In this document: positions 1 through 64,000 of the stretch, piece by piece
How the letters are laid out: each line of letters begins with the position of its first letter
Numbering within the stretch: the stretch's first letter is position 1
Assembly (NCBI GenBank): GCA_002239065.1
Contig: MPNO01000002.1
Span: forward strand, 62,001 to 126,000
Direction of reading: 5' to 3'
Source of the DNA: Defluviicoccus sp. bin129
GTDB taxonomy: Bacteria > Pseudomonadota > Alphaproteobacteria > MPNO01
DNA: 64,000 nucleotides
The notes under the pieces: model-generated
What the model was told of the DNA's origin: nothing
Databases searched by the model: none
What the model saw: only the letters and a program-made list of their open reading frames with translations
Program-made: the position numbers and the translations under genes

Positions 1-310
1 CTTCCTCGCAGGGGGCCGGGCAGATGCGGCCGGTAAACTCGGGGAAGTTGTTGGTCGAGTGCAGATTGTCCAGCGCTTCGCGCCAGTCGTCGCGGTAGAC
101 CAGGTCGTTCCAGTCCGGGATCTGGTTGTTGACCGGACAGCCGTTGTGACAGAACGGGATGCCGCAATCCATGCAGCGCGCCGCCTGCTTGCGGTTGGCC
201 TCGTCGCCGAGCGGCTCGACGAATTCCCGCCAGTGCCCGACGCGCTCCTCGACCGGGCGGTAGGGGCGTTCGCTGCGCCCGAACTCGAGGAAGCCGGTGA
301 CCTTACCCAT
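1..310 (-). CDS. gltD: Glutamate synthase small subunit, N-terminal part (runs off window)
   Basis: This is the first 103 residues of the NADPH-dependent glutamate synthase beta subunit. That subunit passes electrons from NADPH through FAD and two 4Fe-4S clusters to the large subunit, which makes two glutamates from glutamine and 2-oxoglutarate. The N-terminal ferredoxin-like Cys set is visible at C46, C49, C54 and C58, followed by C97 and C101, as expected for the family. The ATG at 308-310 lies inside the end of gltB, an 8-base overlap, so the pair is translationally coupled. The rest of the gene lies beyond base 1. Confidence 0.95.
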
Positions 311-3300
311 GCGCCTCGATCTTCCGGTCGGCAGCGGCCATTTCGGTCAGCGCGCGGCGGTATTCCACCGGCGTGACCTTGACGAACCGGTCCCGCGCGG
401 CCTCCCAGTCCGCGAGCATGGCGGCCGCCACGGCGCTTCCGGTGTAGCGGCGGTGACGCTCGACCATGCCGTGGAGCCGCGCCTCGTCATGCCGCATCAT
501 GTCCTGCAGGTCGCGGGCTTCCCGTCCGCTGGCGGGGACCGCCTCCAGCATCACCCCCGCCAGGTTGCACCGCTCCTCGAACGTCCCGTCGGGGTCGTAG
601 ACATAGGCGATGCCGCCGCTCATGCCCGCGGCGAAGTTCCGCCCGGTGGAGCCCAGCACCGCGACGCAGCCCCCGGTCATGTATTCGCAGCCATGGTCCC
701 CTACCCCCTCGACGACCGCCCAGGCGCCCGAATTGCGCACCGCGAAGCGCTCCCCCGCGACGCCGGAGAAATAGCATTCGCCCTCGATCGCCCCGTAGAG
801 AACCGTATTGCCGACGACGATATTTTCGCTCGGCACGTAGGGCGATGCGGCAGGCGGGTGGATGACCAGCCGGCCGCCGGAAAGCCCCTTCCCGACATAG
901 TCGTTGGCGACGCCCTCGAGATGGATCGCCATGCCGCGCGTGGCCCAGGCGCCGAAACTCTGCCCGCCGACCCCCTTCGCCTCGATGACGATGCTGTCCT
1001 CGTCCAGACCCGCATGGCCGCGCCGCCTGGCGACCTCGCCCGCCAGCATGGCGCCGACCGTGCGGTTCACGTTGCGCACCTCCGTGCGGATCCTGACCGG
1101 GCGGCCTTCCTCCAGCGCCGGCGCGGCGTCGGCGATCAGACGGTTGTCGAGCGCGCGGTCGAGACCGTGGTCCTGCCCCTCGCTGTTGTGGATGTCGACG
1201 CCGGGACCGACCTCCGGCTTGAACAGCAGCCGGTTCAGCTCCACGCCATGCGCCTTCCAGTGGTCTTCCGCGCGGCGCATGTCGAGCCGGTCCGAGCGGC
1301 CGATCATCTCCTCGAAGCGCCGGAAGCCCAGCCGCGCCATGATCCGGCGCACTTCCTCGGCGACCAGGAAGAAGTAGTTGATCACATGCTCGGGCGTGCC
1401 GGCGAAGCGCCGCCGGAGCTCCTCGTCCTGGGTGGCGATGCCGACCGGGCAGGTGTTCAGATGGCACTTGCGCATCATGATGCAGCCGATCGCGACCAGG
1501 GGCGCGGTGGAGAAGCCGAACTCGTCCGCCCCGAGCAGCGCGCCGATGGCGACATCGCGCCCGGTGCGCAGCCCGCCATCGACCTGCACGGCGATGCGGG
1601 TGCGCAGATCGTTGAGCACCAGGGTCTGGTGGGTCTCGGAGAGGCCGATCTCCCAGGGCGAGCCGGCATGGGTGAGCGAGGTGACCGGCGAGGCCCCGGT
1701 GCCGCCCTCGAATCCCGAGATCGTGACATGGTCGGCCTTGGCCTTGGAGACGCCGGCGGCGACCGTGCCGACGCCGACCTCCGAGACCAGCTTGACGCTG
1801 ATCCGCGCCGCCGGGTTCACGTTCTTCAGGTCGTGGATGAGCTGGGCCAGATCCTCGATGGAGTAGATATCGTGATGCGGGGGCGGCGAGATCAGGCCGA
1901 CGCCGGGGGTCGAGTGCCGCACCCGCGCGATGTTGCGGTCCACCTTGTGGCCGGGGAGCTGGCCGCCCTCGCCGGGCTTGGCGCCCTGCGCCATCTTGAT
2001 CTGGATATCGTCGGCGTTGACGAGGTACTCCGTGGTGACCCCGAAACGTCCGGAGGCGACCTGCTTGATCGCCGAGCGCATGTTGTCGCCGTTCGTCAGC
2101 GGCTCGAAGCGATCGGCTTCCTCGCCGCCCTCTCCGGTGTTCGACTTGCCGCCGATGCGGTTCATGGCGATCGCCAGCGTGGTGTGCGCCTCGCGCGAGA
2201 TCGAGCCGAAGGACATGGCGCCGGTGGCGAAGCGCCTCACGATCCGGGAGGCCGGCTCGACCTCCTCCAGCTTCACGCCGTTGCCGTCCTCGCGGAACTC
2301 GAACAGGCCGCGCAGCGTCATCAGCCTGCGGCTCTGGTCGTTCAGGATGGCGGCGTAGTCCTCGTAGCTCGCCGCGTCGTTGGCGCGCGCGGCATGCTGG
2401 AGCTTGGCGACCGTGTCCGGCTCCCACTGGTGGCGTTCGCCGCGCAGCCGGTAGGTGTATTCGCCGCCGACATCGAGCATGTCGCGGTAGATCGGCGCGT
2501 CGCCCCAGGCGGCGCGGTGGCGGGCCGCCGTTTCGGCCGCGATCTCGGCGAGCGAGGCGCCTTCCACCGTGGTGGCCGTGCCGGTGAAATAGCGCTCGAC
2601 GAGCTCGCTCGCCAGACCGACCGCATCGAAGATCTGCGCGCCGCAATAGGACTGGTAGGTCGAGATGCCCATCTTGGACATGACCTTCAGCAAGCCCTTG
2701 CAGACGGCCCTTATGTAGTCTCGATGGACCTTCTCGCGGGTGAAGTCCGCCGGGAAGGCGCCGTCTTCGTGGAGCGCGTCGAGCGTCTCGAACGCGAGAT
2801 AGGGGTTGACCGCCTCCGCCCCGTAGCCGGCAAGCACGCAGAAGTGATGCACCTCGCGGGCTTCGCCGGTCTCGAGCACGAGGCCCACCTCGGTGCGCGA
2901 GCCTTCGCGGATCAGGCGGTGATGCACCGCCGAGCAGGCCAGCAATGCCGGCAGGGCGATCCGGTCCGGCCCGATCGCGCGATCGGACAGGATGAGGATG
3001 TTGAAGCCCCGTTCGACCGCCCGGCTCGCTTCGTCGCACAGCCGTTCGACGGCGGGCCCCATGCCCGCCTTGCCCTCGGCGGCGTCCCAGGTGGCGTCCA
3101 GCGTCTCGGTCACGAACGCCCCGCCGACCAGATCGGCCACATGGCGGATCTTGTGGAGGTCGCTGTCGGTCAGGATCGGTTGCGACACTTCGAGGCGGCG
3201 ATGCGTGCCGCCGCTGTCCAGGTCGAGCAGGTTCGGGTGGGGTCCCACCATCGAGACCAGCGACATCACCAGCTCTTCCCGGATCGAGTCGATGGGCGGG

Positions 3301-4889
3301 TTGGTCACCTGGGCGAACAGCTGCTTGAAATAGGTGTAGAGCAGCTTCGGTCGTTCGGAGAGGACGGAGAGCGGCGTGTCGGTGCCCATCGACCCGACCG
3401 GGTCGTCGCCGTGCTCGCCCATCGGCCGCAGGAAGACCTCGAGATCCTCCTTGGTGTATCCGAAGGCCTGCTGGCGGTCGAGCAGATCGCCCGCCCCGGG
3501 CCGGTTGCTCGCCGCGAGCGGCGGCGCCTCCAGCTCGTCGAGCTGGAAGGCGGTGTCGGCGAGCCACTGGCCGTAGGGGTGCGAGCGCGCGAGTTCGGTC
3601 TTGAGCTCGCCGTCGTCGACGATGCGGCCCTGTTCCAGGTCGATCAGGAACATCTTGCCGGGCTGCAACCGCCATTGCTGGGCGATGCGCTCCGGCGGGA
3701 TGTCGAGCACGCCCACCTCCGAGGCCATCACCACGAGACCGTCGGTGGTCACCAGATAGCGCGCCGGGCGCAGGCCGTTGCGGTCCAGCGTGGCGCCGAT
3801 CTGCCGCCCGTCGGTGAAGGCCACCGCCGCCGGCCCGTCCCACGGCTCCATCAGCGCCGCATGGTACTCGTAGAAGGCGCGCCGTTCCGCGTCCATCAGC
3901 GGGTTGCCGGCCCACGCCTCGGGAATCAGCAGCATCATCGCATGGGCGAGCGAGTAGCCGCCCCGGACCAGCAGCTCCAGCGCATTGTCGAAGCAGGCGG
4001 TGTCCGACTGTCCGGGCGGGATCAGCGGCCACAGCTTCTCCAGATCCTCGCCGAACAGCTTCGAGCTGGTCGCATGCCGGCGCGCCGCCATCCAGTTGTA
4101 GTTGCCGCGCACCGTGTTGATCTCGCCGTTGTGGCAGATCATCCGGTAGGGATGCGCCAGCCGCCATGAGGGGAAGGTGTTGGTCGAAAACCTCTGGTGC
4201 ACGAGCGCCAGCGCGGACGCCATCCGTTCGTCCTGAAGGTCGAGGTAGTAGTCGCCCAGCTGCGGCGCGAGCAGCATGCCCTTGTAGACGATGGTGCGGC
4301 ATGAGAGAGAGGCGATGTAGAAGTCGTCGAGGCCGGGCGTGCCCTCTTCCGCGGCCCCGTTCTCGATCCGCTTGCGGATGACGAACAGCTTGCGCTCGAA
4401 GGCATCGCCCGGAGCGGTGTCGCTGCCGCGTCCGACGAAGATCTGGCGCACCACCGGCTCTGTGGTCGCCACCGTCGGCCCCAGGATCGCGCTCGCGACG
4501 GGGACGGTGCGCCAGCCGGCGACGCGCTGGCCTTCCTCGCCCACGATGCGCTCGACCAGCGCCTCGCAGGCGAGGCGCGCCGCTTCGGAGCGCGGCAGGA
4601 AGACGGCGCCGACCGCATAGTCGGCCTCGTCCGGCAGGTCGATGCCGGCCTCCGGCGCGACGGCGCGGAAGAGCGCGTCGGGCATTTGCAGCAGGATGCC
4701 GGAGCCGTCCCCGGCCAGCGGATCGGCGCCGACCGCGCCCCGGTGGTCCAGGTTCAGCAGGATTTCGAGGCCCTGCCGGACAATGCGATGGGACTTGCGG
4801 TTCCCAATATCGACTACGAAGCCGACGCCGCAGCTGTCGTGCTCGTTACGCGGATCGTAGAGTCCCTGCTTGGGCGGCAACGCAGACAA
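303..4889 (-). CDS. gltB: Glutamate synthase large subunit
   Basis: Ferredoxin/NADPH-type glutamate synthase alpha subunit, 1528 residues, the normal bacterial length. Domain order is a class II glutamine amidotransferase domain with catalytic Cys20 (EHDSCGVGF, after a short propeptide), a central domain, an FMN-binding synthase domain with the 3Fe-4S Cys motif around residue 1135 ([12 protein letters not shown]), and a C-terminal GXGXG beta-helix. The enzyme hydrolyses glutamine and channels ammonia to 2-oxoglutarate. The start is TTG at 4889. It places Cys20 where relatives have it, but I see no strong ribosome binding site, so the exact start is uncertain. A -10-like TATATG lies upstream on the minus strand (4969-4974) without a convincing -35. 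It is translationally coupled to gltD. Confidence 0.97.
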
Positions 4890-5075
4890 GGGGTGTCGAC
4901 TCCACAGGTTTCGTCCAGAAAGAGCCGCCGCCTCCGGAACCGGTTCGGGCGACGCTCAAAAGAACAACCATATAGAGCATCGCGGGGTCGGGTAGAAGAC
5001 AAGCGGGACGATTGCCTCGGCCGCCCGGGCAGACACGGGATGGCCGAATCGATGGCCGACCCGCCCCCGGCGCGA

Positions 5076-6149
5076 TCAGCTTTCGACCGGATGGTTCCAG
5101 CCGTGGCGGTCCTCGATGCGGCCGTACTGGATGCCGGTAAGCTCGTCGTGGAGGGATTTGGTGAGCGACGCTTCGCCCGCCCGCCGGGGAATCAGGTCGC
5201 GTTGCCTGAAGTTCAGCCGGCCGACCGGGAGCACGACCGCGGCCGTCCCGGTGACGAACACCTCTTCGAGCGCGCCGCCGTCGCACGCGCCGACGATTTC
5301 GTCGATCGCAACTTCCCGCTCCTCGACGGCGATGCCGCGGTCGGCCAGCAGGGCGATGATGCTCTCCCGGGTCACGCCGGGAAGGATCGCGCCGTTCAGC
5401 GCCGGCGTAACGACGCGGTCGCCGAGCTTGAAGAACACGTTCATCAACCCGGCCTCCTCGACATAGCGGTGCTCGCTGCCGTCGAGCCAGAGAACCTGGT
5501 CGAACCCGTCATCGCGCGCCAGCCGGCCGGCGGCAAACGTCGTCGCGTAGTTGGCCGAGGTCTTGGCCTCGCCCACCCCGCCATGCGGGGCGGTCCGCGC
5601 GAAACGGTCCTCGACCTTGAGCGACAGGCCGCTATCGCCGCTCCTGAAATACGCCCCGACCGGACAGGTCATGACGATGAACCGGTAGGCGTTCGACGGC
5701 CGGACCTCGAGATGCGATTCCGCGCTGAAAACGATCGGCCGGATATACAGCCCGTGGCCCGGCCGGTCGGAAATCCAGCCGCGGTCGATAGCGACCAGCC
5801 GGGTCACCGCCGCGACGAAATCGTCCTCGTCGATCTCGGGAATGCACATGCGCCGGCACGAAAGCCGCAGCCGCCTGGCGTTGCGGTCGGGACGGAAGAC
5901 GCGGACCCTTCCGTCGACGCCGACAAACGCCTTCAGCCCCTCGAACGCCATCTGGGCGTAGTGCAGCGTCATCGCGCCCGGTTCGATGGGGATCGGGCCG
6001 TAGGGGACGATCTCCGGATCGCGCCACGCGCCGTCCCGCCAAGCCATGGCGAACATGTGGTCGGAAAAGACCTCCCCGAATACCAGCCGGTCGAGATCGA
6101 GATCCCCCAGCCGGCTCCGTTGGGTCAGGCGGACAACCAACCCGTCCAT
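5076..6149 (-). CDS. ilvE: Branched-chain amino acid aminotransferase
   Basis: PLP fold-type IV aminotransferase of 357 residues that exchanges amino groups between glutamate and Leu/Ile/Val keto acids. The Schiff-base lysine sits in GEAKTSANY near residue 195. The N-terminal stretch with LHYAQMAFEGLKAF and the C-terminal EVFVTGTAAVVLPV segment are typical of the family-II (eukaryotic-like) BCAT group. The ATG start follows GGGAAC. It lies 39 bases after the cyclodeaminase-like gene on the same strand, so it may end the TRAP-linked operon. A specialised aminotransferase for the imported substrate is an alternative to a purely biosynthetic role. Confidence 0.9.
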   Translation of the reverse strand: MDGLVVRLTQRSRLGDLDLDRLVFGEVFSDHMFAMAWRDGAWRDPEIVPYGPIPIEPGAMTLHYAQMAFEGLKAFVGVDGRVRVFRPDRNARRLRLSCRRMCIPEIDEDDFVAAVTRLVAIDRGWISDRPGHGLYIRPIVFSAESHLEVRPSNAYRFIVMTCPVGAYFRSGDSGLSLKVEDRFARTAPHGGVGEAKTSANYATTFAAGRLARDDGFDQVLWLDGSEHRYVEEAGLMNVFFKLGDRVVTPALNGAILPGVTRESIIALLADRGIAVEEREVAIDEIVGACDGGALEEVFVTGTAAVVLPVGRLNFRQRDLIPRRAGEASLTKSLHDELTGIQYGRIEDRHGWNHPVES

Positions 6150-6188
6150 CTCTGTTCCCCGTGCTGCCGCGGGCCCGAAATCCGGGCG

Positions 6189-7178
6189 TCAGGACAGCAA
6201 GTCTATCGTTCTCCCCACCCCGGCCGCCCGGGCCCGCCGGTAGATCGACCACGCGAGCGGCATGTCGACACTCCCGAGTCCGGTCGGAATCGCCATGATG
6301 CGGTCCCGATCGCCATTGCGGCCGGGGCGGTTCCCGAGGACGATATCGCCGAAGGAGGTGAAATCGCCCGGCAGCTCCAGATCGGGCCGCCGCTGCGCCG
6401 CGGCGGCCCGCAGCCCCGCGTCGTTGTCGGCGACCAGGAGGTCGAGGATTTCGAACGCCTCGTCTTCCCAGGCGGTCAGCACATCGAGCGGTATGGCCAG
6501 CATGCCGGGCGTCCACCAGTCGGCCTTGAGCGGCCGTTCCGATCCCTGCGGTATCGACGAGACGACGATGTCCATGCCGCGAACCGCATCCTCGGCGGTG
6601 TCGACCGGGTTCAGGGTCCAGCTCCCCTCCTCCGCCATGACGGCGCAGAATTTCTCGCGGCTCGCCGGCGTGCGCGATGCGACGAAGACATCCTCAAGGG
6701 TGGGGAACAGGACCGACAGCACCCTGAGAGACCACATTCCGAGGCCGCCGCACCCGACCAGGCCGAGACGCACCGGGTCGCGGCGCGCGCAGTGCCTGGC
6801 GGCGACCGCGCCGCAGGCCGCCGTCCGCACGAAGGTGATCCACATGCCTTCCATGATCGCCACGGGCAGCCCGTGTTCGGGATCGTTGAGGACGATCAGC
6901 CCGGAGGAGTCGGGAAACCCGCGCTCGGCATTGCCGGGGTAGTAGGAGATCCACTTCATCCCGAGCGCCTTTTCCCCGGCAACCCAGGCCGGCATGGCGT
7001 GCAGGAAGCTGTGCGGACGATCGGGATGCACGCCCGCCTTCACCGGCACCTCGACCTCGCCCCTCCCGTCCATGCGGTAGGTGTGTTCGACCATCTCGAC
7101 GATGTCCGCGAGCGGCGGCGCCACCGCCGCGATATCGGCGCTGTCGAGCAGGAGCTGTTCGGGGAACCGCGCTGTCAT
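6189..7178 (-). CDS. Ornithine cyclodeaminase / mu-crystallin family protein
   Basis: A 329-residue NAD(P)-binding protein of the OCD/mu-crystallin family. The Rossmann motif LVGCGGLGMWSL lies near residues 134-145, preceded by the family's GMKWISYYPGN and GLIVLNDPEHG segments. Members include ornithine cyclodeaminase, alanine dehydrogenase, ketimine reductases and opine or tauropine-type enzymes, so the substrate cannot be named. The ATG start has GGGAG about nine bases upstream. The gene follows dctM by 15 bases, which points to a substrate delivered by the TRAP system and imino/amino acid interconversion together with the downstream aminotransferase. Confidence 0.82.
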   Translation of the reverse strand: MTARFPEQLLLDSADIAAVAPPLADIVEMVEHTYRMDGRGEVEVPVKAGVHPDRPHSFLHAMPAWVAGEKALGMKWISYYPGNAERGFPDSSGLIVLNDPEHGLPVAIMEGMWITFVRTAACGAVAARHCARRDPVRLGLVGCGGLGMWSLRVLSVLFPTLEDVFVASRTPASREKFCAVMAEEGSWTLNPVDTAEDAVRGMDIVVSSIPQGSERPLKADWWTPGMLAIPLDVLTAWEDEAFEILDLLVADNDAGLRAAAAQRRPDLELPGDFTSFGDIVLGNRPGRNGDRDRIMAIPTGLGSVDMPLAWSIYRRARAAGVGRTIDLLS

Positions 7179-7193
7179 CCTCTCAAGCTCCCG

Positions 7194-8510
7194 TCACCGG
7201 GTCATCAGGCCCGGCAGGGACAGGGAAATCTCCGGGAAGGCCATGATCAGGGCCATGGCGATGACGTCGCAGATCAGGAAGGGAACCGCCGCCCGGATGA
7301 TGTGGCCCATGGTGGTGTCGGGCGGCGACACGCCCTTCATGACGTAGAGCAGGATGCCGTAAGGCGGGGTGGTCTGCGCCATCTCGATATTGATCAGGAA
7401 CAGGACGAGGAACCAGATCGGGTCGTAGCCCAGCTGCTTCACCACGGGCAGGAAGACCGGCAGGGTGATCAACATCAGGGGCACGCCCGAGATGAAGCCG
7501 CCGAGGATCAGAATCACGAACTGCATCATGACGATGAGCACCAGCGGCGCCACCGGGAGCCCGACGGCCCATTGCACGAGATACCGGTTCGCGCCGGTGA
7601 ACGCGAGCACCTGGGAATAGGCCTGGGCGGCGGCGAGGATGATCAGCACCATCACCGAAATTCGCAGCGTGCTCTCGATCGCCTCGCGCGTGACCTTCCG
7701 GTTGAGTCCGCCATAGCAGGCGGCGAGGACGAATGAGCCGGCGGTGCCGAGCGCCGCCGCTTCGGTCGGCGTGGCGACGCCGAGAAAGATCAGCCCGACG
7801 ACGAGGAACACGATGAGCCCGAGCGGCAGGACGTATTTGACAGTGAGCGAAATCTTCAGCCCGAGCGGCACCCTCTCGATCGCGTAGCGGGGCGCGAGGT
7901 CGGGCTGCAGATAGCAGCGGACGATGATGTAGGAGGCATAGAGCACCGCCATCAGAATGCCCGGCAGGACGATCGCGATCAGCAGCTTGCCGACCGACAC
8001 CTCGGCCAGCACCGCCAGGATCACGCCGAGCCCGCTTGGCGGGATCATGATCGCGAGCCCGCCGCTGCCGAGCAGCGGGCCGATGCTCATGGGTTTCTTG
8101 TAGCCCCGCGATTCGAGCTCGGGCGCGAGCGTCGCGCCGAGCATCGCGGTGGTCCCGATGCTGGCGCCGCTGAGCGAGGCGAGCACCGTCCCAGACGCCA
8201 CGGCGAGCAGCGACAGGCGCCCGGGCAGGTTTCCGAGCCACTTGTCGAGCGCGTCGATCATGCGCGCCGCCACACCCGCCCGGAACATCACCTCGCCCAT
8301 CAGCACAAACAGCGTGATCGGCAGCAGCACGAAGACCGTCAGGCTGCCATAGGCGCTGTTGACCATCTGTTCGAGACCGGCCTCGCCGCCCATCAGCAGG
8401 AACATGCCCACGATGTTGACCGCGAAGAACGCGAAGACCACCGGAACCCCGACGAACAGCAGGGTGAAGAGCGCCCCCAGGATCAGCGCGATGGACCAGT
8501 ACCATTCCAC
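7194..8510 (-). CDS. TRAP transporter large permease (DctM)
   Basis: A 438-residue integral membrane protein of the DctM/SiaM family, the ion-coupled transport subunit of a TRAP system. About a dozen hydrophobic segments span the whole length. Family hallmarks include GASIGTTAMLGATLAPEL and GSGGLAIMIPPSGLGVILAVL in the first half and TPTEAAALGTAGSF in the second. The start is GTG at 8510 with AGGAAAC upstream. It lies 24 bases after dctQ and belongs to the dctP-dctQ-dctM operon. The substrate is unknown. Confidence 0.95.
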   Translation of the reverse strand: MEWYWSIALILGALFTLLFVGVPVVFAFFAVNIVGMFLLMGGEAGLEQMVNSAYGSLTVFVLLPITLFVLMGEVMFRAGVAARMIDALDKWLGNLPGRLSLLAVASGTVLASLSGASIGTTAMLGATLAPELESRGYKKPMSIGPLLGSGGLAIMIPPSGLGVILAVLAEVSVGKLLIAIVLPGILMAVLYASYIIVRCYLQPDLAPRYAIERVPLGLKISLTVKYVLPLGLIVFLVVGLIFLGVATPTEAAALGTAGSFVLAACYGGLNRKVTREAIESTLRISVMVLIILAAAQAYSQVLAFTGANRYLVQWAVGLPVAPLVLIVMMQFVILILGGFISGVPLMLITLPVFLPVVKQLGYDPIWFLVLFLINIEMAQTTPPYGILLYVMKGVSPPDTTMGHIIRAAVPFLICDVIAMALIMAFPEISLSLPGLMTR

Positions 8511-8534
8511 GCCGGTTTCCTCCCGCTGCGCGCG

Positions 8535-9047
8535 CTAGAGGTCGACTTGCATGTCGCCGGACCGCTGCTCGGCGGGGGACCGTATCAGCCTCCAGGAATC
8601 CCTCACCAATTGCACCAGGAAGACGGCGCTTCCCAGGGGGATAACCGCCAGCACGATGAAGATGGGAACTTCCTCGACCTTGAAATAGTCGTATTCGTTG
8701 GTCAGGAATTTCTCCCACGTGACCTTGCTGCCCTGCCAGACCAGCACCAGGCAGACGCAGATCCCGAGCAGCAGGCCGAAGAGCTCGGAGGCGAGGCGGG
8801 TCCGCTTCCCGAACCGCGTCACCAGGATGTCGAGGCGGACATGGCCGCCCCGCTGCTGCAGCCAGGCGGCGCCGAGGAACGCGATGAAGAGCAGGCTCCA
8901 CTCGTTGAGCGCGATCACCCAGCGGATGGACTCGCCGAAGAAATAGCGCGAGCCGACATCGGCGGACACGCTGACGACCTGGAAGATCAGCAGCGCGCCG
9001 GCAATCCAGGCGAAGGCGTTGACGATCCTGTCGAATACCGCCCCCAA
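8535..9047 (-). CDS. TRAP transporter small permease (DctQ)
   Basis: A 170-residue protein with four predicted membrane helices, matching the DctQ/SiaQ small subunit that pairs with DctM. The segments ALLIFQVVSVSADVGSRYFF and EWSLLFIAFLGAAWLQQRGGHVRLDIL are typical. The start is TTG at 9047, chosen because GGAGG lies six bases upstream and no ATG is available. It stands between dctP, with a hairpin in the 58-base gap, and dctM. Confidence 0.92.
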   Translation of the reverse strand: MGAVFDRIVNAFAWIAGALLIFQVVSVSADVGSRYFFGESIRWVIALNEWSLLFIAFLGAAWLQQRGGHVRLDILVTRFGKRTRLASELFGLLLGICVCLVLVWQGSKVTWEKFLTNEYDYFKVEEVPIFIVLAVIPLGSAVFLVQLVRDSWRLIRSPAEQRSGDMQVDL

Positions 9048-9070
9048 ACGGTGCCTCCGCCCGAGCGTTG

Positions 9071-9104
9071 CCTGGATTGCCGGAAAGCCCCGCGATGACG
9101 GGGC
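9071..9104. repeat. Degenerate REP-like intergenic palindrome between dctP and dctQ
   Basis: The short dctP-dctQ gap contains CTGGATTGCCGG and GATGACG flanking a perfect 6-bp stem (GCCCCG at 9087-9092, CGGGGC at 9099-9104). The flanks resemble the widespread alphaproteobacterial intergenic repeats that read CTGGATT...ATGACG. A stem here could protect or attenuate the binding-protein mRNA so that DctP is made in excess of the permeases. Only this copy is clear in the window, so the family assignment is tentative. Confidence 0.4.
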
Positions 9105-9105
9105 G

Positions 9106-10098
9106 TCAGCGCGTGATCATCTTGCGGATCTTCGCGTACTGCTCGGGCGCCAGTCGCTTCTTCATGACCGCCCAGCGCGATTCGTTGGCCACGTCCACCC
9201 ATTTCTTCGCTTCGTCGGCGGGCAGGCCGATGAACTTCACGCCGCTTTTCTGCAACTTGGCCATCTCGGCCGCCTTCAGCTCCTTGCCCTTCGGAACCAT
9301 GAAGCGTTCCATCTCGGCCTGTTCGTCGAGCATCAACTTCTGCGCGGCGGCGGACAGCTTGTTCCACTTGCCGCGGTTGATGAAGCTGAACACCGTGTGC
9401 GCCGGCCAGAACGCGTCGGCCATCGCGCAGCAGATGACTTCGTGAATGCCGATATTCGTTGCCGCCAGCGGAAACGGCGCCGCCTGCACGACGCCGCGCT
9501 CGAGCCCGGGATAGATCTCGGAAATCTTCATATGGATCGGCGACGCGCCGATCGCCTTCATGAAGGGATCGTAACCCGAGTGGGACCGGATCTTGACGTT
9601 CTTCAGATCCGCCATCCGGTTGATCGGCTTCTTGGAGAAAATATGGAAACCCACATCGGTCGCGGTGCGTCCCATGACCTTGATGCCGATCTTCTTGTGC
9701 GCTTCGTCGAGAAGATCGATGTATCCGACCTCGCGCTCTTCCTTCGGCGATATCTCCGACATGCCCACGGTACCGATCTCCGGGACCAGCGCCTGATGGA
9801 TGGTGAAGGTCATCACCATGTCGGAGATGCCCTTGCTCGTCGCGTTCATCTGGTCGCGCAGCGGGACGACCGACGGCCCGCCGATATAGTCGAGCTTGAG
9901 GACGCCCTTGCCGGCCTCGTTCACCCGCTCGATGAAGCGCCTGAACATCACCATGCTGGGGTAGTTTCGATCCGGCTGCGAGAATGTGACGACGCGCAGC
10001 GTCGTCTCGGCCGCCGTGGCCGGGAGAGCGAAACAGACCGCCGCCGCAGCACATGCGGAAAGCGCCGCTATACGCATCGTGAGGTAAGCCGATTTCAT
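9106..10098 (-). CDS. TRAP transporter substrate-binding protein (DctP family)
   Basis: A 330-residue periplasmic binding protein of the DctP/SiaP type. An N-terminal signal peptide (MKSAYLTMRIAAL, then a hydrophobic stretch ending near PATAAE, about residue 31) is followed by the two-lobed fold. The ATG at 10098 is chosen over longer frames because GGAGG precedes it and it gives a proper signal peptide. It is the first gene of the TRAP operon. Ligand type is not readable from the sequence. The neighbouring cyclodeaminase-like and M24 enzymes suggest an amino-acid, amide or guanidino-type compound, but that is inference. Confidence 0.93.
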   Translation of the reverse strand: MKSAYLTMRIAALSACAAAAVCFALPATAAETTLRVVTFSQPDRNYPSMVMFRRFIERVNEAGKGVLKLDYIGGPSVVPLRDQMNATSKGISDMVMTFTIHQALVPEIGTVGMSEISPKEEREVGYIDLLDEAHKKIGIKVMGRTATDVGFHIFSKKPINRMADLKNVKIRSHSGYDPFMKAIGASPIHMKISEIYPGLERGVVQAAPFPLAATNIGIHEVICCAMADAFWPAHTVFSFINRGKWNKLSAAAQKLMLDEQAEMERFMVPKGKELKAAEMAKLQKSGVKFIGLPADEAKKWVDVANESRWAVMKKRLAPEQYAKIRKMITR

Positions 10099-10236
10099 GG
10101 GTTTTCCTCCCCTGTAACGAGCCCCCGGCATTGCGCGAGGCGGTCGAGTATTCGCTGCGAATGAACCGGTCGGCGCGCCCCGCCGTCGGCCGCACCGCGT
10201 ATGCGGAGGGACGCGGCTCACTCCGCTGAGGAAGTC

Positions 10237-10266
10237 ATGGTAGCGCCGATTCGCCGGCCGGAGCAA
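10237..10266 (-). promoter_or_regulatory. Possible promoter of the TRAP operon
   Basis: On the minus strand TTGCTC (10261-10266) is followed after 18 bases by TACCAT (10237-10242). This is a mediocre sigma-70-type pair about 140 bases upstream of the dctP start. It lies in the 226-base gap between the M24 gene and dctP, the only space where an operon promoter could sit. The matches are partial. Confidence 0.28.
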
Positions 10267-10324
10267 ATTGCCGGTTACCCGGACGCGCGCGCCGCGCTCG
10301 ATCCCGTTCGACCCATTCCCCGCG

Positions 10325-11476
10325 TCAATCGACCACGAAGAGCTCCCAACCCGGATCGGTCGAGAGTATTTCGCAGCCGTGCTCGCGGATGACCACATGC
10401 TCTTCCGGGTTCACCAGCCCGTCCGGGCTCTCGATCTTGGGCTCCGGGGTGAGCGTCATGCCGATTTGGAGAACGGTCGGGTCGAACCGGTTGATCGACG
10501 GCGGTTCGGTCTCCAGACCGATGCCGTGCCCGATGCGCTTCGCCGGGTGATCCGAATAGTTGACGAAATCGGTCCTGGCCAGCAGGGACTGGGAATACTC
10601 GAAAATTTCCGACATGCCGGTTCCCGGGGTCATGCGGTCCATCACCTTGAACAAAATTTCCCACATACCGTCATGCTCGCGGCGCTGCCGGTCGCTCGGC
10701 GGGCCGAACACCGCCCGGCGGGTGAAATCCATGTGATAGCCCTCGAAATGGCAGCCGCCGTCGAGATAGAGCACGTCGCCCGCCTGAAACGCGCCGCCGG
10801 GCCCGGTCGCGCCCAGCGCGGTCGGCGGGCCGGAATCCAGATCCGCCCCCTCCTCGAAGTAATAGGCGATGATGCGCTTCTGGATTTCGGCCGACGTGAT
10901 GCCGGGATGGAGCTCCTCGATGCAGCGTTTCCACGCCCGGCCGCCGATCGCACAAGCCTCGCGCTGGGCCTCGATCTCCCACTCCGACTTTATCATCCGG
11001 CAGCCCCAGACGACGGGACCGGACTCGACGAAACGGACGCCGGGCAGATCGTCCTGCAAGCGAATGAAATCGTCATGCGGGATACCGAGCCATGTCTCGC
11101 GCCCGAGCTCGATCCCGATCGTGGCATCCAGCAGCCCGCGATCCTCGAGGACGCCGCGTATGCCCCAGTCCACCCGTTGGTCGGTGTTGAACGGCACCTC
11201 GGGATAGATGCGGCGGTCCTCGACCCAGGACGGGTAAGGCCGGTCGTAGAGGCGCGCGAACATTCCCGGGCCCGACCAGCTTATGACCGCGGCCTCTCCC
11301 TCCAGGGGAAGGATGAAAATATTCGGCCGCTGCCTCATCCATGCCGGCGCCCGCTGACCGCTGAAATAGTAAAAGGTCGTCGGGTCGGTCACCACGAGAC
11401 CGTCCATGCCGCGCTCGCTCATGAGCGCGCGCGCGTGTGTTTTCCGGGTTTCGTACTCGCTCGCCGGGACGGCCAT
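10325..11476 (-). CDS. M24 family (creatinase / Xaa-Pro peptidase-like) metalloenzyme
   Basis: A 383-residue protein with the creatinase N-terminal domain (about 1-155) and the pita-bread M24 catalytic domain (about 160-383). The five dinuclear-metal ligands of aminopeptidase P-type enzymes are present at the expected places: D239, D250, H317, E345 and E369. It is therefore likely an active metal-dependent hydrolase rather than a metal-free creatinase. Candidate activities are Xaa-Pro dipeptidase or hydrolysis of a C-N bond in a small substrate. The ATG at 11476 follows AGAGGTG. The gene runs towards the TRAP operon and is divergent from the amidohydrolase pair. Confidence 0.85.
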   Translation of the reverse strand: MAVPASEYETRKTHARALMSERGMDGLVVTDPTTFYYFSGQRAPAWMRQRPNIFILPLEGEAAVISWSGPGMFARLYDRPYPSWVEDRRIYPEVPFNTDQRVDWGIRGVLEDRGLLDATIGIELGRETWLGIPHDDFIRLQDDLPGVRFVESGPVVWGCRMIKSEWEIEAQREACAIGGRAWKRCIEELHPGITSAEIQKRIIAYYFEEGADLDSGPPTALGATGPGGAFQAGDVLYLDGGCHFEGYHMDFTRRAVFGPPSDRQRREHDGMWEILFKVMDRMTPGTGMSEIFEYSQSLLARTDFVNYSDHPAKRIGHGIGLETEPPSINRFDPTVLQIGMTLTPEPKIESPDGLVNPEEHVVIREHGCEILSTDPGWELFVVD

Positions 11477-11607
11477 CGAACACCTCTTTGGAAATACCGG
11501 CTGTCGCGCAACAATGAGCTTATGCGACCGCCATCCCGCGTTCAACTCAGGGCGCCGCCGGTTCCCGCCTGTTGCCCGGACGGCGGCCCGATGATATGGG
11601 GTCGGTC

Positions 11608-12861
11608 ATGAAAACCGTGTTCAGCAACGCGAACGTCATCGACGGAAAGGGCGGCGCGTTCCACGGTTTCGTCGTGGTCGAGGGCAGGGAAATCGTTCGT
11701 GTCGGCCACGGCGAACCCCGCCTGTCCACCACCGGGTACGAGGTCGTGGACCTCGGAAACAAGAGCCTGCTGCCCGGGTTCTTCGACTGCCACGTCCATC
11801 TGCGCTCGGACGGGCTCGCCGATCCGCGCGCCCAGGTGCTGTCCGACACGGATGCGCTCTGCGCCTTGCGGTCCGCGCGCAATGCCAGGCGCACGATCGA
11901 AGCGGGGATCACCACGATACGGGATTGCGGGTCGACCAACTTCGTCGATTTCTCGGTGCGCCGGGCGGTGGAACAGGGGCTGGTTCCCGGCCCCCGCATG
12001 GTGCTGTCGGGCAAGATCATCTGCATGACCGGCGGTCACGGGTGGAACGTGGGGCAGCAGGCGGATGGTCCGGACGGGGTTCGCAAGGCGGCGCGCGAGC
12101 AGCTGCGCGCCGGGGCGGACAACGTCAAGCTGATCGCGACCGGCGGCATCCTCACGCCGGGCACCGAAATCGGCAGCGCCCAGCTCACCGTCGACGAGCT
12201 GCGCGCCGGTGTCGAAGAGGCGAAGAAGGCCGGCGCCATCTCGGCCGCGCACGCGCATGGCGCGACCGGCATAAGGAATGCGGTGCGGGCGGGCGTCGAC
12301 TCGATCGAGCATGGCTATTTCCTCGATGACGAGGGTGTCGAGTTGATGCTCGAACGCGGCACCTATCTGGTGGCCACGTCGACCGCGGTGAGGAATGTCG
12401 CGACGCGGGGCGTCGAGGACGGCTTGCTGCCCGATGTTCACAGAAAGGCCTGCGAGGCCGTCGACAGCCATATCGAGAGCTTCGGCAGGGCCTGGCGCGC
12501 CGGCGTCAACCTGGCGATGGGAACCGATTCCGGCGTTCCCTTCACGCGCCACGGCCGAAATCTCGAAGAACTCGCGCATCTGGTGGAGATGGGTCTCGGC
12601 CCCATGGAGGCGATCCAGGTCTCGACGCTCGGCAGCGCCCGGCTGCTGCGGCTCGACGACCGTCTTGGCAGCATCGAGGAAGGCAAGCTGGCCGACCTGG
12701 TCGTGTGCGACGGAGATCCGCTGCGCGATATCGCGGTCCTTCAGGACAAGGACCGCATCGAGTGGGTGGTCAAGGACGGCGAGGTCGTGATTCGCCGCGA
12801 CGGCGCCCGCGCCACCGGGGACGCATCGGCGTGCGACGCATTCTCTCCAACGCCCGCATAA
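11608..12861 (+). CDS. Metal-dependent amidohydrolase, HutI-like, first of a tandem pair
   Basis: A 417-residue amidohydrolase of the imidazolonepropionase-like group (COG1228 type). Zinc ligands and catalytic residues are all visible: H62 and H64 in DCHVHL, the probable carboxylated K174, H215 in AHAHG, H235 in IEHG and D307 in MGTDSG. Such enzymes hydrolyse cyclic amides or act as Xaa-Pro dipeptidases (prolidases); the substrate here is unknown. The ATG at 11608 follows GGGG, and an in-frame ATG four codons upstream is possible. The gene is divergent from the M24 gene across 131 bases and overlaps the start of its paralogue by 31 bases. Confidence 0.87.
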   Translation: MKTVFSNANVIDGKGGAFHGFVVVEGREIVRVGHGEPRLSTTGYEVVDLGNKSLLPGFFDCHVHLRSDGLADPRAQVLSDTDALCALRSARNARRTIEAGITTIRDCGSTNFVDFSVRRAVEQGLVPGPRMVLSGKIICMTGGHGWNVGQQADGPDGVRKAAREQLRAGADNVKLIATGGILTPGTEIGSAQLTVDELRAGVEEAKKAGAISAAHAHGATGIRNAVRAGVDSIEHGYFLDDEGVELMLERGTYLVATSTAVRNVATRGVEDGLLPDVHRKACEAVDSHIESFGRAWRAGVNLAMGTDSGVPFTRHGRNLEELAHLVEMGLGPMEAIQVSTLGSARLLRLDDRLGSIEEGKLADLVVCDGDPLRDIAVLQDKDRIEWVVKDGEVVIRRDGARATGDASACDAFSPTPA

Positions 12862-14054
12862 TCGACGGCACCGGAGAGGTTCTCGCGGACCGATTCATCG
12901 TAGTCGCGGACCGGACGATCGCCGACATCGCTCCGATGTCCCGCTTCCCCGAAACGCCCGCCGGCGAGGTCTTGGACGTTTCCGGCCTCTCCGTGATGCC
13001 GGGGATGATCGACTGCCATGTCCATCTGTCCATCGACGGCGACGCCGACCCCATCGCCCAGGTGGTGGGCGACACCGCGGCGATGTCGGTCCTTCGCATG
13101 GCCCGCAACGCCGAGCGCACGATCGCCGCCGGCGTGACGACGGTGCGCGATCTGGGCGCCAGGGGCCATATCGACATGTCCTTCCGGCGTGCCCTCGCGG
13201 AGGGCTTGCCGATGGCGGCACCGCGGCTGGTCCTGAGCGGCCGGCCGGTCACCATGACGGGCGGCCATTGCCGGCAGTTCGGCCGTCAGGCCGACGGGGT
13301 CGACGACGCGAGGCGGGCGGCGCGGGAACAGATTCGCGCCGGCGCGGACTGCATCAAGCTCATGGCGACCGGCGGTATCCTGACCCAGGGCAACGAGATC
13401 GGCGCGGCGCAGCTCGAGGAAGCGGAAATGCGCGCCGCCATCGAGGAGGCCGACAAGGCGGGAAAGCTGAGCGCCGTCCACGCGCATGGCGCGTCGGGGA
13501 TCAAGAACGGCATCCGGGCCGGCGTGCAGAGCGTCGAACATGCCTATTTTCTCGACGACGACGGCATCGACATGATGCTGGAGCGCGGCGTATGGCTGGT
13601 CCCCACCGCGGCCGCGGTCGACCTCGTGGTGAAGAACGGGATCGGATCCGGGATACCGCCCGATGTGGTGGAGAAGGCCGGGTCCGCGGTGGAAAGCCAG
13701 CGCGCGTCCTGCGCCAGGGCGCTCAAATCCGGCGTCAGGATCGCGATGGGCACCGATGCGGGCACGCCCTGCAACCGGCACGGCGAGAATGCCCGGGAAC
13801 TCGCCGCCCTCGTATCGCTCGGCATGACGCCCATGGATGCCATCCGCGCGACCACGATCCGGGGGGCGGAACTCCTCGGTCTGTCGGACCGGCTGGGAAC
13901 CGTGCAGGTCGGAAAGACGGCGGATATCCTGGTCGTCGACGGGGACCCGCTGGCGGATATTTCCATCCTCCGCGCCCGCCAGCGCATCCCGATGGTGTTC
14001 CAGGACGGCGAAATCGTCGCGCGTCGCGGAGAGATCGTGGCGTCGGGATCCTGA
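12831..14054 (+). CDS. Metal-dependent amidohydrolase, HutI-like, second of a tandem pair
   Basis: A 407-residue paralogue of the preceding gene, similar along the entire length: NARIIDGTG, MPGMIDCHVHLS, CIKLMATGGILTQGNE, VHAHGASGIKNG, VEHAYFLDDDG, MGTDAGTPCNRHG. All metal and catalytic residues are kept (H63 and H65 in DCHVHL). The start is taken as GTG at 12831, because it matches the N-terminus of the paralogue and has GGGGA upstream. It lies inside the end of gene one, so the two are translationally coupled. The duplication suggests a heteromeric enzyme or two related substrates. Confidence 0.86.
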   Translation: MRRILSNARIIDGTGEVLADRFIVVADRTIADIAPMSRFPETPAGEVLDVSGLSVMPGMIDCHVHLSIDGDADPIAQVVGDTAAMSVLRMARNAERTIAAGVTTVRDLGARGHIDMSFRRALAEGLPMAAPRLVLSGRPVTMTGGHCRQFGRQADGVDDARRAAREQIRAGADCIKLMATGGILTQGNEIGAAQLEEAEMRAAIEEADKAGKLSAVHAHGASGIKNGIRAGVQSVEHAYFLDDDGIDMMLERGVWLVPTAAAVDLVVKNGIGSGIPPDVVEKAGSAVESQRASCARALKSGVRIAMGTDAGTPCNRHGENARELAALVSLGMTPMDAIRATTIRGAELLGLSDRLGTVQVGKTADILVVDGDPLADISILRARQRIPMVFQDGEIVARRGEIVASGS

Positions 14055-14135
14055 CCCGGGCCGGTCTCGGCGAGGGCGACGGGCGGAACGCTCCCACTCG
14101 AAACGGGTAGGCGCCAGGAGCCTTCGGCTTCGCCG

Positions 14136-15149
14136 TCAGCCGCCATCCACCAGCGGCATCACCCTGGCGGCGAAGGTCTCCAGCCCTTCCATCATCGGGT
14201 AGAAATGCACCAGCGGGCAGTCGATGCCGATCGATTCCAGGTAGCGCAGCCGATCGGCGATCTGGCGGGGCGTGCCGACCAGGCCGGCGCCGAGACCCTT
14301 GGCGGCGACCGCGGAGACCGGGTCGCGGCCGCCATACTCCTCGAGCTCCCGGACGCGCTCCTCGGCCTCGCCGGCGCTCTCGGTGCAGATGACATGCGCG
14401 CTGATGCCGTAGGACAGCGACCGGCCGCACTCCGCGGCCCGCCGGTCGAGCTCCTCGATGTCGCGGGCGAAGTTGGCCAGGTTGGCGTCGGCGTTGGCAT
14501 AGCCCGGATCGTAGGCGACGAACCACGCGTCGCAGGCGCGCGCCACCACCTCCCTGCCCGCCTCGGAGCGGCTGGCGGCATAGATCGGCGGGTTGGGGAG
14601 CTGGACCGGCCTGATCGGCAGCCGCCCCGACTCGCAGCGGTAGAACTCGCCCTCCAGGGAGAAAGTCTCCTCGGTCCAGAGCCCCTTCATCACGTCGACG
14701 AACTCTCCCATCCGGCGGTAGCGGGCGTCCGACTGGTCGAGCCAGCCGCCGTTGCCGAAGACGTCGAACTCTTCCTCGTACCAGCCGTTGACGACGTTGA
14801 CCGCGAACCGCCCGCCGCTGATGCGGTCGAGCGAGGCCCCCATCTTGGCGGCAAGCTGGGGCGGGACGATGCCGGGGTGGACCGCGCACATGAGTTCGAT
14901 CCGCCGCGTATGCGCGATCAGTGCGGAAGTCAGCATCCAGGCCTCGAGATCGGGGCCCAGATGGCGCTCGGCGATCAGCGTGGTCTCGAAGCCCAGCGCC
15001 TCGGCGCGCCTGACGACATCGACCGCTATGCGGAACGACTTGTCGACATCGCCGCCGGCACCGGGCGTGCGCAGATCGGAAACCGCGTCTTCCATCGCGG
15101 CGTCGCTGCGCACGGTGTGCGGCAGCGGGGTCCAGATTCCGTATCGCAT
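14136..15149 (-). CDS. LLM-class FMNH2-dependent monooxygenase (SsuD-like)
   Basis: A 337-residue bacterial-luciferase-family monooxygenase, closest in style to alkanesulfonate or dimethylsulfone monooxygenases: MRYGIWTPLP start, LGFETTLIAERHLGPDLEAW, then ISGGRFAVNVVNGWYEEEF and NPPIYAASRS. It uses reduced FMN and oxygen to cleave C-S or oxidise C-N/C-C bonds. No partner flavin reductase gene is seen nearby. It lies 22 bases after the ABC permease gene, which links it to the imported compound, plausibly an organosulfur or similar sulfur/nitrogen source. The exact substrate is not determined. Confidence 0.88.
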   Translation of the reverse strand: MRYGIWTPLPHTVRSDAAMEDAVSDLRTPGAGGDVDKSFRIAVDVVRRAEALGFETTLIAERHLGPDLEAWMLTSALIAHTRRIELMCAVHPGIVPPQLAAKMGASLDRISGGRFAVNVVNGWYEEEFDVFGNGGWLDQSDARYRRMGEFVDVMKGLWTEETFSLEGEFYRCESGRLPIRPVQLPNPPIYAASRSEAGREVVARACDAWFVAYDPGYANADANLANFARDIEELDRRAAECGRSLSYGISAHVICTESAGEAEERVRELEEYGGRDPVSAVAAKGLGAGLVGTPRQIADRLRYLESIGIDCPLVHFYPMMEGLETFAARVMPLVDGG

Positions 15150-15171
15150 CTCTCGGCGCTCCCCGCTCCGG

Positions 15172-15966
15172 TCACCTCACCGCGAACCGGCGCGACAGCG
15201 GATCGATGACCAGCCTTTCGCCGGCGATGAAGATCAGGACGATGGCGAAGCATGCGGCGAACAGGGTCACGGCGTCGGACGCGGTGAGCGCGCGCAGCAT
15301 CAGGAACCCGATGCCGCTCTCGGCGCCGAACAGCTCGGAGACCAGCGCGATCTTCCACCCCACCCCGTAGGCGATGCGGAGCGCCGCGACGACATAGGGC
15401 ATCAGCAGCGGCACCGTGATGCGCCAGAACACCTTGAGCGGGTTGCGGGTGAAGCTGCGGGCCATCTCCAGCAATTCGCGATCGAGCTCCTTGAGGCCTT
15501 CGGAGATGTTGACCAGGCAGAACGGCGTCAGGATCGCGACCTGGACGAAGATCACCGACAGGTTCGACGGCCCGAACCAGATCGAGGCGAGGATGGCCCA
15601 GCCGACCGACGGGAAGGAGTTGAGGAAAGGCTTGATGCGCTCGTGAACGATCGCCTCGCCGGCCGGCCAGAGCCTGGGCACGAAGGCGAGCGCGCCGCCC
15701 AGTACGACCGCCACGACGACGGACGAGGCGACGCGCAGCGTGCTGATCAGGGAATCGTCGACGATCCCGGAGAGGAAGAAGAAGTCGACCACCCGCTCCG
15801 CCACCGCCAGCGGCCCCGGCAGGATGAAATCGGGCATCCCGCGCGCCGCCAGCCACCACCCGGCCAGCGCGAGCACGACCAGCCCCTCGCCGAGCAGGCG
15901 CTCGCGCAGCCGCCGGCCGCGCCACGGCCTCGCTCGCCCCGCCGGACGGTCAGCCGGCCGCCGCAT
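15172..15966 (-). CDS. ABC transporter permease, SsuC/TauC type (second of two)
   Basis: About 264 residues with six hydrophobic helices and a recognisable cytoplasmic EAA-type loop (ELLEMARSFTRNPLKVFWRI). It belongs to the nitrate/sulfonate/taurine permease family. The ATG at 15966 is preferred over one at 15978 because GAGG lies just upstream. It overlaps the other permease gene by 17 bases. The two permeases are clearly homologous but diverged, which suggests a heterodimeric channel. Confidence 0.9.
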   Translation of the reverse strand: MRRPADRPAGRARPWRGRRLRERLLGEGLVVLALAGWWLAARGMPDFILPGPLAVAERVVDFFFLSGIVDDSLISTLRVASSVVVAVVLGGALAFVPRLWPAGEAIVHERIKPFLNSFPSVGWAILASIWFGPSNLSVIFVQVAILTPFCLVNISEGLKELDRELLEMARSFTRNPLKVFWRITVPLLMPYVVAALRIAYGVGWKIALVSELFGAESGIGFLMLRALTASDAVTLFAACFAIVLIFIAGERLVIDPLSRRFAVR

Positions 15967-16732
15967 GATGCCTCGCAAGCCGCGTCTGCACGGGTGCGAA
16001 CACCCATCGGTCGGTGCTGTAGACGAACATGATGATGACGATGATCACGACCAGGATCATCGGCATGTCGAAATCCTGCCGCGCCAGGTTGAGCAGGTAG
16101 CCGAGACCCGTATCGCCGCCGAACAGCTCGGCGGTGAGCGCCACCTTCCAGGCGACGCCGAAGCTGATCCTGAGCGTTGCGAAGACGAACGGGAACAGCG
16201 CCGGCAGGATCAGCAGGCGGAACGCCCGCCAGCGCCCGCGCCCGAAGCTCGCCCCCATCTCCAGCATCTCGCGGTCGATGGCCTCCAGCCCCTCGCGCAT
16301 GTTGATGATGGAGAACGGGGTCAGGACCATGCTGATCGCGAACATCACGGTGAAATCGTTGACCCCGAACCAGATGATGGCGAGCAGGGTCCAGCCGATG
16401 CCGGAAAAGGAGTTGAGGAACGGGCTCAGCCGCCCGTGCACCATGATGCGGAACGACGGCAGGTAGAAGACCAGGAAGGCGCAGGCGCTGCCGATCAGGA
16501 AGGACGCCAGGATGGCGCCGCCGATATGGGCGAACGACCAGAACATGTGCTTCACCAGGTGGTAGTCGGTGAAGAACTCGTAGAGCCGGACCGCGACCGA
16601 GACCGGGCCGGGCATGATGAAGGGCTCGACGATCTGGGCGTAGATCGCCCAGAGGATCAGGAACCCGAGGGTGAAGAGATGGGCCGCGCGCCGCATGTCG
16701 CGGCGCGCGGCGTCCGGGTTCGGGCGTCCCAA
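15950..16732 (-). CDS. ABC transporter permease, SsuC/TauC type (first of two)
   Basis: A 260-residue membrane permease with six helices and an intact EAA loop (MLEMGASFGRGRWRAFRLLI). It follows the binding-protein gene by 22 bases. The longest frame begins with TTG at 16732. An ATG at 16696 is equally possible, and neither has a good Shine-Dalgarno sequence. With the next gene it forms an unusual two-permease set served by one binding protein and one ATPase. Confidence 0.9.
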   Translation of the reverse strand: MGRPNPDAARRDMRRAAHLFTLGFLILWAIYAQIVEPFIMPGPVSVAVRLYEFFTDYHLVKHMFWSFAHIGGAILASFLIGSACAFLVFYLPSFRIMVHGRLSPFLNSFSGIGWTLLAIIWFGVNDFTVMFAISMVLTPFSIINMREGLEAIDREMLEMGASFGRGRWRAFRLLILPALFPFVFATLRISFGVAWKVALTAELFGGDTGLGYLLNLARQDFDMPMILVVIIVIIMFVYSTDRWVFAPVQTRLARHHAAAG

Positions 16733-16754
16733 GGTCCGGGAGCCGCGACCGGGC

Positions 16755-17735
16755 CTAGTCCCGGATCGCGTGTTCCCAGATGACCGAGTCCGCCTTCGGG
16801 TAGCTCTTGAGGATGCCGAGCTCCTTGGCGCCCTGCCAGACGGTCTCGAAGGCCTTGGCGTCGGCCTTGCTCACGGTCGCCGGGAAGAACGAGAAGCGGG
16901 TCAGCCACGCCTCGAAGAAATCGGGCGACATGTTGTGCTCCCTGCTGATCGCCTCCCCCACCTTGCGGCGATTGGCCAGCGCGTAGTCGACCGAGGCCTT
17001 GAGCATCCGGTTGAACTCCCTGAACGCGGCGGGGCGGGCCTCCAGCTTGTTGGGGTAGCTCACATTGACCGCCGGCACCACGTCCACCCCGTAGAGCTCG
17101 TTGATGTCGCGGCTGGTATAGGCGACCACGCGGTACTTGCCGGACTTGTCGGCCTTGTAGGCCTGGGAGTGGATCAGCCCGGCGGCGTCGACCCGGCCCG
17201 CCTCGAGCGCGCCGAGCAGCGCCGGCGCCGGCATCTGGACCCATTTGAAGTCGCCGCCCTTGTAGGAGACGTTGATGCCGTGCTTCTTCCACAGCGCGAT
17301 GCGCTGCCAGGTGGTTCCGGTCGATTGCAGGGCGACATTGCCCATCCGCTTGCCCTTGAGGTCGGCGACGGTCTTGTAGGGGCTGTCGGCCTTGACCCAG
17401 ATGGCGCCGCCCTCGCGCCCCGGCGGGGAGCGCAGCGCGGTCGACAGCACGACGAGCTGCAGGCCGCGCGCCTGCGCTCGCGGGATCGACATCACCGCGT
17501 TCATGATCACGTCGTAGCGCCTGGTCGGGGTCGACTGGATCAGCGCCGGGATGCCGAGCGAGGACATCTCGATCTCGATCGTGTCGGATTTGACGATCCC
17601 GCTCTTGATCCCGTAGAGCACGCCTTCCATCGCCGGCTCGATCAGATAGGCGTAGGTGATCTTTTCCTTCGCGCCGGCCCCCGTCGTCGCGCCGAGCGCG
17701 AAGGCGGCGAGGGTTCCGAGCAGCAACCGCTTCAT
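16755..17735 (-). CDS. ABC transporter substrate-binding protein, NitT/TauT family
   Basis: A 326-residue periplasmic binding protein of the nitrate/sulfonate/taurine type with a clear signal peptide (MKRLLLGTLAAFALGATTGAGA, cleaved before about residue 23). The fold features of the family are present (DLKGKRMGNVALQSTGTTWQ, ALEAGRVDAAGL). The ATG at 17735 follows GGAGG by seven bases. It overlaps the ATPase stop codon in ATGA, so the two are coupled. The ligand is unknown. The neighbouring SsuD-like monooxygenase suggests an organosulfur or similar compound. Confidence 0.9.
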   Translation of the reverse strand: MKRLLLGTLAAFALGATTGAGAKEKITYAYLIEPAMEGVLYGIKSGIVKSDTIEIEMSSLGIPALIQSTPTRRYDVIMNAVMSIPRAQARGLQLVVLSTALRSPPGREGGAIWVKADSPYKTVADLKGKRMGNVALQSTGTTWQRIALWKKHGINVSYKGGDFKWVQMPAPALLGALEAGRVDAAGLIHSQAYKADKSGKYRVVAYTSRDINELYGVDVVPAVNVSYPNKLEARPAAFREFNRMLKASVDYALANRRKVGEAISREHNMSPDFFEAWLTRFSFFPATVSKADAKAFETVWQGAKELGILKSYPKADSVIWEHAIRD

Positions 17736-18529
17736 GGTCTTGCCTCCATCTGGTGTTCGACCTGTTCCGTCGCATCGGGTGCGAGCGTGCGAAAGAGCGC
17801 GTGAAGATGCGCCTTGTGCGCCCTGAGACCGGCGGAGCCCTCGATCGTGCGCGGCCGGTCCTCGGCGATCTCGATGGTGTCGAGAATGCGGGTCGGCTTG
17901 TTGGAGAGCAGCAGCACCCGGTCCGCCAGCACCAGCGCCTCGTCGATATCGTGGGTGACGAACACGATGGTCTTCCCGGTCTTCTGCCAGATCGAGACGA
18001 TCTCTTCCCGCAGGCGCCGCCTGGTGTTGAGGTCGAGGGCCGAGAACGGTTCGTCCATCAGCACGATCTTCGGATCGACCGACAGCGCCCGCGCGATCGC
18101 CACGCGCTGGCGCTCGCCGCCCGACAGCATGGACGGGAATTTGTGCATGTCCGCGGCAAGCCCGACCAGGGCGAGCAGGTCGCGCGCCCGCTCCTCCATG
18201 GCGGCCTTCGGCATCCGGTCGAACCGGAGCTCCATGCCGAGCACGACATTGCCGAGCGCGTCCCGCCAGGGAACCAGGCGGGGCGACTGGAAGATATAGG
18301 CGATTTCCTGCCAGGCCTCGTCGGGCGGGCGCCCGTCCACCCGGACCGCGCCGCCGGATGCGCGGAGCAGATCGCCCATCACCCTGAGCGAGGTCGACTT
18401 GCCGCAGCCCGACGGGCCGAGAATGCAGAAGAACTCGCCCTCCCGGACATCGAAGCTGAGGTCGTCGTAGATCGTCTCGGCGGCGAAACCGACCTCGACC
18501 CCGCGAAAGGTGATCACGCTTTCCGTCAA
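17732..18529 (-). CDS. ABC transporter ATP-binding protein, SsuB/TauB type
   Basis: A 265-residue ATPase. Walker A is GPSGCGKST, the signature LSGGERQRVAIARAL, Walker B VLMDEPFSALD, and the switch His is in VFVTHDIDEA. The reading frame stays open up to a GTG at 18583, but the extra residues look non-coding. A TTG at 18529 gives the normal family length and start, and a GTG at 18520 is also possible. It is the first gene of the ATPase, binding protein, permease, permease, monooxygenase set. Confidence 0.92.
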   Translation of the reverse strand: MTESVITFRGVEVGFAAETIYDDLSFDVREGEFFCILGPSGCGKSTSLRVMGDLLRASGGAVRVDGRPPDEAWQEIAYIFQSPRLVPWRDALGNVVLGMELRFDRMPKAAMEERARDLLALVGLAADMHKFPSMLSGGERQRVAIARALSVDPKIVLMDEPFSALDLNTRRRLREEIVSIWQKTGKTIVFVTHDIDEALVLADRVLLLSNKPTRILDTIEIAEDRPRTIEGSAGLRAHKAHLHALFRTLAPDATEQVEHQMEARP

Positions 18530-18642
18530 TCGCCCGTACCCGATTGCATGGCGGCAAGTGTTCCACCCCGCCGCCCCGGGCACAAGCGGGGGCGCGTCCG
18601 GTGGTCATGCCCGGATCTGTTCCATTGCCGTCCGGTCTGGCC

Positions 18643-18673
18643 TTCGGAGCGGACAGCGCGGCGGACCCCGCTC
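18643..18673. repeat. Intergenic inverted repeat upstream of the ABC ATPase gene
   Basis: CGGAGCGG (18643-18650) and CCGCTCCG (18666-18673) form an 8-bp stem with a 15-base loop, followed by GGTCGAAATGACGAG. The flank resembles common alphaproteobacterial intergenic repeats. There is no T-run, so a rho-independent terminator is unlikely. It occupies the 209-base gap between the amidohydrolase and ATPase genes and otherwise I see no gene there. Confidence 0.35.
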
Positions 18674-18738
18674 CGGTCGAAATGACGAGGGCTGCGGGGC
18701 GGGGGACGACGACGCGAAGGAGCCGGCGGCACGCAGCC

Positions 18739-20874
18739 TCACATGCCGTCGCGGTGCACCACCTTGCCGCCGACCATGGTGAGCAGGGCGCGGGTATTGC
18801 GGATCTCGTCCGCGTCGATTTCGACGATGTCCTGCGACAGGACCGCTAGGTCGGCGTGCTTGCCGGGCTCGATCGATCCGCGCTCGTCCTCGACGCCCAT
18901 GATGCGCGCGTTGTTGATGGTGTAGAGCTCGAGCGCCTCGGCGGCGGAGATCGCCTGGTCCTCGCCGAGCGTGTAGCCCAGCAGCGTCCCGCGCGTGACC
19001 ATCCACCACATCGACAGGAACGGATCGACCGGCACCACGGGGCCGTCGGTGCCGCCGCCGACCAGGAGCCCGGCATCGATCAGCCGGCGGATCGGGATCG
19101 CGGCCGCCGCCCTGTCGTCGCCCCACCAGCGGCGCTGGTTGTGGCCGAGCAGGACGGGATGGTCCTGGACCGTCGCCAGGACGCCGATGCGGCGCATGGT
19201 CTCGATCGCCTCGTCGGTCGGCAGGAACACGTGCATCAGGGTCCAGCGCAGATCGGCGATCGGAACCGCCTCGGCCACCGCCGCGTAGCAGCGGATGATG
19301 ACGTCGATCGCCTCGTCGCCCACGCCGTGGGTCTGGGCCTGCATCCCGGCCTCGGCCACCAGCTTCAGACATTCGACGAACTCGTCCTCGCCGCCGGGTG
19401 GCGTCATCAGGAGACCGCGATAATCCGCGTGCGGCTGTTCGCCGGGCACGATGCGGTAGGGTTCGTTCAGCCTCGCCCCCTCGACGCCCCCGTCGAGCAT
19501 GAACTTGATGCCGGCGAAGCAGAGCATGTCGTCGCTCGTCTCCGCCTGCATGGCGGCGATGCCGCGCTCGGTGCCGGGCCTGTCGGCCGCCTTGTAGAGC
19601 AGCTCTGTGCGCACGGTGATCGCGTCCTCGTCGCGCAGCCGGCGGTAGACCGCCATGCCGGTCTCGTCGATCACCGGGTCGGTCACGCTGACGATGCCGT
19701 AGGAGTTGAGCTCCTTCATCGCCGCCTTCAGGAGGACCGCCATCTCGTCCTCGGACGGGATCAGGGGCGCCACGCGGCGCGCGAAATAAGCGGCGGTTTC
19801 GAGCAGCACGCCGGTGGCCGCGCCGCTGGCGGGATCGCGGACGATCACGCCGCCGACCGGGTCGGGCGTCTCGTCGGTGATCCCGGCGCGTTCCAGCGCC
19901 CTGGAGTTCACGGTCACCACATGGCCGCCGCGCGGGACGATCACCGGGTTGTCGGGCGCGGCTTCGTCGAGCTCCCAGCGGGTGGGCATGCGTCCCTCGG
20001 CGAGCAGGCTCTCGTGCCAGCCGGAGGTGCCGACGATCCACTCGCCGGCGCGGGTGTCGGCCGCCCGCTCGGCGATCCGCGCCTGCACGTCGGCGACCGA
20101 CCGTGCGTCGAGCAGCTGCACCGTCGGCAGGTTGAGGCCGAGATAGAACTGGTGGATGTGGGAATCGATCAGCCCGGGCACCGCGGTCCTTCCCCCGAGA
20201 TCGACGATCTCGGTGTCCGGCCCCGCATGGGCCGCGACCTCCTCTGCATCGCCCACCGCGACGAAGCGGCCGCCGCGTATGGCGACCGCCTCGGCGGTGG
20301 TGGAGACCCGGTCGACCGTGCGGAAATTGCCGTTGGTCAGGATGATGTCCGCCGGGCCGGTGCCCGTCACCGGCCGCGCCGGGCGCTGCGGGCGGGTTCG
20401 CGCGACGGCATCGGAACCCTCGTCCAGGAATTCGCGCAGCCACGCTCTCGCCTCGGTACCCGCGGCGGTGCCGGGCTGCGGCAGGCGGGCGACCTCCGCG
20501 TCGAGCAGCGCGATGTCTCGGATCGGGTCGGGTTCCCCGGCTTCGGGCACGCCCAGGGAGAGGGTTCCGGTGACTTCCACCGGTTCGTGCATACCGATAC
20601 CGGTCGCCATCGCGGCGGACGGCTCGACCGGCAGGCCGACGGGGACGCCGTGGACGTTGCCGCAGAGATGGCAGGGCGCGAGCGACGCCTCGGTGAGCAG
20701 CAACCGCCCGGGCCGGGGGCTGAGCGACGGCGCGAGATAGCCCCGGATCCGGATGGCGGCGCCGTCGAGACGCCGGGCGAGCGCCGTCGCCGTCTCGTCC
20801 GGCCCGACCAGGGCGCCCACCGCCAGGCCGTGCTGCCCGCCGGTCGCGTCGGGAACGAGGAGATCGGGGTTCAT
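18739..20874 (-). CDS. YtcJ-like amidohydrolase with extra N-terminal Cys/His domain
   Basis: A 711-residue protein. Residues about 175-711 form a YtcJ/N-substituted-formamide-deformylase-type amidohydrolase: DIILTNGNFRTVD, GLIDSHIHQF (metal HxH), THGVGDEAID, LMHVFLPTD, GGGTDGPVVPVDPF and SIEPGKHADL. Residues about 20-170 are additional and not usual for this family. They contain a compact beta-rich module with IRIRGYLAP, CHLCGNVHG (C68, C71, H75) and VEVTGTLSLG, reminiscent of small secreted DUF3299-like modules, though no signal peptide is seen. The start codon overlaps the stop of the alpha/beta hydrolase gene (ATGA). It probably hydrolyses an amide or cyclic imide. The role of the N-terminal module is unknown. 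Confidence 0.8.
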   Translation of the reverse strand: MNPDLLVPDATGGQHGLAVGALVGPDETATALARRLDGAAIRIRGYLAPSLSPRPGRLLLTEASLAPCHLCGNVHGVPVGLPVEPSAAMATGIGMHEPVEVTGTLSLGVPEAGEPDPIRDIALLDAEVARLPQPGTAAGTEARAWLREFLDEGSDAVARTRPQRPARPVTGTGPADIILTNGNFRTVDRVSTTAEAVAIRGGRFVAVGDAEEVAAHAGPDTEIVDLGGRTAVPGLIDSHIHQFYLGLNLPTVQLLDARSVADVQARIAERAADTRAGEWIVGTSGWHESLLAEGRMPTRWELDEAAPDNPVIVPRGGHVVTVNSRALERAGITDETPDPVGGVIVRDPASGAATGVLLETAAYFARRVAPLIPSEDEMAVLLKAAMKELNSYGIVSVTDPVIDETGMAVYRRLRDEDAITVRTELLYKAADRPGTERGIAAMQAETSDDMLCFAGIKFMLDGGVEGARLNEPYRIVPGEQPHADYRGLLMTPPGGEDEFVECLKLVAEAGMQAQTHGVGDEAIDVIIRCYAAVAEAVPIADLRWTLMHVFLPTDEAIETMRRIGVLATVQDHPVLLGHNQRRWWGDDRAAAAIPIRRLIDAGLLVGGGTDGPVVPVDPFLSMWWMVTRGTLLGYTLGEDQAISAAEALELYTINNARIMGVEDERGSIEPGKHADLAVLSQDIVEIDADEIRNTRALLTMVGGKVVHRDGM

Positions 20875-21713
20875 TCTTCGGTCCTCCCTGCGGGTTCGGC
20901 GCGGTCGCGATGCCTGGCGAGGAACGCGCGCAGCGCCGCGTTGAAGGCCTCGGGCCGTTCGATGTTGGAAAGATGTCCGGCGCCCTCGATCACCGCGAAC
21001 TCGGAACCGGCAATACGGTCGTGCAGCGCCTGTCCGATGGCCGGCGGGGTCAGCCTGTCATGCTCGCCGTAGAGCAGGAGCGTCGGGACCGAGATCCGGT
21101 CGATTTCGGCGGACCGGTCGAAGGAGAGCGAAGCCTCGATGGTCTTGAGGTACGAGTCCTTGTGGAGCGCGGCGATGCTGTCCCAAAGCCGCCGGCGGGC
21201 GCCCTCGTCGGCGCCGGGTCCGACCAGGCTTTCCACCAGCGCGTCGGCGATATCGCGGGGCTCCTTGCCCGCCTTGAGCGGCGCCTGGCGCAGGCGGATG
21301 AACTCGGCGCGCTTCTCCGGCGTCATCGACCCGCGGAAATCGGACATCGTGTCGCACAGCACCAGCGTGGCGACCCGGTCGGGGTAGCGGGCATAAAAGT
21401 CCTGGGCGATCCGCCCGCCCATCGAGAGCCCGACGAAATGCGCCTTCCCGGCCTCGAAGCGGTCGAGCACCCTGAGCGCGTCGCGCGCGAAATCCCCGAA
21501 ATCGAGCGGGCCCTCGTAGTCGTCGGAATCGCCATAGCCGCGCGCGTCCCAGGCAACCGCATGGAAGGAGTCGCCCAGGGCTTCGAGCTGCGCGGTCCAG
21601 TTGGTCCGGTTGCCGCCGATACCGTGCAGGAAGAACACCAGGGAGCCCGACCCGGCCCGGTGGAGGGCGAGCCGCGGCGTCCCCTCGACGAAGACGGTCG
21701 ATATTTCCGACAT
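20871..21713 (-). CDS. Alpha/beta hydrolase, enol-lactonase-like
   Basis: A 280-residue alpha/beta hydrolase with the nucleophile elbow GLSMGG, the acid in LYGEHDRLTPP and the His in GAGHLSNIERP, so the triad is complete. It resembles 3-oxoadipate enol-lactonase (PcaD) and related C-C or ester hydrolases. The ATG at 21713 is chosen over one two codons upstream because GGAGG then sits six bases before the start. It is coupled by ATGA to the amidohydrolase and follows the cupin gene by 49 bases, so the three likely work in one catabolic route. Confidence 0.87.
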   Translation of the reverse strand: MSEISTVFVEGTPRLALHRAGSGSLVFFLHGIGGNRTNWTAQLEALGDSFHAVAWDARGYGDSDDYEGPLDFGDFARDALRVLDRFEAGKAHFVGLSMGGRIAQDFYARYPDRVATLVLCDTMSDFRGSMTPEKRAEFIRLRQAPLKAGKEPRDIADALVESLVGPGADEGARRRLWDSIAALHKDSYLKTIEASLSFDRSAEIDRISVPTLLLYGEHDRLTPPAIGQALHDRIAGSEFAVIEGAGHLSNIERPEAFNAALRAFLARHRDRAEPAGRTEE

Positions 21714-21762
21714 CGGCATCCTCCGGTTCGGTTCCCCGCCGGCCGGGCTCGCACCGGGGCGT

Positions 21763-22176
21763 TCAGGACGACGGCGCGATCTCGACCGGGTTGTCGAAGC
21801 TCACGACTTCGTGAAAGTCGTAGCCGCCGGGCGCGTAGATTTCGATGACGCGCGTCGGGCCGTGGCCGCCCGCGCTTCCGGCGGTGTGCACCACCCCCGC
21901 CGGGATGTAGCCGACATCGTCCTTGCGCAGAAGATGGCGCTCGCCCTCGACGACGACCTCGAGCACCCCCTCCAGTACGATGTAGACGTTGTCGGCGTTC
22001 TCGTGGAAATGGACCTCGCCGGGGCCGCTGTCGTCGTTGATGACGTTGATGTGGACGTCGACCTTCCGGCAGCCCATCTCGGGGTTGATCAGCTTGATGC
22101 CGGTGCCCCGCCCCAGCTTCATGTTCCGGGTCGGCGCGCCGTGAATGTTGGTGAAGAAGGGTCTGGCTTCGACCAT
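21763..22176 (-). CDS. Small cupin-domain protein
   Basis: A 137-residue single-domain cupin. Motif 1 reads GPGEVHFHENADNVYIVLEG and motif 2 contains GYIPAGVVHTAG, so the metal-binding His and Glu residues are in place. Such proteins act as small metal-dependent isomerases or dioxygenases, or as sugar/ligand-binding domains. The ATG at 22176 follows AGGGAC. It begins the cupin, hydrolase, amidohydrolase gene run. Confidence 0.82.
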   Translation of the reverse strand: MVEARPFFTNIHGAPTRNMKLGRGTGIKLINPEMGCRKVDVHINVINDDSGPGEVHFHENADNVYIVLEGVLEVVVEGERHLLRKDDVGYIPAGVVHTAGSAGGHGPTRVIEIYAPGGYDFHEVVSFDNPVEIAPSS

Positions 22177-22355
22177 CGTCCCTGTCCCCGAAGTTGCAGC
22201 CTCAAGCGAGAGCGGACAGGCACGTTTCCGTGCCGCCGGCCGACTCGATCGCCGTCCTGAGCTCGACGACTTCAAACCCCATGATCCCCTCGGCGCGGTG
22301 GTCGCGTGGAGGGCCGATACTGGGTACCGCCCCGCACGCTGTCAAACCTGCCCCG

Positions 22356-23870
22356 TCAGAGGGTACGCCAGTCGAAATTCGCCTCGAACGCCGCCGCGGC
22401 CCGGTAGACGGTCGGCTCCTCCCACCACCGCCCGGTGATCATCAGCCCGACCGGAAGGCCGTCGACCGTGCCGCAGGGCACCGACATCGAAGGCTGCCCG
22501 GTGTAGTTGTAGGTCGGACAGTTGGCCAGCATGTTCCAGGCGTGATCGCAATACGCCGCGATCGAGGCGTCCGCCGCCGGAAACGGCTGCGCCACCAGCG
22601 GCACGGTCGGCATCAGCAGGAGATCGAAGTCCTCCATCAGCCGCGCGAACCCGTCCTTCGCCTTGCGCTGCAGGTTCATCCCCTTGGCGTATACGCGCCC
22701 GCCCAGGGTCTCCATGTACCAGGCCCCGAGCAGCGTGAAGGCGCGGACGGTGGGCGGCAGCTCATGCGCGCGCTCGGTCCAGCCGTTGCAGCGTTCGAGC
22801 GCGCCGCGGACATAGAGCCCGGGCAGGCCGTAGAACACGCCGCCCTGCAGCATCATTTCCCGCGCCAGCCCCTCGGCGAGGGCCGGCATGTACATGACCG
22901 CGGCCTCGCGGTGCAGCGGGAAGGCGATGGTCTCGACCTCCGCGCCGAGCTCGCCGAACCTGGCGCAGGCGGCGCGCACCACGGCGTCGGACTCGGGCTG
23001 GGAGCGGGGATGGTCGAACCCGTCCTCGATCACCGCGATCCGCAGCCCGGAAACCCCGCCGTCCAGCATCTCCGAATAGGGATGCGTGACCACGTCGCGC
23101 TGCCGTCCGTCGATGCCGTCGGGACCCGCGATGGCCTCGAGCATCGAGGCGTTGTCGGCCACGGTCGCGGTCATCGGCCCGACATGGTCGATGGCGGCTT
23201 CGATCCCGAGAACCCCGGTATAGGGCACCAGGCCGTAGGTGGGTTTCATCCCGTATACGCCGCAGAACGAGGCCGGCATGCGAATCGACCCGCCCTGGTC
23301 GCCGCCGATCGCCATGTCGACCTCGCCGGCCGCCACCAGCGCCGCGCTGCCGGAGGACGAGCCGCCGGCGCTATAGCCCATCCGGTGCGGGTTGTGGCAG
23401 GGGCCGGTCGCGTTCGTATGGCTGCTGCCCGAGAGGCAGTAGTTCTCGCAATGCGCCTTCCCCAGGATCGTCGCGCCGGCATCGAGAAGGCGCGTGACGA
23501 TCGTCGCATCGACCTCGGGGACATAGCCCTCGAGGATCGACGTGCCGTTCATCATCGGCACGCCGGCCAGCATGACGTTGTCCTTGAGCGCGACCGTCTT
23601 GCCCTTCAGCCTGCCGTCCGGCGCACCCTCGACCCGGCTCTTGTAGTACCAGGCGTTGTAGCGGTTTTCCTCGCCGTCGGGCCGGTAGCCGGGGGTCCGC
23701 GGATATTTCACCTCCGGCAGGCAGTCCGGCATCTTCTGCTGGGCGTCGGCCATGCCGACCAGCGGTGCGAGCAGCGCGCTGTATTCCCCGGCCTCCCCGT
23801 CGGTCAGCCCGAAGCCCAGGGAGCGGGCGAGATCCTGAAGTTCCGACGCGCTGGGACCCTGAAGTGTCAT
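22356..23870 (-). CDS. Amidase, amidase-signature family
   Basis: A 504-residue amidase-signature enzyme. The Lys of the Ser-cisSer-Lys triad is in [10 protein letters not shown] and the Ser-rich motif reads [14 protein letters not shown] followed by [16 protein letters not shown]. It hydrolyses a carboxylic amide to acid and ammonia. It has no signal peptide, so it is cytoplasmic. The ATG start has GGAGG upstream. It lies 51 bases after the alcohol dehydrogenase gene. The length is normal and the substrate is not predictable. Confidence 0.92.
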
Positions 23871-23921
23871 CGTCCTGTTCCTCCGTGCCGGTGTTTCCCC
23901 TGACCTGTATACACCGGGCGG

Positions 23922-25007
23922 TCACATCTCGAGGATCGGCTTGACCGTGGTGCCCGCCTCGCTGTCGTGGAAGGCCTGCTCGATATCGTCGAACGGATAG
24001 AACCTGACCAGCCGGTCGAAGGGGAACACGCCCTGCATGTGGAAATCGACCAGCTGGGGAATGAAGACGTCGGGGTTGCTGTTCCCCTCCATGATGCCGA
24101 GAACCCTGCGGTTCATCATCAGCGGCCGCAGCGGGACGGTCAGCTCCCCGGTCTCGGTCGGGGCCACGAAGCCGAAACTGCCGTGCGGCGCCAGGCTTGC
24201 GATCGCGTCCAGCATCACCGGGCCGATGGCGGTGGTATCCAGCGCGAAATCGACCCCGTGGGGGATCAGGTCGCGGATCCGCTCGTGCACGGACCCGCCA
24301 CCGGCACGGATCGCGTGGTCGGCGCCGAGCTCGGTGGCGAGCTGCAACCGGTTGGGGTGGAGGTCGACGGCGACCACCTCGGCCGCGCCGGCGATCCGCG
24401 CCGCCATCACCGCGGAAAGACCGAGGGAGCCCGCGCCGAAGACGGCGAGCGTCTGCCCGGGCTTCATCCGGAACACGTTGAGCACCGCGCCCGCCCCGGT
24501 CTGAATCCCGCAGCCCAGCGGCCCCAGCATGCTCAACGGCGCGTCCTTGCGCACCTTGACCACGCCGGTCCGGCGTCCCAGAGCATGGGTGGCGAAGGAC
24601 GATTGATTGAAGAAGTCGCCATGCACCGGGCCGTCGGCGCCGTGCAGGTAGTGGGTTCCGTCGGGGCGGGTGCAGGCGAAGTGATTGGTGTTGTAGCAAT
24701 AGGCCGGCCGGGCGCTGTGGCAGCTCGGGCAGTGCCCGCACCAGGTGAAGGTCATCACCACGTGATCGCCCGGCTCCAAATCGGCAACGCCCGGGCCGAC
24801 CGCCTCGACGACGCCCGCGCCTTCGTGCCCGAGCACCACCGGACGGGGCGACCGGTCGGTGACCGCCGTCTTCAGGTCGGTGTGGCAGACGCCGGTCGCG
24901 GTCAGCTTGACCAGCACCTCGTCGGCGCCCGGTCCGGCCATCTCCAGGGTCTCGATCGAAGGCTTCAGACCGGTATCGCGAAATACCGCCGCCCTGATTT
25001 CCGTCAT
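23922..25007 (-). CDS. Zinc-dependent alcohol dehydrogenase (aryl-alcohol type)
   Basis: A 361-residue medium-chain dehydrogenase. Catalytic zinc ligands are in TGVCHTDLKT and LGHEGAGVVE. The structural-zinc cysteines include CGHCPSCHSARPAYC. The Rossmann motif is FGAGSLGLSAV. The overall pattern fits the benzyl/aryl-alcohol dehydrogenase (XylB-like) branch, which oxidises an alcohol with NAD. The ATG at 25007 follows GGAG. Gene order (flavoprotein, alcohol dehydrogenase, amidase) suggests stepwise degradation of an aromatic or amide substrate. Confidence 0.9.
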   Translation of the reverse strand: MTEIRAAVFRDTGLKPSIETLEMAGPGADEVLVKLTATGVCHTDLKTAVTDRSPRPVVLGHEGAGVVEAVGPGVADLEPGDHVVMTFTWCGHCPSCHSARPAYCYNTNHFACTRPDGTHYLHGADGPVHGDFFNQSSFATHALGRRTGVVKVRKDAPLSMLGPLGCGIQTGAGAVLNVFRMKPGQTLAVFGAGSLGLSAVMAARIAGAAEVVAVDLHPNRLQLATELGADHAIRAGGGSVHERIRDLIPHGVDFALDTTAIGPVMLDAIASLAPHGSFGFVAPTETGELTVPLRPLMMNRRVLGIMEGNSNPDVFIPQLVDFHMQGVFPFDRLVRFYPFDDIEQAFHDSEAGTTVKPILEM

Positions 25008-25036
25008 CGTTTTCTCCCGAGTGTTGTGCGGCGCGG

Positions 25037-26251
25037 TCAGTAGGGCGCGCCGCGAGGTTCGAGCCCGAGCCGGGCCTGGCCGTACATCGCCGCGTGGACG
25101 TCCCAGTTGAGGAACGCGTGGTGGGACACGGCGTGCGCGTCGCGCCAGGCGCGCTGGACCGGTTCGGCGTGATGGATGCCGGTCGCGCCCGTCGCGCCCC
25201 ACAGGGCGTCGAGCCCCTGCAGGGCGAGCTGGACGACATAGGCCTGGACGACCCGGTTCTCCAGACGCGCGCCGCGGTCCAGCTGCGCGGCCCGGTCGAT
25301 GACCGCGCGCCGCGTGTCCTCGATCTGCGAGAACATCAGCGCCTTCGCCGCCTTCAGCGCCATCGCCGCGTGCCCGACCCGCATCTGGATTGCGGGAAAC
25401 TCGGCGACCCTGGCGCCCGCGCCGACCCCGCTGCCGCGGACCCGCCAATCGGCCAGCAGCGCGACGAAGTGGTCGAGCGCGCCCTGGAGGCATCCGACCG
25501 CCGTCGCCGACAGGCCGTGGGCGCCGAGCGAAAACACCGGGTAGCGCCCGAGATTGGTCTCGAAGGCGAGCGTGCCCGGCGTGTCGGTCGAGACGAAGAC
25601 ATCCGCGGGAAGGCTCCGATGGTCCGGCACGAAGACGTTGTCGGCGACAACCGCATGGCTGCCGGTCGCCGCGAGCCCCATCGTGTCCCAGTCTTCTTCC
25701 ATCCCGCAATCCGACATCGGCACCACCACGAACCCCGGGACCGCGCGCCCGCCATCCTGCGCCGGGGGCAGCGCGACGCCGAGCAGCGCGACATCGGCGT
25801 AGTCGCAGCCGCTGGCGTAGCGCCACCTCCCGTCGATCCGGAACCCGCCATCGACCCGCTCGCAGTTGCCGGTCGCCGGGAACGAGGTCACGACCAGCTT
25901 GTCGGGGCCGTCGGCCCAGATCTCCTCCTGGCAGGCCAGCGGAAACTGCGCGACCATCCACTGGTGCGAAATGCCGCAGCTCGCGACCCAGCCGGTGGAT
26001 CCGCACGCCGCGGACAGCTCCAGGATCACGTTTATCGCGGTCTCCAGGTCGAGCTCGTAGCCGCCGAAACGGCGGGGCAGAAGAATACGGAGAAAACCGG
26101 CCTCCCTGATCGCCGCATCGACCCGTGGGGAAATCCTGCGCGCCTTCTCCGCGCTCTCGGCGTCGGTCCTGAGCGTCGGCGCCAATGCCCGCGCCGCCGC
26201 GATCAGCGCGTCGCCATCGGCATGGCCTGGCTCGGTATCGCTCGAAGTCAT
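25037..26251 (-). CDS. Acyl-CoA dehydrogenase-like flavoprotein (group D monooxygenase type)
   Basis: A 404-residue protein with the acyl-CoA dehydrogenase fold: N-terminal helical domain, middle beta domain with WRYASGCDYAD and TGSHAVVADNVFVPD, and a C-terminal helical bundle with GATGATGIHHAEPVQRAWRD. The C-terminal HxHH-type segment and lack of the usual catalytic Glu context resemble HsaA/HpaH/DszC-type flavin monooxygenases rather than true dehydrogenases. It probably hydroxylates an aromatic or heteroatom substrate and would need a reductase partner, which is not seen here. It precedes the alcohol dehydrogenase by 29 bases. Confidence 0.8.
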   Translation of the reverse strand: MTSSDTEPGHADGDALIAAARALAPTLRTDAESAEKARRISPRVDAAIREAGFLRILLPRRFGGYELDLETAINVILELSAACGSTGWVASCGISHQWMVAQFPLACQEEIWADGPDKLVVTSFPATGNCERVDGGFRIDGRWRYASGCDYADVALLGVALPPAQDGGRAVPGFVVVPMSDCGMEEDWDTMGLAATGSHAVVADNVFVPDHRSLPADVFVSTDTPGTLAFETNLGRYPVFSLGAHGLSATAVGCLQGALDHFVALLADWRVRGSGVGAGARVAEFPAIQMRVGHAAMALKAAKALMFSQIEDTRRAVIDRAAQLDRGARLENRVVQAYVVQLALQGLDALWGATGATGIHHAEPVQRAWRDAHAVSHHAFLNWDVHAAMYGQARLGLEPRGAPY

Positions 26252-26300
26252 CCGCGCGCTCTCCGATCGGCGCCCGCCGCCCGGTCCTTCGCCGCCGATA

Positions 26301-27491
26301 TCAGTGCCCGCCGCGCAGGATCGTCCCCGCCGCGTAGCTCGTGCCCAGCGGCCTGGCGCTGTTGGGGCTGCGCACGAACGGGCGCGGCATCATGGCGTTG
26401 AAGTCGGCGTTGTCGGCCGGGTCCAGCGGCGCGCCGGCGAAGCGCGGGTCGTCGGCGTCGTAGCGCATGCAGCGGAAGACCATGTTGTTGGTCCCGAAGA
26501 TCGGGTGCTCGTAATAGAACGGGCTGACGAACTCCCACACGACGTCGCCGTCGCGCGTCACCTCGAACAGCCGCCCCTTGGTGCATTCGCAGATCAGCGT
26601 GTTGCCGTTGGCGAGCCGCTGGGCGCCCGAGCAGATGAAGCTCGAGAAGTCGTAGACCGGGTTCTCCTTGTACTCCCATACGATCTCGCCGGTCGCCGGG
26701 TCGACCTCGATCACCCGCGAGTAGTCGATCGTCGTGTGGGTACGGTGCGCGCCATTGTCGAAAACCAGCACGTTGCCCCCTTCGAGCCAGGTCGGGTCGT
26801 GCTGGCCGGCGATCTGCCCGGGACCCCAGCGCCAGTCGATATTGCCGCTCGCCCGGTCGACGATGACGATCGTGTTCGTAAAGCGGAAGCTCATCAGGAG
26901 GCGGCCGTCGGGCATCTCGTGCAGCGCGTTGAGATTGGTCCAGCGGTCGCGCGGATGCATGGGGCCGATCGCGTCGATCCCGGGATCGAGGTGCTCGAAG
27001 GTCAGCCATTCCCAGACGACGTTTCCGGCGCGGTCGATCTCCTGCACCGCTTCGCCGTACATCTCGCCGTTGCGCTCGGTGCCGGGCTGGCCGCCCGCGA
27101 CGCGGCGGGCGATCTCGGCCGGTACGCGGCGCCACTTGTTGACCAGCACGTTGCCGTTGGCGAGCGGCTCGAAGCAGTGGCTGAGATAGGGGTCGCGGTA
27201 CTGCCAGACGACCTCGCCCGCCCAGTCGTACTCCACGAGCTCGCCGCCATTGCCCGCGAGCTCGGGGATCGCGGGCGTCCTGCGGCCGGCGAAGAGCAGG
27301 TTGCCGTTGTCGAGCAGCTCGCCGTAATTGCCCGGCAGGTTCTCGGTCGGCCAGCGGTGCACGATGGTGCCCCACATGTCGATCAGCCAGACGTTGCGGC
27401 CGTACATCGGTGCGAACAGCGTATAGCCGTCATGGGTGCGTCCCGGTTCGTAGTGGGTCACTCCGCGGGCGCCGCGCAGACCGGCGCTCAT
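26301..27491 (-). CDS. Arylsulfotransferase-family beta-propeller protein
   Basis: A 396-residue protein with repeated blades of the form LxNGNxLxxxxxxxxxxEVDxxGxVVWEY (for example NGNLLFAG, NGNVLVNKW and NGNTLICECTKGRLFEVT), characteristic of aryl-sulfate sulfotransferase propellers. No signal peptide is visible from the chosen ATG at 27491, whereas classical ASST enzymes are periplasmic. Catalytic function is therefore uncertain; sulfate transfer or plain substrate binding are both possible. It starts the minus-strand catabolic run and is divergent from the Zn-dehydrogenase gene across 163 bases. Confidence 0.78.
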   Translation of the reverse strand: MSAGLRGARGVTHYEPGRTHDGYTLFAPMYGRNVWLIDMWGTIVHRWPTENLPGNYGELLDNGNLLFAGRRTPAIPELAGNGGELVEYDWAGEVVWQYRDPYLSHCFEPLANGNVLVNKWRRVPAEIARRVAGGQPGTERNGEMYGEAVQEIDRAGNVVWEWLTFEHLDPGIDAIGPMHPRDRWTNLNALHEMPDGRLLMSFRFTNTIVIVDRASGNIDWRWGPGQIAGQHDPTWLEGGNVLVFDNGAHRTHTTIDYSRVIEVDPATGEIVWEYKENPVYDFSSFICSGAQRLANGNTLICECTKGRLFEVTRDGDVVWEFVSPFYYEHPIFGTNNMVFRCMRYDADDPRFAGAPLDPADNADFNAMMPRPFVRSPNSARPLGTSYAAGTILRGGH

Positions 27492-27654
27492 GACGGACGG
27501 CTTTCCATGCCGGCGCTCCCTTGCAACGGTTCGGCCGATACCGTCCCGGCGTGGCGGCGGCGAGTCAACCGCCGGGCCGCCCGGTTGACCCGTCGGCGAT
27601 GCCGCGACCATCCTTGCCCGGCGAGTTTCACCCTGGATCGGGGAGACGGCTTCG

Positions 27655-28761
27655 ATGAAGGCACGCGCGATGGTGCAGGTCGCCGCCCGGCGGCTGGAGA
27701 TGGAGGAATTCGAAATCCCCGTGGTGGGCGCCTCGGAGGGCTTGCTGCGGGTCAGGGCATGCGGGCTCTGCGGCAGCGATGTCGAACAGTATCGCGGCCA
27801 CTTCGCGGAAAAGGGGCTCGCCGTCTACCCCGTCATCCCGGGCCATGAGCCGGTCGGCGTGATCGAGGAGCTCGGCGCCGAGGCGGCGGACAGATGGGGC
27901 GTCAAGGCGGGCGACCGGGTCGCGCTGCAGCCGGTGATTTCCTGCGGCCGCTGCGTCGACTGCCTGGCCGGCGCGCATCATTTGTGCAAGGGGATGTTCC
28001 AGATGGCCTCGCCGGCCTATGGCTATTTGCCGACGACCATCGGTCACGGGCTGTGGGGCGGCTACGGCGAATACATCCACCTGCACGAGCGCACCCTGAT
28101 GCACAAGCTGCCCGACCGGGTGCCCGACGAGATGGCGACCATGTATCAGGCGCTCGCCGCCGGCATCCGATGGGCGGTCGTGGTGCCGGGGGCGGGCTTT
28201 TCCGACACCGTGCTGGTGATGGGGTGCGGGCAGCGCGGGCTCGCCTCGGTGGTCGCGCTCAAGGCCGCCGGGGTGTCCGAGATCATCGTCACCGGGCTCA
28301 GGCGCGACGCCTTCAAGCTGGACCTCGCGCGCGCCTTCGGCGCCACCCACACCATCATCGCCGACGAGGAGGACACGGTGGCCCGGGTCATGGAGATCAC
28401 CGGCGGAAGCGGCGTCGACATCGCGGTCGACGTGGTGCCGGCCGACACCGCGGTGATCGGCCACGCCGTCGAGGTCGTGCGCTCGGGCGGGACCATCGTC
28501 GTCGCCGGGGTCAAGGGCGGCAACAGCGTGGCGACGCTGGATACCGACCGAATGGTCTACAAGGAGATCACGCTCAAGGCGGTGTTCACCCAGGGCGCCG
28601 ACATGTACCGCGCCGGCATCGACCTGCTCGCCCGCAACCTGGAAAGCCTGGCGCCGATGCACACCCACGAGATGAAGCTGGAGGACGCCGAGCGCGCGAT
28701 CCGGATGCTCGGCGGGGAGATCCCCGGCGAACAGGCGATCTGCATCTCGCTGCACCCCTGA
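27655..28761 (+). CDS. Zinc-binding dehydrogenase (threonine/sorbitol dehydrogenase-like)
   Basis: A 368-residue medium-chain dehydrogenase with the catalytic zinc region CGLCGSDVEQYRGHF and GHEPVGVIEE, four structural-zinc cysteines in CGRCVDCLAGAHHLC, and a Rossmann motif VMGCGQRGLASV in which the usual second Gly region is altered to GCGQRG. It oxidises a polyol, amino alcohol or similar alcohol with NAD(P). The ATG start is preceded by GGGGAGA. It is the only plus-strand gene in this catabolic stretch, and convergent with the SDR gene 13 bases on. Confidence 0.88.
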   Translation: MKARAMVQVAARRLEMEEFEIPVVGASEGLLRVRACGLCGSDVEQYRGHFAEKGLAVYPVIPGHEPVGVIEELGAEAADRWGVKAGDRVALQPVISCGRCVDCLAGAHHLCKGMFQMASPAYGYLPTTIGHGLWGGYGEYIHLHERTLMHKLPDRVPDEMATMYQALAAGIRWAVVVPGAGFSDTVLVMGCGQRGLASVVALKAAGVSEIIVTGLRRDAFKLDLARAFGATHTIIADEEDTVARVMEITGGSGVDIAVDVVPADTAVIGHAVEVVRSGGTIVVAGVKGGNSVATLDTDRMVYKEITLKAVFTQGADMYRAGIDLLARNLESLAPMHTHEMKLEDAERAIRMLGGEIPGEQAICISLHP

Positions 28762-28774
28762 GGGATGCGGAACG

Positions 28775-29479
28775 CTAGACGGATCGGGTGAGCCCGCCGT
28801 CGATGCGCAGGTTCTGGCCGGTGATGTAGCCGGCGCCGTCGGACAGCAGGAAAGCCGCGGTCTCGCCCACCTCTTCCGGGGTTCCGTAGCGCCGCGCGGG
28901 GATGCCTTCCGCCACCTTGTCATCGGCCCCGTGGGTGTCGATGAAGCCGGGCAGGATGTTGTTCATGCGGACGCCGTCGGCGGCGTAGCGGTCGGCGTAG
29001 AGCTTGGTGAAGGCGGACAGCCCTGCCCGGAAGGTGGCGGAGACCGGATAGGCCGGGCTGGGTTCGACGGCGGCGTAGGTGGAAATGTTGACGATCGCGC
29101 CGCCGCCCTGCGCGACCATGATCGGCGTCACCAGACGCGCCATGCGGATGACGTTCAACAGCACCATGTCGAGGCCGTCGCGCCAGTCCTCGTCGGGGAT
29201 GTCGAGCAGCTCCCCCTTGGGCGGGAAACCGGCATTGTTGGCCACCGCGTCGACGCGGCCGTGGGCATCCATCGCGGCCGCGACCGCCGCTTCGAGGTCC
29301 CCTGCCCGGGTGACCGACCCGTTCACGCCGATCGCGCCGAGCTCTTCGGCCAGCGCCTCGGCCGACCCGCCGGGCGACATCAGGACGAGCGCATGGTCCC
29401 GCTCGGCAAGGGCCCGGGCGATCGCCGCCCCCATCCCCCTGCCGCCGGCGGTAACGATGGCGACCTTGCGTCCCTCCAT
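28775..29479 (-). CDS. Short-chain dehydrogenase-like protein lacking the catalytic Lys
   Basis: A 234-residue SDR fold. The cofactor motif is TAGGRGMGAAIA, followed by NNAGF and the catalytic-Ser region VNISTYAAV. The active-site YxxxK is altered: the Tyr is in SPAYPVSATFRAG, where Ala stands at the Lys position. A related SDR subfamily with a PVSS-type sequence is known to me, so this may be a distinct enzyme class rather than a dead gene. It ends 13 bases from the convergent Zn-dehydrogenase. Coding quality is normal, so function is probably retained. Confidence 0.8.
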   Translation of the reverse strand: MEGRKVAIVTAGGRGMGAAIARALAERDHALVLMSPGGSAEALAEELGAIGVNGSVTRAGDLEAAVAAAMDAHGRVDAVANNAGFPPKGELLDIPDEDWRDGLDMVLLNVIRMARLVTPIMVAQGGGAIVNISTYAAVEPSPAYPVSATFRAGLSAFTKLYADRYAADGVRMNNILPGFIDTHGADDKVAEGIPARRYGTPEEVGETAAFLLSDGAGYITGQNLRIDGGLTRSV

Positions 29480-29495
29480 CTCTCATGCCTCCCGA

Positions 29496-29527
29496 AAAAG
29501 GAAAACCCGCCCGGTCGGCCGGGCGGG
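29496..29527 (-). terminator. Rho-independent terminator after the STAS gene
   Basis: A perfect 9-bp GC stem (CCCGCCCGG at 29506-29514, CCGGGCGGG at 29519-29527) with a 4-base loop. Read on the minus strand the stem is followed directly by TTTTCCTTTTT. It lies 63 bases past the STAS stop codon and just before the SDR start, so it should end the amtB-STAS transcript. Confidence 0.88.
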
Positions 29528-29590
29528 AAGGCTCCAGGGGCCCGGCGCGGCCTCGAGCCGGTGCCGACCGGACGCGCGCGTGCGGGCCGG

Positions 29591-29929
29591 TCAGGCGCCG
29601 AGGGACGCGCGCGCCTCCTCCCTGTCCTCGTGTATCGGCAGAAGCTTGTCGAAGCCGCTGATCTTGAACACTTCGCGAATCTGTTCGGAAAGCGAGCACA
29701 GCACCAGCTTGGCGTCCTGGCTTTGCAGCGACTTCGCCGTGAGCAGGATCACCCGGAGCCCGGCGCTGCTGATATAGGCGAGCTCGCGGAAATCCATGAT
29801 CATGGCGCGGTCGGATTCCTCGAACGCATTGCGGACCGCTTCCTCGAAGGCGACGGCGGTGGATCCGTCGATTCGCCCCTTCACGTCCACGCACACGACG
29901 TTTTCGCTTCGTTCAGTCGTCAAATCCAT
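29591..29929 (-). CDS. STAS-domain anti-sigma-factor antagonist (RsbV/SpoIIAA-like)
   Basis: A 112-residue single STAS domain. The conserved phosphorylation loop reads YISSAGLRV, with Ser55 aligned to the serine phosphorylated in SpoIIAA/RsbV. In the partner-switching family the kinase/anti-sigma factor phosphorylates and inactivates such proteins, and a PP2C phosphatase reactivates them. Both partner types are encoded at 35353-38358. The gene follows amtB on the same strand by 101 bases and is ended by a strong terminator, so it may be co-transcribed with amtB and respond to nitrogen status. That link is inference. Confidence 0.9.
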   Translation of the reverse strand: MDLTTERSENVVCVDVKGRIDGSTAVAFEEAVRNAFEESDRAMIMDFRELAYISSAGLRVILLTAKSLQSQDAKLVLCSLSEQIREVFKISGFDKLLPIHEDREEARASLGA

Positions 29930-30030
29930 CGTCTTCGTGTCCTGCGACAGCTTCTATAAACGCACGCCTTCGGTCGATATTGCGCCCCATTGTACCCCAA
30001 TGCGGGCCGCTCGGGCAGGCAGGCCGTCCC

Positions 30031-31422
30031 TCAGTCTTCCATGTCGGGGACGACGACGAATTCCGGGTAGGCCTCGATGCCCAGCTCCGCGACATCCTGC
30101 CCCAGCTCTTCGGTTATCGGCGTGACGCGGGCGCCGATGGTCGAGTTGATCGCCCACCATACCACCCACGAGGTGACGAACACGAACGCCCCGATGGCCA
30201 GGATGCCGGTGAGCTGCACCAGGAAATCGCCGCCCGCGGCGATGCACACCGCGAGCGTGCCCCAGATGCCGGCGAACAGATGCGCCGGAACCGCGCCGAC
30301 CACGTCGTCGATCTTGAGCCGGTCGAGGAGCTTGATCCCGAGGACGACGATGCAGCCGCCAACCCCGCCGATCACCACCGCCCAGTAGTGCTGGACGATG
30401 TCGGGCCCCGCGGTGATCGCCACCAGGCCGCCGATCGCCCCGTTCAGGCTGGCCAGCAGATCGACCCGCCCGAGAACCGGCCGCGACAGCGCCATCGCGG
30501 AGATGACCCCGGCGGCCGCGGCGAGATTGGTGTTGGCGAGGATGTTGCTGATCGCCACGGCGTCCGCGGCCCCGCCGAGCGCCAGCTGCGAGCCGCCGTT
30601 GAACCCGAACCAGCCGAGCCACAGGATGAACACGCCGAGCGTCACCGCGGGCACGTTGGACGGCGGGGTGACCTTCACGCTGCCGTCGGCGCGGAACTTG
30701 TTCTTCCGCGCGCCGACCACCAGCGCCCCGGCGAGCGCCGCCCAGCCGCCGGTCGAGTGGACGATCGTCGAACCGGCGAAGTCCTGGAAGCCCATCGCCG
30801 TGAGCCAGCCGCCGCCCCAGGTCCACGACCCGATGACCGGGTAGATGATCGCAGTCAGCACGGTGATGAAGAGCAGAAAGGACCACAGCTTGACCCGTTC
30901 GGCGAGCGTGCCGGAGACGATCGAGGCGGTGGTGGCAACGAACACCATCTGGAAGAACCAGTCGGACATCGTCGAGTAGCCGTTCTTGACCACCGCGGCG
31001 CCCGCCTTGGCCGCGTCGTCGCCGCCGCCGAGCAGCGCCACCTCGTCGCCGGTGGTGCCGTAGAACAGCGTCAGCGTGCCGAACCAGCCGCCTTCGGGGA
31101 CCCCGACATACATGATGTTGTAGCCGACGAGGTAGAACATCAGCCCGGCGATCGAATAGAGGCCGATATTCTTGAGACAGATGACCGAGGCGTTCTTGGT
31201 CCGCACCGAGCCCGATTCGAGCATGGTGAACCCGGCGCACATCCACATCACCAGCGCGCCCCAGATCAGGAACGAGAAACTGTTCAGGACGAACTGCGTC
31301 TCGTCGGCCACCGCCGCATGCGCGTTCGCCGAGAACAGCACAAGGGCGCCGGCAACCGCCAGGCCGAGCGCGGGGACCCGCCGCCACCCGGGCGGGACGC
31401 CGTCGTCGCGCGCAGAGCCCAT
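30031..31422 (-). CDS. amtB: Ammonium transporter
   Basis: A 463-residue Amt/MEP/Rh channel with an N-terminal signal-like segment (LGLAVAGALVLFSANAHA) and eleven membrane helices. Signature elements are present: the conserved Asp/His region DFAGSTIVHSTGG, GTLAERV, and the second pore His in DDVVGAVPAHLFAGIWG. The ATG at 31422 gives a proper signal sequence; longer frames upstream look non-coding. No glnK gene is adjacent, unlike most amtB loci. The downstream neighbour is the STAS antagonist gene, an uncommon pairing. Confidence 0.95.
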   Translation of the reverse strand: MGSARDDGVPPGWRRVPALGLAVAGALVLFSANAHAAVADETQFVLNSFSFLIWGALVMWMCAGFTMLESGSVRTKNASVICLKNIGLYSIAGLMFYLVGYNIMYVGVPEGGWFGTLTLFYGTTGDEVALLGGGDDAAKAGAAVVKNGYSTMSDWFFQMVFVATTASIVSGTLAERVKLWSFLLFITVLTAIIYPVIGSWTWGGGWLTAMGFQDFAGSTIVHSTGGWAALAGALVVGARKNKFRADGSVKVTPPSNVPAVTLGVFILWLGWFGFNGGSQLALGGAADAVAISNILANTNLAAAAGVISAMALSRPVLGRVDLLASLNGAIGGLVAITAGPDIVQHYWAVVIGGVGGCIVVLGIKLLDRLKIDDVVGAVPAHLFAGIWGTLAVCIAAGGDFLVQLTGILAIGAFVFVTSWVVWWAINSTIGARVTPITEELGQDVAELGIEAYPEFVVVPDMED

Positions 31423-31593
31423 GGGGGTCGATCCTCGATTCGCCGCGCGTTCGGTAGTCGTCAATCCGATCGATTTCGCGATATGCGACATGATATTGCA
31501 TGCCCTCCGGTTCGCATTGGCGCTCTCGGCGCAGCCATCCAGCCGTTTTCGGAAAGTCACGCGAACAGAAACCACGGTTCAGGGAATGACAGT

Positions 31594-31623
31594 CTTATAG
31601 GCCGGGGGCCGGGCGGCGATCAA
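31594..31623 (-). promoter_or_regulatory. Probable sigma-70-type promoter of amtB
   Basis: On the minus strand TTGATC (31618-31623) and TATAAG (31594-31599) are separated by 18 bases, in an otherwise very GC-rich gap, about 170 bases upstream of the amtB ATG. I saw no good sigma-54 -24/-12 element in this gap, which would be usual for an NtrC-controlled amtB. Confidence 0.45.
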
Positions 31624-31638
31624 CCGTCATCGGGTCGC

Positions 31639-31663
31639 CGCGCGGCCGAAGACCGGCCGCGCG
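31639..31663 (-). terminator. GC hairpin after the amino-acid binding-protein gene
   Basis: CGCGCGGCC (31639-31647) pairs with GGCCGCGCG (31655-31663) over a 7-base loop, 28 bases past the stop codon at 31692. There is no T-run on the downstream side, so if it ends transcription it is not a classical intrinsic terminator. An mRNA 3'-end stabiliser is equally possible. Confidence 0.35.
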
Positions 31664-31691
31664 AGGCGCGAGCGCGGCGCGAACCGGGCGG

Positions 31692-32597
31692 TTACTTGGC
31701 CCAGATGGACACGTCGGCCAGGTAGTCGCGGGACGCGCGATCGAGCGGGTAGAACAACGCGCCGTCCCGGCCGAACCAGCGATTGTAGACTTCTTCGTAG
31801 CGTCCCTTGAATTGCTGCACGTCGCCGAACATGCGGACCAGGGTCCGGTTGACCAGGTCCCGCCAGCGGCTGTCGTTCTGCGGCAGGACGCAGGCGAGGC
31901 TTTCCGTCGCCAGGGCGCGGGTCCTCGGCAACAGCACGACGCTGCGCCGCGGTTCGCTGCGTTCGGCGAGGCCGAGCAGCACGACACCGACATTGGCGAC
32001 CCCGTCGACCTCGCCCTTCTCCAGACCGCCCATCGCGGCACCCATGTTGGGGAATTCGATGAGCTGCGCCCCGGGCAGGGTTTCCTCGAGGACGGCCACG
32101 GTCGTGGTGCCCTTGACGACGCCGATATTGAGCTGCCCGACATCGACGGTCTCTCCGGCACGCCCGCGATAGACCATCACCCGGGTGCCGTCGCGGAAGA
32201 ACGGCAGCGAAAAATCGACGATCCTCTCCCGGTCCCAGGTCGGGGTGGTGATGCCGCAGACGATATCGAGCTCGCCTCGGGCGACCCGATCCAGACGGTC
32301 GCTCGGCGTCACTTCGTACAGCTCGATCCGGACCGGCCGGCCCAGCTCCCGTTCGGCCGCGGCCCGGATCTCCTGCAGCAGATCGACGGAGAAACCCTGG
32401 AATTCTCCGGCCGCCGTTTTCTGGGCGAAGGGTGCCGCGCTGGCCCTGGTGCCGGCGCGAATCACCCCGTCCGCGGCGATGCGGGTCAGGACGCTCTCCG
32501 CCGCGGTCGCGGCAACGCTGACCATCGCAAGCGCCGCGCCGGTCAACACGGCTGCCGCCCTCGGGAGACGCAGCCCGCCCTCTCGTACCAGCTTCAC
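31692..32597 (-). CDS. Amino-acid-type periplasmic binding protein, orphan
   Basis: A 301-residue family 3 extracellular solute-binding protein (AapJ/BztA-like style). The GTG start at 32597 is supported by AAGGAG nine bases upstream and gives a signal peptide ending near SVAATAAES. The family features are FQGFSVDLLQEIRAAAE, GELDIVCGITTPTWDRERIVDFSLPFF and INIGVVKGTTT-type segments. No permease or ATPase lies in its own transcription unit. It is divergent from the operon encoding the receptor-like permease fusions, so it may deliver ligand to them. A transporter encoded elsewhere is the alternative. Confidence 0.88.
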   Translation of the reverse strand: MKLVREGGLRLPRAAAVLTGAALAMVSVAATAAESVLTRIAADGVIRAGTRASAAPFAQKTAAGEFQGFSVDLLQEIRAAAERELGRPVRIELYEVTPSDRLDRVARGELDIVCGITTPTWDRERIVDFSLPFFRDGTRVMVYRGRAGETVDVGQLNIGVVKGTTTVAVLEETLPGAQLIEFPNMGAAMGGLEKGEVDGVANVGVVLLGLAERSEPRRSVVLLPRTRALATESLACVLPQNDSRWRDLVNRTLVRMFGDVQQFKGRYEEVYNRWFGRDGALFYPLDRASRDYLADVSIWAK

Positions 32598-32714
32598 CTC
32601 GTCTTGCTCCTTCCGATCGGCCGAGCGGAGATTCGGCCCTTCGCGGCGCGCCGCCGCGGTTGCCCTGCGGTAAAACGCCGCGCGGCTTCCTCGTTTGTCC
32701 GCCCGTCTCGACTT

Positions 32715-32744
32715 ACTATTTGAACCGAGGGACAAAATTGTCAA
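32715..32744 (-). promoter_or_regulatory. Probable promoter of the orphan binding-protein gene
   Basis: On the minus strand a perfect -35 TTGACA (32739-32744) is followed after 18 bases by AATAGT (32715-32720), four of six matches to the -10 consensus with the key A and T kept. The start of transcription would lie about 110 bases upstream of the GTG at 32597. Confidence 0.45.
32731..32742. promoter_or_regulatory. Operator-like inverted repeat overlapping a -35 box
   Basis: GACAA-AA-TTGTC is a perfect 5-bp inverted repeat around two bases. It overlaps the minus-strand TTGACA and also offers TTGTCA as a possible -35 on the plus strand, so a bound regulator could control both divergent units. 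The palindrome is short and could be chance. Confidence 0.35.
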
Positions 32745-32966
32745 CAATGGGGGAGTTCGACAATCTCAATCTCAGGCGGAATTTACCAGCGATTGGGAAA
32801 ATTTGAGCGTCGCCCGCCACGGCGGGGCGACGCACCCCGAATTTCATATCTCGACGAGATCCACGGTGGTCTCGACGAGTCCAGCGGAGACGCCACCATC
32901 GCACCCAGCGGAGTCAGAGATTGCGTAGCCGGCGCCGTGCCCGAATCCGAGGCAGCGACGCCGGAC

Positions 32967-33725
32967 ATGTCGAACAGCTACGATGCGTATCTGTCCTCGG
33001 GGCTCTACGACCGCCGGTACCCCAGCCCGAACCGGCGCACGTTGCGGACCCTGCTCCGCCTGATGCCGACGGACGGTCGCTTTGTCGATTTCGGCGCCGG
33101 GACGGGGCGCTACACCCTGCCGCTCTTGCAACGCACCCGGGCGACGGGGGTGGCCTACGATGTCTGCCCGACCGCCTGCCGCATGCTGGCGGAGCGCCTG
33201 GCGGCATTCGTCGGCGATGGGCGCCTTGCCGTACGCAATGCCGGCGCCTCGGGGCTGGCCCGCTCGTTCCCGCAGGGGTTCGATCTTGCGCTTCTCGCCT
33301 TCGGTGTCCTGGCCCATGTGGCGGGGCGGAAGGAGCGGGCGTCCCTGCTCGCCTCGCTCCGGGCAATCCTGAAACCGGACGGCGTTCTGGTCCTCAGCCT
33401 GCCCAACGCCAAACGACGATTTCACGCGGAACAGCGCAGCGCGGCGCCGATGGTGCGGGATGGCGCGCTGGAGCCCGGCGATGTCTTGTACGCGCGCCAT
33501 TCGGAGGCTGGTACTATCGAGATGTTCTATCATCTGTTCTCGCCCACCGAGGCACGCGATGAATTGTCGAGCGCCGGTTTCAGGATCGAGAGCATCGAGC
33601 CGGAGAGCCTGCTTCCGGAGACGGCCGTGGTCGGCAACCCCCTGCTGGCCCGGCTGGACGACCTGGCTTGCGGGTTCGCGCCGGCGGCGGTCGGCTACGG
33701 TTTTCTGATCGTGGCCCGACCGTGA
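32967..33725 (+). CDS. SAM-dependent methyltransferase, class I
   Basis: About 252 residues with motif I VDFGAGTGRYTLPLL, a motif II region with ATGVAYDVCP, and FDLALLAFGVLAHV followed by LKPDGVLVLSLPN. It methylates an unknown small molecule or protein. The ATG at 32967 is chosen because similarity to the fold begins right after it; a GTG at 32937 or a TTG at 32793 are alternatives. The stop overlaps the GTG start of the binding protein-permease gene (GTGA), so it is translationally coupled to a sensory operon. That is unusual for a generic methyltransferase. Confidence 0.82.
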   Translation: MSNSYDAYLSSGLYDRRYPSPNRRTLRTLLRLMPTDGRFVDFGAGTGRYTLPLLQRTRATGVAYDVCPTACRMLAERLAAFVGDGRLAVRNAGASGLARSFPQGFDLALLAFGVLAHVAGRKERASLLASLRAILKPDGVLVLSLPNAKRRFHAEQRSAAPMVRDGALEPGDVLYARHSEAGTIEMFYHLFSPTEARDELSSAGFRIESIEPESLLPETAVVGNPLLARLDDLACGFAPAAVGYGFLIVARP

Positions 33726-35350
33726 ATTTTCCCGGTTTTCCGATCACGGGCGGCAGGCCCCGGCGAATTCCCGCTTTGGTCCACATGGCCGTCGCGATCG
33801 CCGTGGGGCTCTTCGGCGCATGGCCGGCGGCGGCGGACCGGCTCGACGAGATCCGGGCCAGGGGTTACCTGATCGCCGGCGTGAAGGCGGACTACCACCC
33901 GTTCGGGGTGCGCAACGAATCCGGCAAGCTGGTGGGCTACGATGTCGATGTCGCGCGCGGCCTGGCGGACGCGATCGGCGTAGCGGTGCGGCTCACCCCG
34001 GTGACCAGCGCCAACCGTCTGCAGAAGCTCGCGCGCGGCGAAATCGACGTCGTCATCGCCACGCTGGGCGACAACCGCAGCCGCCGCCGGCTGGTGCACA
34101 TGATCGAGCCCCAGTATTACGGCGATGGCGCCAACGTGCTGATGCGCGAAGACTCGGGCATCTCCACCTGGGAAGGTCTCCGCGGCCGCACGCTGTGCAG
34201 CGTCCAGGGCTCGATCTGGAACCGCCTGGCCGCGCAACGCCTGCTCGTCGAGACGATTTCCCTCAACTCCACCCGCGAAGCCGCGCTCGCCTTGCGCAAC
34301 GGACACTGCGTGGGCTGGCTGTACGACGAGGTCAACCTGCTGAGCGCCCTGGCGACCGGAGAGTGGAACGGGTTCACCGTGTCGCTGCCGACGCGCTTCG
34401 TCGCGCCCTGGGCGATCGCCATCAGGAAGGAGGAGGCGGGCTTAGGCCTCGACCGTCTTTTCGGCGACACCGTCGCGGTGTGGCATCGCGAAGGGTTCTT
34501 CCAGGAGCTGGAAAAGCGGTGGAACCTGCCCCCATCGCCCTATCTGCGGCGGGCGCACGAGACCTGGCGGGAAACCGACGAGTCGGGCGAACTCGTCTGC
34601 CGCCGCGACGAGGACGGCAGCTGGCCGCTGGCCTGCCGGGAGCGCGCGCTCATCACCAGCGAGGAGGTGGGCGGGCTCACGGCGATATCCATGGCGTTCA
34701 AGGAATCGACCGGTCTCGATGTCAGCCCGGTCTACGATCCGCTCAACCGCAGCGTATTCCTCCATGGTCTGTTCCTCACGGTCGCGCTTTCGGTCGCGAC
34801 CGTTGTCGGCAGTATCGTGCTGGGCGCCCTGTTCGGCTGGGTCTTGCATCGCCGGATCCCTGTCCTCGCGCCTTTCCTGCAGGCGCTGTGCGCGGTGCTC
34901 CGGATGACGCCTCCGCTGCTCCAGCTCTACGTCTTCTTCTTCGGGATCGGCGGCATTCTGTTTGCCTATGGCTTCACGCTCGATGCGTTCTCGCTCGCCG
35001 CCGCGGTGCTGTCGCTCTATGCCGCGGCCAGCAACGCGGTGTCGTTCTCCCTGGCCGCGGACGTCGCGGCCGGCGCCGGCGGCAGGCTGGGGTTCTCCCT
35101 GCGCGAATTCCGCCGAGCCCTCGAGCTGTGCCATGCCGCCGTGGCGGGCAATTCCGTCAACATCGTCAAGGCGACCGGAATGGCGAGCACCCTCGCATTG
35201 CCGGAGCTGGTGCACGCCAGCACGGCGATCATTGCCGAAAAGGGCAATGACGCGGTGATGATGAACCTGCTGCTGCTGTGCTACTTCCTGCTGGTCTTCG
35301 CCACCGTGTGGGCGCTCCGCGGCTGGGAGCGTAGGGCGCACGGGACCTAG
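33722..35350 (+). CDS. Fused amino-acid binding protein and ABC permease
   Basis: A 542-residue fusion. A signal peptide or anchor (about 1-38) is followed by a family 3 solute-binding domain (about 40-285, RARGYLIAGVKADYHPFGVRN, GEIDVVIATLGDNRSRRRLV), a linker with two Cys (C293 and C305), and a HisM/GlnP-type permease (about 345-540). The permease keeps the late signature (KATGMASTLALPELVHA), but the cytoplasmic EAA coupling loop is degenerate: the aligned stretch reads AGGRLGFSLREFRRALELC with no EAA. The start is GTG at 33722, overlapping the methyltransferase stop. No ATPase gene accompanies it. It likely forms a heteromer with the next product and may serve as a ligand sensor rather than a pump. 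Confidence 0.88.
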   Translation: MNFPGFPITGGRPRRIPALVHMAVAIAVGLFGAWPAAADRLDEIRARGYLIAGVKADYHPFGVRNESGKLVGYDVDVARGLADAIGVAVRLTPVTSANRLQKLARGEIDVVIATLGDNRSRRRLVHMIEPQYYGDGANVLMREDSGISTWEGLRGRTLCSVQGSIWNRLAAQRLLVETISLNSTREAALALRNGHCVGWLYDEVNLLSALATGEWNGFTVSLPTRFVAPWAIAIRKEEAGLGLDRLFGDTVAVWHREGFFQELEKRWNLPPSPYLRRAHETWRETDESGELVCRRDEDGSWPLACRERALITSEEVGGLTAISMAFKESTGLDVSPVYDPLNRSVFLHGLFLTVALSVATVVGSIVLGALFGWVLHRRIPVLAPFLQALCAVLRMTPPLLQLYVFFFGIGGILFAYGFTLDAFSLAAAVLSLYAAASNAVSFSLAADVAAGAGGRLGFSLREFRRALELCHAAVAGNSVNIVKATGMASTLALPELVHASTAIIAEKGNDAVMMNLLLLCYFLLVFATVWALRGWERRAHGT

Positions 35351-35352
35351 AG

Positions 35353-37920
35353 ATGCCCAACGTCGTCGACGTCCTGATCACCTGGACGCCCTATCTGGCG
35401 GTCGGATTCGGCTGGAACATTCTGGTTTCGCTGGTCGCGATGGCGATCGGCACGGCGTTCGGGATAGCGCTCGCGGCGATGCGGGGAGGCCGCGTTCGCC
35501 GCGTGAGCCAGGGCGCCGGTGCGCTGACGATGCTGGCGGCCAGCGCGCCGACCTTCGTCATGCTGTTCTACCTCGCCTACATGGTCCCGGGGAGTTTCGC
35601 GATCCTCGGCATGACGGTCATCGTGCCGGTGTGGCTCAAGGCGTCGCTGGCGCTGTCGATCGCGGTCGCGGGATTCGTCTCGGACAACGCGTTTGCCGCG
35701 CTGCGGCATCTGAGACGCGGCCAGACCACCGAGGCGCTGCTGTTCCTGCCGTCATGGACGAATTACTTCCTGATCATCGTGATGGCTTCGGCCACGGCCT
35801 CCGTCATCGGCGTACCCGAGATGGTCTTCCGGGTCGACACGGTGATCGCGGCGCTCGGCCAGCCGCAACTCTCGTTCTGGATCTACCTCTACGCGATGGG
35901 CTGGTTCCTCGCCTTCGCCGGCGTGGTCGCCCTGGTGATGCGGTTTGCCCATGTCCGACGCCGCGATGCGAGCAACAGCCTGTCCCGGCATCTGATCATG
36001 ATCGTCACCGCATCGGTGGGCCTCGCCATAATCAGCGTGGCGGTGGCGTTGGGACTGCTGGCGCGCAACACGCTGATCGACCAGGCGGAAAACCAGGCCC
36101 GGATGGTCGCCGGGCTGATCGCGAGCGAAGCCAACCGGGTCGGTCTGATCTCAGACGAGATCGACCGCGTGATCCTCTCGGAGAACGAGGCGCAGGCCAT
36201 AGCGATGGCCCATCTCGCCGACGTTCTCGGGGATGACGACCGGGCGCTCGCCGTCGAGATCGCGGAAATCACGGCCAACAGCGTCGTCGACGATGTCTGG
36301 GTGCTCGACGACAAGGGCATGCCGTCGGCACGCGCTATCGAGGGGCTTGGCCATGCCGGCGCCGACATGGCGCTTGGCGATATCGACGGCCCGGTCCTCC
36401 AGACCCTGCTCTCGGGACGGCGCTACTCCGTCTCGTTCCGATCCGTGCCGAAGGACGGTTTGGAACTGCCGCTGCGCTATGTCGGGGTGCGCTCGCGCCA
36501 GGGCAGGTCCGTTCTGGTCGGCAGCCTTGCGAACAAGACAACAGGGCTGCGCACGACCATCGGCCTCGCCGCGGCGCTCGACTCGCTGGCCGCCCAGCCC
36601 GGCATACGGGCGATATGGGTGGTGGACGATTCGCTCAAGGTCACCGCCGCGGTCGCGGCGGGCGCCTTGCGGGACGCGGCACAGCCCGCCTTCGGATCGT
36701 CCGACAAGTCGCTCGCGAGCCGGGCCGTCCGAGGGGCCGCGCAATCGTTTCTCAGCGACCGCGCACTGCATGTCGCGGCGCCGATTCTCGATCGCGGCGG
36801 CGTCGCCACCGGGGTTGCCGTCATCCACATGCCGCGCGACCATCTGGACGGGCTGCTGGGCGATTACATCGATTTCGGGCTTGCCATCTCCCTGGCCGCG
36901 TTCCTGATCGGGGCGGTGACAGCGACCCTGTCGGCCCGCCGTATCACACGACCGGTCACGGCGCTGACACAGGCCGCGGGGGAAATGGACCAGGGGAGTT
37001 TCCAGCCCGATTCGCTCGATCGCTACCGCGAGCGGCGCGACGAGCTGGGGCGGCTGATCCACACCTTCCAGACCATGGCGCGCGAGGTCCAGGCCCGGCG
37101 GGAGCATTTGGAGGCCCTGGTCGCCGAGCGCACGCTCGACCTCGCGAACAAGAATGCGCTGCTCGACGAGGCGAACCGGCGCATGGAAGAAGAGCTCGCG
37201 GTCGCGCATTCCCTGCAACACGCGATCCTGCCCAAGACCCTGCCGCCCGATACCGCCTATTCGGGCGACGCGATGATGACGCCGGCGCGCGAGATGGCGG
37301 GCGATTTCTACGACTATTTCGCCTTGCCGGACGGCCGGCTGGGACTGGTGATCGCCGATGTCTCCGGCAAGGGCGTGGCCGCGGCGTTCTTCATGGCGAT
37401 TACGCGGACGGTCATGCGCGCCACGGCCCAGGAGATCCGTCAGGCCGGCGCCTGCATGCGCGTGGTCAACGACAGGATCTCCTCCGAGAACCCGCACGAC
37501 CTGTTCGTGACCCTCTTCTACGGCATCCTGGACCCGGCGACGGGAACGCTCACCTACGCCAATGCCGGTCACAACGCGCCCTTCCTGATCCGAAACGACG
37601 ACGCTATCGAGACGGTGCCGATGACCGGCGGCGTGGCCGTCGGCGTCCTGCCGGATCTGGACTACGAGGAGAAGGCGGTGACGCTCGGCGTGGGCGATAC
37701 GCTGTTCCTCTATACCGACGGAATTTCGGAGGCGATGAACACCCTGGGCGAAACCTTCGACGAGCGCCGCATCGAGGACGCGCTTTCGATCGGTCCGGGA
37801 GCGCCGGTGGACACGGTGATCGGAAACGTCACCCTGGCCGTCGGCGAGTTCGTCGGCGACGCCGAGCAGTCGGACGACATCACCTGCCTCGTGCTGCGGT
37901 ACAACGGCAAGGAACCGTGA
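35353..37920 (+). CDS. ABC permease-sensor-HAMP-PP2C phosphatase fusion (RsbU/SpoIIE-like)
   Basis: An 855-residue multi-domain protein. Residues about 10-200 are an amino-acid ABC permease ending with SVIGVPEMV. Residues 213-236 are a further membrane helix and about 238-503 a periplasmic sensor-like region. A helix at 505-526, a HAMP domain (about 527-580) and a coiled coil (about 575-620) follow. Residues about 640-853 are a PP2C phosphatase with metal-binding Asp651 (AGDFYDY), Asp669 (ADVSGKG), Asp789 (YTDGISEA) and Asp841/842 (SDDITCL). In the permease the EAA loop is missing: the GQTTEA segment runs directly into the helix before SVIGVPE. The phosphatase should dephosphorylate a STAS antagonist. 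It starts two bases after the previous gene. Coding quality is uniform across the junctions, so the fusion looks genuine. Confidence 0.9.
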   Translation: MPNVVDVLITWTPYLAVGFGWNILVSLVAMAIGTAFGIALAAMRGGRVRRVSQGAGALTMLAASAPTFVMLFYLAYMVPGSFAILGMTVIVPVWLKASLALSIAVAGFVSDNAFAALRHLRRGQTTEALLFLPSWTNYFLIIVMASATASVIGVPEMVFRVDTVIAALGQPQLSFWIYLYAMGWFLAFAGVVALVMRFAHVRRRDASNSLSRHLIMIVTASVGLAIISVAVALGLLARNTLIDQAENQARMVAGLIASEANRVGLISDEIDRVILSENEAQAIAMAHLADVLGDDDRALAVEIAEITANSVVDDVWVLDDKGMPSARAIEGLGHAGADMALGDIDGPVLQTLLSGRRYSVSFRSVPKDGLELPLRYVGVRSRQGRSVLVGSLANKTTGLRTTIGLAAALDSLAAQPGIRAIWVVDDSLKVTAAVAAGALRDAAQPAFGSSDKSLASRAVRGAAQSFLSDRALHVAAPILDRGGVATGVAVIHMPRDHLDGLLGDYIDFGLAISLAAFLIGAVTATLSARRITRPVTALTQAAGEMDQGSFQPDSLDRYRERRDELGRLIHTFQTMAREVQARREHLEALVAERTLDLANKNALLDEANRRMEEELAVAHSLQHAILPKTLPPDTAYSGDAMMTPAREMAGDFYDYFALPDGRLGLVIADVSGKGVAAAFFMAITRTVMRATAQEIRQAGACMRVVNDRISSENPHDLFVTLFYGILDPATGTLTYANAGHNAPFLIRNDDAIETVPMTGGVAVGVLPDLDYEEKAVTLGVGDTLFLYTDGISEAMNTLGETFDERRIEDALSIGPGAPVDTVIGNVTLAVGEFVGDAEQSDDITCLVLRYNGKEP

Positions 37921-37953
37921 GCACCGGGCGCGCCCGTCCTTCCTCCGGCGGTT

Positions 37954-38358
37954 TCAGGTGCGTTTGGTCAAGGTCACGATATTGCGCCCGTCGCTGCGGC
38001 GATAGGCGAACCCGTCCATCAATACGCGGACGAAGTGAACGCCGAGCCCACCGATGGGGCGGTGTTCGATCGGTGCGTCGGTATCGGGATGAGGCGCCCG
38101 GGTCGGGTCGTACGGCCTGGCGTCGTCCTCGAGCTCGATCACGAGCACGCCGTCCTCCACGCGGACGGTCATTTCGATCCGGTGCTGTTCGCCGTCGTCG
38201 TAGCCGTAGCTGATCGTGTTGGTCAGGAGCTCGTCGACCGACACGTTGATGGCGAAGGCGATATCGGGCGACACGCCGTGCTCGGCGCAAAACGCGTCGA
38301 CTCTCTCGGCGGCGGCAGCAAGTTCTCGCAAGTCATTGATCAGTGAGAACTGGAGCAC
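37954..38358 (-). CDS. RsbW-like anti-sigma factor / serine kinase
   Basis: About 134 residues of a GHKL-type ATPase domain. The N-box is in INVSVDELLTNTISYGY (E43, N47), the Asp of the next box is in LEDDARPYDP, and the G-box is GGLGVHFVRVLMD. This matches single-domain RsbW/SpoIIAB kinases that bind a sigma factor or another target and phosphorylate a STAS antagonist. The frame is open to 38562, but the extra part is AT-richer and looks non-coding. I take the GTG at 38358, whose ribosome binding site is poor. It is convergent with the permease-phosphatase gene across 33 bases. Confidence 0.85.
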   Translation of the reverse strand: MLQFSLINDLRELAAAAERVDAFCAEHGVSPDIAFAINVSVDELLTNTISYGYDDGEQHRIEMTVRVEDGVLVIELEDDARPYDPTRAPHPDTDAPIEHRPIGGLGVHFVRVLMDGFAYRRSDGRNIVTLTKRT

Positions 38359-38608
38359 GGCGGGTTCGAAATGCCTTTCTTGAAAAATCGCGCGGCACTG
38401 CGGTCGCTTCTTCCATGTCTGCGCAACGACTTCGGCACCGGAAACTGCAATGGAGCTTTCACCCCAATAGTTTTGCGTTTTCGTCGAACAGGTCAAATGA
38501 AATGAACCACGATCCGCGCCGCCGCGGGTCGAACGGTTTTTCTTGGTGATCCTTGCGCGCATGCATTAGCTTTCGGTACCCGGAAATGGCTCTCGCGGAA
38601 GGACGGTC

Positions 38609-40705
38609 ATGGCAATCACGCACTCCACGCACGAGGCTCCGACACAGGAGGTGGCGCTGCCGCCGGCCCTGGCGAGGATCAACAGCAATGTGCTGGACGA
38701 CTCGATCCTGAAGAAGCTGGTCGATCCGGACGTCTACTTCGCGCTCGCCCAGTGCCGCGCGACGGGCGTGCCGATGGATCGGGACTTCGCCGACGCGCTG
38801 GCCAAGTCGATCCGGGAATGGGCGCAGTCGAAGGGCTGCATCGGCTATTCGCACTGGTTCTCGCCGATGCGGGGTGCGATCCACGGCGAAAAGCTGGAAA
38901 CCTTCGTCGGGGTGGATTTCGCCACCGATCGCCTGATCATCAACTTGACGGGCTCGGAGCTGTTCCAGACCGAGACCGACGGCTCCTCCTTCCCCAATGG
39001 CGGGCTGCGCGACACCCATCGGGCGGCGGCCTATATCGGCTGGGACACCGGATCGCCGCCCTTCGTCTACCGCCAGACGCTCTATATCCCGTCCGCCTTC
39101 GTGACCTGGAACGGCGAGGCCCTCGACCAGAAGACCCCCCTGCTGCGCGCCGACATGGCGGTCAACGAACAAAGCGTGCGGCTGCTCTCGCTGCTCGGGG
39201 ACAGCGCGACCAGGGAGGTGGTGTGCAATGTGGGCTGGGAACAGGAATTCTTCCTGATCGACCGGGAGAAGTATCTGGCGCGGCCCGACCTGGTGGCGGC
39301 GGGGCGCACGCTGCTGGGTGCGGCGCCGCTGCGCGGCCAGGAGATGGACGGCAACTATTTCTCCAAGCTGTCGCCCCGGGTGAACCGCTACGTGGCGGAG
39401 GCGCGCGACAAGATGTGGGAGCTCGGGATCTCGATCCATTGCACCCACAACGAGGTCGCCCCCGCGCAGCACGAGATCTCGCCGGTCTTCGGCCTCGCGA
39501 ACCTCGCGGCGGATACCAACGTGCTCGCCATGGACGTGCTTCGCGACCTCGCCTTCGACCACGGCTTCACGATCCTGTTCCACGAGAAGCCCTTCGCCGG
39601 GATCAACGGCACCGGCAAGCACAACAACTGGGGGCTCAACACCGACACCGGCGCCAACCTGTTCGTACCGGGGGAGACCGAGGAGGAGAACCGGCGTTTC
39701 ATCGCCTTCGTCGCGGCGCTGCTGCGCGGCGTCAACCTGCACGGCGACCTGCTGCGCTGCGGCGTGTCGACCGCGGGCAACGATCACCGGCTGGGCGCGC
39801 AGGAGGCGCCGCCCGCGATCCTCACCCTCCATCTGGGCGAGCGCCTGGAAGCCCATGTCAAGGCGGTCGCCGAGGGCGGCGACTTCGCGGGTTACGGAAC
39901 CTCGCGCAAGGAGATCGAGATCGTGGCCCCGGTCGCCGATGTGCGGGCCAATCTGGAGGACCGCAACCGCACCGCGCCGTTCCCGTGGTGCAGCAACCGC
40001 TTCGAGTTCCGCGCCGTGGGCGGCAACCAGCATATCGCGTTCCCGCTGACCATGGTGAACGCGGCGCTGGCGGACAGCCTGAAGCACATGTGCGACGAGG
40101 TCGACGCCGGCAAATCCGTCGATCAGGTGATTCGCGAGACCATCCAGGAGCACCAGGGCGCCCTGTTCAGCGGAGACGGCTACTCCGACGCTCTCTACGA
40201 GCACGCCGAGAAGCACGGCCTGATCCACCTCAGGAGCAGCCCGGAAGCCTACGAAACCCTGACGGCCGACAAGAACGTCAAGCTGATGGGCGAGCTCGGC
40301 ATCCTCAACGAGCACGAGCTAGCGGCGCGCCAGAGCGTCCTGCAGGAGGCCTACGCCACCGAGCTCCACATCGAGGCGCGGGCGCTGCTGCGGATCCTCA
40401 GGACCCAGATCCTGCCGGTCGCCATCGAGGATACCCGCGCCGACCGCGACTCCGGGTTCCAGTCGCCGATGTTCGACGAAAAGCGGAAGCTCGTCGAAGA
40501 TCTCCTTTCGGAAATCGAAAAGCTCGCCGACACCTTCGAGTCCTTCCCGCACGACGATCCCGGACAGGCCGCGTCCTATGCGCACGAGACCCTGAAACCG
40601 CGCATGCAATCCGCGCGCGACGTGGCGGACCGGCTGGAACTCCTGGTGGATGGCCGCGCATGGCCGTTTCCGACCTATTCGGAGGTCCTGCACCATCATC
40701 AGTAG
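38609..40705 (+). CDS. glnN: Glutamine synthetase type III
   Basis: A 698-residue GSIII enzyme, clearly longer than type I (about 470). Typical elements are GWEQEFFLIDREKY, CTHNEVAPAQHEISP, GINGTGKHNNWGLNTDTGAN and FRAVGGNQHIAFP. It joins ammonia and glutamate with ATP. Type III enzymes are not regulated by adenylylation and are often nitrogen-starvation induced. The ATG at 38609 follows GGAAGGA. Its neighbours are amtB and the sensory cluster, so the locus groups ammonium uptake, assimilation and a signalling system. Confidence 0.95.
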   Translation: MAITHSTHEAPTQEVALPPALARINSNVLDDSILKKLVDPDVYFALAQCRATGVPMDRDFADALAKSIREWAQSKGCIGYSHWFSPMRGAIHGEKLETFVGVDFATDRLIINLTGSELFQTETDGSSFPNGGLRDTHRAAAYIGWDTGSPPFVYRQTLYIPSAFVTWNGEALDQKTPLLRADMAVNEQSVRLLSLLGDSATREVVCNVGWEQEFFLIDREKYLARPDLVAAGRTLLGAAPLRGQEMDGNYFSKLSPRVNRYVAEARDKMWELGISIHCTHNEVAPAQHEISPVFGLANLAADTNVLAMDVLRDLAFDHGFTILFHEKPFAGINGTGKHNNWGLNTDTGANLFVPGETEEENRRFIAFVAALLRGVNLHGDLLRCGVSTAGNDHRLGAQEAPPAILTLHLGERLEAHVKAVAEGGDFAGYGTSRKEIEIVAPVADVRANLEDRNRTAPFPWCSNRFEFRAVGGNQHIAFPLTMVNAALADSLKHMCDEVDAGKSVDQVIRETIQEHQGALFSGDGYSDALYEHAEKHGLIHLRSSPEAYETLTADKNVKLMGELGILNEHELAARQSVLQEAYATELHIEARALLRILRTQILPVAIEDTRADRDSGFQSPMFDEKRKLVEDLLSEIEKLADTFESFPHDDPGQAASYAHETLKPRMQSARDVADRLELLVDGRAWPFPTYSEVLHHHQ

Positions 40706-40768
40706 GTCGCGCCGCGGCAGCCGGGCTCGCTGTCTCCGCCGCCGGGGTTCTGCTATAGCTCGCCCGAC

Positions 40769-40845
40769 GCGCCCGTAGCTCAGCAGGATAGAGCACGAGA
40801 TTCCTAATCTCGGGGTCGCAGGTTCGAATCCTGCCGGGCGCGCCA
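40769..40845 (+). tRNA. tRNA-Arg (anticodon CCT)
   Basis: A complete 77-base cloverleaf with CCA encoded. The acceptor stem GCGCCCG pairs with CGGGCGC, the anticodon stem CGAGA/TCTCG encloses the loop TTCCTAA with CCT at 40803-40805, and the T arm is GCAGG-TTCGAAT-CCTGC. A -10-like TATAGC lies at 40754-40759, with no good -35. The 3' end is three bases from the stop codon of the convergent epimerase gene. Confidence 0.97.
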
Positions 40846-40848
40846 CGT

Positions 40849-41826
40849 TCAGATGCCGTGGTAGCTCCTGAACCACGCGACGAAGCGCGGGACGCCCGCG
40901 TCGATCGGCGTGGCGGGCGCGAAGCCGAGGTCGCGGCGGGTCGCCGAGATATCGGCCCAGGTCTCCTTGACGTCGCCCGGCTGCAGCGGCTGGAAATCGA
41001 TCTCCGCCCTGCGGCCGAGGCTTTCCTCCAGCACCGCGATCAGGCGCATCAGCGGCTCGGGGCGGTCGTTGCCGAGATTGTAGAGCCGGTGCGGCGCGCC
41101 GTTCGCCGCATCCGGGGGGGTGTCGAGCGCGGCGGCGACGCCCGGGACGATGTCGTCGATATAGGTGAAGTCGCGCTTCATGTCGCCGTCGTTGAACACC
41201 GCGATCGGCCGGCCTTCGAGGATCGCCCGGGTGAACTTGTAGAGCGCCATGTCGGGGCGGCCCCACGGCCCGTAGACGGTGAAGAAGCGGAGACCGGTCT
41301 GCGGGATGCGGTAGAGATGGCTGTAGCAGTAGCTCATATGCTCGTTCGCCCGCTTGGTCGCGGCGTAGAGCGAGACCGGCGAATCGGTCCGGTCCCCGAC
41401 CGCGAAGGGCAGCCTGGAGTTGCCGCCATAGACCGAGCTCGAGCTGGCATAGACGAGATGCCGGAGCCGCGGCAGATGGCGGCAGAATTCGAGCACCGTC
41501 GCGTGGCCGACGAGGTTGGACTCGACATAGGCGAACGGGCGTTCGCGCGAATGGCGCACGCCGGCCTGCGCGGCGAGATGCACCACACGGTCGATGTCCG
41601 CCACCCCGCCGAGCGCGGCCGAGGCGGCATCCCGGTCGGCGAGGTCACATCTGAGCAGGCTGAAGCGGTCATAGCGCTCGAGCCGGGCGATGCGGGCTTC
41701 CTTGAGCCCGACATCGTAGTAGTCGGTGACCGCGTCCAGCCCGACCACGGTTTCCCCGCGCTCGAGCAGGAACGCGCTCAAATGGTAGCCGATGAACCCC
41801 GCCGCGCCGGTGACCAGGACCGTCAC
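40849..41826 (-). CDS. NAD-dependent epimerase, UDP-glucuronate 4-epimerase-like
   Basis: A 325-residue extended SDR. The NAD motif is TGAAGFIGYH, the characteristic YYDVGLKEARIARL follows, and the catalytic pair is in SLYAATKRANE. The pattern fits UDP-glucuronate 4-epimerases that supply UDP-galacturonate for surface polysaccharides. The start is GTG at 41826, overlapping the ligase stop (GTGA). Its place at the end of a molybdoenzyme/ligase unit is not explained by its predicted role. Confidence 0.9.
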   Translation of the reverse strand: MTVLVTGAAGFIGYHLSAFLLERGETVVGLDAVTDYYDVGLKEARIARLERYDRFSLLRCDLADRDAASAALGGVADIDRVVHLAAQAGVRHSRERPFAYVESNLVGHATVLEFCRHLPRLRHLVYASSSSVYGGNSRLPFAVGDRTDSPVSLYAATKRANEHMSYCYSHLYRIPQTGLRFFTVYGPWGRPDMALYKFTRAILEGRPIAVFNDGDMKRDFTYIDDIVPGVAAALDTPPDAANGAPHRLYNLGNDRPEPLMRLIAVLEESLGRRAEIDFQPLQPGDVKETWADISATRRDLGFAPATPIDAGVPRFVAWFRSYHGI

Positions 41827-43382
41827 GGCCCCTCGCCCCCGGCGATCAGGGCGAGCAGGCGCTCGCGCACCGCCCTGCGGTCGATCTTTCCGGTGCCGCC
41901 GACCGGCAGCGCATCGACCGCGAAGATGCGCCGGGGATGGGCGTAGGCCGGGCCGCGTTCCAGCGCGAACGCCTTGAGCGCCGTCTCGTCCGCCTCCCGG
42001 TCGGGGCGCAGCGTGACCAGCGCCGCCGGCGCCAGGTCCTTGAGCGCGTGCGGCACCGGCGCGACCACGGCGTCGATCACCGCGGGGTGCTGCACCAGCA
42101 GGAGCTCGACCTCCTTGGGGTTGATGTTCTCGCCGCCGCAGGAGAACTGGTCGTCGGTCCGGCCCTGGAAGTAGAAGAACCCCTCGGCGTCGCGGCGGAA
42201 CAAATCGCCGGTGCGCAGCCAGCCCTCGCGGATGCGTTCGACGTCGAGATCGGGGCGGTTGTTGTAGCCGGCGAGCACCGCGGGCGAGCGCACCCAGAGC
42301 TCTCCTTCCGCCGCTTCCGCGCCGGACCCGTCGACCAGCCGGATCCCGATCTCGGGCGCGGCGAGCCCGCAGCTGCCGCGCGGGGCGGGTCTTCCGTCCA
42401 CCGCCTCGCGCAGCGGCCCGCCGCCTTCCGTCAAGCCATACGCCTCGATCACCGTCGCCCGGAAGGCCCGCTCCACGGCGGCGATCAGCTCCGCGCCGAC
42501 CACCGCCGAGCCCATCTCCAGCACCTCCAGGGCGGAGAAATCGAGGCTTTCGATCAGCGCCGGCTCGGCCAGCATCATGCGGTACATGGCGGGCACCCCG
42601 CCGGCCTCGGTGCAGCGATACGCGCTGAGCGCAAGGAGGAAATCCCGCGGCTCGAAACGCGGCAACACGACCACCGAAGCCCCGACATGGAGCTTGGGTT
42701 TCACCGACACCCGCATCGCGTTCTTGTGGTAGAGCGGACCGGCGATCAGCGCCCGGTCGTCCGGCGCGGCGGGCCAGTGGCGTTGCGCCGAGCGGATCGC
42801 CCAGAGCATGCCGTCATGGGCCAGCAGCACGCCCTTGGGACGGCCGGTGGAGCCCGAGGTGTAGGGCAGGAAGGCGACCTGCCGGGGCGCGATGGGCGGC
42901 GGGGCGAACCCTGCCCCGTCCGCATCGGCGAGCGCGGATTCGTAATCCTCCCACCCTTCCGGGGCGGGCGCGGTCGCGAGTCGCGGCGCGAGTCCGGCGG
43001 CTTCGCAGATCGCCTCGATCTCGGCATGCGCGCCGGGCGAGACGATGGCCGCCTTGCAGGCGGCGTCGTCCACCACGAAGCGGATGGTGTCCGCGCCGAG
43101 CCTGATATTGAGCGGCACCGGCACCAGCCCGGCCCGCATCGCGCCGAAGAACGCCTCGACGAACTCGAACCGGTTGGCCATGGCGAGCAACACGCGCTCG
43201 CCCGGCGCGAGACCGCGCGCGCAAAGCGCGGCGGCGACGCGGTCCATGCGCGAGTCCAGCTCGCCATGCGCGATTTCCCGGGCCGGCATGCGCGACAGAT
43301 CGACGATCGCCGTGCGGTCGCCATGCGCCGCCGCCGCGTCGCGGTTGAAATAGCCGAGATTGGCGTCGCGGGGATCCGCCAT
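41823..43382 (-). CDS. AMP-dependent acyl-CoA synthetase-like ligase
   Basis: A 519-residue ANL-superfamily enzyme. The P-loop-like motif is YTSGSTGRPKGV, then IEAYGLTEGGG, the hinge GWLRTGDLFRRD and the catalytic Lys in GGTGKIDRRAV. It activates a carboxylic acid as acyl-AMP and then acyl-CoA. The substrate is unknown. It sits between molybdopterin hydroxylase subunits and the epimerase, with 1-4-base overlaps on both sides. A route in which an aromatic or heterocyclic acid is CoA-activated and hydroxylated is one plausible reading. Confidence 0.88.
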   Translation of the reverse strand: MADPRDANLGYFNRDAAAAHGDRTAIVDLSRMPAREIAHGELDSRMDRVAAALCARGLAPGERVLLAMANRFEFVEAFFGAMRAGLVPVPLNIRLGADTIRFVVDDAACKAAIVSPGAHAEIEAICEAAGLAPRLATAPAPEGWEDYESALADADGAGFAPPPIAPRQVAFLPYTSGSTGRPKGVLLAHDGMLWAIRSAQRHWPAAPDDRALIAGPLYHKNAMRVSVKPKLHVGASVVVLPRFEPRDFLLALSAYRCTEAGGVPAMYRMMLAEPALIESLDFSALEVLEMGSAVVGAELIAAVERAFRATVIEAYGLTEGGGPLREAVDGRPAPRGSCGLAAPEIGIRLVDGSGAEAAEGELWVRSPAVLAGYNNRPDLDVERIREGWLRTGDLFRRDAEGFFYFQGRTDDQFSCGGENINPKEVELLLVQHPAVIDAVVAPVPHALKDLAPAALVTLRPDREADETALKAFALERGPAYAHPRRIFAVDALPVGGTGKIDRRAVRERLLALIAGGEGP

Positions 43383-45724
43383 CAGGCGCGGCCGAGCGCG
43401 GCGAGGACCGATTCGGGCGTGATCGGGATCGCCTCCACGGCGGCGCCGAAAGGCGCCAGCGCGTCGTTCACCGCGTTGAACACCGTGCCGGGCGCGGCCG
43501 CGGTGCCGGATTCGCCCACCCCCTTGGCGCCGAGGCCGGAGACCGATGTCGGGGTCTCGACATGGGCGAGCGCGATATCGGGCATCTCGGCCGCCATGGG
43601 CACGAGGTAGTCGACCATGGTGCCGTTGAGAAGCTGGCCGTCGCGGTCGTACAGGCTGTGCTCGTAGAGCGCGTCGCCGAGCCCCTGGACGATGGCGCCG
43701 CGCAGCTGCTCTTCCGCGAGCAGGGGGTTGATCAGCCGCCCGCCATCCTCGACCGCCCAGTAGCCCAGAATGCGGATCTCTCCGGTCTCGGCATCGATTT
43801 CGACCCGGGCCCCGTGGGCGCCGTTGGTGAAGACGTATTCCGGCACCCGGAAACGGCGGGTCTGGGTGAGCGACGGATAGACCCCGTCGGGCAGCTCGCC
43901 GCAGCGGAAGAAGGCGAGATCTCCGAGCTCGGCCAGGGTCATCCGCCGGGCGCCGCCGGCGCGCTCGACGACGGCCCCGTCGCGCAGCGCCAGCGATCCG
44001 GGTTCGGCCTGGAGCAGCGCGCCCGCGAGGTCGAGGATCTCGTCGCGCAGCGCCTCGCCCGCCCGTCTCGCCGACTCGCCGCCGATCCCGCCGCCGCGCG
44101 AGCCATAGGTTCCGCCGCCATAGGGCACCGCATCGGTGTCGCCGGTGATCACCGTCACCGCCTCGAAGGGCACGCCGACCGATTGGGCGACCACCTGGGC
44201 GAGGATGGTCTCGGTGCCCTGACCCTGCTCGGTGACGCCGGCGAGGCAGGTGACCGCGCCGGACGGTTCGAGCCTGACGGTGCACCCGTCCTGCGCCGAG
44301 ATCGGCACGCCCGCGGGCCCGTAGATCTGCGGGCCCGGGTTGGTGCCCTTGATGAACGAGGCGAGCCCGATACCGCGCAGCACGCCCTGCCTGCGCTTCT
44401 CGTCCCGGTCGGCGCACAGCGCGTCGTAATCCATCAGCTCCAGCAGCCTTTCGAGACACGCCTGGTGCGACAGGTCGTCGAGCCCGACGCCCGACGGCGC
44501 CCGCACCGGATAGCCGTCGTCGGGCACGAAGTTCCGCCGCCGCAGCGCCGCCGGGTCGGTGCCGAGCGCGGCCGCGGCCCGGTCGATCAGGGCTTCCACG
44601 GTCAGGATGGCGATGGGATGGCCGACCCCGCGGTATTGCGAGATCGGCACCTTGTTCTGGAAGGCGACCCGGGTGCGCCCGCGGTAATTCGCGATCGCGT
44701 AGGGCCCGCCGGAGACGTTGAGGACCTGGTTGGCCTCGACCGAGCTGGTTCGCGGGTAGGACGAGTAGGCGCCGGCGCCGACCAGGTCGTCGATCTCCAG
44801 CGCCGCGATCCGGCCGTCCCCGTCAACCGCGAGCCGGCCCCGGACCGCGTGGTCCCGCGCGTGGATGTCGGAGACGAAGGATTCCAGCCGGTCGGCCCAG
44901 TAACGCACCGGGCGGGCGAGCAGAATGGAGAGCGCGGCGGCGGTGAACTCGTCGCCGTAGTGATGGCTCTTGATGCCGTACCCGCCGCCGACATCGTGGG
45001 CGATCACCCGGACATCGCGTTCCTCGAGCCCGAGATGGCGGGCGAACAGGATCTGCGTCATATGCGGCGCCTGCCCGCCATAGTGGAGGGTGAGCCTGCG
45101 GTCGCCGGGGTCGTACGCGGCGACGATCGCGCGCGCCTCCAGCGGCACGCCGGTATGGCGGCCGAAGCGGAACTCGCCTTCGACGACGATTTCCGCGACG
45201 GCGAAGGCGGCGGACGCATCCCCGGTCTCGACGCTGCGCTCATACAATTGGTTGGTGCCGAGCGAGGGGTGCAGGATCGGGGCTCCGTCTTCGAGAGCCG
45301 TTTCGACATCGGCGACCGCCTCGAGCTCTTCCCAGACGACGGCGACCCGCTCGGCCGCGTCCTCGGCGCGCGCCCGGCCCTCCGCGGCGACGGCGGCGAC
45401 CGGCTCGCCCTGCCAGCGCGCGCAATCCACCGCCATGCCGTATTGCGGAACCGAGAGCAGCGCGGGCGCGTTCTTCATCGTGCCCAGCCACGGCCGGGTG
45501 CGTCGGGCCAGATCCGCCCCCGTGAGCACCGCCACCACGCCCGGCTGCGCCGCCGCCCCGGCCGTGTCGATCGACACGATCCGGGCATGGGCGTAGGGGC
45601 TGCGGACGAAGGCGACATCGACCAGCCGCTTGAATTCGAGATCGGCGACGTGACGCCCGCGCCCCGCGACCGCGCGGCGCGCGTTGGGGCGCGCCAGAGG
45701 GCGCCCGATCACGGCTTCGGTCAT
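43382..45724 (-). CDS. Xanthine/CO dehydrogenase-family molybdopterin large subunit
   Basis: A 780-residue molybdopterin-cytosine-dinucleotide-binding subunit. The motifs are GGGYGIKSHHYGDEF, the active-site loop QYRGVGHPIA (the CO-oxidising enzymes have AYRCSFR instead), EQGQGTETI, and the catalytic Glu in GAKGVGESGT near the C-terminus. It hydroxylates a carbon or aldehyde substrate, not CO. The small FeS and medium FAD subunits are missing from this region. It overlaps its frameshifted paralogue (ATGA) and the ligase (TGATG). Confidence 0.92.
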   Translation of the reverse strand: MTEAVIGRPLARPNARRAVAGRGRHVADLEFKRLVDVAFVRSPYAHARIVSIDTAGAAAQPGVVAVLTGADLARRTRPWLGTMKNAPALLSVPQYGMAVDCARWQGEPVAAVAAEGRARAEDAAERVAVVWEELEAVADVETALEDGAPILHPSLGTNQLYERSVETGDASAAFAVAEIVVEGEFRFGRHTGVPLEARAIVAAYDPGDRRLTLHYGGQAPHMTQILFARHLGLEERDVRVIAHDVGGGYGIKSHHYGDEFTAAALSILLARPVRYWADRLESFVSDIHARDHAVRGRLAVDGDGRIAALEIDDLVGAGAYSSYPRTSSVEANQVLNVSGGPYAIANYRGRTRVAFQNKVPISQYRGVGHPIAILTVEALIDRAAAALGTDPAALRRRNFVPDDGYPVRAPSGVGLDDLSHQACLERLLELMDYDALCADRDEKRRQGVLRGIGLASFIKGTNPGPQIYGPAGVPISAQDGCTVRLEPSGAVTCLAGVTEQGQGTETILAQVVAQSVGVPFEAVTVITGDTDAVPYGGGTYGSRGGGIGGESARRAGEALRDEILDLAGALLQAEPGSLALRDGAVVERAGGARRMTLAELGDLAFFRCGELPDGVYPSLTQTRRFRVPEYVFTNGAHGARVEIDAETGEIRILGYWAVEDGGRLINPLLAEEQLRGAIVQGLGDALYEHSLYDRDGQLLNGTMVDYLVPMAAEMPDIALAHVETPTSVSGLGAKGVGESGTAAAPGTVFNAVNDALAPFGAAVEAIPITPESVLAALGRA

Positions 45725-48133
45725 CCCCCGCCCTCGATCGCCGCGAGGATGCGTTCCGGGGTGAAGGGCTGCGCCGAGACCGTTCCCCCGAAAGGCGCGA
45801 GCGCATCGTTGACCGCGAGCCAGGCGGCGGCGGTGGCGCCGATGGTCCCGCCCTCGCCCACCCCCTTGGCGCCGAGCCGGGTGCTCTCCTCCAGCCCGTC
45901 GATATGGGCGGTCACGATGTCGGGCATCTCGCGCGCCATCGGCACGAGGTAGTCGGCGAGCGTGCCGTTGAGAAGCTGGCCGCTCCGGTCATAGACGCAT
46001 TCCTCGAAGAACGCCGCGCCGAGCCCCTGGACGACGCCGCCCCGCAGCTGCTCGTCGACCAGCAGGGGGTTGACGATGCGTCCGCACTCGTCGGCCACCC
46101 AGACCCCGAGCAGCTCGATGGAGCCGGTCTCCGGGTCGAGTTCGAGCTGGCAGCCGAGCGCCCCGTAAGCGACATAGTAATGCGCCCGGTTGGGCACGTG
46201 GTGGCGGGTGACGGCGAGCTCCGGCTGGAGATCGGCGGGCAGGGTGTCCTGGCGAAAATGGCCGATGCGGGCGACCTCGGCGAGCGAGAGCCGGGGCGTG
46301 GCGCCGTCCCGGTCGACCACCGCGCCGCCCTTGAGGTCGAGGCTGGCGGGATCGGCCTGCAGCATGGGTCCGGCGATCGCGAGCACGTTTTCCTTGAGCG
46401 CGATCGCGGCTTCGAGCGAGGCCTCGCCGCCCATCGCCAGCCCGCGCGACGCCCAGGCGCCGCCGCCGAACGGGGTGACCGCGCTGTCGCCGGCGATCAC
46501 GTCGATCTCGTCGATGCCGATGCCGAGCTGGTCGGCGACGATCTGGGCGATCGCGGTGAGGGTGCCCTGCCCCTGGTCGGTGACGCTGGTGATGCAGCGC
46601 ACCCGGCCCGACGGTTCGAGCCTGACGGTGGTCCCCTCCTGGGTCGAGACCGGCGCCTCGGAAGGACCGTAATAGCCGGGGCCGTAGGCGGTGGGCTCGA
46701 TGAAGGTCGCGACCCCGATGCCGCGCCAGATCCCGCGGTCGCGCAGCGCGGCCTGCTCGGCGCGGAGCGCGTCATAGCCCATGGTCTCGACCAGGCGGTC
46801 GAGCGCGCGCGAGAACTCGATACGCGGCAGCTGGATGCCGCCTATGGACGTGGCGGGCAATGTGTCGGGATCGAGATAGTTGATCCGGCGGAAGGCGACC
46901 GGGTCCATGCCGATGGCGCGCGCGGCCAGGTCGCAGAGCTGCTCGGTCACCGCGCAGGCGATCGGCACGCCGACGCCGCGATACATGCCGACGATCGGCT
47001 TGTTGACATAGGCCGCCCGCATCGCGCCGCGATAGGCCGGGACCCGGTAGGGCGCGGCGGCATTGGTGATCGTCATCATGCCCTCGGCGATGCCGAAGCG
47101 GATGAAGGCGGTATAGGCCCCGATCGCCGAGAGGTCGTCGACCTCCATGGCGAGGATCTCGCCGCTCCGCGATACCGCGATGCGCCCGCGCACGGTGTGA
47201 TCGCGGCTATGCGCATCGGCGCCGAAGGCTTCCAGGCGGTCGGCGCAGTACTTGACCGGCCGGCCCAGCAGCCTGGCGATCGCCGCCGTCGCGATCTCGT
47301 CGTCATGGACGTTGATCTTGAGCCCGAACCCGCCCCCCACGTCGGGGCAGATCACCCGCACCCGGTGGTCGTCGATGCCGAGCAGGGCGGCATAGACCTC
47401 CTGCATCTGGTAGGGCGACTGGTGCGACTGGTGGACGACCAGCGTGCCGTCCGCCGGGCGATAGTCGGCGATGGTCACCCGGGGCTCCAGCGTCACCGCG
47501 GTGTGACGGCCGAAGTCGAACTCGTGCTCCACCGCCGCGGCGGCCAGGTCGAAGGCGGAGTCGACATCGCCGGCCTCGATCCGGTGCGCGAACGCCAGGT
47601 TGTCGCCGAGCGAGGGATGGATCGCCGGACTCCCAGGGGCGAGCGCCTCGGCGGGGTCGGCCACCGGTTCGAGCGGGTCGTACTCGACCGCCACCAGCTC
47701 GGCCGCGTCCTCGGCCGCCGCGCGGCTGCCGGCCACCACCGCGGCCACCGGCCGGCCCCGGCCGCACGCGCGATCCGGCCCCCCCCGGCCCCCCCGGGGG
47801 CCCCTGCCAGTACGCGGTATCCTGCGCCATCGGCGGCTGGGGCGCGGATTTGTGGCCCGGCCGATGGGCCGCGATCGCCAGCATGGGCTGGCAGATGCCG
47901 GCGAGGTCGGCGCCGGTCACGACCCGGAACACGCCGGGCTGGCGGGCGGCTTCCGCGCCGTCGACGCGGACGATCCGCGCATGGGCATACGCGCTCCGCA
48001 CGAAGGCTGCGTGCAGCATCCGGGGCAGCACGATGTCGTCGGTATAGCGGCCGCGACCGTGCGCGAGCCGCCGGGCGGCGATGCGAGGCGCGGACCTGCC
48101 GATCGCGCCGCCTTCGAGAACCGGCTCCGTCAA
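45721..48133 (-). pseudogene. Second molybdopterin large subunit, interrupted by a frameshift in a G-run
   Basis: A paralogue of the gene just after it, with GGGFGLKINVHDDE, the active-site loop MYRGVGVPIA and GAKGVGEGGT. The TTG at 48133 starts the frame encoding MTEPVLEGGAIGRSAPRIAA. From about 47800 the continuation is in another frame (AAVVAGSRAAAEDAAELV). The full span is 2413 bases, one base more than a multiple of three, and the break lies in a run of G/C homopolymers near 47778-47815. Where the paralogue reads WQGEPVAAVAAE, this copy has WQG followed by about 15 extra Gly/Pro-rich residues. A sequencing error in the homopolymer is at least as likely as a true mutation, so treat the gene as possibly intact. 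Confidence 0.8.
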
Positions 48134-48241
48134 ACGCCTCTCCGCCGCACCCCTCGTTCCGGACCGCGCCCATCAAGCCACGGATCGCCCGGCGCCTCAA
48201 CCGGGGGGCGGCTATTGGCGCGCGGACCGCGCCCCGCCATG

Positions 48242-49213
48242 ATGGTGGGGGCCATATCGCATCGAGAGGCGTCGTTGGATCGGCCGCGCGAAGCCAGCAA
48301 GACCGCGGCGGCCCCGGGCGCCGCGGCGCGGATCGGCGGCCTGTGGCTCGCGCTGCCGGCCAACTTTCGCGGCATCCTGCTGCTCGCGGGCGGCGCCTTC
48401 CTGCTGACCAGCTCGGACGTCGTCGTCAAGGCGCTCGGCGCCAAGTTCGCGCCGCACGAGCTGTCCTTCTACCGCTACATGACGGGGATGGTCGTGCTCA
48501 CCCCGCTCTTCGTCCGGCTCGGGTGGAACGGGCTCAAGACGGCGCGGATCGGGGTTCACGGGTTGCGCATGGGGCTCGCCTTCGTCGCCCAGCTCGGCGT
48601 GTTCTACACCATCATCCACCTGCCGCTCGCCGACGCGACGGCGTTCATGTTCTCCAAGCCGCTGTTCACCACCCTAGTGGCGGTGGTCGTGCTGTCGGAG
48701 CTGGTCCGCGCCCGGCGCTGGATCGCGACGGCCGTCGGGTTCCTCGGCGTGCTGGTGATGATGCGCCCGGGCGCGGACGGCATCGACCCGGTCGCGTTGA
48801 TCGCCGTCGGCACCGCGCTGCTCTTCGCCATCGCCAACGTGCTGATCCGCATCCTGGCCGCGACCGAGCCGACCGCCCGGATGCTGTTCTACTACCATAT
48901 CGGCGGGGTGGCGGTGTTCGCCGGCCCTACGCTGTGGGCCGGCCATGCGCCGGTCGGGATCGAATGGCTGCTGCTGCTCGCGATCGGCGTGCTGACCACC
49001 GGGGGCATGTTCTGCTACTTCCGGGCGTTCTCCATCGGCGAGGCCAACGCGGTCGGCCCGGCTGAGAACCTGCGCCTGATCTATGCCGCGGCCCTGGGTT
49101 TCCTGCTGTTCGCCGAGATCCCCTCGCCGTGGACGGTGCTCGGGGCTGCCATCATCGTCGCCAGCACCTACTATATCGCCCGGGCCGAGGCGAGAGGCGA
49201 GAGGGGCGGATGA
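48242..49213 (+). CDS. EamA/DMT-family transporter
   Basis: About 323 residues with ten predicted membrane helices in two EamA repeats. Typical segments are FLLTSSDVVVKALGAKF, FYRYMTGMVVL, and the second-repeat FCYFRAFSIGEANAVGPAENLRLIYAA. Family members export amino acids, metabolites or drugs. The ATG at 48242 has no clear ribosome binding site; a TTG at 48275 follows AGAGG and is a good alternative. The stop overlaps the next gene's start (ATGA), so the two form an operon, divergent from the molybdoenzyme unit. Confidence 0.88.
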   Translation: MVGAISHREASLDRPREASKTAAAPGAAARIGGLWLALPANFRGILLLAGGAFLLTSSDVVVKALGAKFAPHELSFYRYMTGMVVLTPLFVRLGWNGLKTARIGVHGLRMGLAFVAQLGVFYTIIHLPLADATAFMFSKPLFTTLVAVVVLSELVRARRWIATAVGFLGVLVMMRPGADGIDPVALIAVGTALLFAIANVLIRILAATEPTARMLFYYHIGGVAVFAGPTLWAGHAPVGIEWLLLLAIGVLTTGGMFCYFRAFSIGEANAVGPAENLRLIYAAALGFLLFAEIPSPWTVLGAAIIVASTYYIARAEARGERGG

Positions 49214-49962
49214 CGGAAACGACGATCTTCGAGGCGGGCGGCTATCGCTACATGCGCGGCGTGTTCCAGTATTCGGGCGGGGTCGCGGCCGAGCCGGGGT
49301 TCGCCATCGAGCGCGCGCGTTTCCGGCACCCGCTCCCGCTGGAGGACGGTTTCGCGGCGATCGAGGCCCATCTGGCCGCGCTCGGCCGGCCGCCGACGGC
49401 GTTCTGCGCCTGCGAGCTGCGATCGCCCGCGCCCTTCACCGAGGACGGTTTCGCCGCCTTCAACCGGGTCTATGTCGGGACGCTGGAGCGCTGGGGCATA
49501 TTCCGGGGCGGCGACAACCCGGTCGCGCGCTCCAACGTGTGCCCGGCGATCGACCCGCCGCCGGAACCCGTCTTCCACGCCTTCGCCTACACGGTGGAGG
49601 AAGCGGCCGGGGCATCGGGCGGGTTCGTCGCGGCCGGCGGGGCCGACGTGCCCGAGGGCAAGGCCAATTACCGCGACCACATCGTGCGCCGCGGCGAGAC
49701 ATCGCCGGAGGCGCTGCGCGAAAAGGCGCGCTTCGTCCTCGCCGAGATGGAAGCGCGGATGCGGGCGCTCGGCGCGGGATGGAGCGATTCGACGGCGACC
49801 CAGCTCTATACCGTCCACGATCCGCACCCTTTCTTCGCCGACGAGATCGTGGCGCGCGGCGCGGCGCCCGGCGGGCTCACCTGGCACTACGCGCGGCCGC
49901 CGGTGGAGGGGCTGGAATACGAGATGGACGTCCGTGGCGTCCCCGTCGAGCGGGCGATCTAG
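49210..49962 (+). CDS. RidA-like protein, possible CnbZ-type aminomuconate deaminase
   Basis: A 250-residue protein. The pattern (GGYRYMRGVFQYSGGV, then TAFCACELRSPAPFTEDGFAAFN, VGTLERWG and PVARSNVCP) recalls the Rid-superfamily proteins annotated as 2-amino-5-chloromuconate deaminase CnbZ. I recognise the family only by recall, so the activity is uncertain. The ATG at 49210 follows GAGGGG and overlaps the transporter stop. A deamination product exported by the neighbouring EamA transporter would be a simple link, but this is inference. Confidence 0.6.
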   Translation: MTETTIFEAGGYRYMRGVFQYSGGVAAEPGFAIERARFRHPLPLEDGFAAIEAHLAALGRPPTAFCACELRSPAPFTEDGFAAFNRVYVGTLERWGIFRGGDNPVARSNVCPAIDPPPEPVFHAFAYTVEEAAGASGGFVAAGGADVPEGKANYRDHIVRRGETSPEALREKARFVLAEMEARMRALGAGWSDSTATQLYTVHDPHPFFADEIVARGAAPGGLTWHYARPPVEGLEYEMDVRGVPVERAI

Positions 49963-49981
49963 CCCGGACTTCTCGACCGCG

Positions 49982-51805
<1,824 letters not shown>

Positions 51806-51815
51806 CGGCGCGCCC

Positions 51816-53174
51816 CTACGATTCCGAACGCGGCTTGGCGGTCCGGCGGCGAACCCGGAAATCCTCGGCCCAGCCCGCCTTGACCGTCTGCGCGCCGCGC
51901 GCGACGGCGAGCGCGCCCGGCGGCACGTCCCGGGCGATCGCGCTGCCGGCGCCGACGATGGCGCCCGCGCCGATGGTGACCGGGGCGACCAGGGCCGTGT
52001 TCGAGCCGATGAAGGCGCCCGCCCCGATCTCGGTCTCCGCCTTGTCGAACCCGTCATAGTTGCAGGTGATGGTGCCGGCGCCGATATTGGCCCCCGCCCC
52101 GACCCGGCTGTCGCCGACATAGCTCAAATGGTTCACCTTGGCGTCGGCGCCGAGCGACGAGGCCTTGATCTCGACGAAATTGCCGACCCTCGCCCGGTCC
52201 CCGATGCGGGCGCCCGGGCGCAGCCGGGCGAACGGGCCGATCGCCGCATGGTCGGCGATCCCGGCCCCCTCGATATGGCAGAACGCCTCGATGGTCACGC
52301 CGTCGCCGACCGTCACCCCGGGTCCGAACACCACCTGCGGGCCGATCACCACGTCGCGGCCGAGCCTCGTGTCGTGGCAGAACCAGACGCTGTCCGGATC
52401 GATCAGCGTCGCGCCGTCCGCCATCGCCCGCGCGCGCAGCCGCTGCTGGAGCACGCGCTCGGCGACGGCGAGCTCGGATCGCGCGTTGACGCCCATCACC
52501 TCGTCCGCATCCGCCGCCTCGGTGACCGCGCAGTCGAGCCCGCGCGACCGGGCGATGGCGACGATGTCGGTGATGGAATACTCGCCCTTGGCGTTGTCGT
52601 TGCCGACTTCATCGAGCAGCGACAGCAGATGACGCCCGTCGGCCGCCATGATGCCGGCGTTGCAGAAGCCGATCCGGCGGGTATCCCCGTCCGCGTCGCG
52701 GTGTTCGACGATGGCGAGCAGCCGGCCGTCCGCGTCGGTTACCAACCGCCCGTACTCGGCCGTGTCGTCCGGCCGGAAGCCGAGCACGACGACGGCGGGG
52801 CCGGCCGGGGAGCGGAGCATTTCGAGCATGTGGCGAATCGTGTCGGCGGTCAGCAGCGGCGTGTCGCCGAACAGGACCAGCACGTCGCCGTCGAAACCGG
52901 CGAGGAACTCCCGCGCCGCCAGCACCGCGTGGGCGGTACCGAGCGGCGGGTCCTGAACCACGGTCGGGACGGGCGCCACCGCCGCTGCCACCGCCTCGGC
53001 GCCGGCGCCGATGACCACGGCCACGCGATCGACCCCGGTCTCGGCCAGCCGGTCGAGCACATGCCCGATCATCGGCCGGCCGCCGATCCGGTGCAGCGTC
53101 TTGGGCAGGGCCGACTTCATGCGCGTGCCCTTGCCGGCGGCCAGCACGATGGCGGCGGCTTTGCTGTCACTCAT
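51816..53174 (-). CDS. glmU: Bifunctional UDP-GlcNAc pyrophosphorylase / glucosamine-1-P acetyltransferase
   Basis: A 452-residue protein. The N-terminal nucleotidyltransferase has LAAGKGTRM (residues 11-19) and LFGDTPLL. The C-terminal left-handed beta-helix shows hexapeptide repeats (VVIGPQVVFGPGVTVGDG, IGDRARVGNFVEIKAS, NIGAGTITCNYDGFDK). It makes UDP-N-acetylglucosamine from the product of GlmS and GlmM. The ATG at 53174 gives the usual length. It forms an operon with glmS. Confidence 0.97.
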   Translation of the reverse strand: MSDSKAAAIVLAAGKGTRMKSALPKTLHRIGGRPMIGHVLDRLAETGVDRVAVVIGAGAEAVAAAVAPVPTVVQDPPLGTAHAVLAAREFLAGFDGDVLVLFGDTPLLTADTIRHMLEMLRSPAGPAVVVLGFRPDDTAEYGRLVTDADGRLLAIVEHRDADGDTRRIGFCNAGIMAADGRHLLSLLDEVGNDNAKGEYSITDIVAIARSRGLDCAVTEAADADEVMGVNARSELAVAERVLQQRLRARAMADGATLIDPDSVWFCHDTRLGRDVVIGPQVVFGPGVTVGDGVTIEAFCHIEGAGIADHAAIGPFARLRPGARIGDRARVGNFVEIKASSLGADAKVNHLSYVGDSRVGAGANIGAGTITCNYDGFDKAETEIGAGAFIGSNTALVAPVTIGAGAIVGAGSAIARDVPPGALAVARGAQTVKAGWAEDFRVRRRTAKPRSES

Positions 53175-53288
53175 ATGGCGGGCACCGGCGCAGGTTGATC
53201 GACTGGCGCGGAAAACTGCCACAAAGCCGGGGCGGACGCCACGGGCTTTGCCTCGCCCGGTTCCCGGCCGACAGTCCATTCGGCGCGA

Positions 53289-54128
53289 TCAACGCGGCAG
53301 GCCGTAGGTCCGCGACCCGCCCTCCCCGTCGATCCGGGCGCTCGTCAGATGCCCGATCGCCCCGCCGAGGTCGGTCTCCTGCTGGATCCGCACCGGCAGC
53401 GGGTGAACGCCGTCGAACAGCGGCGCGAACCAGAACGTCATGGTCCTCTCGCCGCTCGCCAGCCCGCCATAGTCGGTCTCCTTCCGGCGACCGTGCAGGA
53501 TCTCGATGCTGAGGTCGCAGACCTCGGCCTTGCCGGAATAGGCGGAAAGCCTCGAGCGCGGCAGCTCGCCCTCGCCGAGCGCCTCGAAGACGGCGTCGAA
53601 GCGCCTCCTTCCGTCGAACACCGGCAGCCTGATCGAGCAGGAACCGGGCCGGGTTACCGCACGCGCGGCGCTCAGCACGCCGGTCGCGATGTCGATGGCG
53701 CCCTGCATCTCTTGGGGCGGCACCTTGGGGGGCTTGCGCTTGGGCCGGGCGCTCACGATCACCGGGCGGCCATCCGGGAATTCCAGCGTGGTCCAGCGCC
53801 GCTTGCCGCGCCAGCTGCTCTCCGTATGGGCGTTCCGGGGCACCAGCCGCGCGCCCTGCACCCGGCCCGACGAGCGGACGCGGAGAGACCACGGCAGGAT
53901 GTACCGCATGAGCCCCTTCACCTCGCTCGACAGGTCGAGCCGGTAGCCGTCGCAGCCGAGGGCGAGATCGATATTGAGGTCGACCGCATTGATCCCGCCG
54001 AGATAGACCGCATAGACCAGGTGGACGGTCCTGCCGGCCGACGGGTCCGGGCATTCCTTGGCGGCCGCCGGGGCCGCGACGGCGACCGCCAGCAGCAGGG
54101 CCTGAATTGCACGCCTTGGTAGAAGCAT
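53289..54128 (-). CDS. DUF3108-family periplasmic protein
   Basis: A 279-residue protein with a signal peptide (MLLPRRAIQALLLAVAVAAPAAA) and beta-rich secreted body, matching the DUF3108 pattern of envelope-associated proteins (FEALGEGELP, FWFAPLFDGVHPLPVRIQQET). The function is unknown. The ATG at 54128 gives a clean signal peptide. It lies 114 bases upstream of glmU in the same direction. Confidence 0.75.
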   Translation of the reverse strand: MLLPRRAIQALLLAVAVAAPAAAKECPDPSAGRTVHLVYAVYLGGINAVDLNIDLALGCDGYRLDLSSEVKGLMRYILPWSLRVRSSGRVQGARLVPRNAHTESSWRGKRRWTTLEFPDGRPVIVSARPKRKPPKVPPQEMQGAIDIATGVLSAARAVTRPGSCSIRLPVFDGRRRFDAVFEALGEGELPRSRLSAYSGKAEVCDLSIEILHGRRKETDYGGLASGERTMTFWFAPLFDGVHPLPVRIQQETDLGGAIGHLTSARIDGEGGSRTYGLPR

Positions 54129-54219
54129 GGATCGTCTCGTACTCGCTCGACTCGCTGTCCGGGAGCGGAAACTGGACCGGGAACGGGCGACTCGCAACCC
54201 CCGGCGTCGCGCCGGTTTC

Positions 54220-54249
54220 TTGACACCACGGAGCGGCCGGCCCTATACC
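54220..54249 (+). promoter_or_regulatory. Sigma-70 promoter of the tRNA-Val gene
   Basis: A perfect TTGACA (54220-54225) is followed by 18 bases and TATACC (54244-54249). The tRNA 5' end is 11 bases downstream of the -10 box. The strength and location are typical for a stable RNA gene. Confidence 0.75.
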
Positions 54250-54260
54250 CGCCCCTCCTC

Positions 54261-54335
54261 GGGCGCGTAGCTCAGCGGGAGAGCGCTCGCCTCACACGCG
54301 AGAGGTCGCTGGTTCAATCCCAGCCGCGCCCACCA
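54261..54335 (+). tRNA. tRNA-Val (anticodon CAC)
   Basis: A 75-base cloverleaf with encoded CCA. The acceptor GGGCGCG pairs with CGCGCCC. The anticodon stem CTCGC/GCGAG surrounds the loop CTCACAC with anticodon CAC, and the T arm is GCTGG-TTCAATC-CCAGC. It is preceded by a clear promoter and is 9 bases from the stop of the convergent CmcJ-like gene. Confidence 0.97.
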
Positions 54336-54344
54336 CCGGACCCG

Positions 54345-55205
54345 CTAGCCCACCTCCGCGTTCCCGATCACCACCAGGGCGCGCACCTCGATGCTCTCGC
54401 GCGGGGCCGCGTCCGGCGTCTGGGCGAACCGGAAGGCGCCGTGCGGCGTGAAGCGCGCGCGGCCGTCGTCGATGCTGTCCCAGCCCTTGATCAACAGGAT
54501 CTCGTCGGGCGTCATTTCGGGCGCGTAGTACCAGCGCTGCGTCGGCGCGTGGGCGAGCAGGTAGATCTCGCCGACCCGGTCGGGGAAGACCTGGTCGGTG
54601 GCGAGGAGCTGCGCCGGGGCGACCGAGGAGGCGTCGGCGACCGCCAGCGGCGAGCGCCGCACCGGCCCCGATATCGGCCGCCACACATTGATCTGGACGA
54701 TATGCGCCCCGCTCGCGGCGAGGCGTGTCGCTTCGTCCTCGCCCAGTATGTCGGCGACGCGCTGCGGGCCGCTCAGCACCGTGTAGTCGACATGGGCGCG
54801 GATGGCGGGGCCGCGCAGCCCGTCGGGGTTGTGCGCGCCGGTCTCGCTGTCCGCCCGCCTGGTGGCGTCGAACACCACGGTCCGGTCGGCGCCGAAGCGC
54901 TCGTTGAGCAACGCCTCGATCTCCGGGTAGTAGCGGGTCTCGACCGCCTCGTCGTCGTAGAGGTCGGCGACCGCGGTCGCGTGGCGGTGAAGCTCGAAGC
55001 CCTCGCGGTCGACCGACAGATCGCCGGCCAGCGGGCGCATGTCGGCGATGGAGACGGCGATCGACTCGGTCTCGAAGAACAGCTTCTGGGCCCCGCCGGT
55101 GAGCGCCGTCGAGTGGAAAGCCGGCTTGGTGTCCTGCGGCACGATGAAGGTGAGCGGCGCCACCAAATCGGCGCCGGCCGAGACCGACTGCATCGTCTGG
55201 GTCAT
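54345..55205 (-). CDS. CmcJ/NvfI-like (putative 2-oxoglutarate-type) oxygenase family protein
   Basis: A 286-residue protein. The family pattern is visible in HVDYTVLSGP, VQINVWRPISGPVRRSPLAVADASSV, YLLAHAPTQRWYYAPEMTPDEILLIKGWDS and the C-terminal APRESIEVRALVVI. Relatives include the cephamycin methoxylation protein CmcJ and fungal NvfI-type enzymes, which are iron/2-oxoglutarate or related proteins. The substrate is unknown. The ATG at 55205 follows AGGGA. It stands alone between the tRNA and the BASS gene. Confidence 0.72.
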   Translation of the reverse strand: MTQTMQSVSAGADLVAPLTFIVPQDTKPAFHSTALTGGAQKLFFETESIAVSIADMRPLAGDLSVDREGFELHRHATAVADLYDDEAVETRYYPEIEALLNERFGADRTVVFDATRRADSETGAHNPDGLRGPAIRAHVDYTVLSGPQRVADILGEDEATRLAASGAHIVQINVWRPISGPVRRSPLAVADASSVAPAQLLATDQVFPDRVGEIYLLAHAPTQRWYYAPEMTPDEILLIKGWDSIDDGRARFTPHGAFRFAQTPDAAPRESIEVRALVVIGNAEVG

Positions 55206-55325
55206 TCCCTGGTTCCCCCGCCGGGTTGCGGGCAGGCGTACTTCCCCTGCCGTCCGCGCCGTTCCAGAATGCACTATAGCCCTGCGCGCTGGTTTGCCTA
55301 GGCCGGCCGGATCTGGAGGGGAATC

Positions 55326-56180
55326 ATGGGGTTCATGGTCGATGTCGTGCTGCCGCTGGCGCTCGCCTTCATCATGCTGGGGCTCGGTCTCGGGCTCACC
55401 TTCGACGACTTCGCCCGGGTGGCGCGCCGCCCGCGCGACTTCGCCCTCGGCGCGGTCTGCCAGGTCGTCGTGCTCCCGGCGGTCGCCTTCGTCCTCGCCA
55501 GCCTGTGGCCGATGGCGCCCGAGCTCGCGCTCGGGCTGATGATCATCGCCGCCGCGCCGGGCGGGGTGACCTCGAACATCCTGACCGCGTTCGCGCGCGG
55601 CGACGTCGCGCTGTCGATCTCGCTGACCGCGGTGATCAGCCTGCTGAGCGTGGTCACCATCCCGCTCATCGTGGTCTTCTCCTACGCCCGGTTCATCGGC
55701 GAGCAGGCGGGCAGGGATATCTCGATCGCCGGAACCGCGGTCAGCGTGTTCCTGATCGTCGCCGTTCCGGTGCTGATCGGGCTTTTGATCCGGCGCTTCG
55801 CCGAGGGCTTCGCGCTGCGCGTCGAGCCCGCCTCGCGCAAGCTGTCCGCGGTGCTGTTCGTGCTCGTGCTGGCCGGCGCGATCGTCCAGGAACGGGCCAA
55901 CATCGTGCCCTATTTCGCCGAGGCCGGGCTGGTCACCCTGGTCCTCAACCTCGCGATGATGGCCATCGCCTGGCTGCTGGCGCGCATGTTCGCCAGCGGC
56001 CCGACCCAGCGCATCGCGATCGCCATCGAATGCGGGTTGCAGAACGGGACGCTCGCCATCGCCGTCGCGGTGCTGCTGTTCGGCGGCGGGCTGGCGACCG
56101 TGCCGGCGGCGACCTACAGCCTGATCATGTTCGCCACCGCGCTGATCTATATCGCGGTGCTGCGGCGCGGCGCGGGCTAG
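55326..56180 (+). CDS. Bile acid:sodium symporter (BASS) family transporter
   Basis: A 284-residue membrane protein with nine to ten hydrophobic helices. Signature stretches are LALAFIMLGLGLGLTFDDF, AAPGGVTSNILTAFARGDVALS and ECGLQNGTLAIAV. It probably takes up an organic anion with sodium. A strong GGAGGGG precedes the ATG. Its stop codon shares the palindrome CTAG with the stop of the convergent ligJ. A role in taking up an aromatic acid for the neighbouring pathway is possible but unproven. Confidence 0.9.
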   Translation: MGFMVDVVLPLALAFIMLGLGLGLTFDDFARVARRPRDFALGAVCQVVVLPAVAFVLASLWPMAPELALGLMIIAAAPGGVTSNILTAFARGDVALSISLTAVISLLSVVTIPLIVVFSYARFIGEQAGRDISIAGTAVSVFLIVAVPVLIGLLIRRFAEGFALRVEPASRKLSAVLFVLVLAGAIVQERANIVPYFAEAGLVTLVLNLAMMAIAWLLARMFASGPTQRIAIAIECGLQNGTLAIAVAVLLFGGGLATVPAATYSLIMFATALIYIAVLRRGAG

Positions 56181-57184
56181 CCTCCCAGCCGGGAGAAGAC
56201 GCGGCGCGCGTTGTCCTCGAAGATCATCTGCTTGTCCGCCGCGCCCAGCCCGTCGGCCGCGTCGACGTAGCGCTTGGTGTCGTCGAAGGGGAATCCGGTC
56301 TCGGGATCGATGCCGCGCACCGCGCCGACCATCTCGGAGGCGAACAGGATGTTCTTGGCCGGGATGACCTTGGTCAGCAGGTCGATCCCGGGCTGGTGGT
56401 AGACGCAGGTGTCGAAGAAGACGTTTTCCAGCAGCAGCTCGTCGAGCGGCGGGCGCCCCATATCCTGCGCCAGCCCGCGATAGCGCCCCCAGTGGAAGGG
56501 CGCCGCGCCGCCGCCATGCGGGATGATGAGTTTGAGGCCGGGGAAATCGGCGAACAGGTCAGAGGTGAGCAGCTGCATGAAGGCGGCCGTGTCCCCGTTG
56601 ATGTAATGCGCGCCGGTGAAGTGGAAATGCGGGTTGCAGGACGACGACACGTGGATCATCGCCGGCACGTCGAGCTCGCACATCTTCTCGTAGAGCGGGT
56701 ACCACCAGCGGTCGAAGAGCGGCGGGTCGGTCCAGTAGCCGCCGGTCGGATCCGGGTTCAGATTGCAGCCGATGAAGCCGAGCTCCTCGACGCAGCGGAC
56801 GAGCTCCGGGATGCAGTTCGCCGGCGGCGTCCCCGGCACCTGCGGCAGCTGGCAGACGCCGACGAAGTTCTCGGGGTACAGCGTGACCGCCCGGTGGACC
56901 ATGTCGTTGCAGATTTCCGACCAGTATTTGTTGGCCGGCTCATCGCCGTCCTGGTGGGCCATGCCGGCGGCCCTCGGCGAGAAGATCGTAAGATCCGTGC
57001 CCCGTTCGCGCTGCAGCTTGAGCTGCGCCCCCTCCAGGCTCTCGCGGATCTCGTCGTCGGAGATGCCGAGATCGGCCGGAAGCGGCCGGTAGTCCGGGTC
57101 CTTGAGCCCGTCCACCTGCGCCGCCCGGTACTCCCTGAGCGCCGCCGGCGCGGTGGTGTAGTGGCCGTGGCAATCGATGATCAT
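56177..57184 (-). CDS. ligJ: 4-oxalomesaconate hydratase-like amidohydrolase
   Basis: A 335-residue amidohydrolase-2-fold enzyme that closely matches LigJ of the protocatechuate 4,5-cleavage pathway: MIIDCHGHYT, LTIFSPRAAGMA, GFIGCNLNPDPTGG, YEKMCELDVPAMIHVS, IPHGGGAAPFHWGRYRGLA, FFDTCVYHQPGIDLL and SEMVGAVRGIDP are all family signatures. It hydrates 4-oxalomesaconate to 4-carboxy-4-hydroxy-2-oxoadipate. The ATG at 57184 follows AGGAAG and overlaps the aldolase stop (ATGA). Its gene neighbour is an HpcH/HpaI aldolase that could perform the next cleavage. Confidence 0.85.
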   Translation of the reverse strand: MIIDCHGHYTTAPAALREYRAAQVDGLKDPDYRPLPADLGISDDEIRESLEGAQLKLQRERGTDLTIFSPRAAGMAHQDGDEPANKYWSEICNDMVHRAVTLYPENFVGVCQLPQVPGTPPANCIPELVRCVEELGFIGCNLNPDPTGGYWTDPPLFDRWWYPLYEKMCELDVPAMIHVSSSCNPHFHFTGAHYINGDTAAFMQLLTSDLFADFPGLKLIIPHGGGAAPFHWGRYRGLAQDMGRPPLDELLLENVFFDTCVYHQPGIDLLTKVIPAKNILFASEMVGAVRGIDPETGFPFDDTKRYVDAADGLGAADKQMIFEDNARRVFSRLGG

Positions 57185-58059
57185 GATCTTCCTTCCTCGG
57201 CGCGGCCGCTGAGTTCCAGACCCTTTTCCAGCCCCGCATAGAGGGTGGCCGGCGCGGCCATCAGAAACCGGTAGCCCTCGTCCAGGACGCGCTCGACATT
57301 CCGCGCATCGACATGCGGATGGCCGACGACGACGTCGCGCGAAATGCAGGTGTCGACGATGCGCGCCATCGCGTCCCTGACTTCCGGGTGATCGTATTGC
57401 CGCGGAAAGCCGAGCTCCTGGCTGAGATCCCCCTCGCCGATCAGCACGGCGCCGATGCCCGGCACGTTGTCGAGCATGTCCGCGAGGTTCTCGATGCCCG
57501 CAATGTCCTCGATCATCAGGATGACGAAGATTTCCCCGTCGGGCGCCAGCGGCCACACATCCGCCTTGCGGTAATAGTCCTGCTGCGACAGCCCCCAGTA
57601 GCGCACGGCATGGCGCGGCCCGTCGCCGCGCACGCCGGCGGGCTCGTAGAGCGGCGCGCCCTTGAGGCGCGGGTAGCGGCACGAGGCGACCGCGTTATAG
57701 GCCTCCTCCACGCTGCTCACATGCGGCCACACCACCCCGTAGACGCCGAGATCGAGCGCTTGCTTGGCGTGCCACTGGCCCCTTTCCGAGCCGTTGGGCG
57801 GGATGCGGACCATCGGCGTGACCGCCGGCGCGACGGAGCCGGCGGCGGCGATCTGCGCGCGGTTCAGCATGTATTGCAGCGAATCGCGGAGCGCGCCGAT
57901 GTCCCACGGGTTGTGCTCCATCTCGAACACGATGCCGTCGTAGCGCGTCGCCGACAGGGCGACGGCGCTCTGGATGTCGGCGGTGGTGAAGGTGGTGAAG
58001 GCGCGTTGTCCGGCCTCCAGCGCCGCGACGACGCCGTTGAGCCGCGGTATTTCGGTCAT
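57181..58059 (-). CDS. HpcH/HpaI family class II aldolase
   Basis: A 292-residue aldolase: the metal-binding Glu lies in VILMIEDIAGIENL, the active region GEGDLSQELGFP follows, and FEMEHNPWD corresponds to the E-H site. Such enzymes cleave 2-oxo-4-hydroxy acids to pyruvate plus an aldehyde or keto acid. It is coupled to ligJ, so the likely substrate is 4-carboxy-4-hydroxy-2-oxoadipate, giving pyruvate and oxaloacetate. That step is normally done by the unrelated LigK/ProA family, so this is a possible non-homologous replacement. Confidence 0.85.
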   Translation of the reverse strand: MTEIPRLNGVVAALEAGQRAFTTFTTADIQSAVALSATRYDGIVFEMEHNPWDIGALRDSLQYMLNRAQIAAAGSVAPAVTPMVRIPPNGSERGQWHAKQALDLGVYGVVWPHVSSVEEAYNAVASCRYPRLKGAPLYEPAGVRGDGPRHAVRYWGLSQQDYYRKADVWPLAPDGEIFVILMIEDIAGIENLADMLDNVPGIGAVLIGEGDLSQELGFPRQYDHPEVRDAMARIVDTCISRDVVVGHPHVDARNVERVLDEGYRFLMAAPATLYAGLEKGLELSGRAEEGRS

Positions 58060-58120
58060 CCGGGTCTCCGGGGGGTTGTCTCGTTGGTCGGCGGCAATCT
58101 AGCGGCCGGAGCCGCCGCGG

Positions 58121-60574
58121 TCATCCGGCCCTGCGCCGTCTCGCCGCCACGTGGTGCAGCAGCAGATAGGCGGCCGTGACCGCGAGCGCCGATCCCGCGA
58201 CGACCGGCGCCTTCAGGAGCAGGAGAAAGGCGAGCACCAGGCGCAGGGCGACCTCGTAGCCCGACAGGCGGGCGGCGTCGAACCGGCTGAGAGCGCTCGC
58301 CACCAGATAGAGCGCGACCACCAGCCGCAGGACCAGCCATCCCAGGGCCTCCAGATGGACGGTCCCGTCATAGCCCGGCAGATAGGTCTTCTTTTCGCCG
58401 AGCGAGCCGTCGACCGATTGCGCGAGCTGCGCCTGCTCGATCAGCAGGAGCTCCGGATAGAAGGCGAAGACGAAGGGTATCGTGAACATGACGATGCCGA
58501 CGCGGACCGCCTGGACACCGGTCGCCATCGGTTCGGCCTTGGAAATGGTGGACGCCGCGAACGCGGCGATGGCGACCGGGGGCGTGATCGCCGAGGCCAC
58601 GGCGAAATAGAAGATGAACATGTGGGCGGTGAAATAGGATGTCCCGAGCGCGACCAGCAGCGGACCGATGATCAGGATCACGTTCACATAGGCCGGCAGC
58701 GTCGGCATGCCCATGCCCAGCAGGATGGTGACGACCATCGCGGTCACCAGCGCCAGCATGAGATAGGCCGGGCCGCCGATGGTGAGCTCCTGCCCGAACA
58801 GCGTGAAGGTCGAGACCGTCTTCAGCCAGTTCAGGATGTCGATGGTCATGATCCCGGTGAAGTTGGTGAAGTTGATGCAGACATCGATGACCGCGACGGC
58901 GGTGAGCAGCAGGAACAGCTCGGCGATGATCAGCCCGGCGCTCGACAGCGCGGAGACGATCTTGCGCGGCGCCTTCCTGACCTCTTCGTCGAGGAAGAGC
59001 AGGGCGAGCAGCAGGATGACCGCCCAGAAACCCGCCGAGTCGGGATCGCCCGCCGCGTTCTGGAACAGCTTGAGAATCCACGGAAGGGCCTCGCCGCCGC
59101 CCGGGGTGTAGCCGAGCACCCAGCCGAGCGGTCCGGTGCCGACGGCGTCCTTCTTGGTCAGCAGCAGGACCAGGATGAGCAATATCGGCCCCGCGATCAT
59201 CAGCAGGTTGATCCGGTCCTGCCGGGTGAGCCTTTGCGCCTCGGTCAGCTGCCCGACGACTTGCAGGTTCGACCGGCGGGCTTCGAAGACGACCACCAGG
59301 AACAGGCTCAGGAAATAGGCGAGCGCGGGCAGGAAGGCGGCGATGATCACGTCGGAATAGGGCACCGTCGACAGCGCCGACAGCACGAACGCGGCGATGC
59401 CCATGACGGGTGGCATGAACTGTCCGCCGCTCGATGCCGCGGCCTCGACGCCGCCCGCGAAGGTCGGCGCGAAACCGGACCGCATCATCATCGGGATGGT
59501 GAGCGTGCCGGTACCCAGCACGTTGACCACGGGGCCGCCCGAGATGGTGCCGAACGTGGCCGAACCCACGATCGCGGCGTGGGCGGGACCGCCGCGCAGC
59601 TTCCGCGTGATGACCACGGCGAGCTTGATCAGCGAGCGGCCGCCGGCGGAAGCGCCGAACAGGGCGCCGAGGACGACATAGGGGAAGACGATGTTGACGG
59701 TGATGTTGAGGAACTGGCCGAGCAGGCCGTTGGATTCGAGGGTGATGGCGTTGCGCGCGCCGATCACGCCGGCCGCATAGCTCCTCGCCCCTTCGGTGAC
59801 CGTGCCGATCGAGGTGGTCAGGTAGCGGTGGTCGGTCCAGTCGAAATACCACGCGGCGGACGAGAGCAGGGTGTAGACCGCGATAACGATCGCCACCGCG
59901 ACGATCGGAAGCCCCCAGACCCTGACGACATAGACGAAGAAGACGGTCACCGCGAAGAGCAGCCAGGGCAGGATCCAGTTGCCGAGAATGGCCTGGCATT
60001 CGGGGTATTCCTCGACCGGCGGGGTGCCGTAGATGGCGATGTATTCGTCCGCCCGGGCCTTGGCCTCGGCGAGCAGCCTGTCGCGCTCGCCGCTGACGGT
60101 GTCGATCAGGCACACCTGGTCGTGCTCGATCAGGTAGACCAGCGAGGTCCCGAGGATCGCCGCCAGCATCAGCACGTCGAGCGTGATTCCCAGGCAGAAC
60201 CGGGGCTTCGGCCCGTCGCGCCATTTCCGCCCGAACGACGAGACCAGCAGGGCGATGACCAGCATCAGGGAGAACATCAGCGGAAAGAAGAATTCCGAGC
60301 TGTACTTGCTCAGCCTCGGCAGCCCCTCGAGCCCGGGTATCGATCGAACGGTCTCGAGCAGCCCCGGGATGTTGGGGAGGTTGTTGGCCATCCCCAGCAC
60401 CACCAGGACGAAGGCGAGCGCGAGCGCGAGGCGGCCCATCCAGTCGCCGTTCGCCTCGATCGGAGCTTCCGACACGCCCGGAACGGAGGGCTGCGCCCTT
60501 TCGCTCCCGGGTGGCCCGGTGGAATTGCCGCGAGAGTCCGACACCTGAGATCCGCCGTCCCGCTCCACGCTCAC
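58121..60574 (-). CDS. TRAP transporter fused permease (DctQM, TAXI type)
   Basis: An 817-residue fused 4TM/12TM permease. Hydrophobic helices run from about residue 50 to the C-terminus, with FGTISGGPVVNVLGTGTLTIP-like transport motifs in the centre. Fusion of the small and large TRAP subunits is typical of TAXI-type systems, and the TAXI binding-protein gene lies directly upstream. The start is a GTG at 60574, without a good ribosome binding site. Another GTG ten codons downstream is possible. It is likely the importer for the substrate of the ligJ-aldolase module. Confidence 0.92.
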   Translation of the reverse strand: MSVERDGGSQVSDSRGNSTGPPGSERAQPSVPGVSEAPIEANGDWMGRLALALAFVLVVLGMANNLPNIPGLLETVRSIPGLEGLPRLSKYSSEFFFPLMFSLMLVIALLVSSFGRKWRDGPKPRFCLGITLDVLMLAAILGTSLVYLIEHDQVCLIDTVSGERDRLLAEAKARADEYIAIYGTPPVEEYPECQAILGNWILPWLLFAVTVFFVYVVRVWGLPIVAVAIVIAVYTLLSSAAWYFDWTDHRYLTTSIGTVTEGARSYAAGVIGARNAITLESNGLLGQFLNITVNIVFPYVVLGALFGASAGGRSLIKLAVVITRKLRGGPAHAAIVGSATFGTISGGPVVNVLGTGTLTIPMMMRSGFAPTFAGGVEAAASSGGQFMPPVMGIAAFVLSALSTVPYSDVIIAAFLPALAYFLSLFLVVVFEARRSNLQVVGQLTEAQRLTRQDRINLLMIAGPILLILVLLLTKKDAVGTGPLGWVLGYTPGGGEALPWILKLFQNAAGDPDSAGFWAVILLLALLFLDEEVRKAPRKIVSALSSAGLIIAELFLLLTAVAVIDVCINFTNFTGIMTIDILNWLKTVSTFTLFGQELTIGGPAYLMLALVTAMVVTILLGMGMPTLPAYVNVILIIGPLLVALGTSYFTAHMFIFYFAVASAITPPVAIAAFAASTISKAEPMATGVQAVRVGIVMFTIPFVFAFYPELLLIEQAQLAQSVDGSLGEKKTYLPGYDGTVHLEALGWLVLRLVVALYLVASALSRFDAARLSGYEVALRLVLAFLLLLKAPVVAGSALAVTAAYLLLHHVAARRRRAG

Positions 60575-60644
60575 GCGGGACAGGCGAACCGGAGCGCTCG
60601 CGGGCCGGCGCTCCGGTTCACCGCCCGGTTCTTCGCGTGTCGGC

Positions 60645-61694
60645 CTACGATCCCGGCTTCATGCAATCGTCGACCTTGAAACCCGCCTCTTCCCAGGCCT
60701 CGACGGAGCCTCGATGCAGCTTCGTGCCGGCATTGCAGAACGCCATCGTCCTGTCGTCGATCTTGCCGAAATGGAGCCCCTTGGCGAAGGGCACCTTGCG
60801 ATGGAGGTTGGGGATGCTCTTGATGAATGCCGCCGTCAGCGCCTTGGCGATGCGCTCGTCCATCTTCTTGTGGACGGCGTCGGAGAACGGCGCGGTCACC
60901 GACCGGAACATGTCGTCTTCCGAAATCACATTGACGTTGTCGCCGTAATGGGCGAGCTCGCTGACCGGGAAGAAGGCGGGCGCGTTCCCGGGCGCGTTCA
61001 GGAACTTCTGCCAGGCCTTGCCTTCCCACCTGGCCTTCGGCACGGAGACCATGTTGATCTTGCCGGCGGCCGCCAGGATCGGCATCCAGCTCGCCGGGTT
61101 GGTGCCGGGGCGCACGGCGGCTTCGACCGAGCGGTCGAGGAAGATCGCGTTGGCCTGGCCCCAGGCGATCTGCTTGCCGGCATAGCCCTTGCCGTCGTTC
61201 AGCCCGGTGGTGAGCCGGATGACCGAGCGCGCCGTGTTGAGCGCGCCGCCGCGCGGCGGGCCGTTGAACACGGTCTTGCCCTTGATCTTGTCCCAGCTGT
61301 CGATGCCGGTGCTCGCATAGGCGACCAGGAAGAAACCCGCGATGCCGTGATAGGGGTAGAGCGCGCGCAGATTGGCGGCGAGCTCCGCGCCCTTCTCGCG
61401 GCCGAGCGAGCTGTAGGGGCCGAGACCGCGCGACATCAGGAAATGCAGCACGATGGGCATCGCCGCGATGTCCGTCTTGCCTTCCGCGACCTGCTGGATC
61501 GAGCGGGTCAGGGTCTTGCCGCCCTGGATCTGGATCGTCGCGACCTTCCCGGCCGCGGCGACCTCGGCCAGGTTCTTGGCCGATACGTCGCTGCCCCCGC
61601 CGGGCTGGGCGTATTCGTGGGTGAGCGTGGGCATCTGGGCGTAGGCGGATGCCGTGAGCATCATCGCCGCGCCCGTCGCCAGAAGCCTTTTCAT
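60645..61694 (-). CDS. TAXI-family TRAP substrate-binding protein
   Basis: A 349-residue periplasmic protein with signal peptide (MKRLLATGAAMMLTASAYAQ) and the TAXI-type fold, with DIAAMPIVLHFLMSRGLGPY and KGKTVFNGPPRGGALNTARSVI. It binds an organic acid or similar ligand and hands it to the fused permease 70 bases downstream. The ATG at 61694 follows GGGAG. An aromatic-pathway intermediate is suggested by its neighbours only. Confidence 0.9.
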   Translation of the reverse strand: MKRLLATGAAMMLTASAYAQMPTLTHEYAQPGGGSDVSAKNLAEVAAAGKVATIQIQGGKTLTRSIQQVAEGKTDIAAMPIVLHFLMSRGLGPYSSLGREKGAELAANLRALYPYHGIAGFFLVAYASTGIDSWDKIKGKTVFNGPPRGGALNTARSVIRLTTGLNDGKGYAGKQIAWGQANAIFLDRSVEAAVRPGTNPASWMPILAAAGKINMVSVPKARWEGKAWQKFLNAPGNAPAFFPVSELAHYGDNVNVISEDDMFRSVTAPFSDAVHKKMDERIAKALTAAFIKSIPNLHRKVPFAKGLHFGKIDDRTMAFCNAGTKLHRGSVEAWEEAGFKVDDCMKPGS

Positions 61695-61761
61695 GTCGAT
61701 CTCCCTGTGAAACCGGATTTCGCGCCCGTTCGGCCCTTCTAACACAGCCGCGCCGCCGCGG

Positions 61762-62211
61762 TCATCGCGGGTCGGCACCGCCGAGACGCCGGCACAGCGC
61801 GAGATAGTCGGTCATCGGCGCGCGCAGGTAGTCCGGGATCGGGATCGACCGGCCCATCTCCTTGGATGCCACGCAGGTGACGAACTCGCCGCGCAGGATC
61901 TCCTCGCCCTCGTCCGAGCCGACGATGACATAGCGGATCGACGACCGGCCGAGCGCGGTGAGGATCAGCGCGAGGTCGAGATTGTCGCCCATGCGCCGCG
62001 CTTTCCTGAAATCGACGTCGCAATGGACCAGCGGAAACATGCGGCCCTTGTCGAAGAACTCGCGGGCGAAGTCGATGCCCAGCCGGTCGCCGATCCAGCC
62101 CTCGAACAGGTCGTTGAACATGCGGAAGAAGGCGACATAGAAGACGATGCCCGCGGGGTCGGAATCGCCAAAACGGATCCGGCGGCTGACGGAGTAGAGT
62201 CTCTCGGACAT
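61762..62211 (-). CDS. 4-hydroxybenzoyl-CoA thioesterase-like hot-dog protein
   Basis: A 149-residue hot-dog-fold acyl-CoA thioesterase. The catalytic Asp lies in RFGDSDPAGIVFYVAFF near residue 17, as in 4HBT/YbgC-type enzymes, followed by FRKARRMGDNL and the C-terminal strand. It hydrolyses an aromatic or short acyl-CoA. It is the first gene of the TAXI-ligJ run, 67 bases upstream of the binding-protein gene, so an aromatic acid such as 4-hydroxybenzoate could be its product. Confidence 0.87.
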   Translation of the reverse strand: MSERLYSVSRRIRFGDSDPAGIVFYVAFFRMFNDLFEGWIGDRLGIDFAREFFDKGRMFPLVHCDVDFRKARRMGDNLDLALILTALGRSSIRYVIVGSDEGEEILRGEFVTCVASKEMGRSIPIPDYLRAPMTDYLALCRRLGGADPR

Positions 62212-62385
62212 CGCGGCCCTCCCGTTCGGCGCGGCGCGATCCTAGGCCATTCTTCCCCGGGGTCGAGCCCGGCCCGACGCTTCGTCCGGTTGGCGCAAGA
62301 TGAGGGGCGTGGTTAAGCTCGCGGGACGCGGTACGGCGGTTGAAACGGATCGGGGCCGCCGCCCCTCGACTGGAAGGGAGACACG

Positions 62386-63339
62386 ATGACCACAGTGATC
62401 ACCGGTGCCGGGCTGGTCGGCACGAGCTATGCGATCTCGGCGGCGGTGCGGGGCGAAAAGGTGGTGTTTCTCGACCCGTTGCCGCGCGCGGACTATCTCG
62501 ACCGGCGGCTCGGGGCGGGCAACTACACGCTGATTCCCGAGGATACGCGCCACCTGCCCGGCGTGCTGGCGGCGATCGAGGAACACCGGCCCGACACCGT
62601 TCTGCACACCGCCGGGCTGATCGGCAGGCGCGCCGAAGACCCGCTCCATCTCGGCATGGACCTCAACGTCAACGGCGCGATCGCGGTCTGCGAGGCGGTC
62701 CGGCTCGCCGGCGTCAGGCGGCTGCTCAACATCTCCACCTTCGGCGCCTATGACTGGCGGCGGGACGCCGTCGACGGCGTGATGAAGGAGGACTTCCCGC
62801 TCGGCAGCGGCACCGCCTACAGCAACACCAAGGCGGTGCAGGAGCTCATCCTCGAGGCCTATTCCGCCAAGTACGGCTTCGAGGTCGCCATCGTCCGCCC
62901 CGCCAATGTGTTCGGAATGGGGCATTTCTGGGGCGGATCGGGCGGCGGCGAGAAGTGCCACACCCTGGTCGAGAGCGGGATCCGCGGGGTTCCGGCAAGG
63001 ATCCCGGAAGAGCAGACCATGGCGTTCGAATACGTCTATTCGAAGGACATCGGCCGGGCGCTCGACCTCTGCGCGACGCGCGAGCTGCCGCGCTACAACG
63101 TGTTCAATATCGGCATCGGGGCGGTGACAACGTTCGACGAGCTGGCCGCCGCGGTGCGCGCCTCGCTCCCCGGGCTGGAGATCGAGGTGGTTCCGGGAAC
63201 CCCGCCGGTCTCGCGCACCGACCACATGGATATCGGCCATGCGCGCGACGTTCTCGGCTGGGAGCCCGAATACACGCTGGAAGCCGGCTTCGCCGCCTAT
63301 GTCGAGGAGATGCGCGCGGCGCTCGGCGCCAACGCCTGA
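62386..63339 (+). CDS. NAD-dependent epimerase/dehydratase (extended SDR)
   Basis: A 317-residue extended short-chain dehydrogenase with the cofactor motif TGAGLVGTSYA and active-site AYSNTKAVQE (Tyr/Lys), plus VRPANVFG and the C-terminal DIGHARDVLGWEPEYTLEAGF. It may act on a nucleotide sugar or a small 3-hydroxy compound. A strong GGAAGGGAG lies upstream of the ATG. It abuts the convergent fumarylacetoacetate-hydrolase-family gene without a gap. Confidence 0.87.
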   Translation: MTTVITGAGLVGTSYAISAAVRGEKVVFLDPLPRADYLDRRLGAGNYTLIPEDTRHLPGVLAAIEEHRPDTVLHTAGLIGRRAEDPLHLGMDLNVNGAIAVCEAVRLAGVRRLLNISTFGAYDWRRDAVDGVMKEDFPLGSGTAYSNTKAVQELILEAYSAKYGFEVAIVRPANVFGMGHFWGGSGGGEKCHTLVESGIRGVPARIPEEQTMAFEYVYSKDIGRALDLCATRELPRYNVFNIGIGAVTTFDELAAAVRASLPGLEIEVVPGTPPVSRTDHMDIGHARDVLGWEPEYTLEAGFAAYVEEMRAALGANA

Positions 63340-64000
63340 CTACGCTCCGGGGCTTTCGTACCCGACCACCCGCTGGTCGATCGCCCCGAACACCGAATTG
63401 CCCCCGGCGTCGCGCATCTCGATACGCACCCGGTCGCCGAAGCGCATGAACGGCGTCTTGGGCGCGCCCTGCTCGATGGTCTCGATGACCCGAACCTCGG
63501 CCAGGCAGGCCGAGCCGACGCTGCGGTCGTGGTTGGAGATCGTGCCGGTGCCGAGGATCGTCCCGGCGGCGAGCCGGCGGCTCCTGGCGGCGTGGGCGAT
63601 CAGGGTCGGGATGTCGAAATAGAGGTCGGTGCCGGCGTTCGGGTGCCCGAGCGGCGCGCCGTTGAGCGAGACCTCCATGTCGAGCGTCATCCTGGTCCCG
63701 TCCCATGCCGCGCCGAGCGAGTCCGGCGTCGCGACTGCCGGAGAGAACGCCGTCGTCGGCTTGCCCTGGAGGAAGCCGAAACCCTTGCCGAGCTCGGCCG
63801 GGATCAGGTTGCGCAGGCTCACGTCGTTGAGGATTCCGACCAGCTTGATGTGGCTCCGCGCGGCCTCCGGCGTCACCCCCATCGGCACGTCGTCGAGAAT
63901 GACGAAGACCTCCGCCTCCATGTCGATGCCCCAGCCCTCTTCGGCGAGCGCGATGTCGTCTCTCGGGCCGATCATCGAGTCCGAGGCGCCCTGGTACATC
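63340..64000 (-). CDS. Fumarylacetoacetate hydrolase family protein, C-terminal part (runs off window)
   Basis: The last 220 residues of an FAH-fold enzyme. The metal-binding Glu/Asp cluster is in GPRDDIALAEEGWGIDMEAEV, followed by NDVSLRNLIPAELGKGFGFLQGKP and GTGTISNHD. The N-terminus lies beyond base 64000. Members hydrolyse C-C bonds or isomerise/decarboxylate 2-oxo acids in aromatic degradation. The stop codon (TAG) touches the stop of the convergent epimerase gene. Confidence 0.9.
   Translation of the reverse strand, partial: MYQGASDSMIGPRDDIALAEEGWGIDMEAEVFVILDDVPMGVTPEAARSHIKLVGILNDVSLRNLIPAELGKGFGFLQGKPTTAFSPAVATPDSLGAAWDGTRMTLDMEVSLNGAPLGHPNAGTDLYFDIPTLIAHAARSRRLAAGTILGTGTISNHDRSVGSACLAEVRVIETIEQGAPKTPFMRFGDRVRIEMRDAGGNSVFGAIDQRVVGYESPGA

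Follow-up and report, generated by a model that had tools for sequence, protein, structure and literature searches.

The window analysed here is a stretch of 64,000 nucleotides from Defluviicoccus sp. bin129, and its forward strand carries one gene of 855 codons (ATG at 35353, stop at 37920) in which a type I ABC permease-like domain, a periplasmic region, a HAMP domain and a PP2C phosphatase follow one another. The permease-like domain, named TM2, comprises amino acids 1-203 (35353-35961, + strand) and is connected to the phosphatase half through a junction of amino acids 204-214 (35962-35994, +), the place where split homologues have a stop and a start codon. The hydropathy profile consists of permease-like helices followed by two further predicted transmembrane helices, at 214-232 and, just before HAMP, at 508-526; between these two the periplasmic region extends over amino acids 238-505 (36064-36867, +). 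HAMP (amino acids 527-580; 36931-37092, +; PF00672, 8e-9) and the PP2C/SpoIIE phosphatase (amino acids 659-850; 37327-37902, +; PF07228, 4e-48) match their Pfam families above cut-off, and the phosphatase has relatives of known structure (e.g. PDB 3ke6, 3es2, 6k4e and 3t91). Asp 651, 654, 669, 789, 841 and 842 are invariant in the nine aligned phosphatases, the one from the window included and two rows being near-identical; a subset of these aspartates presumably binds metal. The frame is open from end to end with no internal stop, and the first-pass annotation was therefore right in describing a single uninterrupted frame with HAMP and a PP2C domain with conserved aspartates.

The same annotation named the N-terminal part an amino-acid ABC permease and proposed looking for BPD_transp_1, HAMP and SpoIIE in one protein. 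HAMP and SpoIIE were recovered as given above, whereas Pfam BPD_transp_1 has no match in the N-terminal 203 amino acids. The NCBIfam models PRK15100 and HEQRo_perm_3TM match this domain below threshold, and a profile built from eight related TM2 domains aligns at positions 10-203 with the amino-acid permease 4yms, at an E value of 4e-7. Judged by these matches, the domain is a genuine but divergent permease homologue. Homology to amino-acid permeases thus stands; a working permease is not supported, both halves being devoid of the ATPase-docking loop and the stretches inspected round these loci of an amino-acid-type ATPase. The periplasmic region (about amino acids 238-505) belongs to no Pfam family, its sole profile match in the PDB is at chance level (E 0.67), and the periplasmic region of P0001 compared with the upstream part of the cyclase at locus L127 gave an hhalign probability of 0.4%. 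It is nevertheless not a chance sequence, since it is conserved over its full length in other genomes with dN/dS well below 1, and it may adopt a sensor fold.

Two base pairs before the fused gene ends a gene (33722-35350, +) with a GTG start overlapping the stop of the preceding gene, which encodes an SBP_bac_3 solute-binding domain (PF00497; PDB relatives e.g. 6svf) together with the partner permease half, TM1, in one fused protein; like TM2, this half matches NCBIfam permease models below cut-off. In the solute-binding domain, Arg 121 and Asp 202 are retained and aligned with those of amino-acid-binding proteins, where we take them to contact the ligand. Further upstream lie a SAM-dependent methyltransferase assigned by domain match (32793-33725, +, start uncertain) and, on the opposite strand, a separate SBP_bac_3 solute-binding protein (31692-32747, -, start uncertain), GrrP-like and below the TIGR04262 cut-off. 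An ammonium transporter (30031-31575, -) is placed directly upstream of, and on the same strand as, a STAS antagonist-like protein (29591-29929, -) whose Ser55 is shared by each of the 15 STAS proteins that were aligned. Downstream of the fused gene are an RsbW-like HATPase_c_2 kinase (37954-38562, -; conserved part about 37954-38358), which keeps the GGLG box and the N-box Asn (the latter in 14/14 aligned sequences), and a type III glutamine synthetase assigned by domain match (38609-40705, +). The locus hence encodes all the features of an RsbU/V/W system that were looked for: a PP2C with conserved Asp, a STAS protein with Ser and a HATPase_c_2 protein with the N-box Asn. Among the 33 surveyed loci, several of them cut by contig ends, RsbW was counted at 15, STAS at 18, the ammonium transporter at seven and type III glutamine synthetase at four; the methyltransferase gene occurs at 21, PP2C and cyclase types alike, those of the cyclase loci having been found with their own reference. 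The proximity of the ammonium transporter and glutamine synthetase III suggests a nitrogen or amino-acid signal.

The EAA loops of importer permeases bind the ATPase. In TM2 of the window the site of this loop (amino acids 126-135, TEALLFLPSW; 35728-35757, +) is 20 residues shorter than in ATPase-bearing relatives, and the same 20 residues are missing at all 28 ATPase-less loci with a readable TM2 (22 loci, G313 and five cyclase loci). TM1 is likewise shorter at its EAA loop, by 9 to 17 residues, at 28 of 28 loci with a readable TM1. The loop is retained in four cassettes that carry an ATPase and in four canonical importers. No amino-acid-type ABC ATPase adjoins any of 29 loci, inspected over stretches of about 8.6 to 64 kb, the best ABC match there being 96 bits. 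The ABC ATPase found in the window (17732-18583) is of a distant type, with 92 bits against 208-217 bits for those of the four cassettes. Of the features of a type I importer, the window locus therefore presents a family 3 solute-binding protein and two homologous permease halves, and two tested features, the EAA loops and a co-encoded ABC ATPase, are absent.

The four ATPase-bearing cassettes (G260, G341, G812 and G160) belong to one genus, in which they were found in all four genomes searched. They encode STAS, PP2C, methyltransferase, solute-binding proteins, TM1, TM2, ABC ATPase and RsbW, in one co-directional run in G341 and G812 and in two blocks in G260 and G160. Walker A, Walker B and H-loop motifs are present in their ATPases. 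The signature motif reads LSAGQ in all four (L081, L082, L126 and L133) and LSGGQ in the canonical ATPase compared.

The association of loop and ATPase was followed in a class sample of 385 genomes, 39 of them with a TM2 match, in which all 41 TM2 genes were scored. Ten genes are loop-less (G000, G173, G285, G194, G313, G304, G381, G092, G132 and G330); none has an ATPase match above 96 bits nearby, and each adjoins a PP2C or dCache-cyclase gene. The other 31 bear the loop, and an ATPase match of at least 112 bits lies near 29 of them, the ATPases of G160 and G260 being counted from the second block; in G209 and in the second gene of G393 (contig 62) the loop is kept with no ATPase in view. 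The loop-bearing genes were seen mostly as stretches of 3.4-3.7 kb, so that the absence of partner-switch genes there means little. On trees of TM1 plus TM2 a single branch with support 100 parts all loop-bearing from all loop-less genes; the loop may therefore have been lost just once, and the counts are not to be taken as independent.

For further samples, which overlap one another, the TM2 profile was used at stricter limits that miss the cyclase group. The phylum sample gave a match in 8 of 398 genomes: G000, G565 and G684 are loop-less and five are loop-bearing, G451, G645, G477 and G721 among them. The remaining samples gave 1/16, 3/7, 8/22, 3/300, 1/369, 3/17 (one loop-bearing) and 4/4 (all ATPase-bearing). 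The TM2 family is patchily distributed.

The fusion occurs at five loci: that of the window, those of three other Defluviicoccus MAGs (82, 83 and 87% identical to the fused protein over its full length) and that of one other alphaproteobacterial MAG (L014, 70%), on a record of 3.5 Mb that bears the label chromosome. The frame is open at each of the five loci. The occurrence in other genomes that the first-pass annotation had named as support was borne out, as was the presence of STAS and RsbW-like genes near the fused gene of the window. Within the order, full-length matches were obtained in 4 of 27 genomes, all in one genus, where they represent four of five genomes; in the fifth, G003, the search for the full-length gene returned phosphatase-level matches only. 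None of 352 plasmid records matching the fused protein covers more than 80% of the query. In four comparisons with the window, dN/dS was 0.15-0.32 for TM2, 0.13-0.29 for the periplasmic region, 0.09-0.38 for HAMP and coiled coil, 0.12-0.31 for PP2C and 0.21-0.55 across a junction of 31 codons. These ratios indicate that the fused gene is under purifying selection in every domain.

TM2 and the phosphatase are separate neighbouring genes at 13 loci: the second copy of G002, G285, G173, G807, the seven genomes G792-G798, G313, whose locus spans two contig ends, and L015, which was counted as split and, lying at a contig end, left out of the loop counts. Five fused loci against 13 split ones contradict the idea that the two halves are always separate genes elsewhere. 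In G795 a contig end cuts the phosphatase down to its sensor part, and the stretches L012 and L013 stop soon after the cassette. The TM2 stop and the phosphatase start overlap as ATGA in L015, L084 and L077; L015 is unfused at this overlap where L014 reads through. In the TM1 plus TM2 trees the five fused genes form one clade (support 99 and 100 in the two trees), contained in a larger clade (100 in both) with the second copy of G002, G285 and the G792-G798/G313 group, in which all members except the fused five are split. The immediate sister of the fused clade is weakly supported (68 and 63). The first tree omits L015; the second, of 37 rows, omits also G792, G795, G796 and G313, and G276 is absent from it, a single gene having matched the two halves equally well. 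The genome G002 holds a fused (L012) and a split (L084) cassette, each with its own ammonium transporter and STAS genes. The locus L016, labelled Anaerolineae, is nearly identical to L017, labelled Alphaproteobacteria, and probably comes from a mislabelled or mixed MAG.

The loop-less permease pair is found with other signalling enzymes as well. An RsbW-like HATPase_c_2 kinase is the fusion partner of TM2 in G194, G778 and G779 (L078 9406-10560, L116 9272-10924 and L117 9192-10346; Pfam check done for G194), where the PP2C follows as a separate gene, and these fusions form a clade of their own with support 100 in both trees. A dCache adenylate/guanylate cyclase adjoins six loop-less pairs. In five alphaproteobacterial genomes (G304, G381, G092, G132 and G330) the gene order is dCache cyclase, methyltransferase, SBP-TM1 and TM2 (L088 4285-9396; also L135, L136, L137 and L140; Pfam check done for G304), with no ABC ATPase in view at these five loci. 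The genome G1080, which belongs to a different class, has a related dCache cyclase directly after a loop-less SBP-TM1/TM2 pair (L127 2625-4898, -). A very long branch leads to the cyclase group, which is weakly placed (support 86). No PP2C, RsbW, STAS or cyclase match was obtained within 19.5 kb in G565 and G684. The separate fusions to both switch enzymes, together with the repeated linkage to signalling enzymes, speak for a role of the permease pair in signalling.

Taking into account that: (i) both permease halves are devoid of the docking loop, and (ii) no amino-acid-type ATPase is encoded in the stretches seen, the input of the system is likely to be the binding of a solute rather than its transport. 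The first-pass annotation had coupled either binding or passage of a solute to signalling, and on the same two grounds passage is not supported, and a functional transporter served by an ATPase encoded in cis was rejected. We propose, as the probable reading, that the fused protein is one chain of an ATPase-free receptor that descends from an amino-acid importer of type I and feeds, in this case, a HAMP-PP2C output. In the model, the SBP-TM1 gene would supply the amino-acid-binding (Venus-flytrap) domain and the other permease half, and TM1 and TM2 probably still pair; no transport cycle is expected of the pair because both the ATPase and the loops to dock it are missing. Binding of the ligand, putatively an amino acid, would shift TM2, and the short cytoplasmic junction would relay this shift to the phosphatase chain, which consists of transmembrane helix, periplasmic region, transmembrane helix, HAMP, coiled coil and PP2C. 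The phosphatase, raised or lowered in activity, would dephosphorylate the STAS protein, with Ser55 as the candidate residue, and this would change whether the RsbW-like kinase holds the STAS protein or a putative target. More broadly, and with somewhat less confidence, we find it fairly probable that a whole type I ABC importer has become a receptor class in which the solute-binding protein and both halves are kept, the ATPase and docking loops are lost and the outputs are PP2C, RsbW or a class III cyclase, and that living genomes still show its stages, from ATPase-bearing through split to fused.

The alternative that survives best, though we consider it unlikely, is that TM2 is a mere membrane anchor or assembly handle, that sensing is left to the periplasmic region in the phosphatase half and that the fusion just joins co-transcribed genes. 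That region could indeed be the only sensor: the two parts are separate genes at 13 loci, Azospirillum PP2C proteins align over amino acids 209-849 with no importer gene annotated nearby in the two of the 352 plasmid records viewed, and the cyclases beside loop-less pairs carry a dCache domain of their own. An anchor, however, would hardly account for the retention of SBP, TM1 and TM2 despite the loss of the ATPase, for purifying selection on TM2 in the fused genes or for the fusion of TM2 separately to PP2C and to RsbW. Distinctly less likely is that the TM1-TM2 pair moves solute without ATP, as a facilitator or true transceptor, while signalling. We know of no type I importer that works without its ATPase, and the sequence data give no sign of a transport path, although the transmembrane core is strongly conserved and CbrA both transports and signals according to the relevant part of PMC7096432. 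Even more doubtful is a functional importer served by an ATPase from another place in the genome: neither the solute-binding protein nor either permease half is missing, and two loop-bearing genes are likewise without a nearby ATPase, but the EAA loops that would dock it are gone from both halves and the ABC ATPase found in the window is of the distant type. An artefact of assembly or annotation, conceivable for a window that comes from a MAG, can be rejected with near certainty because the identical open frame recurs at five loci of separate records, one of them the 3.5-Mb record, and dN/dS stays at 0.21-0.55 through the junction.

The ATPase-free receptor reading has parallels among known systems. 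In the open-access literature, screened by titles and the beginnings of abstracts, neither a permease-HAMP-PP2C fusion nor a type I importer that has no ATPase and works as a receptor is described. Polar amino-acid importers (4yms) share with the window system the permease homology and the SBP_bac_3 partner, and differ from it in that the latter has no EAA loop, no nearby ATPase and a fused phosphatase. The HAMP-PP2C half resembles the SiaA/RsbU type and aligns with the NCBIfam SiaA model NF038263 over amino acids 513-850, at 102.4 bits against a cut-off of 700, so it was rejected as a SiaA equivalog; to our knowledge, SiaA has no permease domain. A further precedent is that of the 5TMR receptors and ECF S-components, in which, in the passages concerned of PMC11109136, a membrane fold of importers is likewise shared with receptors, some of them fused to SpoIIE-type phosphatases, and the S-component fold is called the first prokaryotic case of a transceptor. 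That fold is of type III (ECF) transporters and was found by structure prediction according to the same passages, whereas the window system consists of a type I permease pair with a solute-binding protein and has ATPase-bearing and unfused relatives. Ks-Amt5, as presented in part of PMC5764959, also uses a transporter domain as sensor fused to a signalling enzyme and binds its ligand without translocating it, but joins an Amt domain to a histidine kinase instead of an ABC permease to a phosphatase. CbrA, in the relevant part of PMC7096432, again joins a transporter domain to a sensor enzyme and is linked to carbon/nitrogen balance; unlike the window protein, its SLC5 symporter domain still transports histidine and its output is a histidine kinase. 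The SpoIIE-like phosphatases of Sorangium similarly combine a periplasmic binding domain with SpoIIE in one protein, the binding domain being Pfam00532, and the relevant section of PMC2887360 mentions no permease. Comparative genomics of Defluviicoccus (PMC9041414) lists amino-acid transporter genes, and the passages concerned make no mention of the fusion.

If our reading is correct, it would suggest that a partner-switching system can take its input from nutrients, and ABC importers of another class would provide a further case of transceptor in which the intermediate stages are preserved. The series from transporter to receptor would then be testable along its steps, from ATPase with partner switch, through the loss of ATPase and loops, to the fusion with phosphatase or kinase. 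Moreover, permease pairs without the loop could be used as a marker to search sequences for further receptors of this kind. Elsewhere in the window, about 30 kb from the cassette, genes resembling glutamate synthase subunits, of nitrogen assimilation, were recognized by eye at 2-4889 (-).
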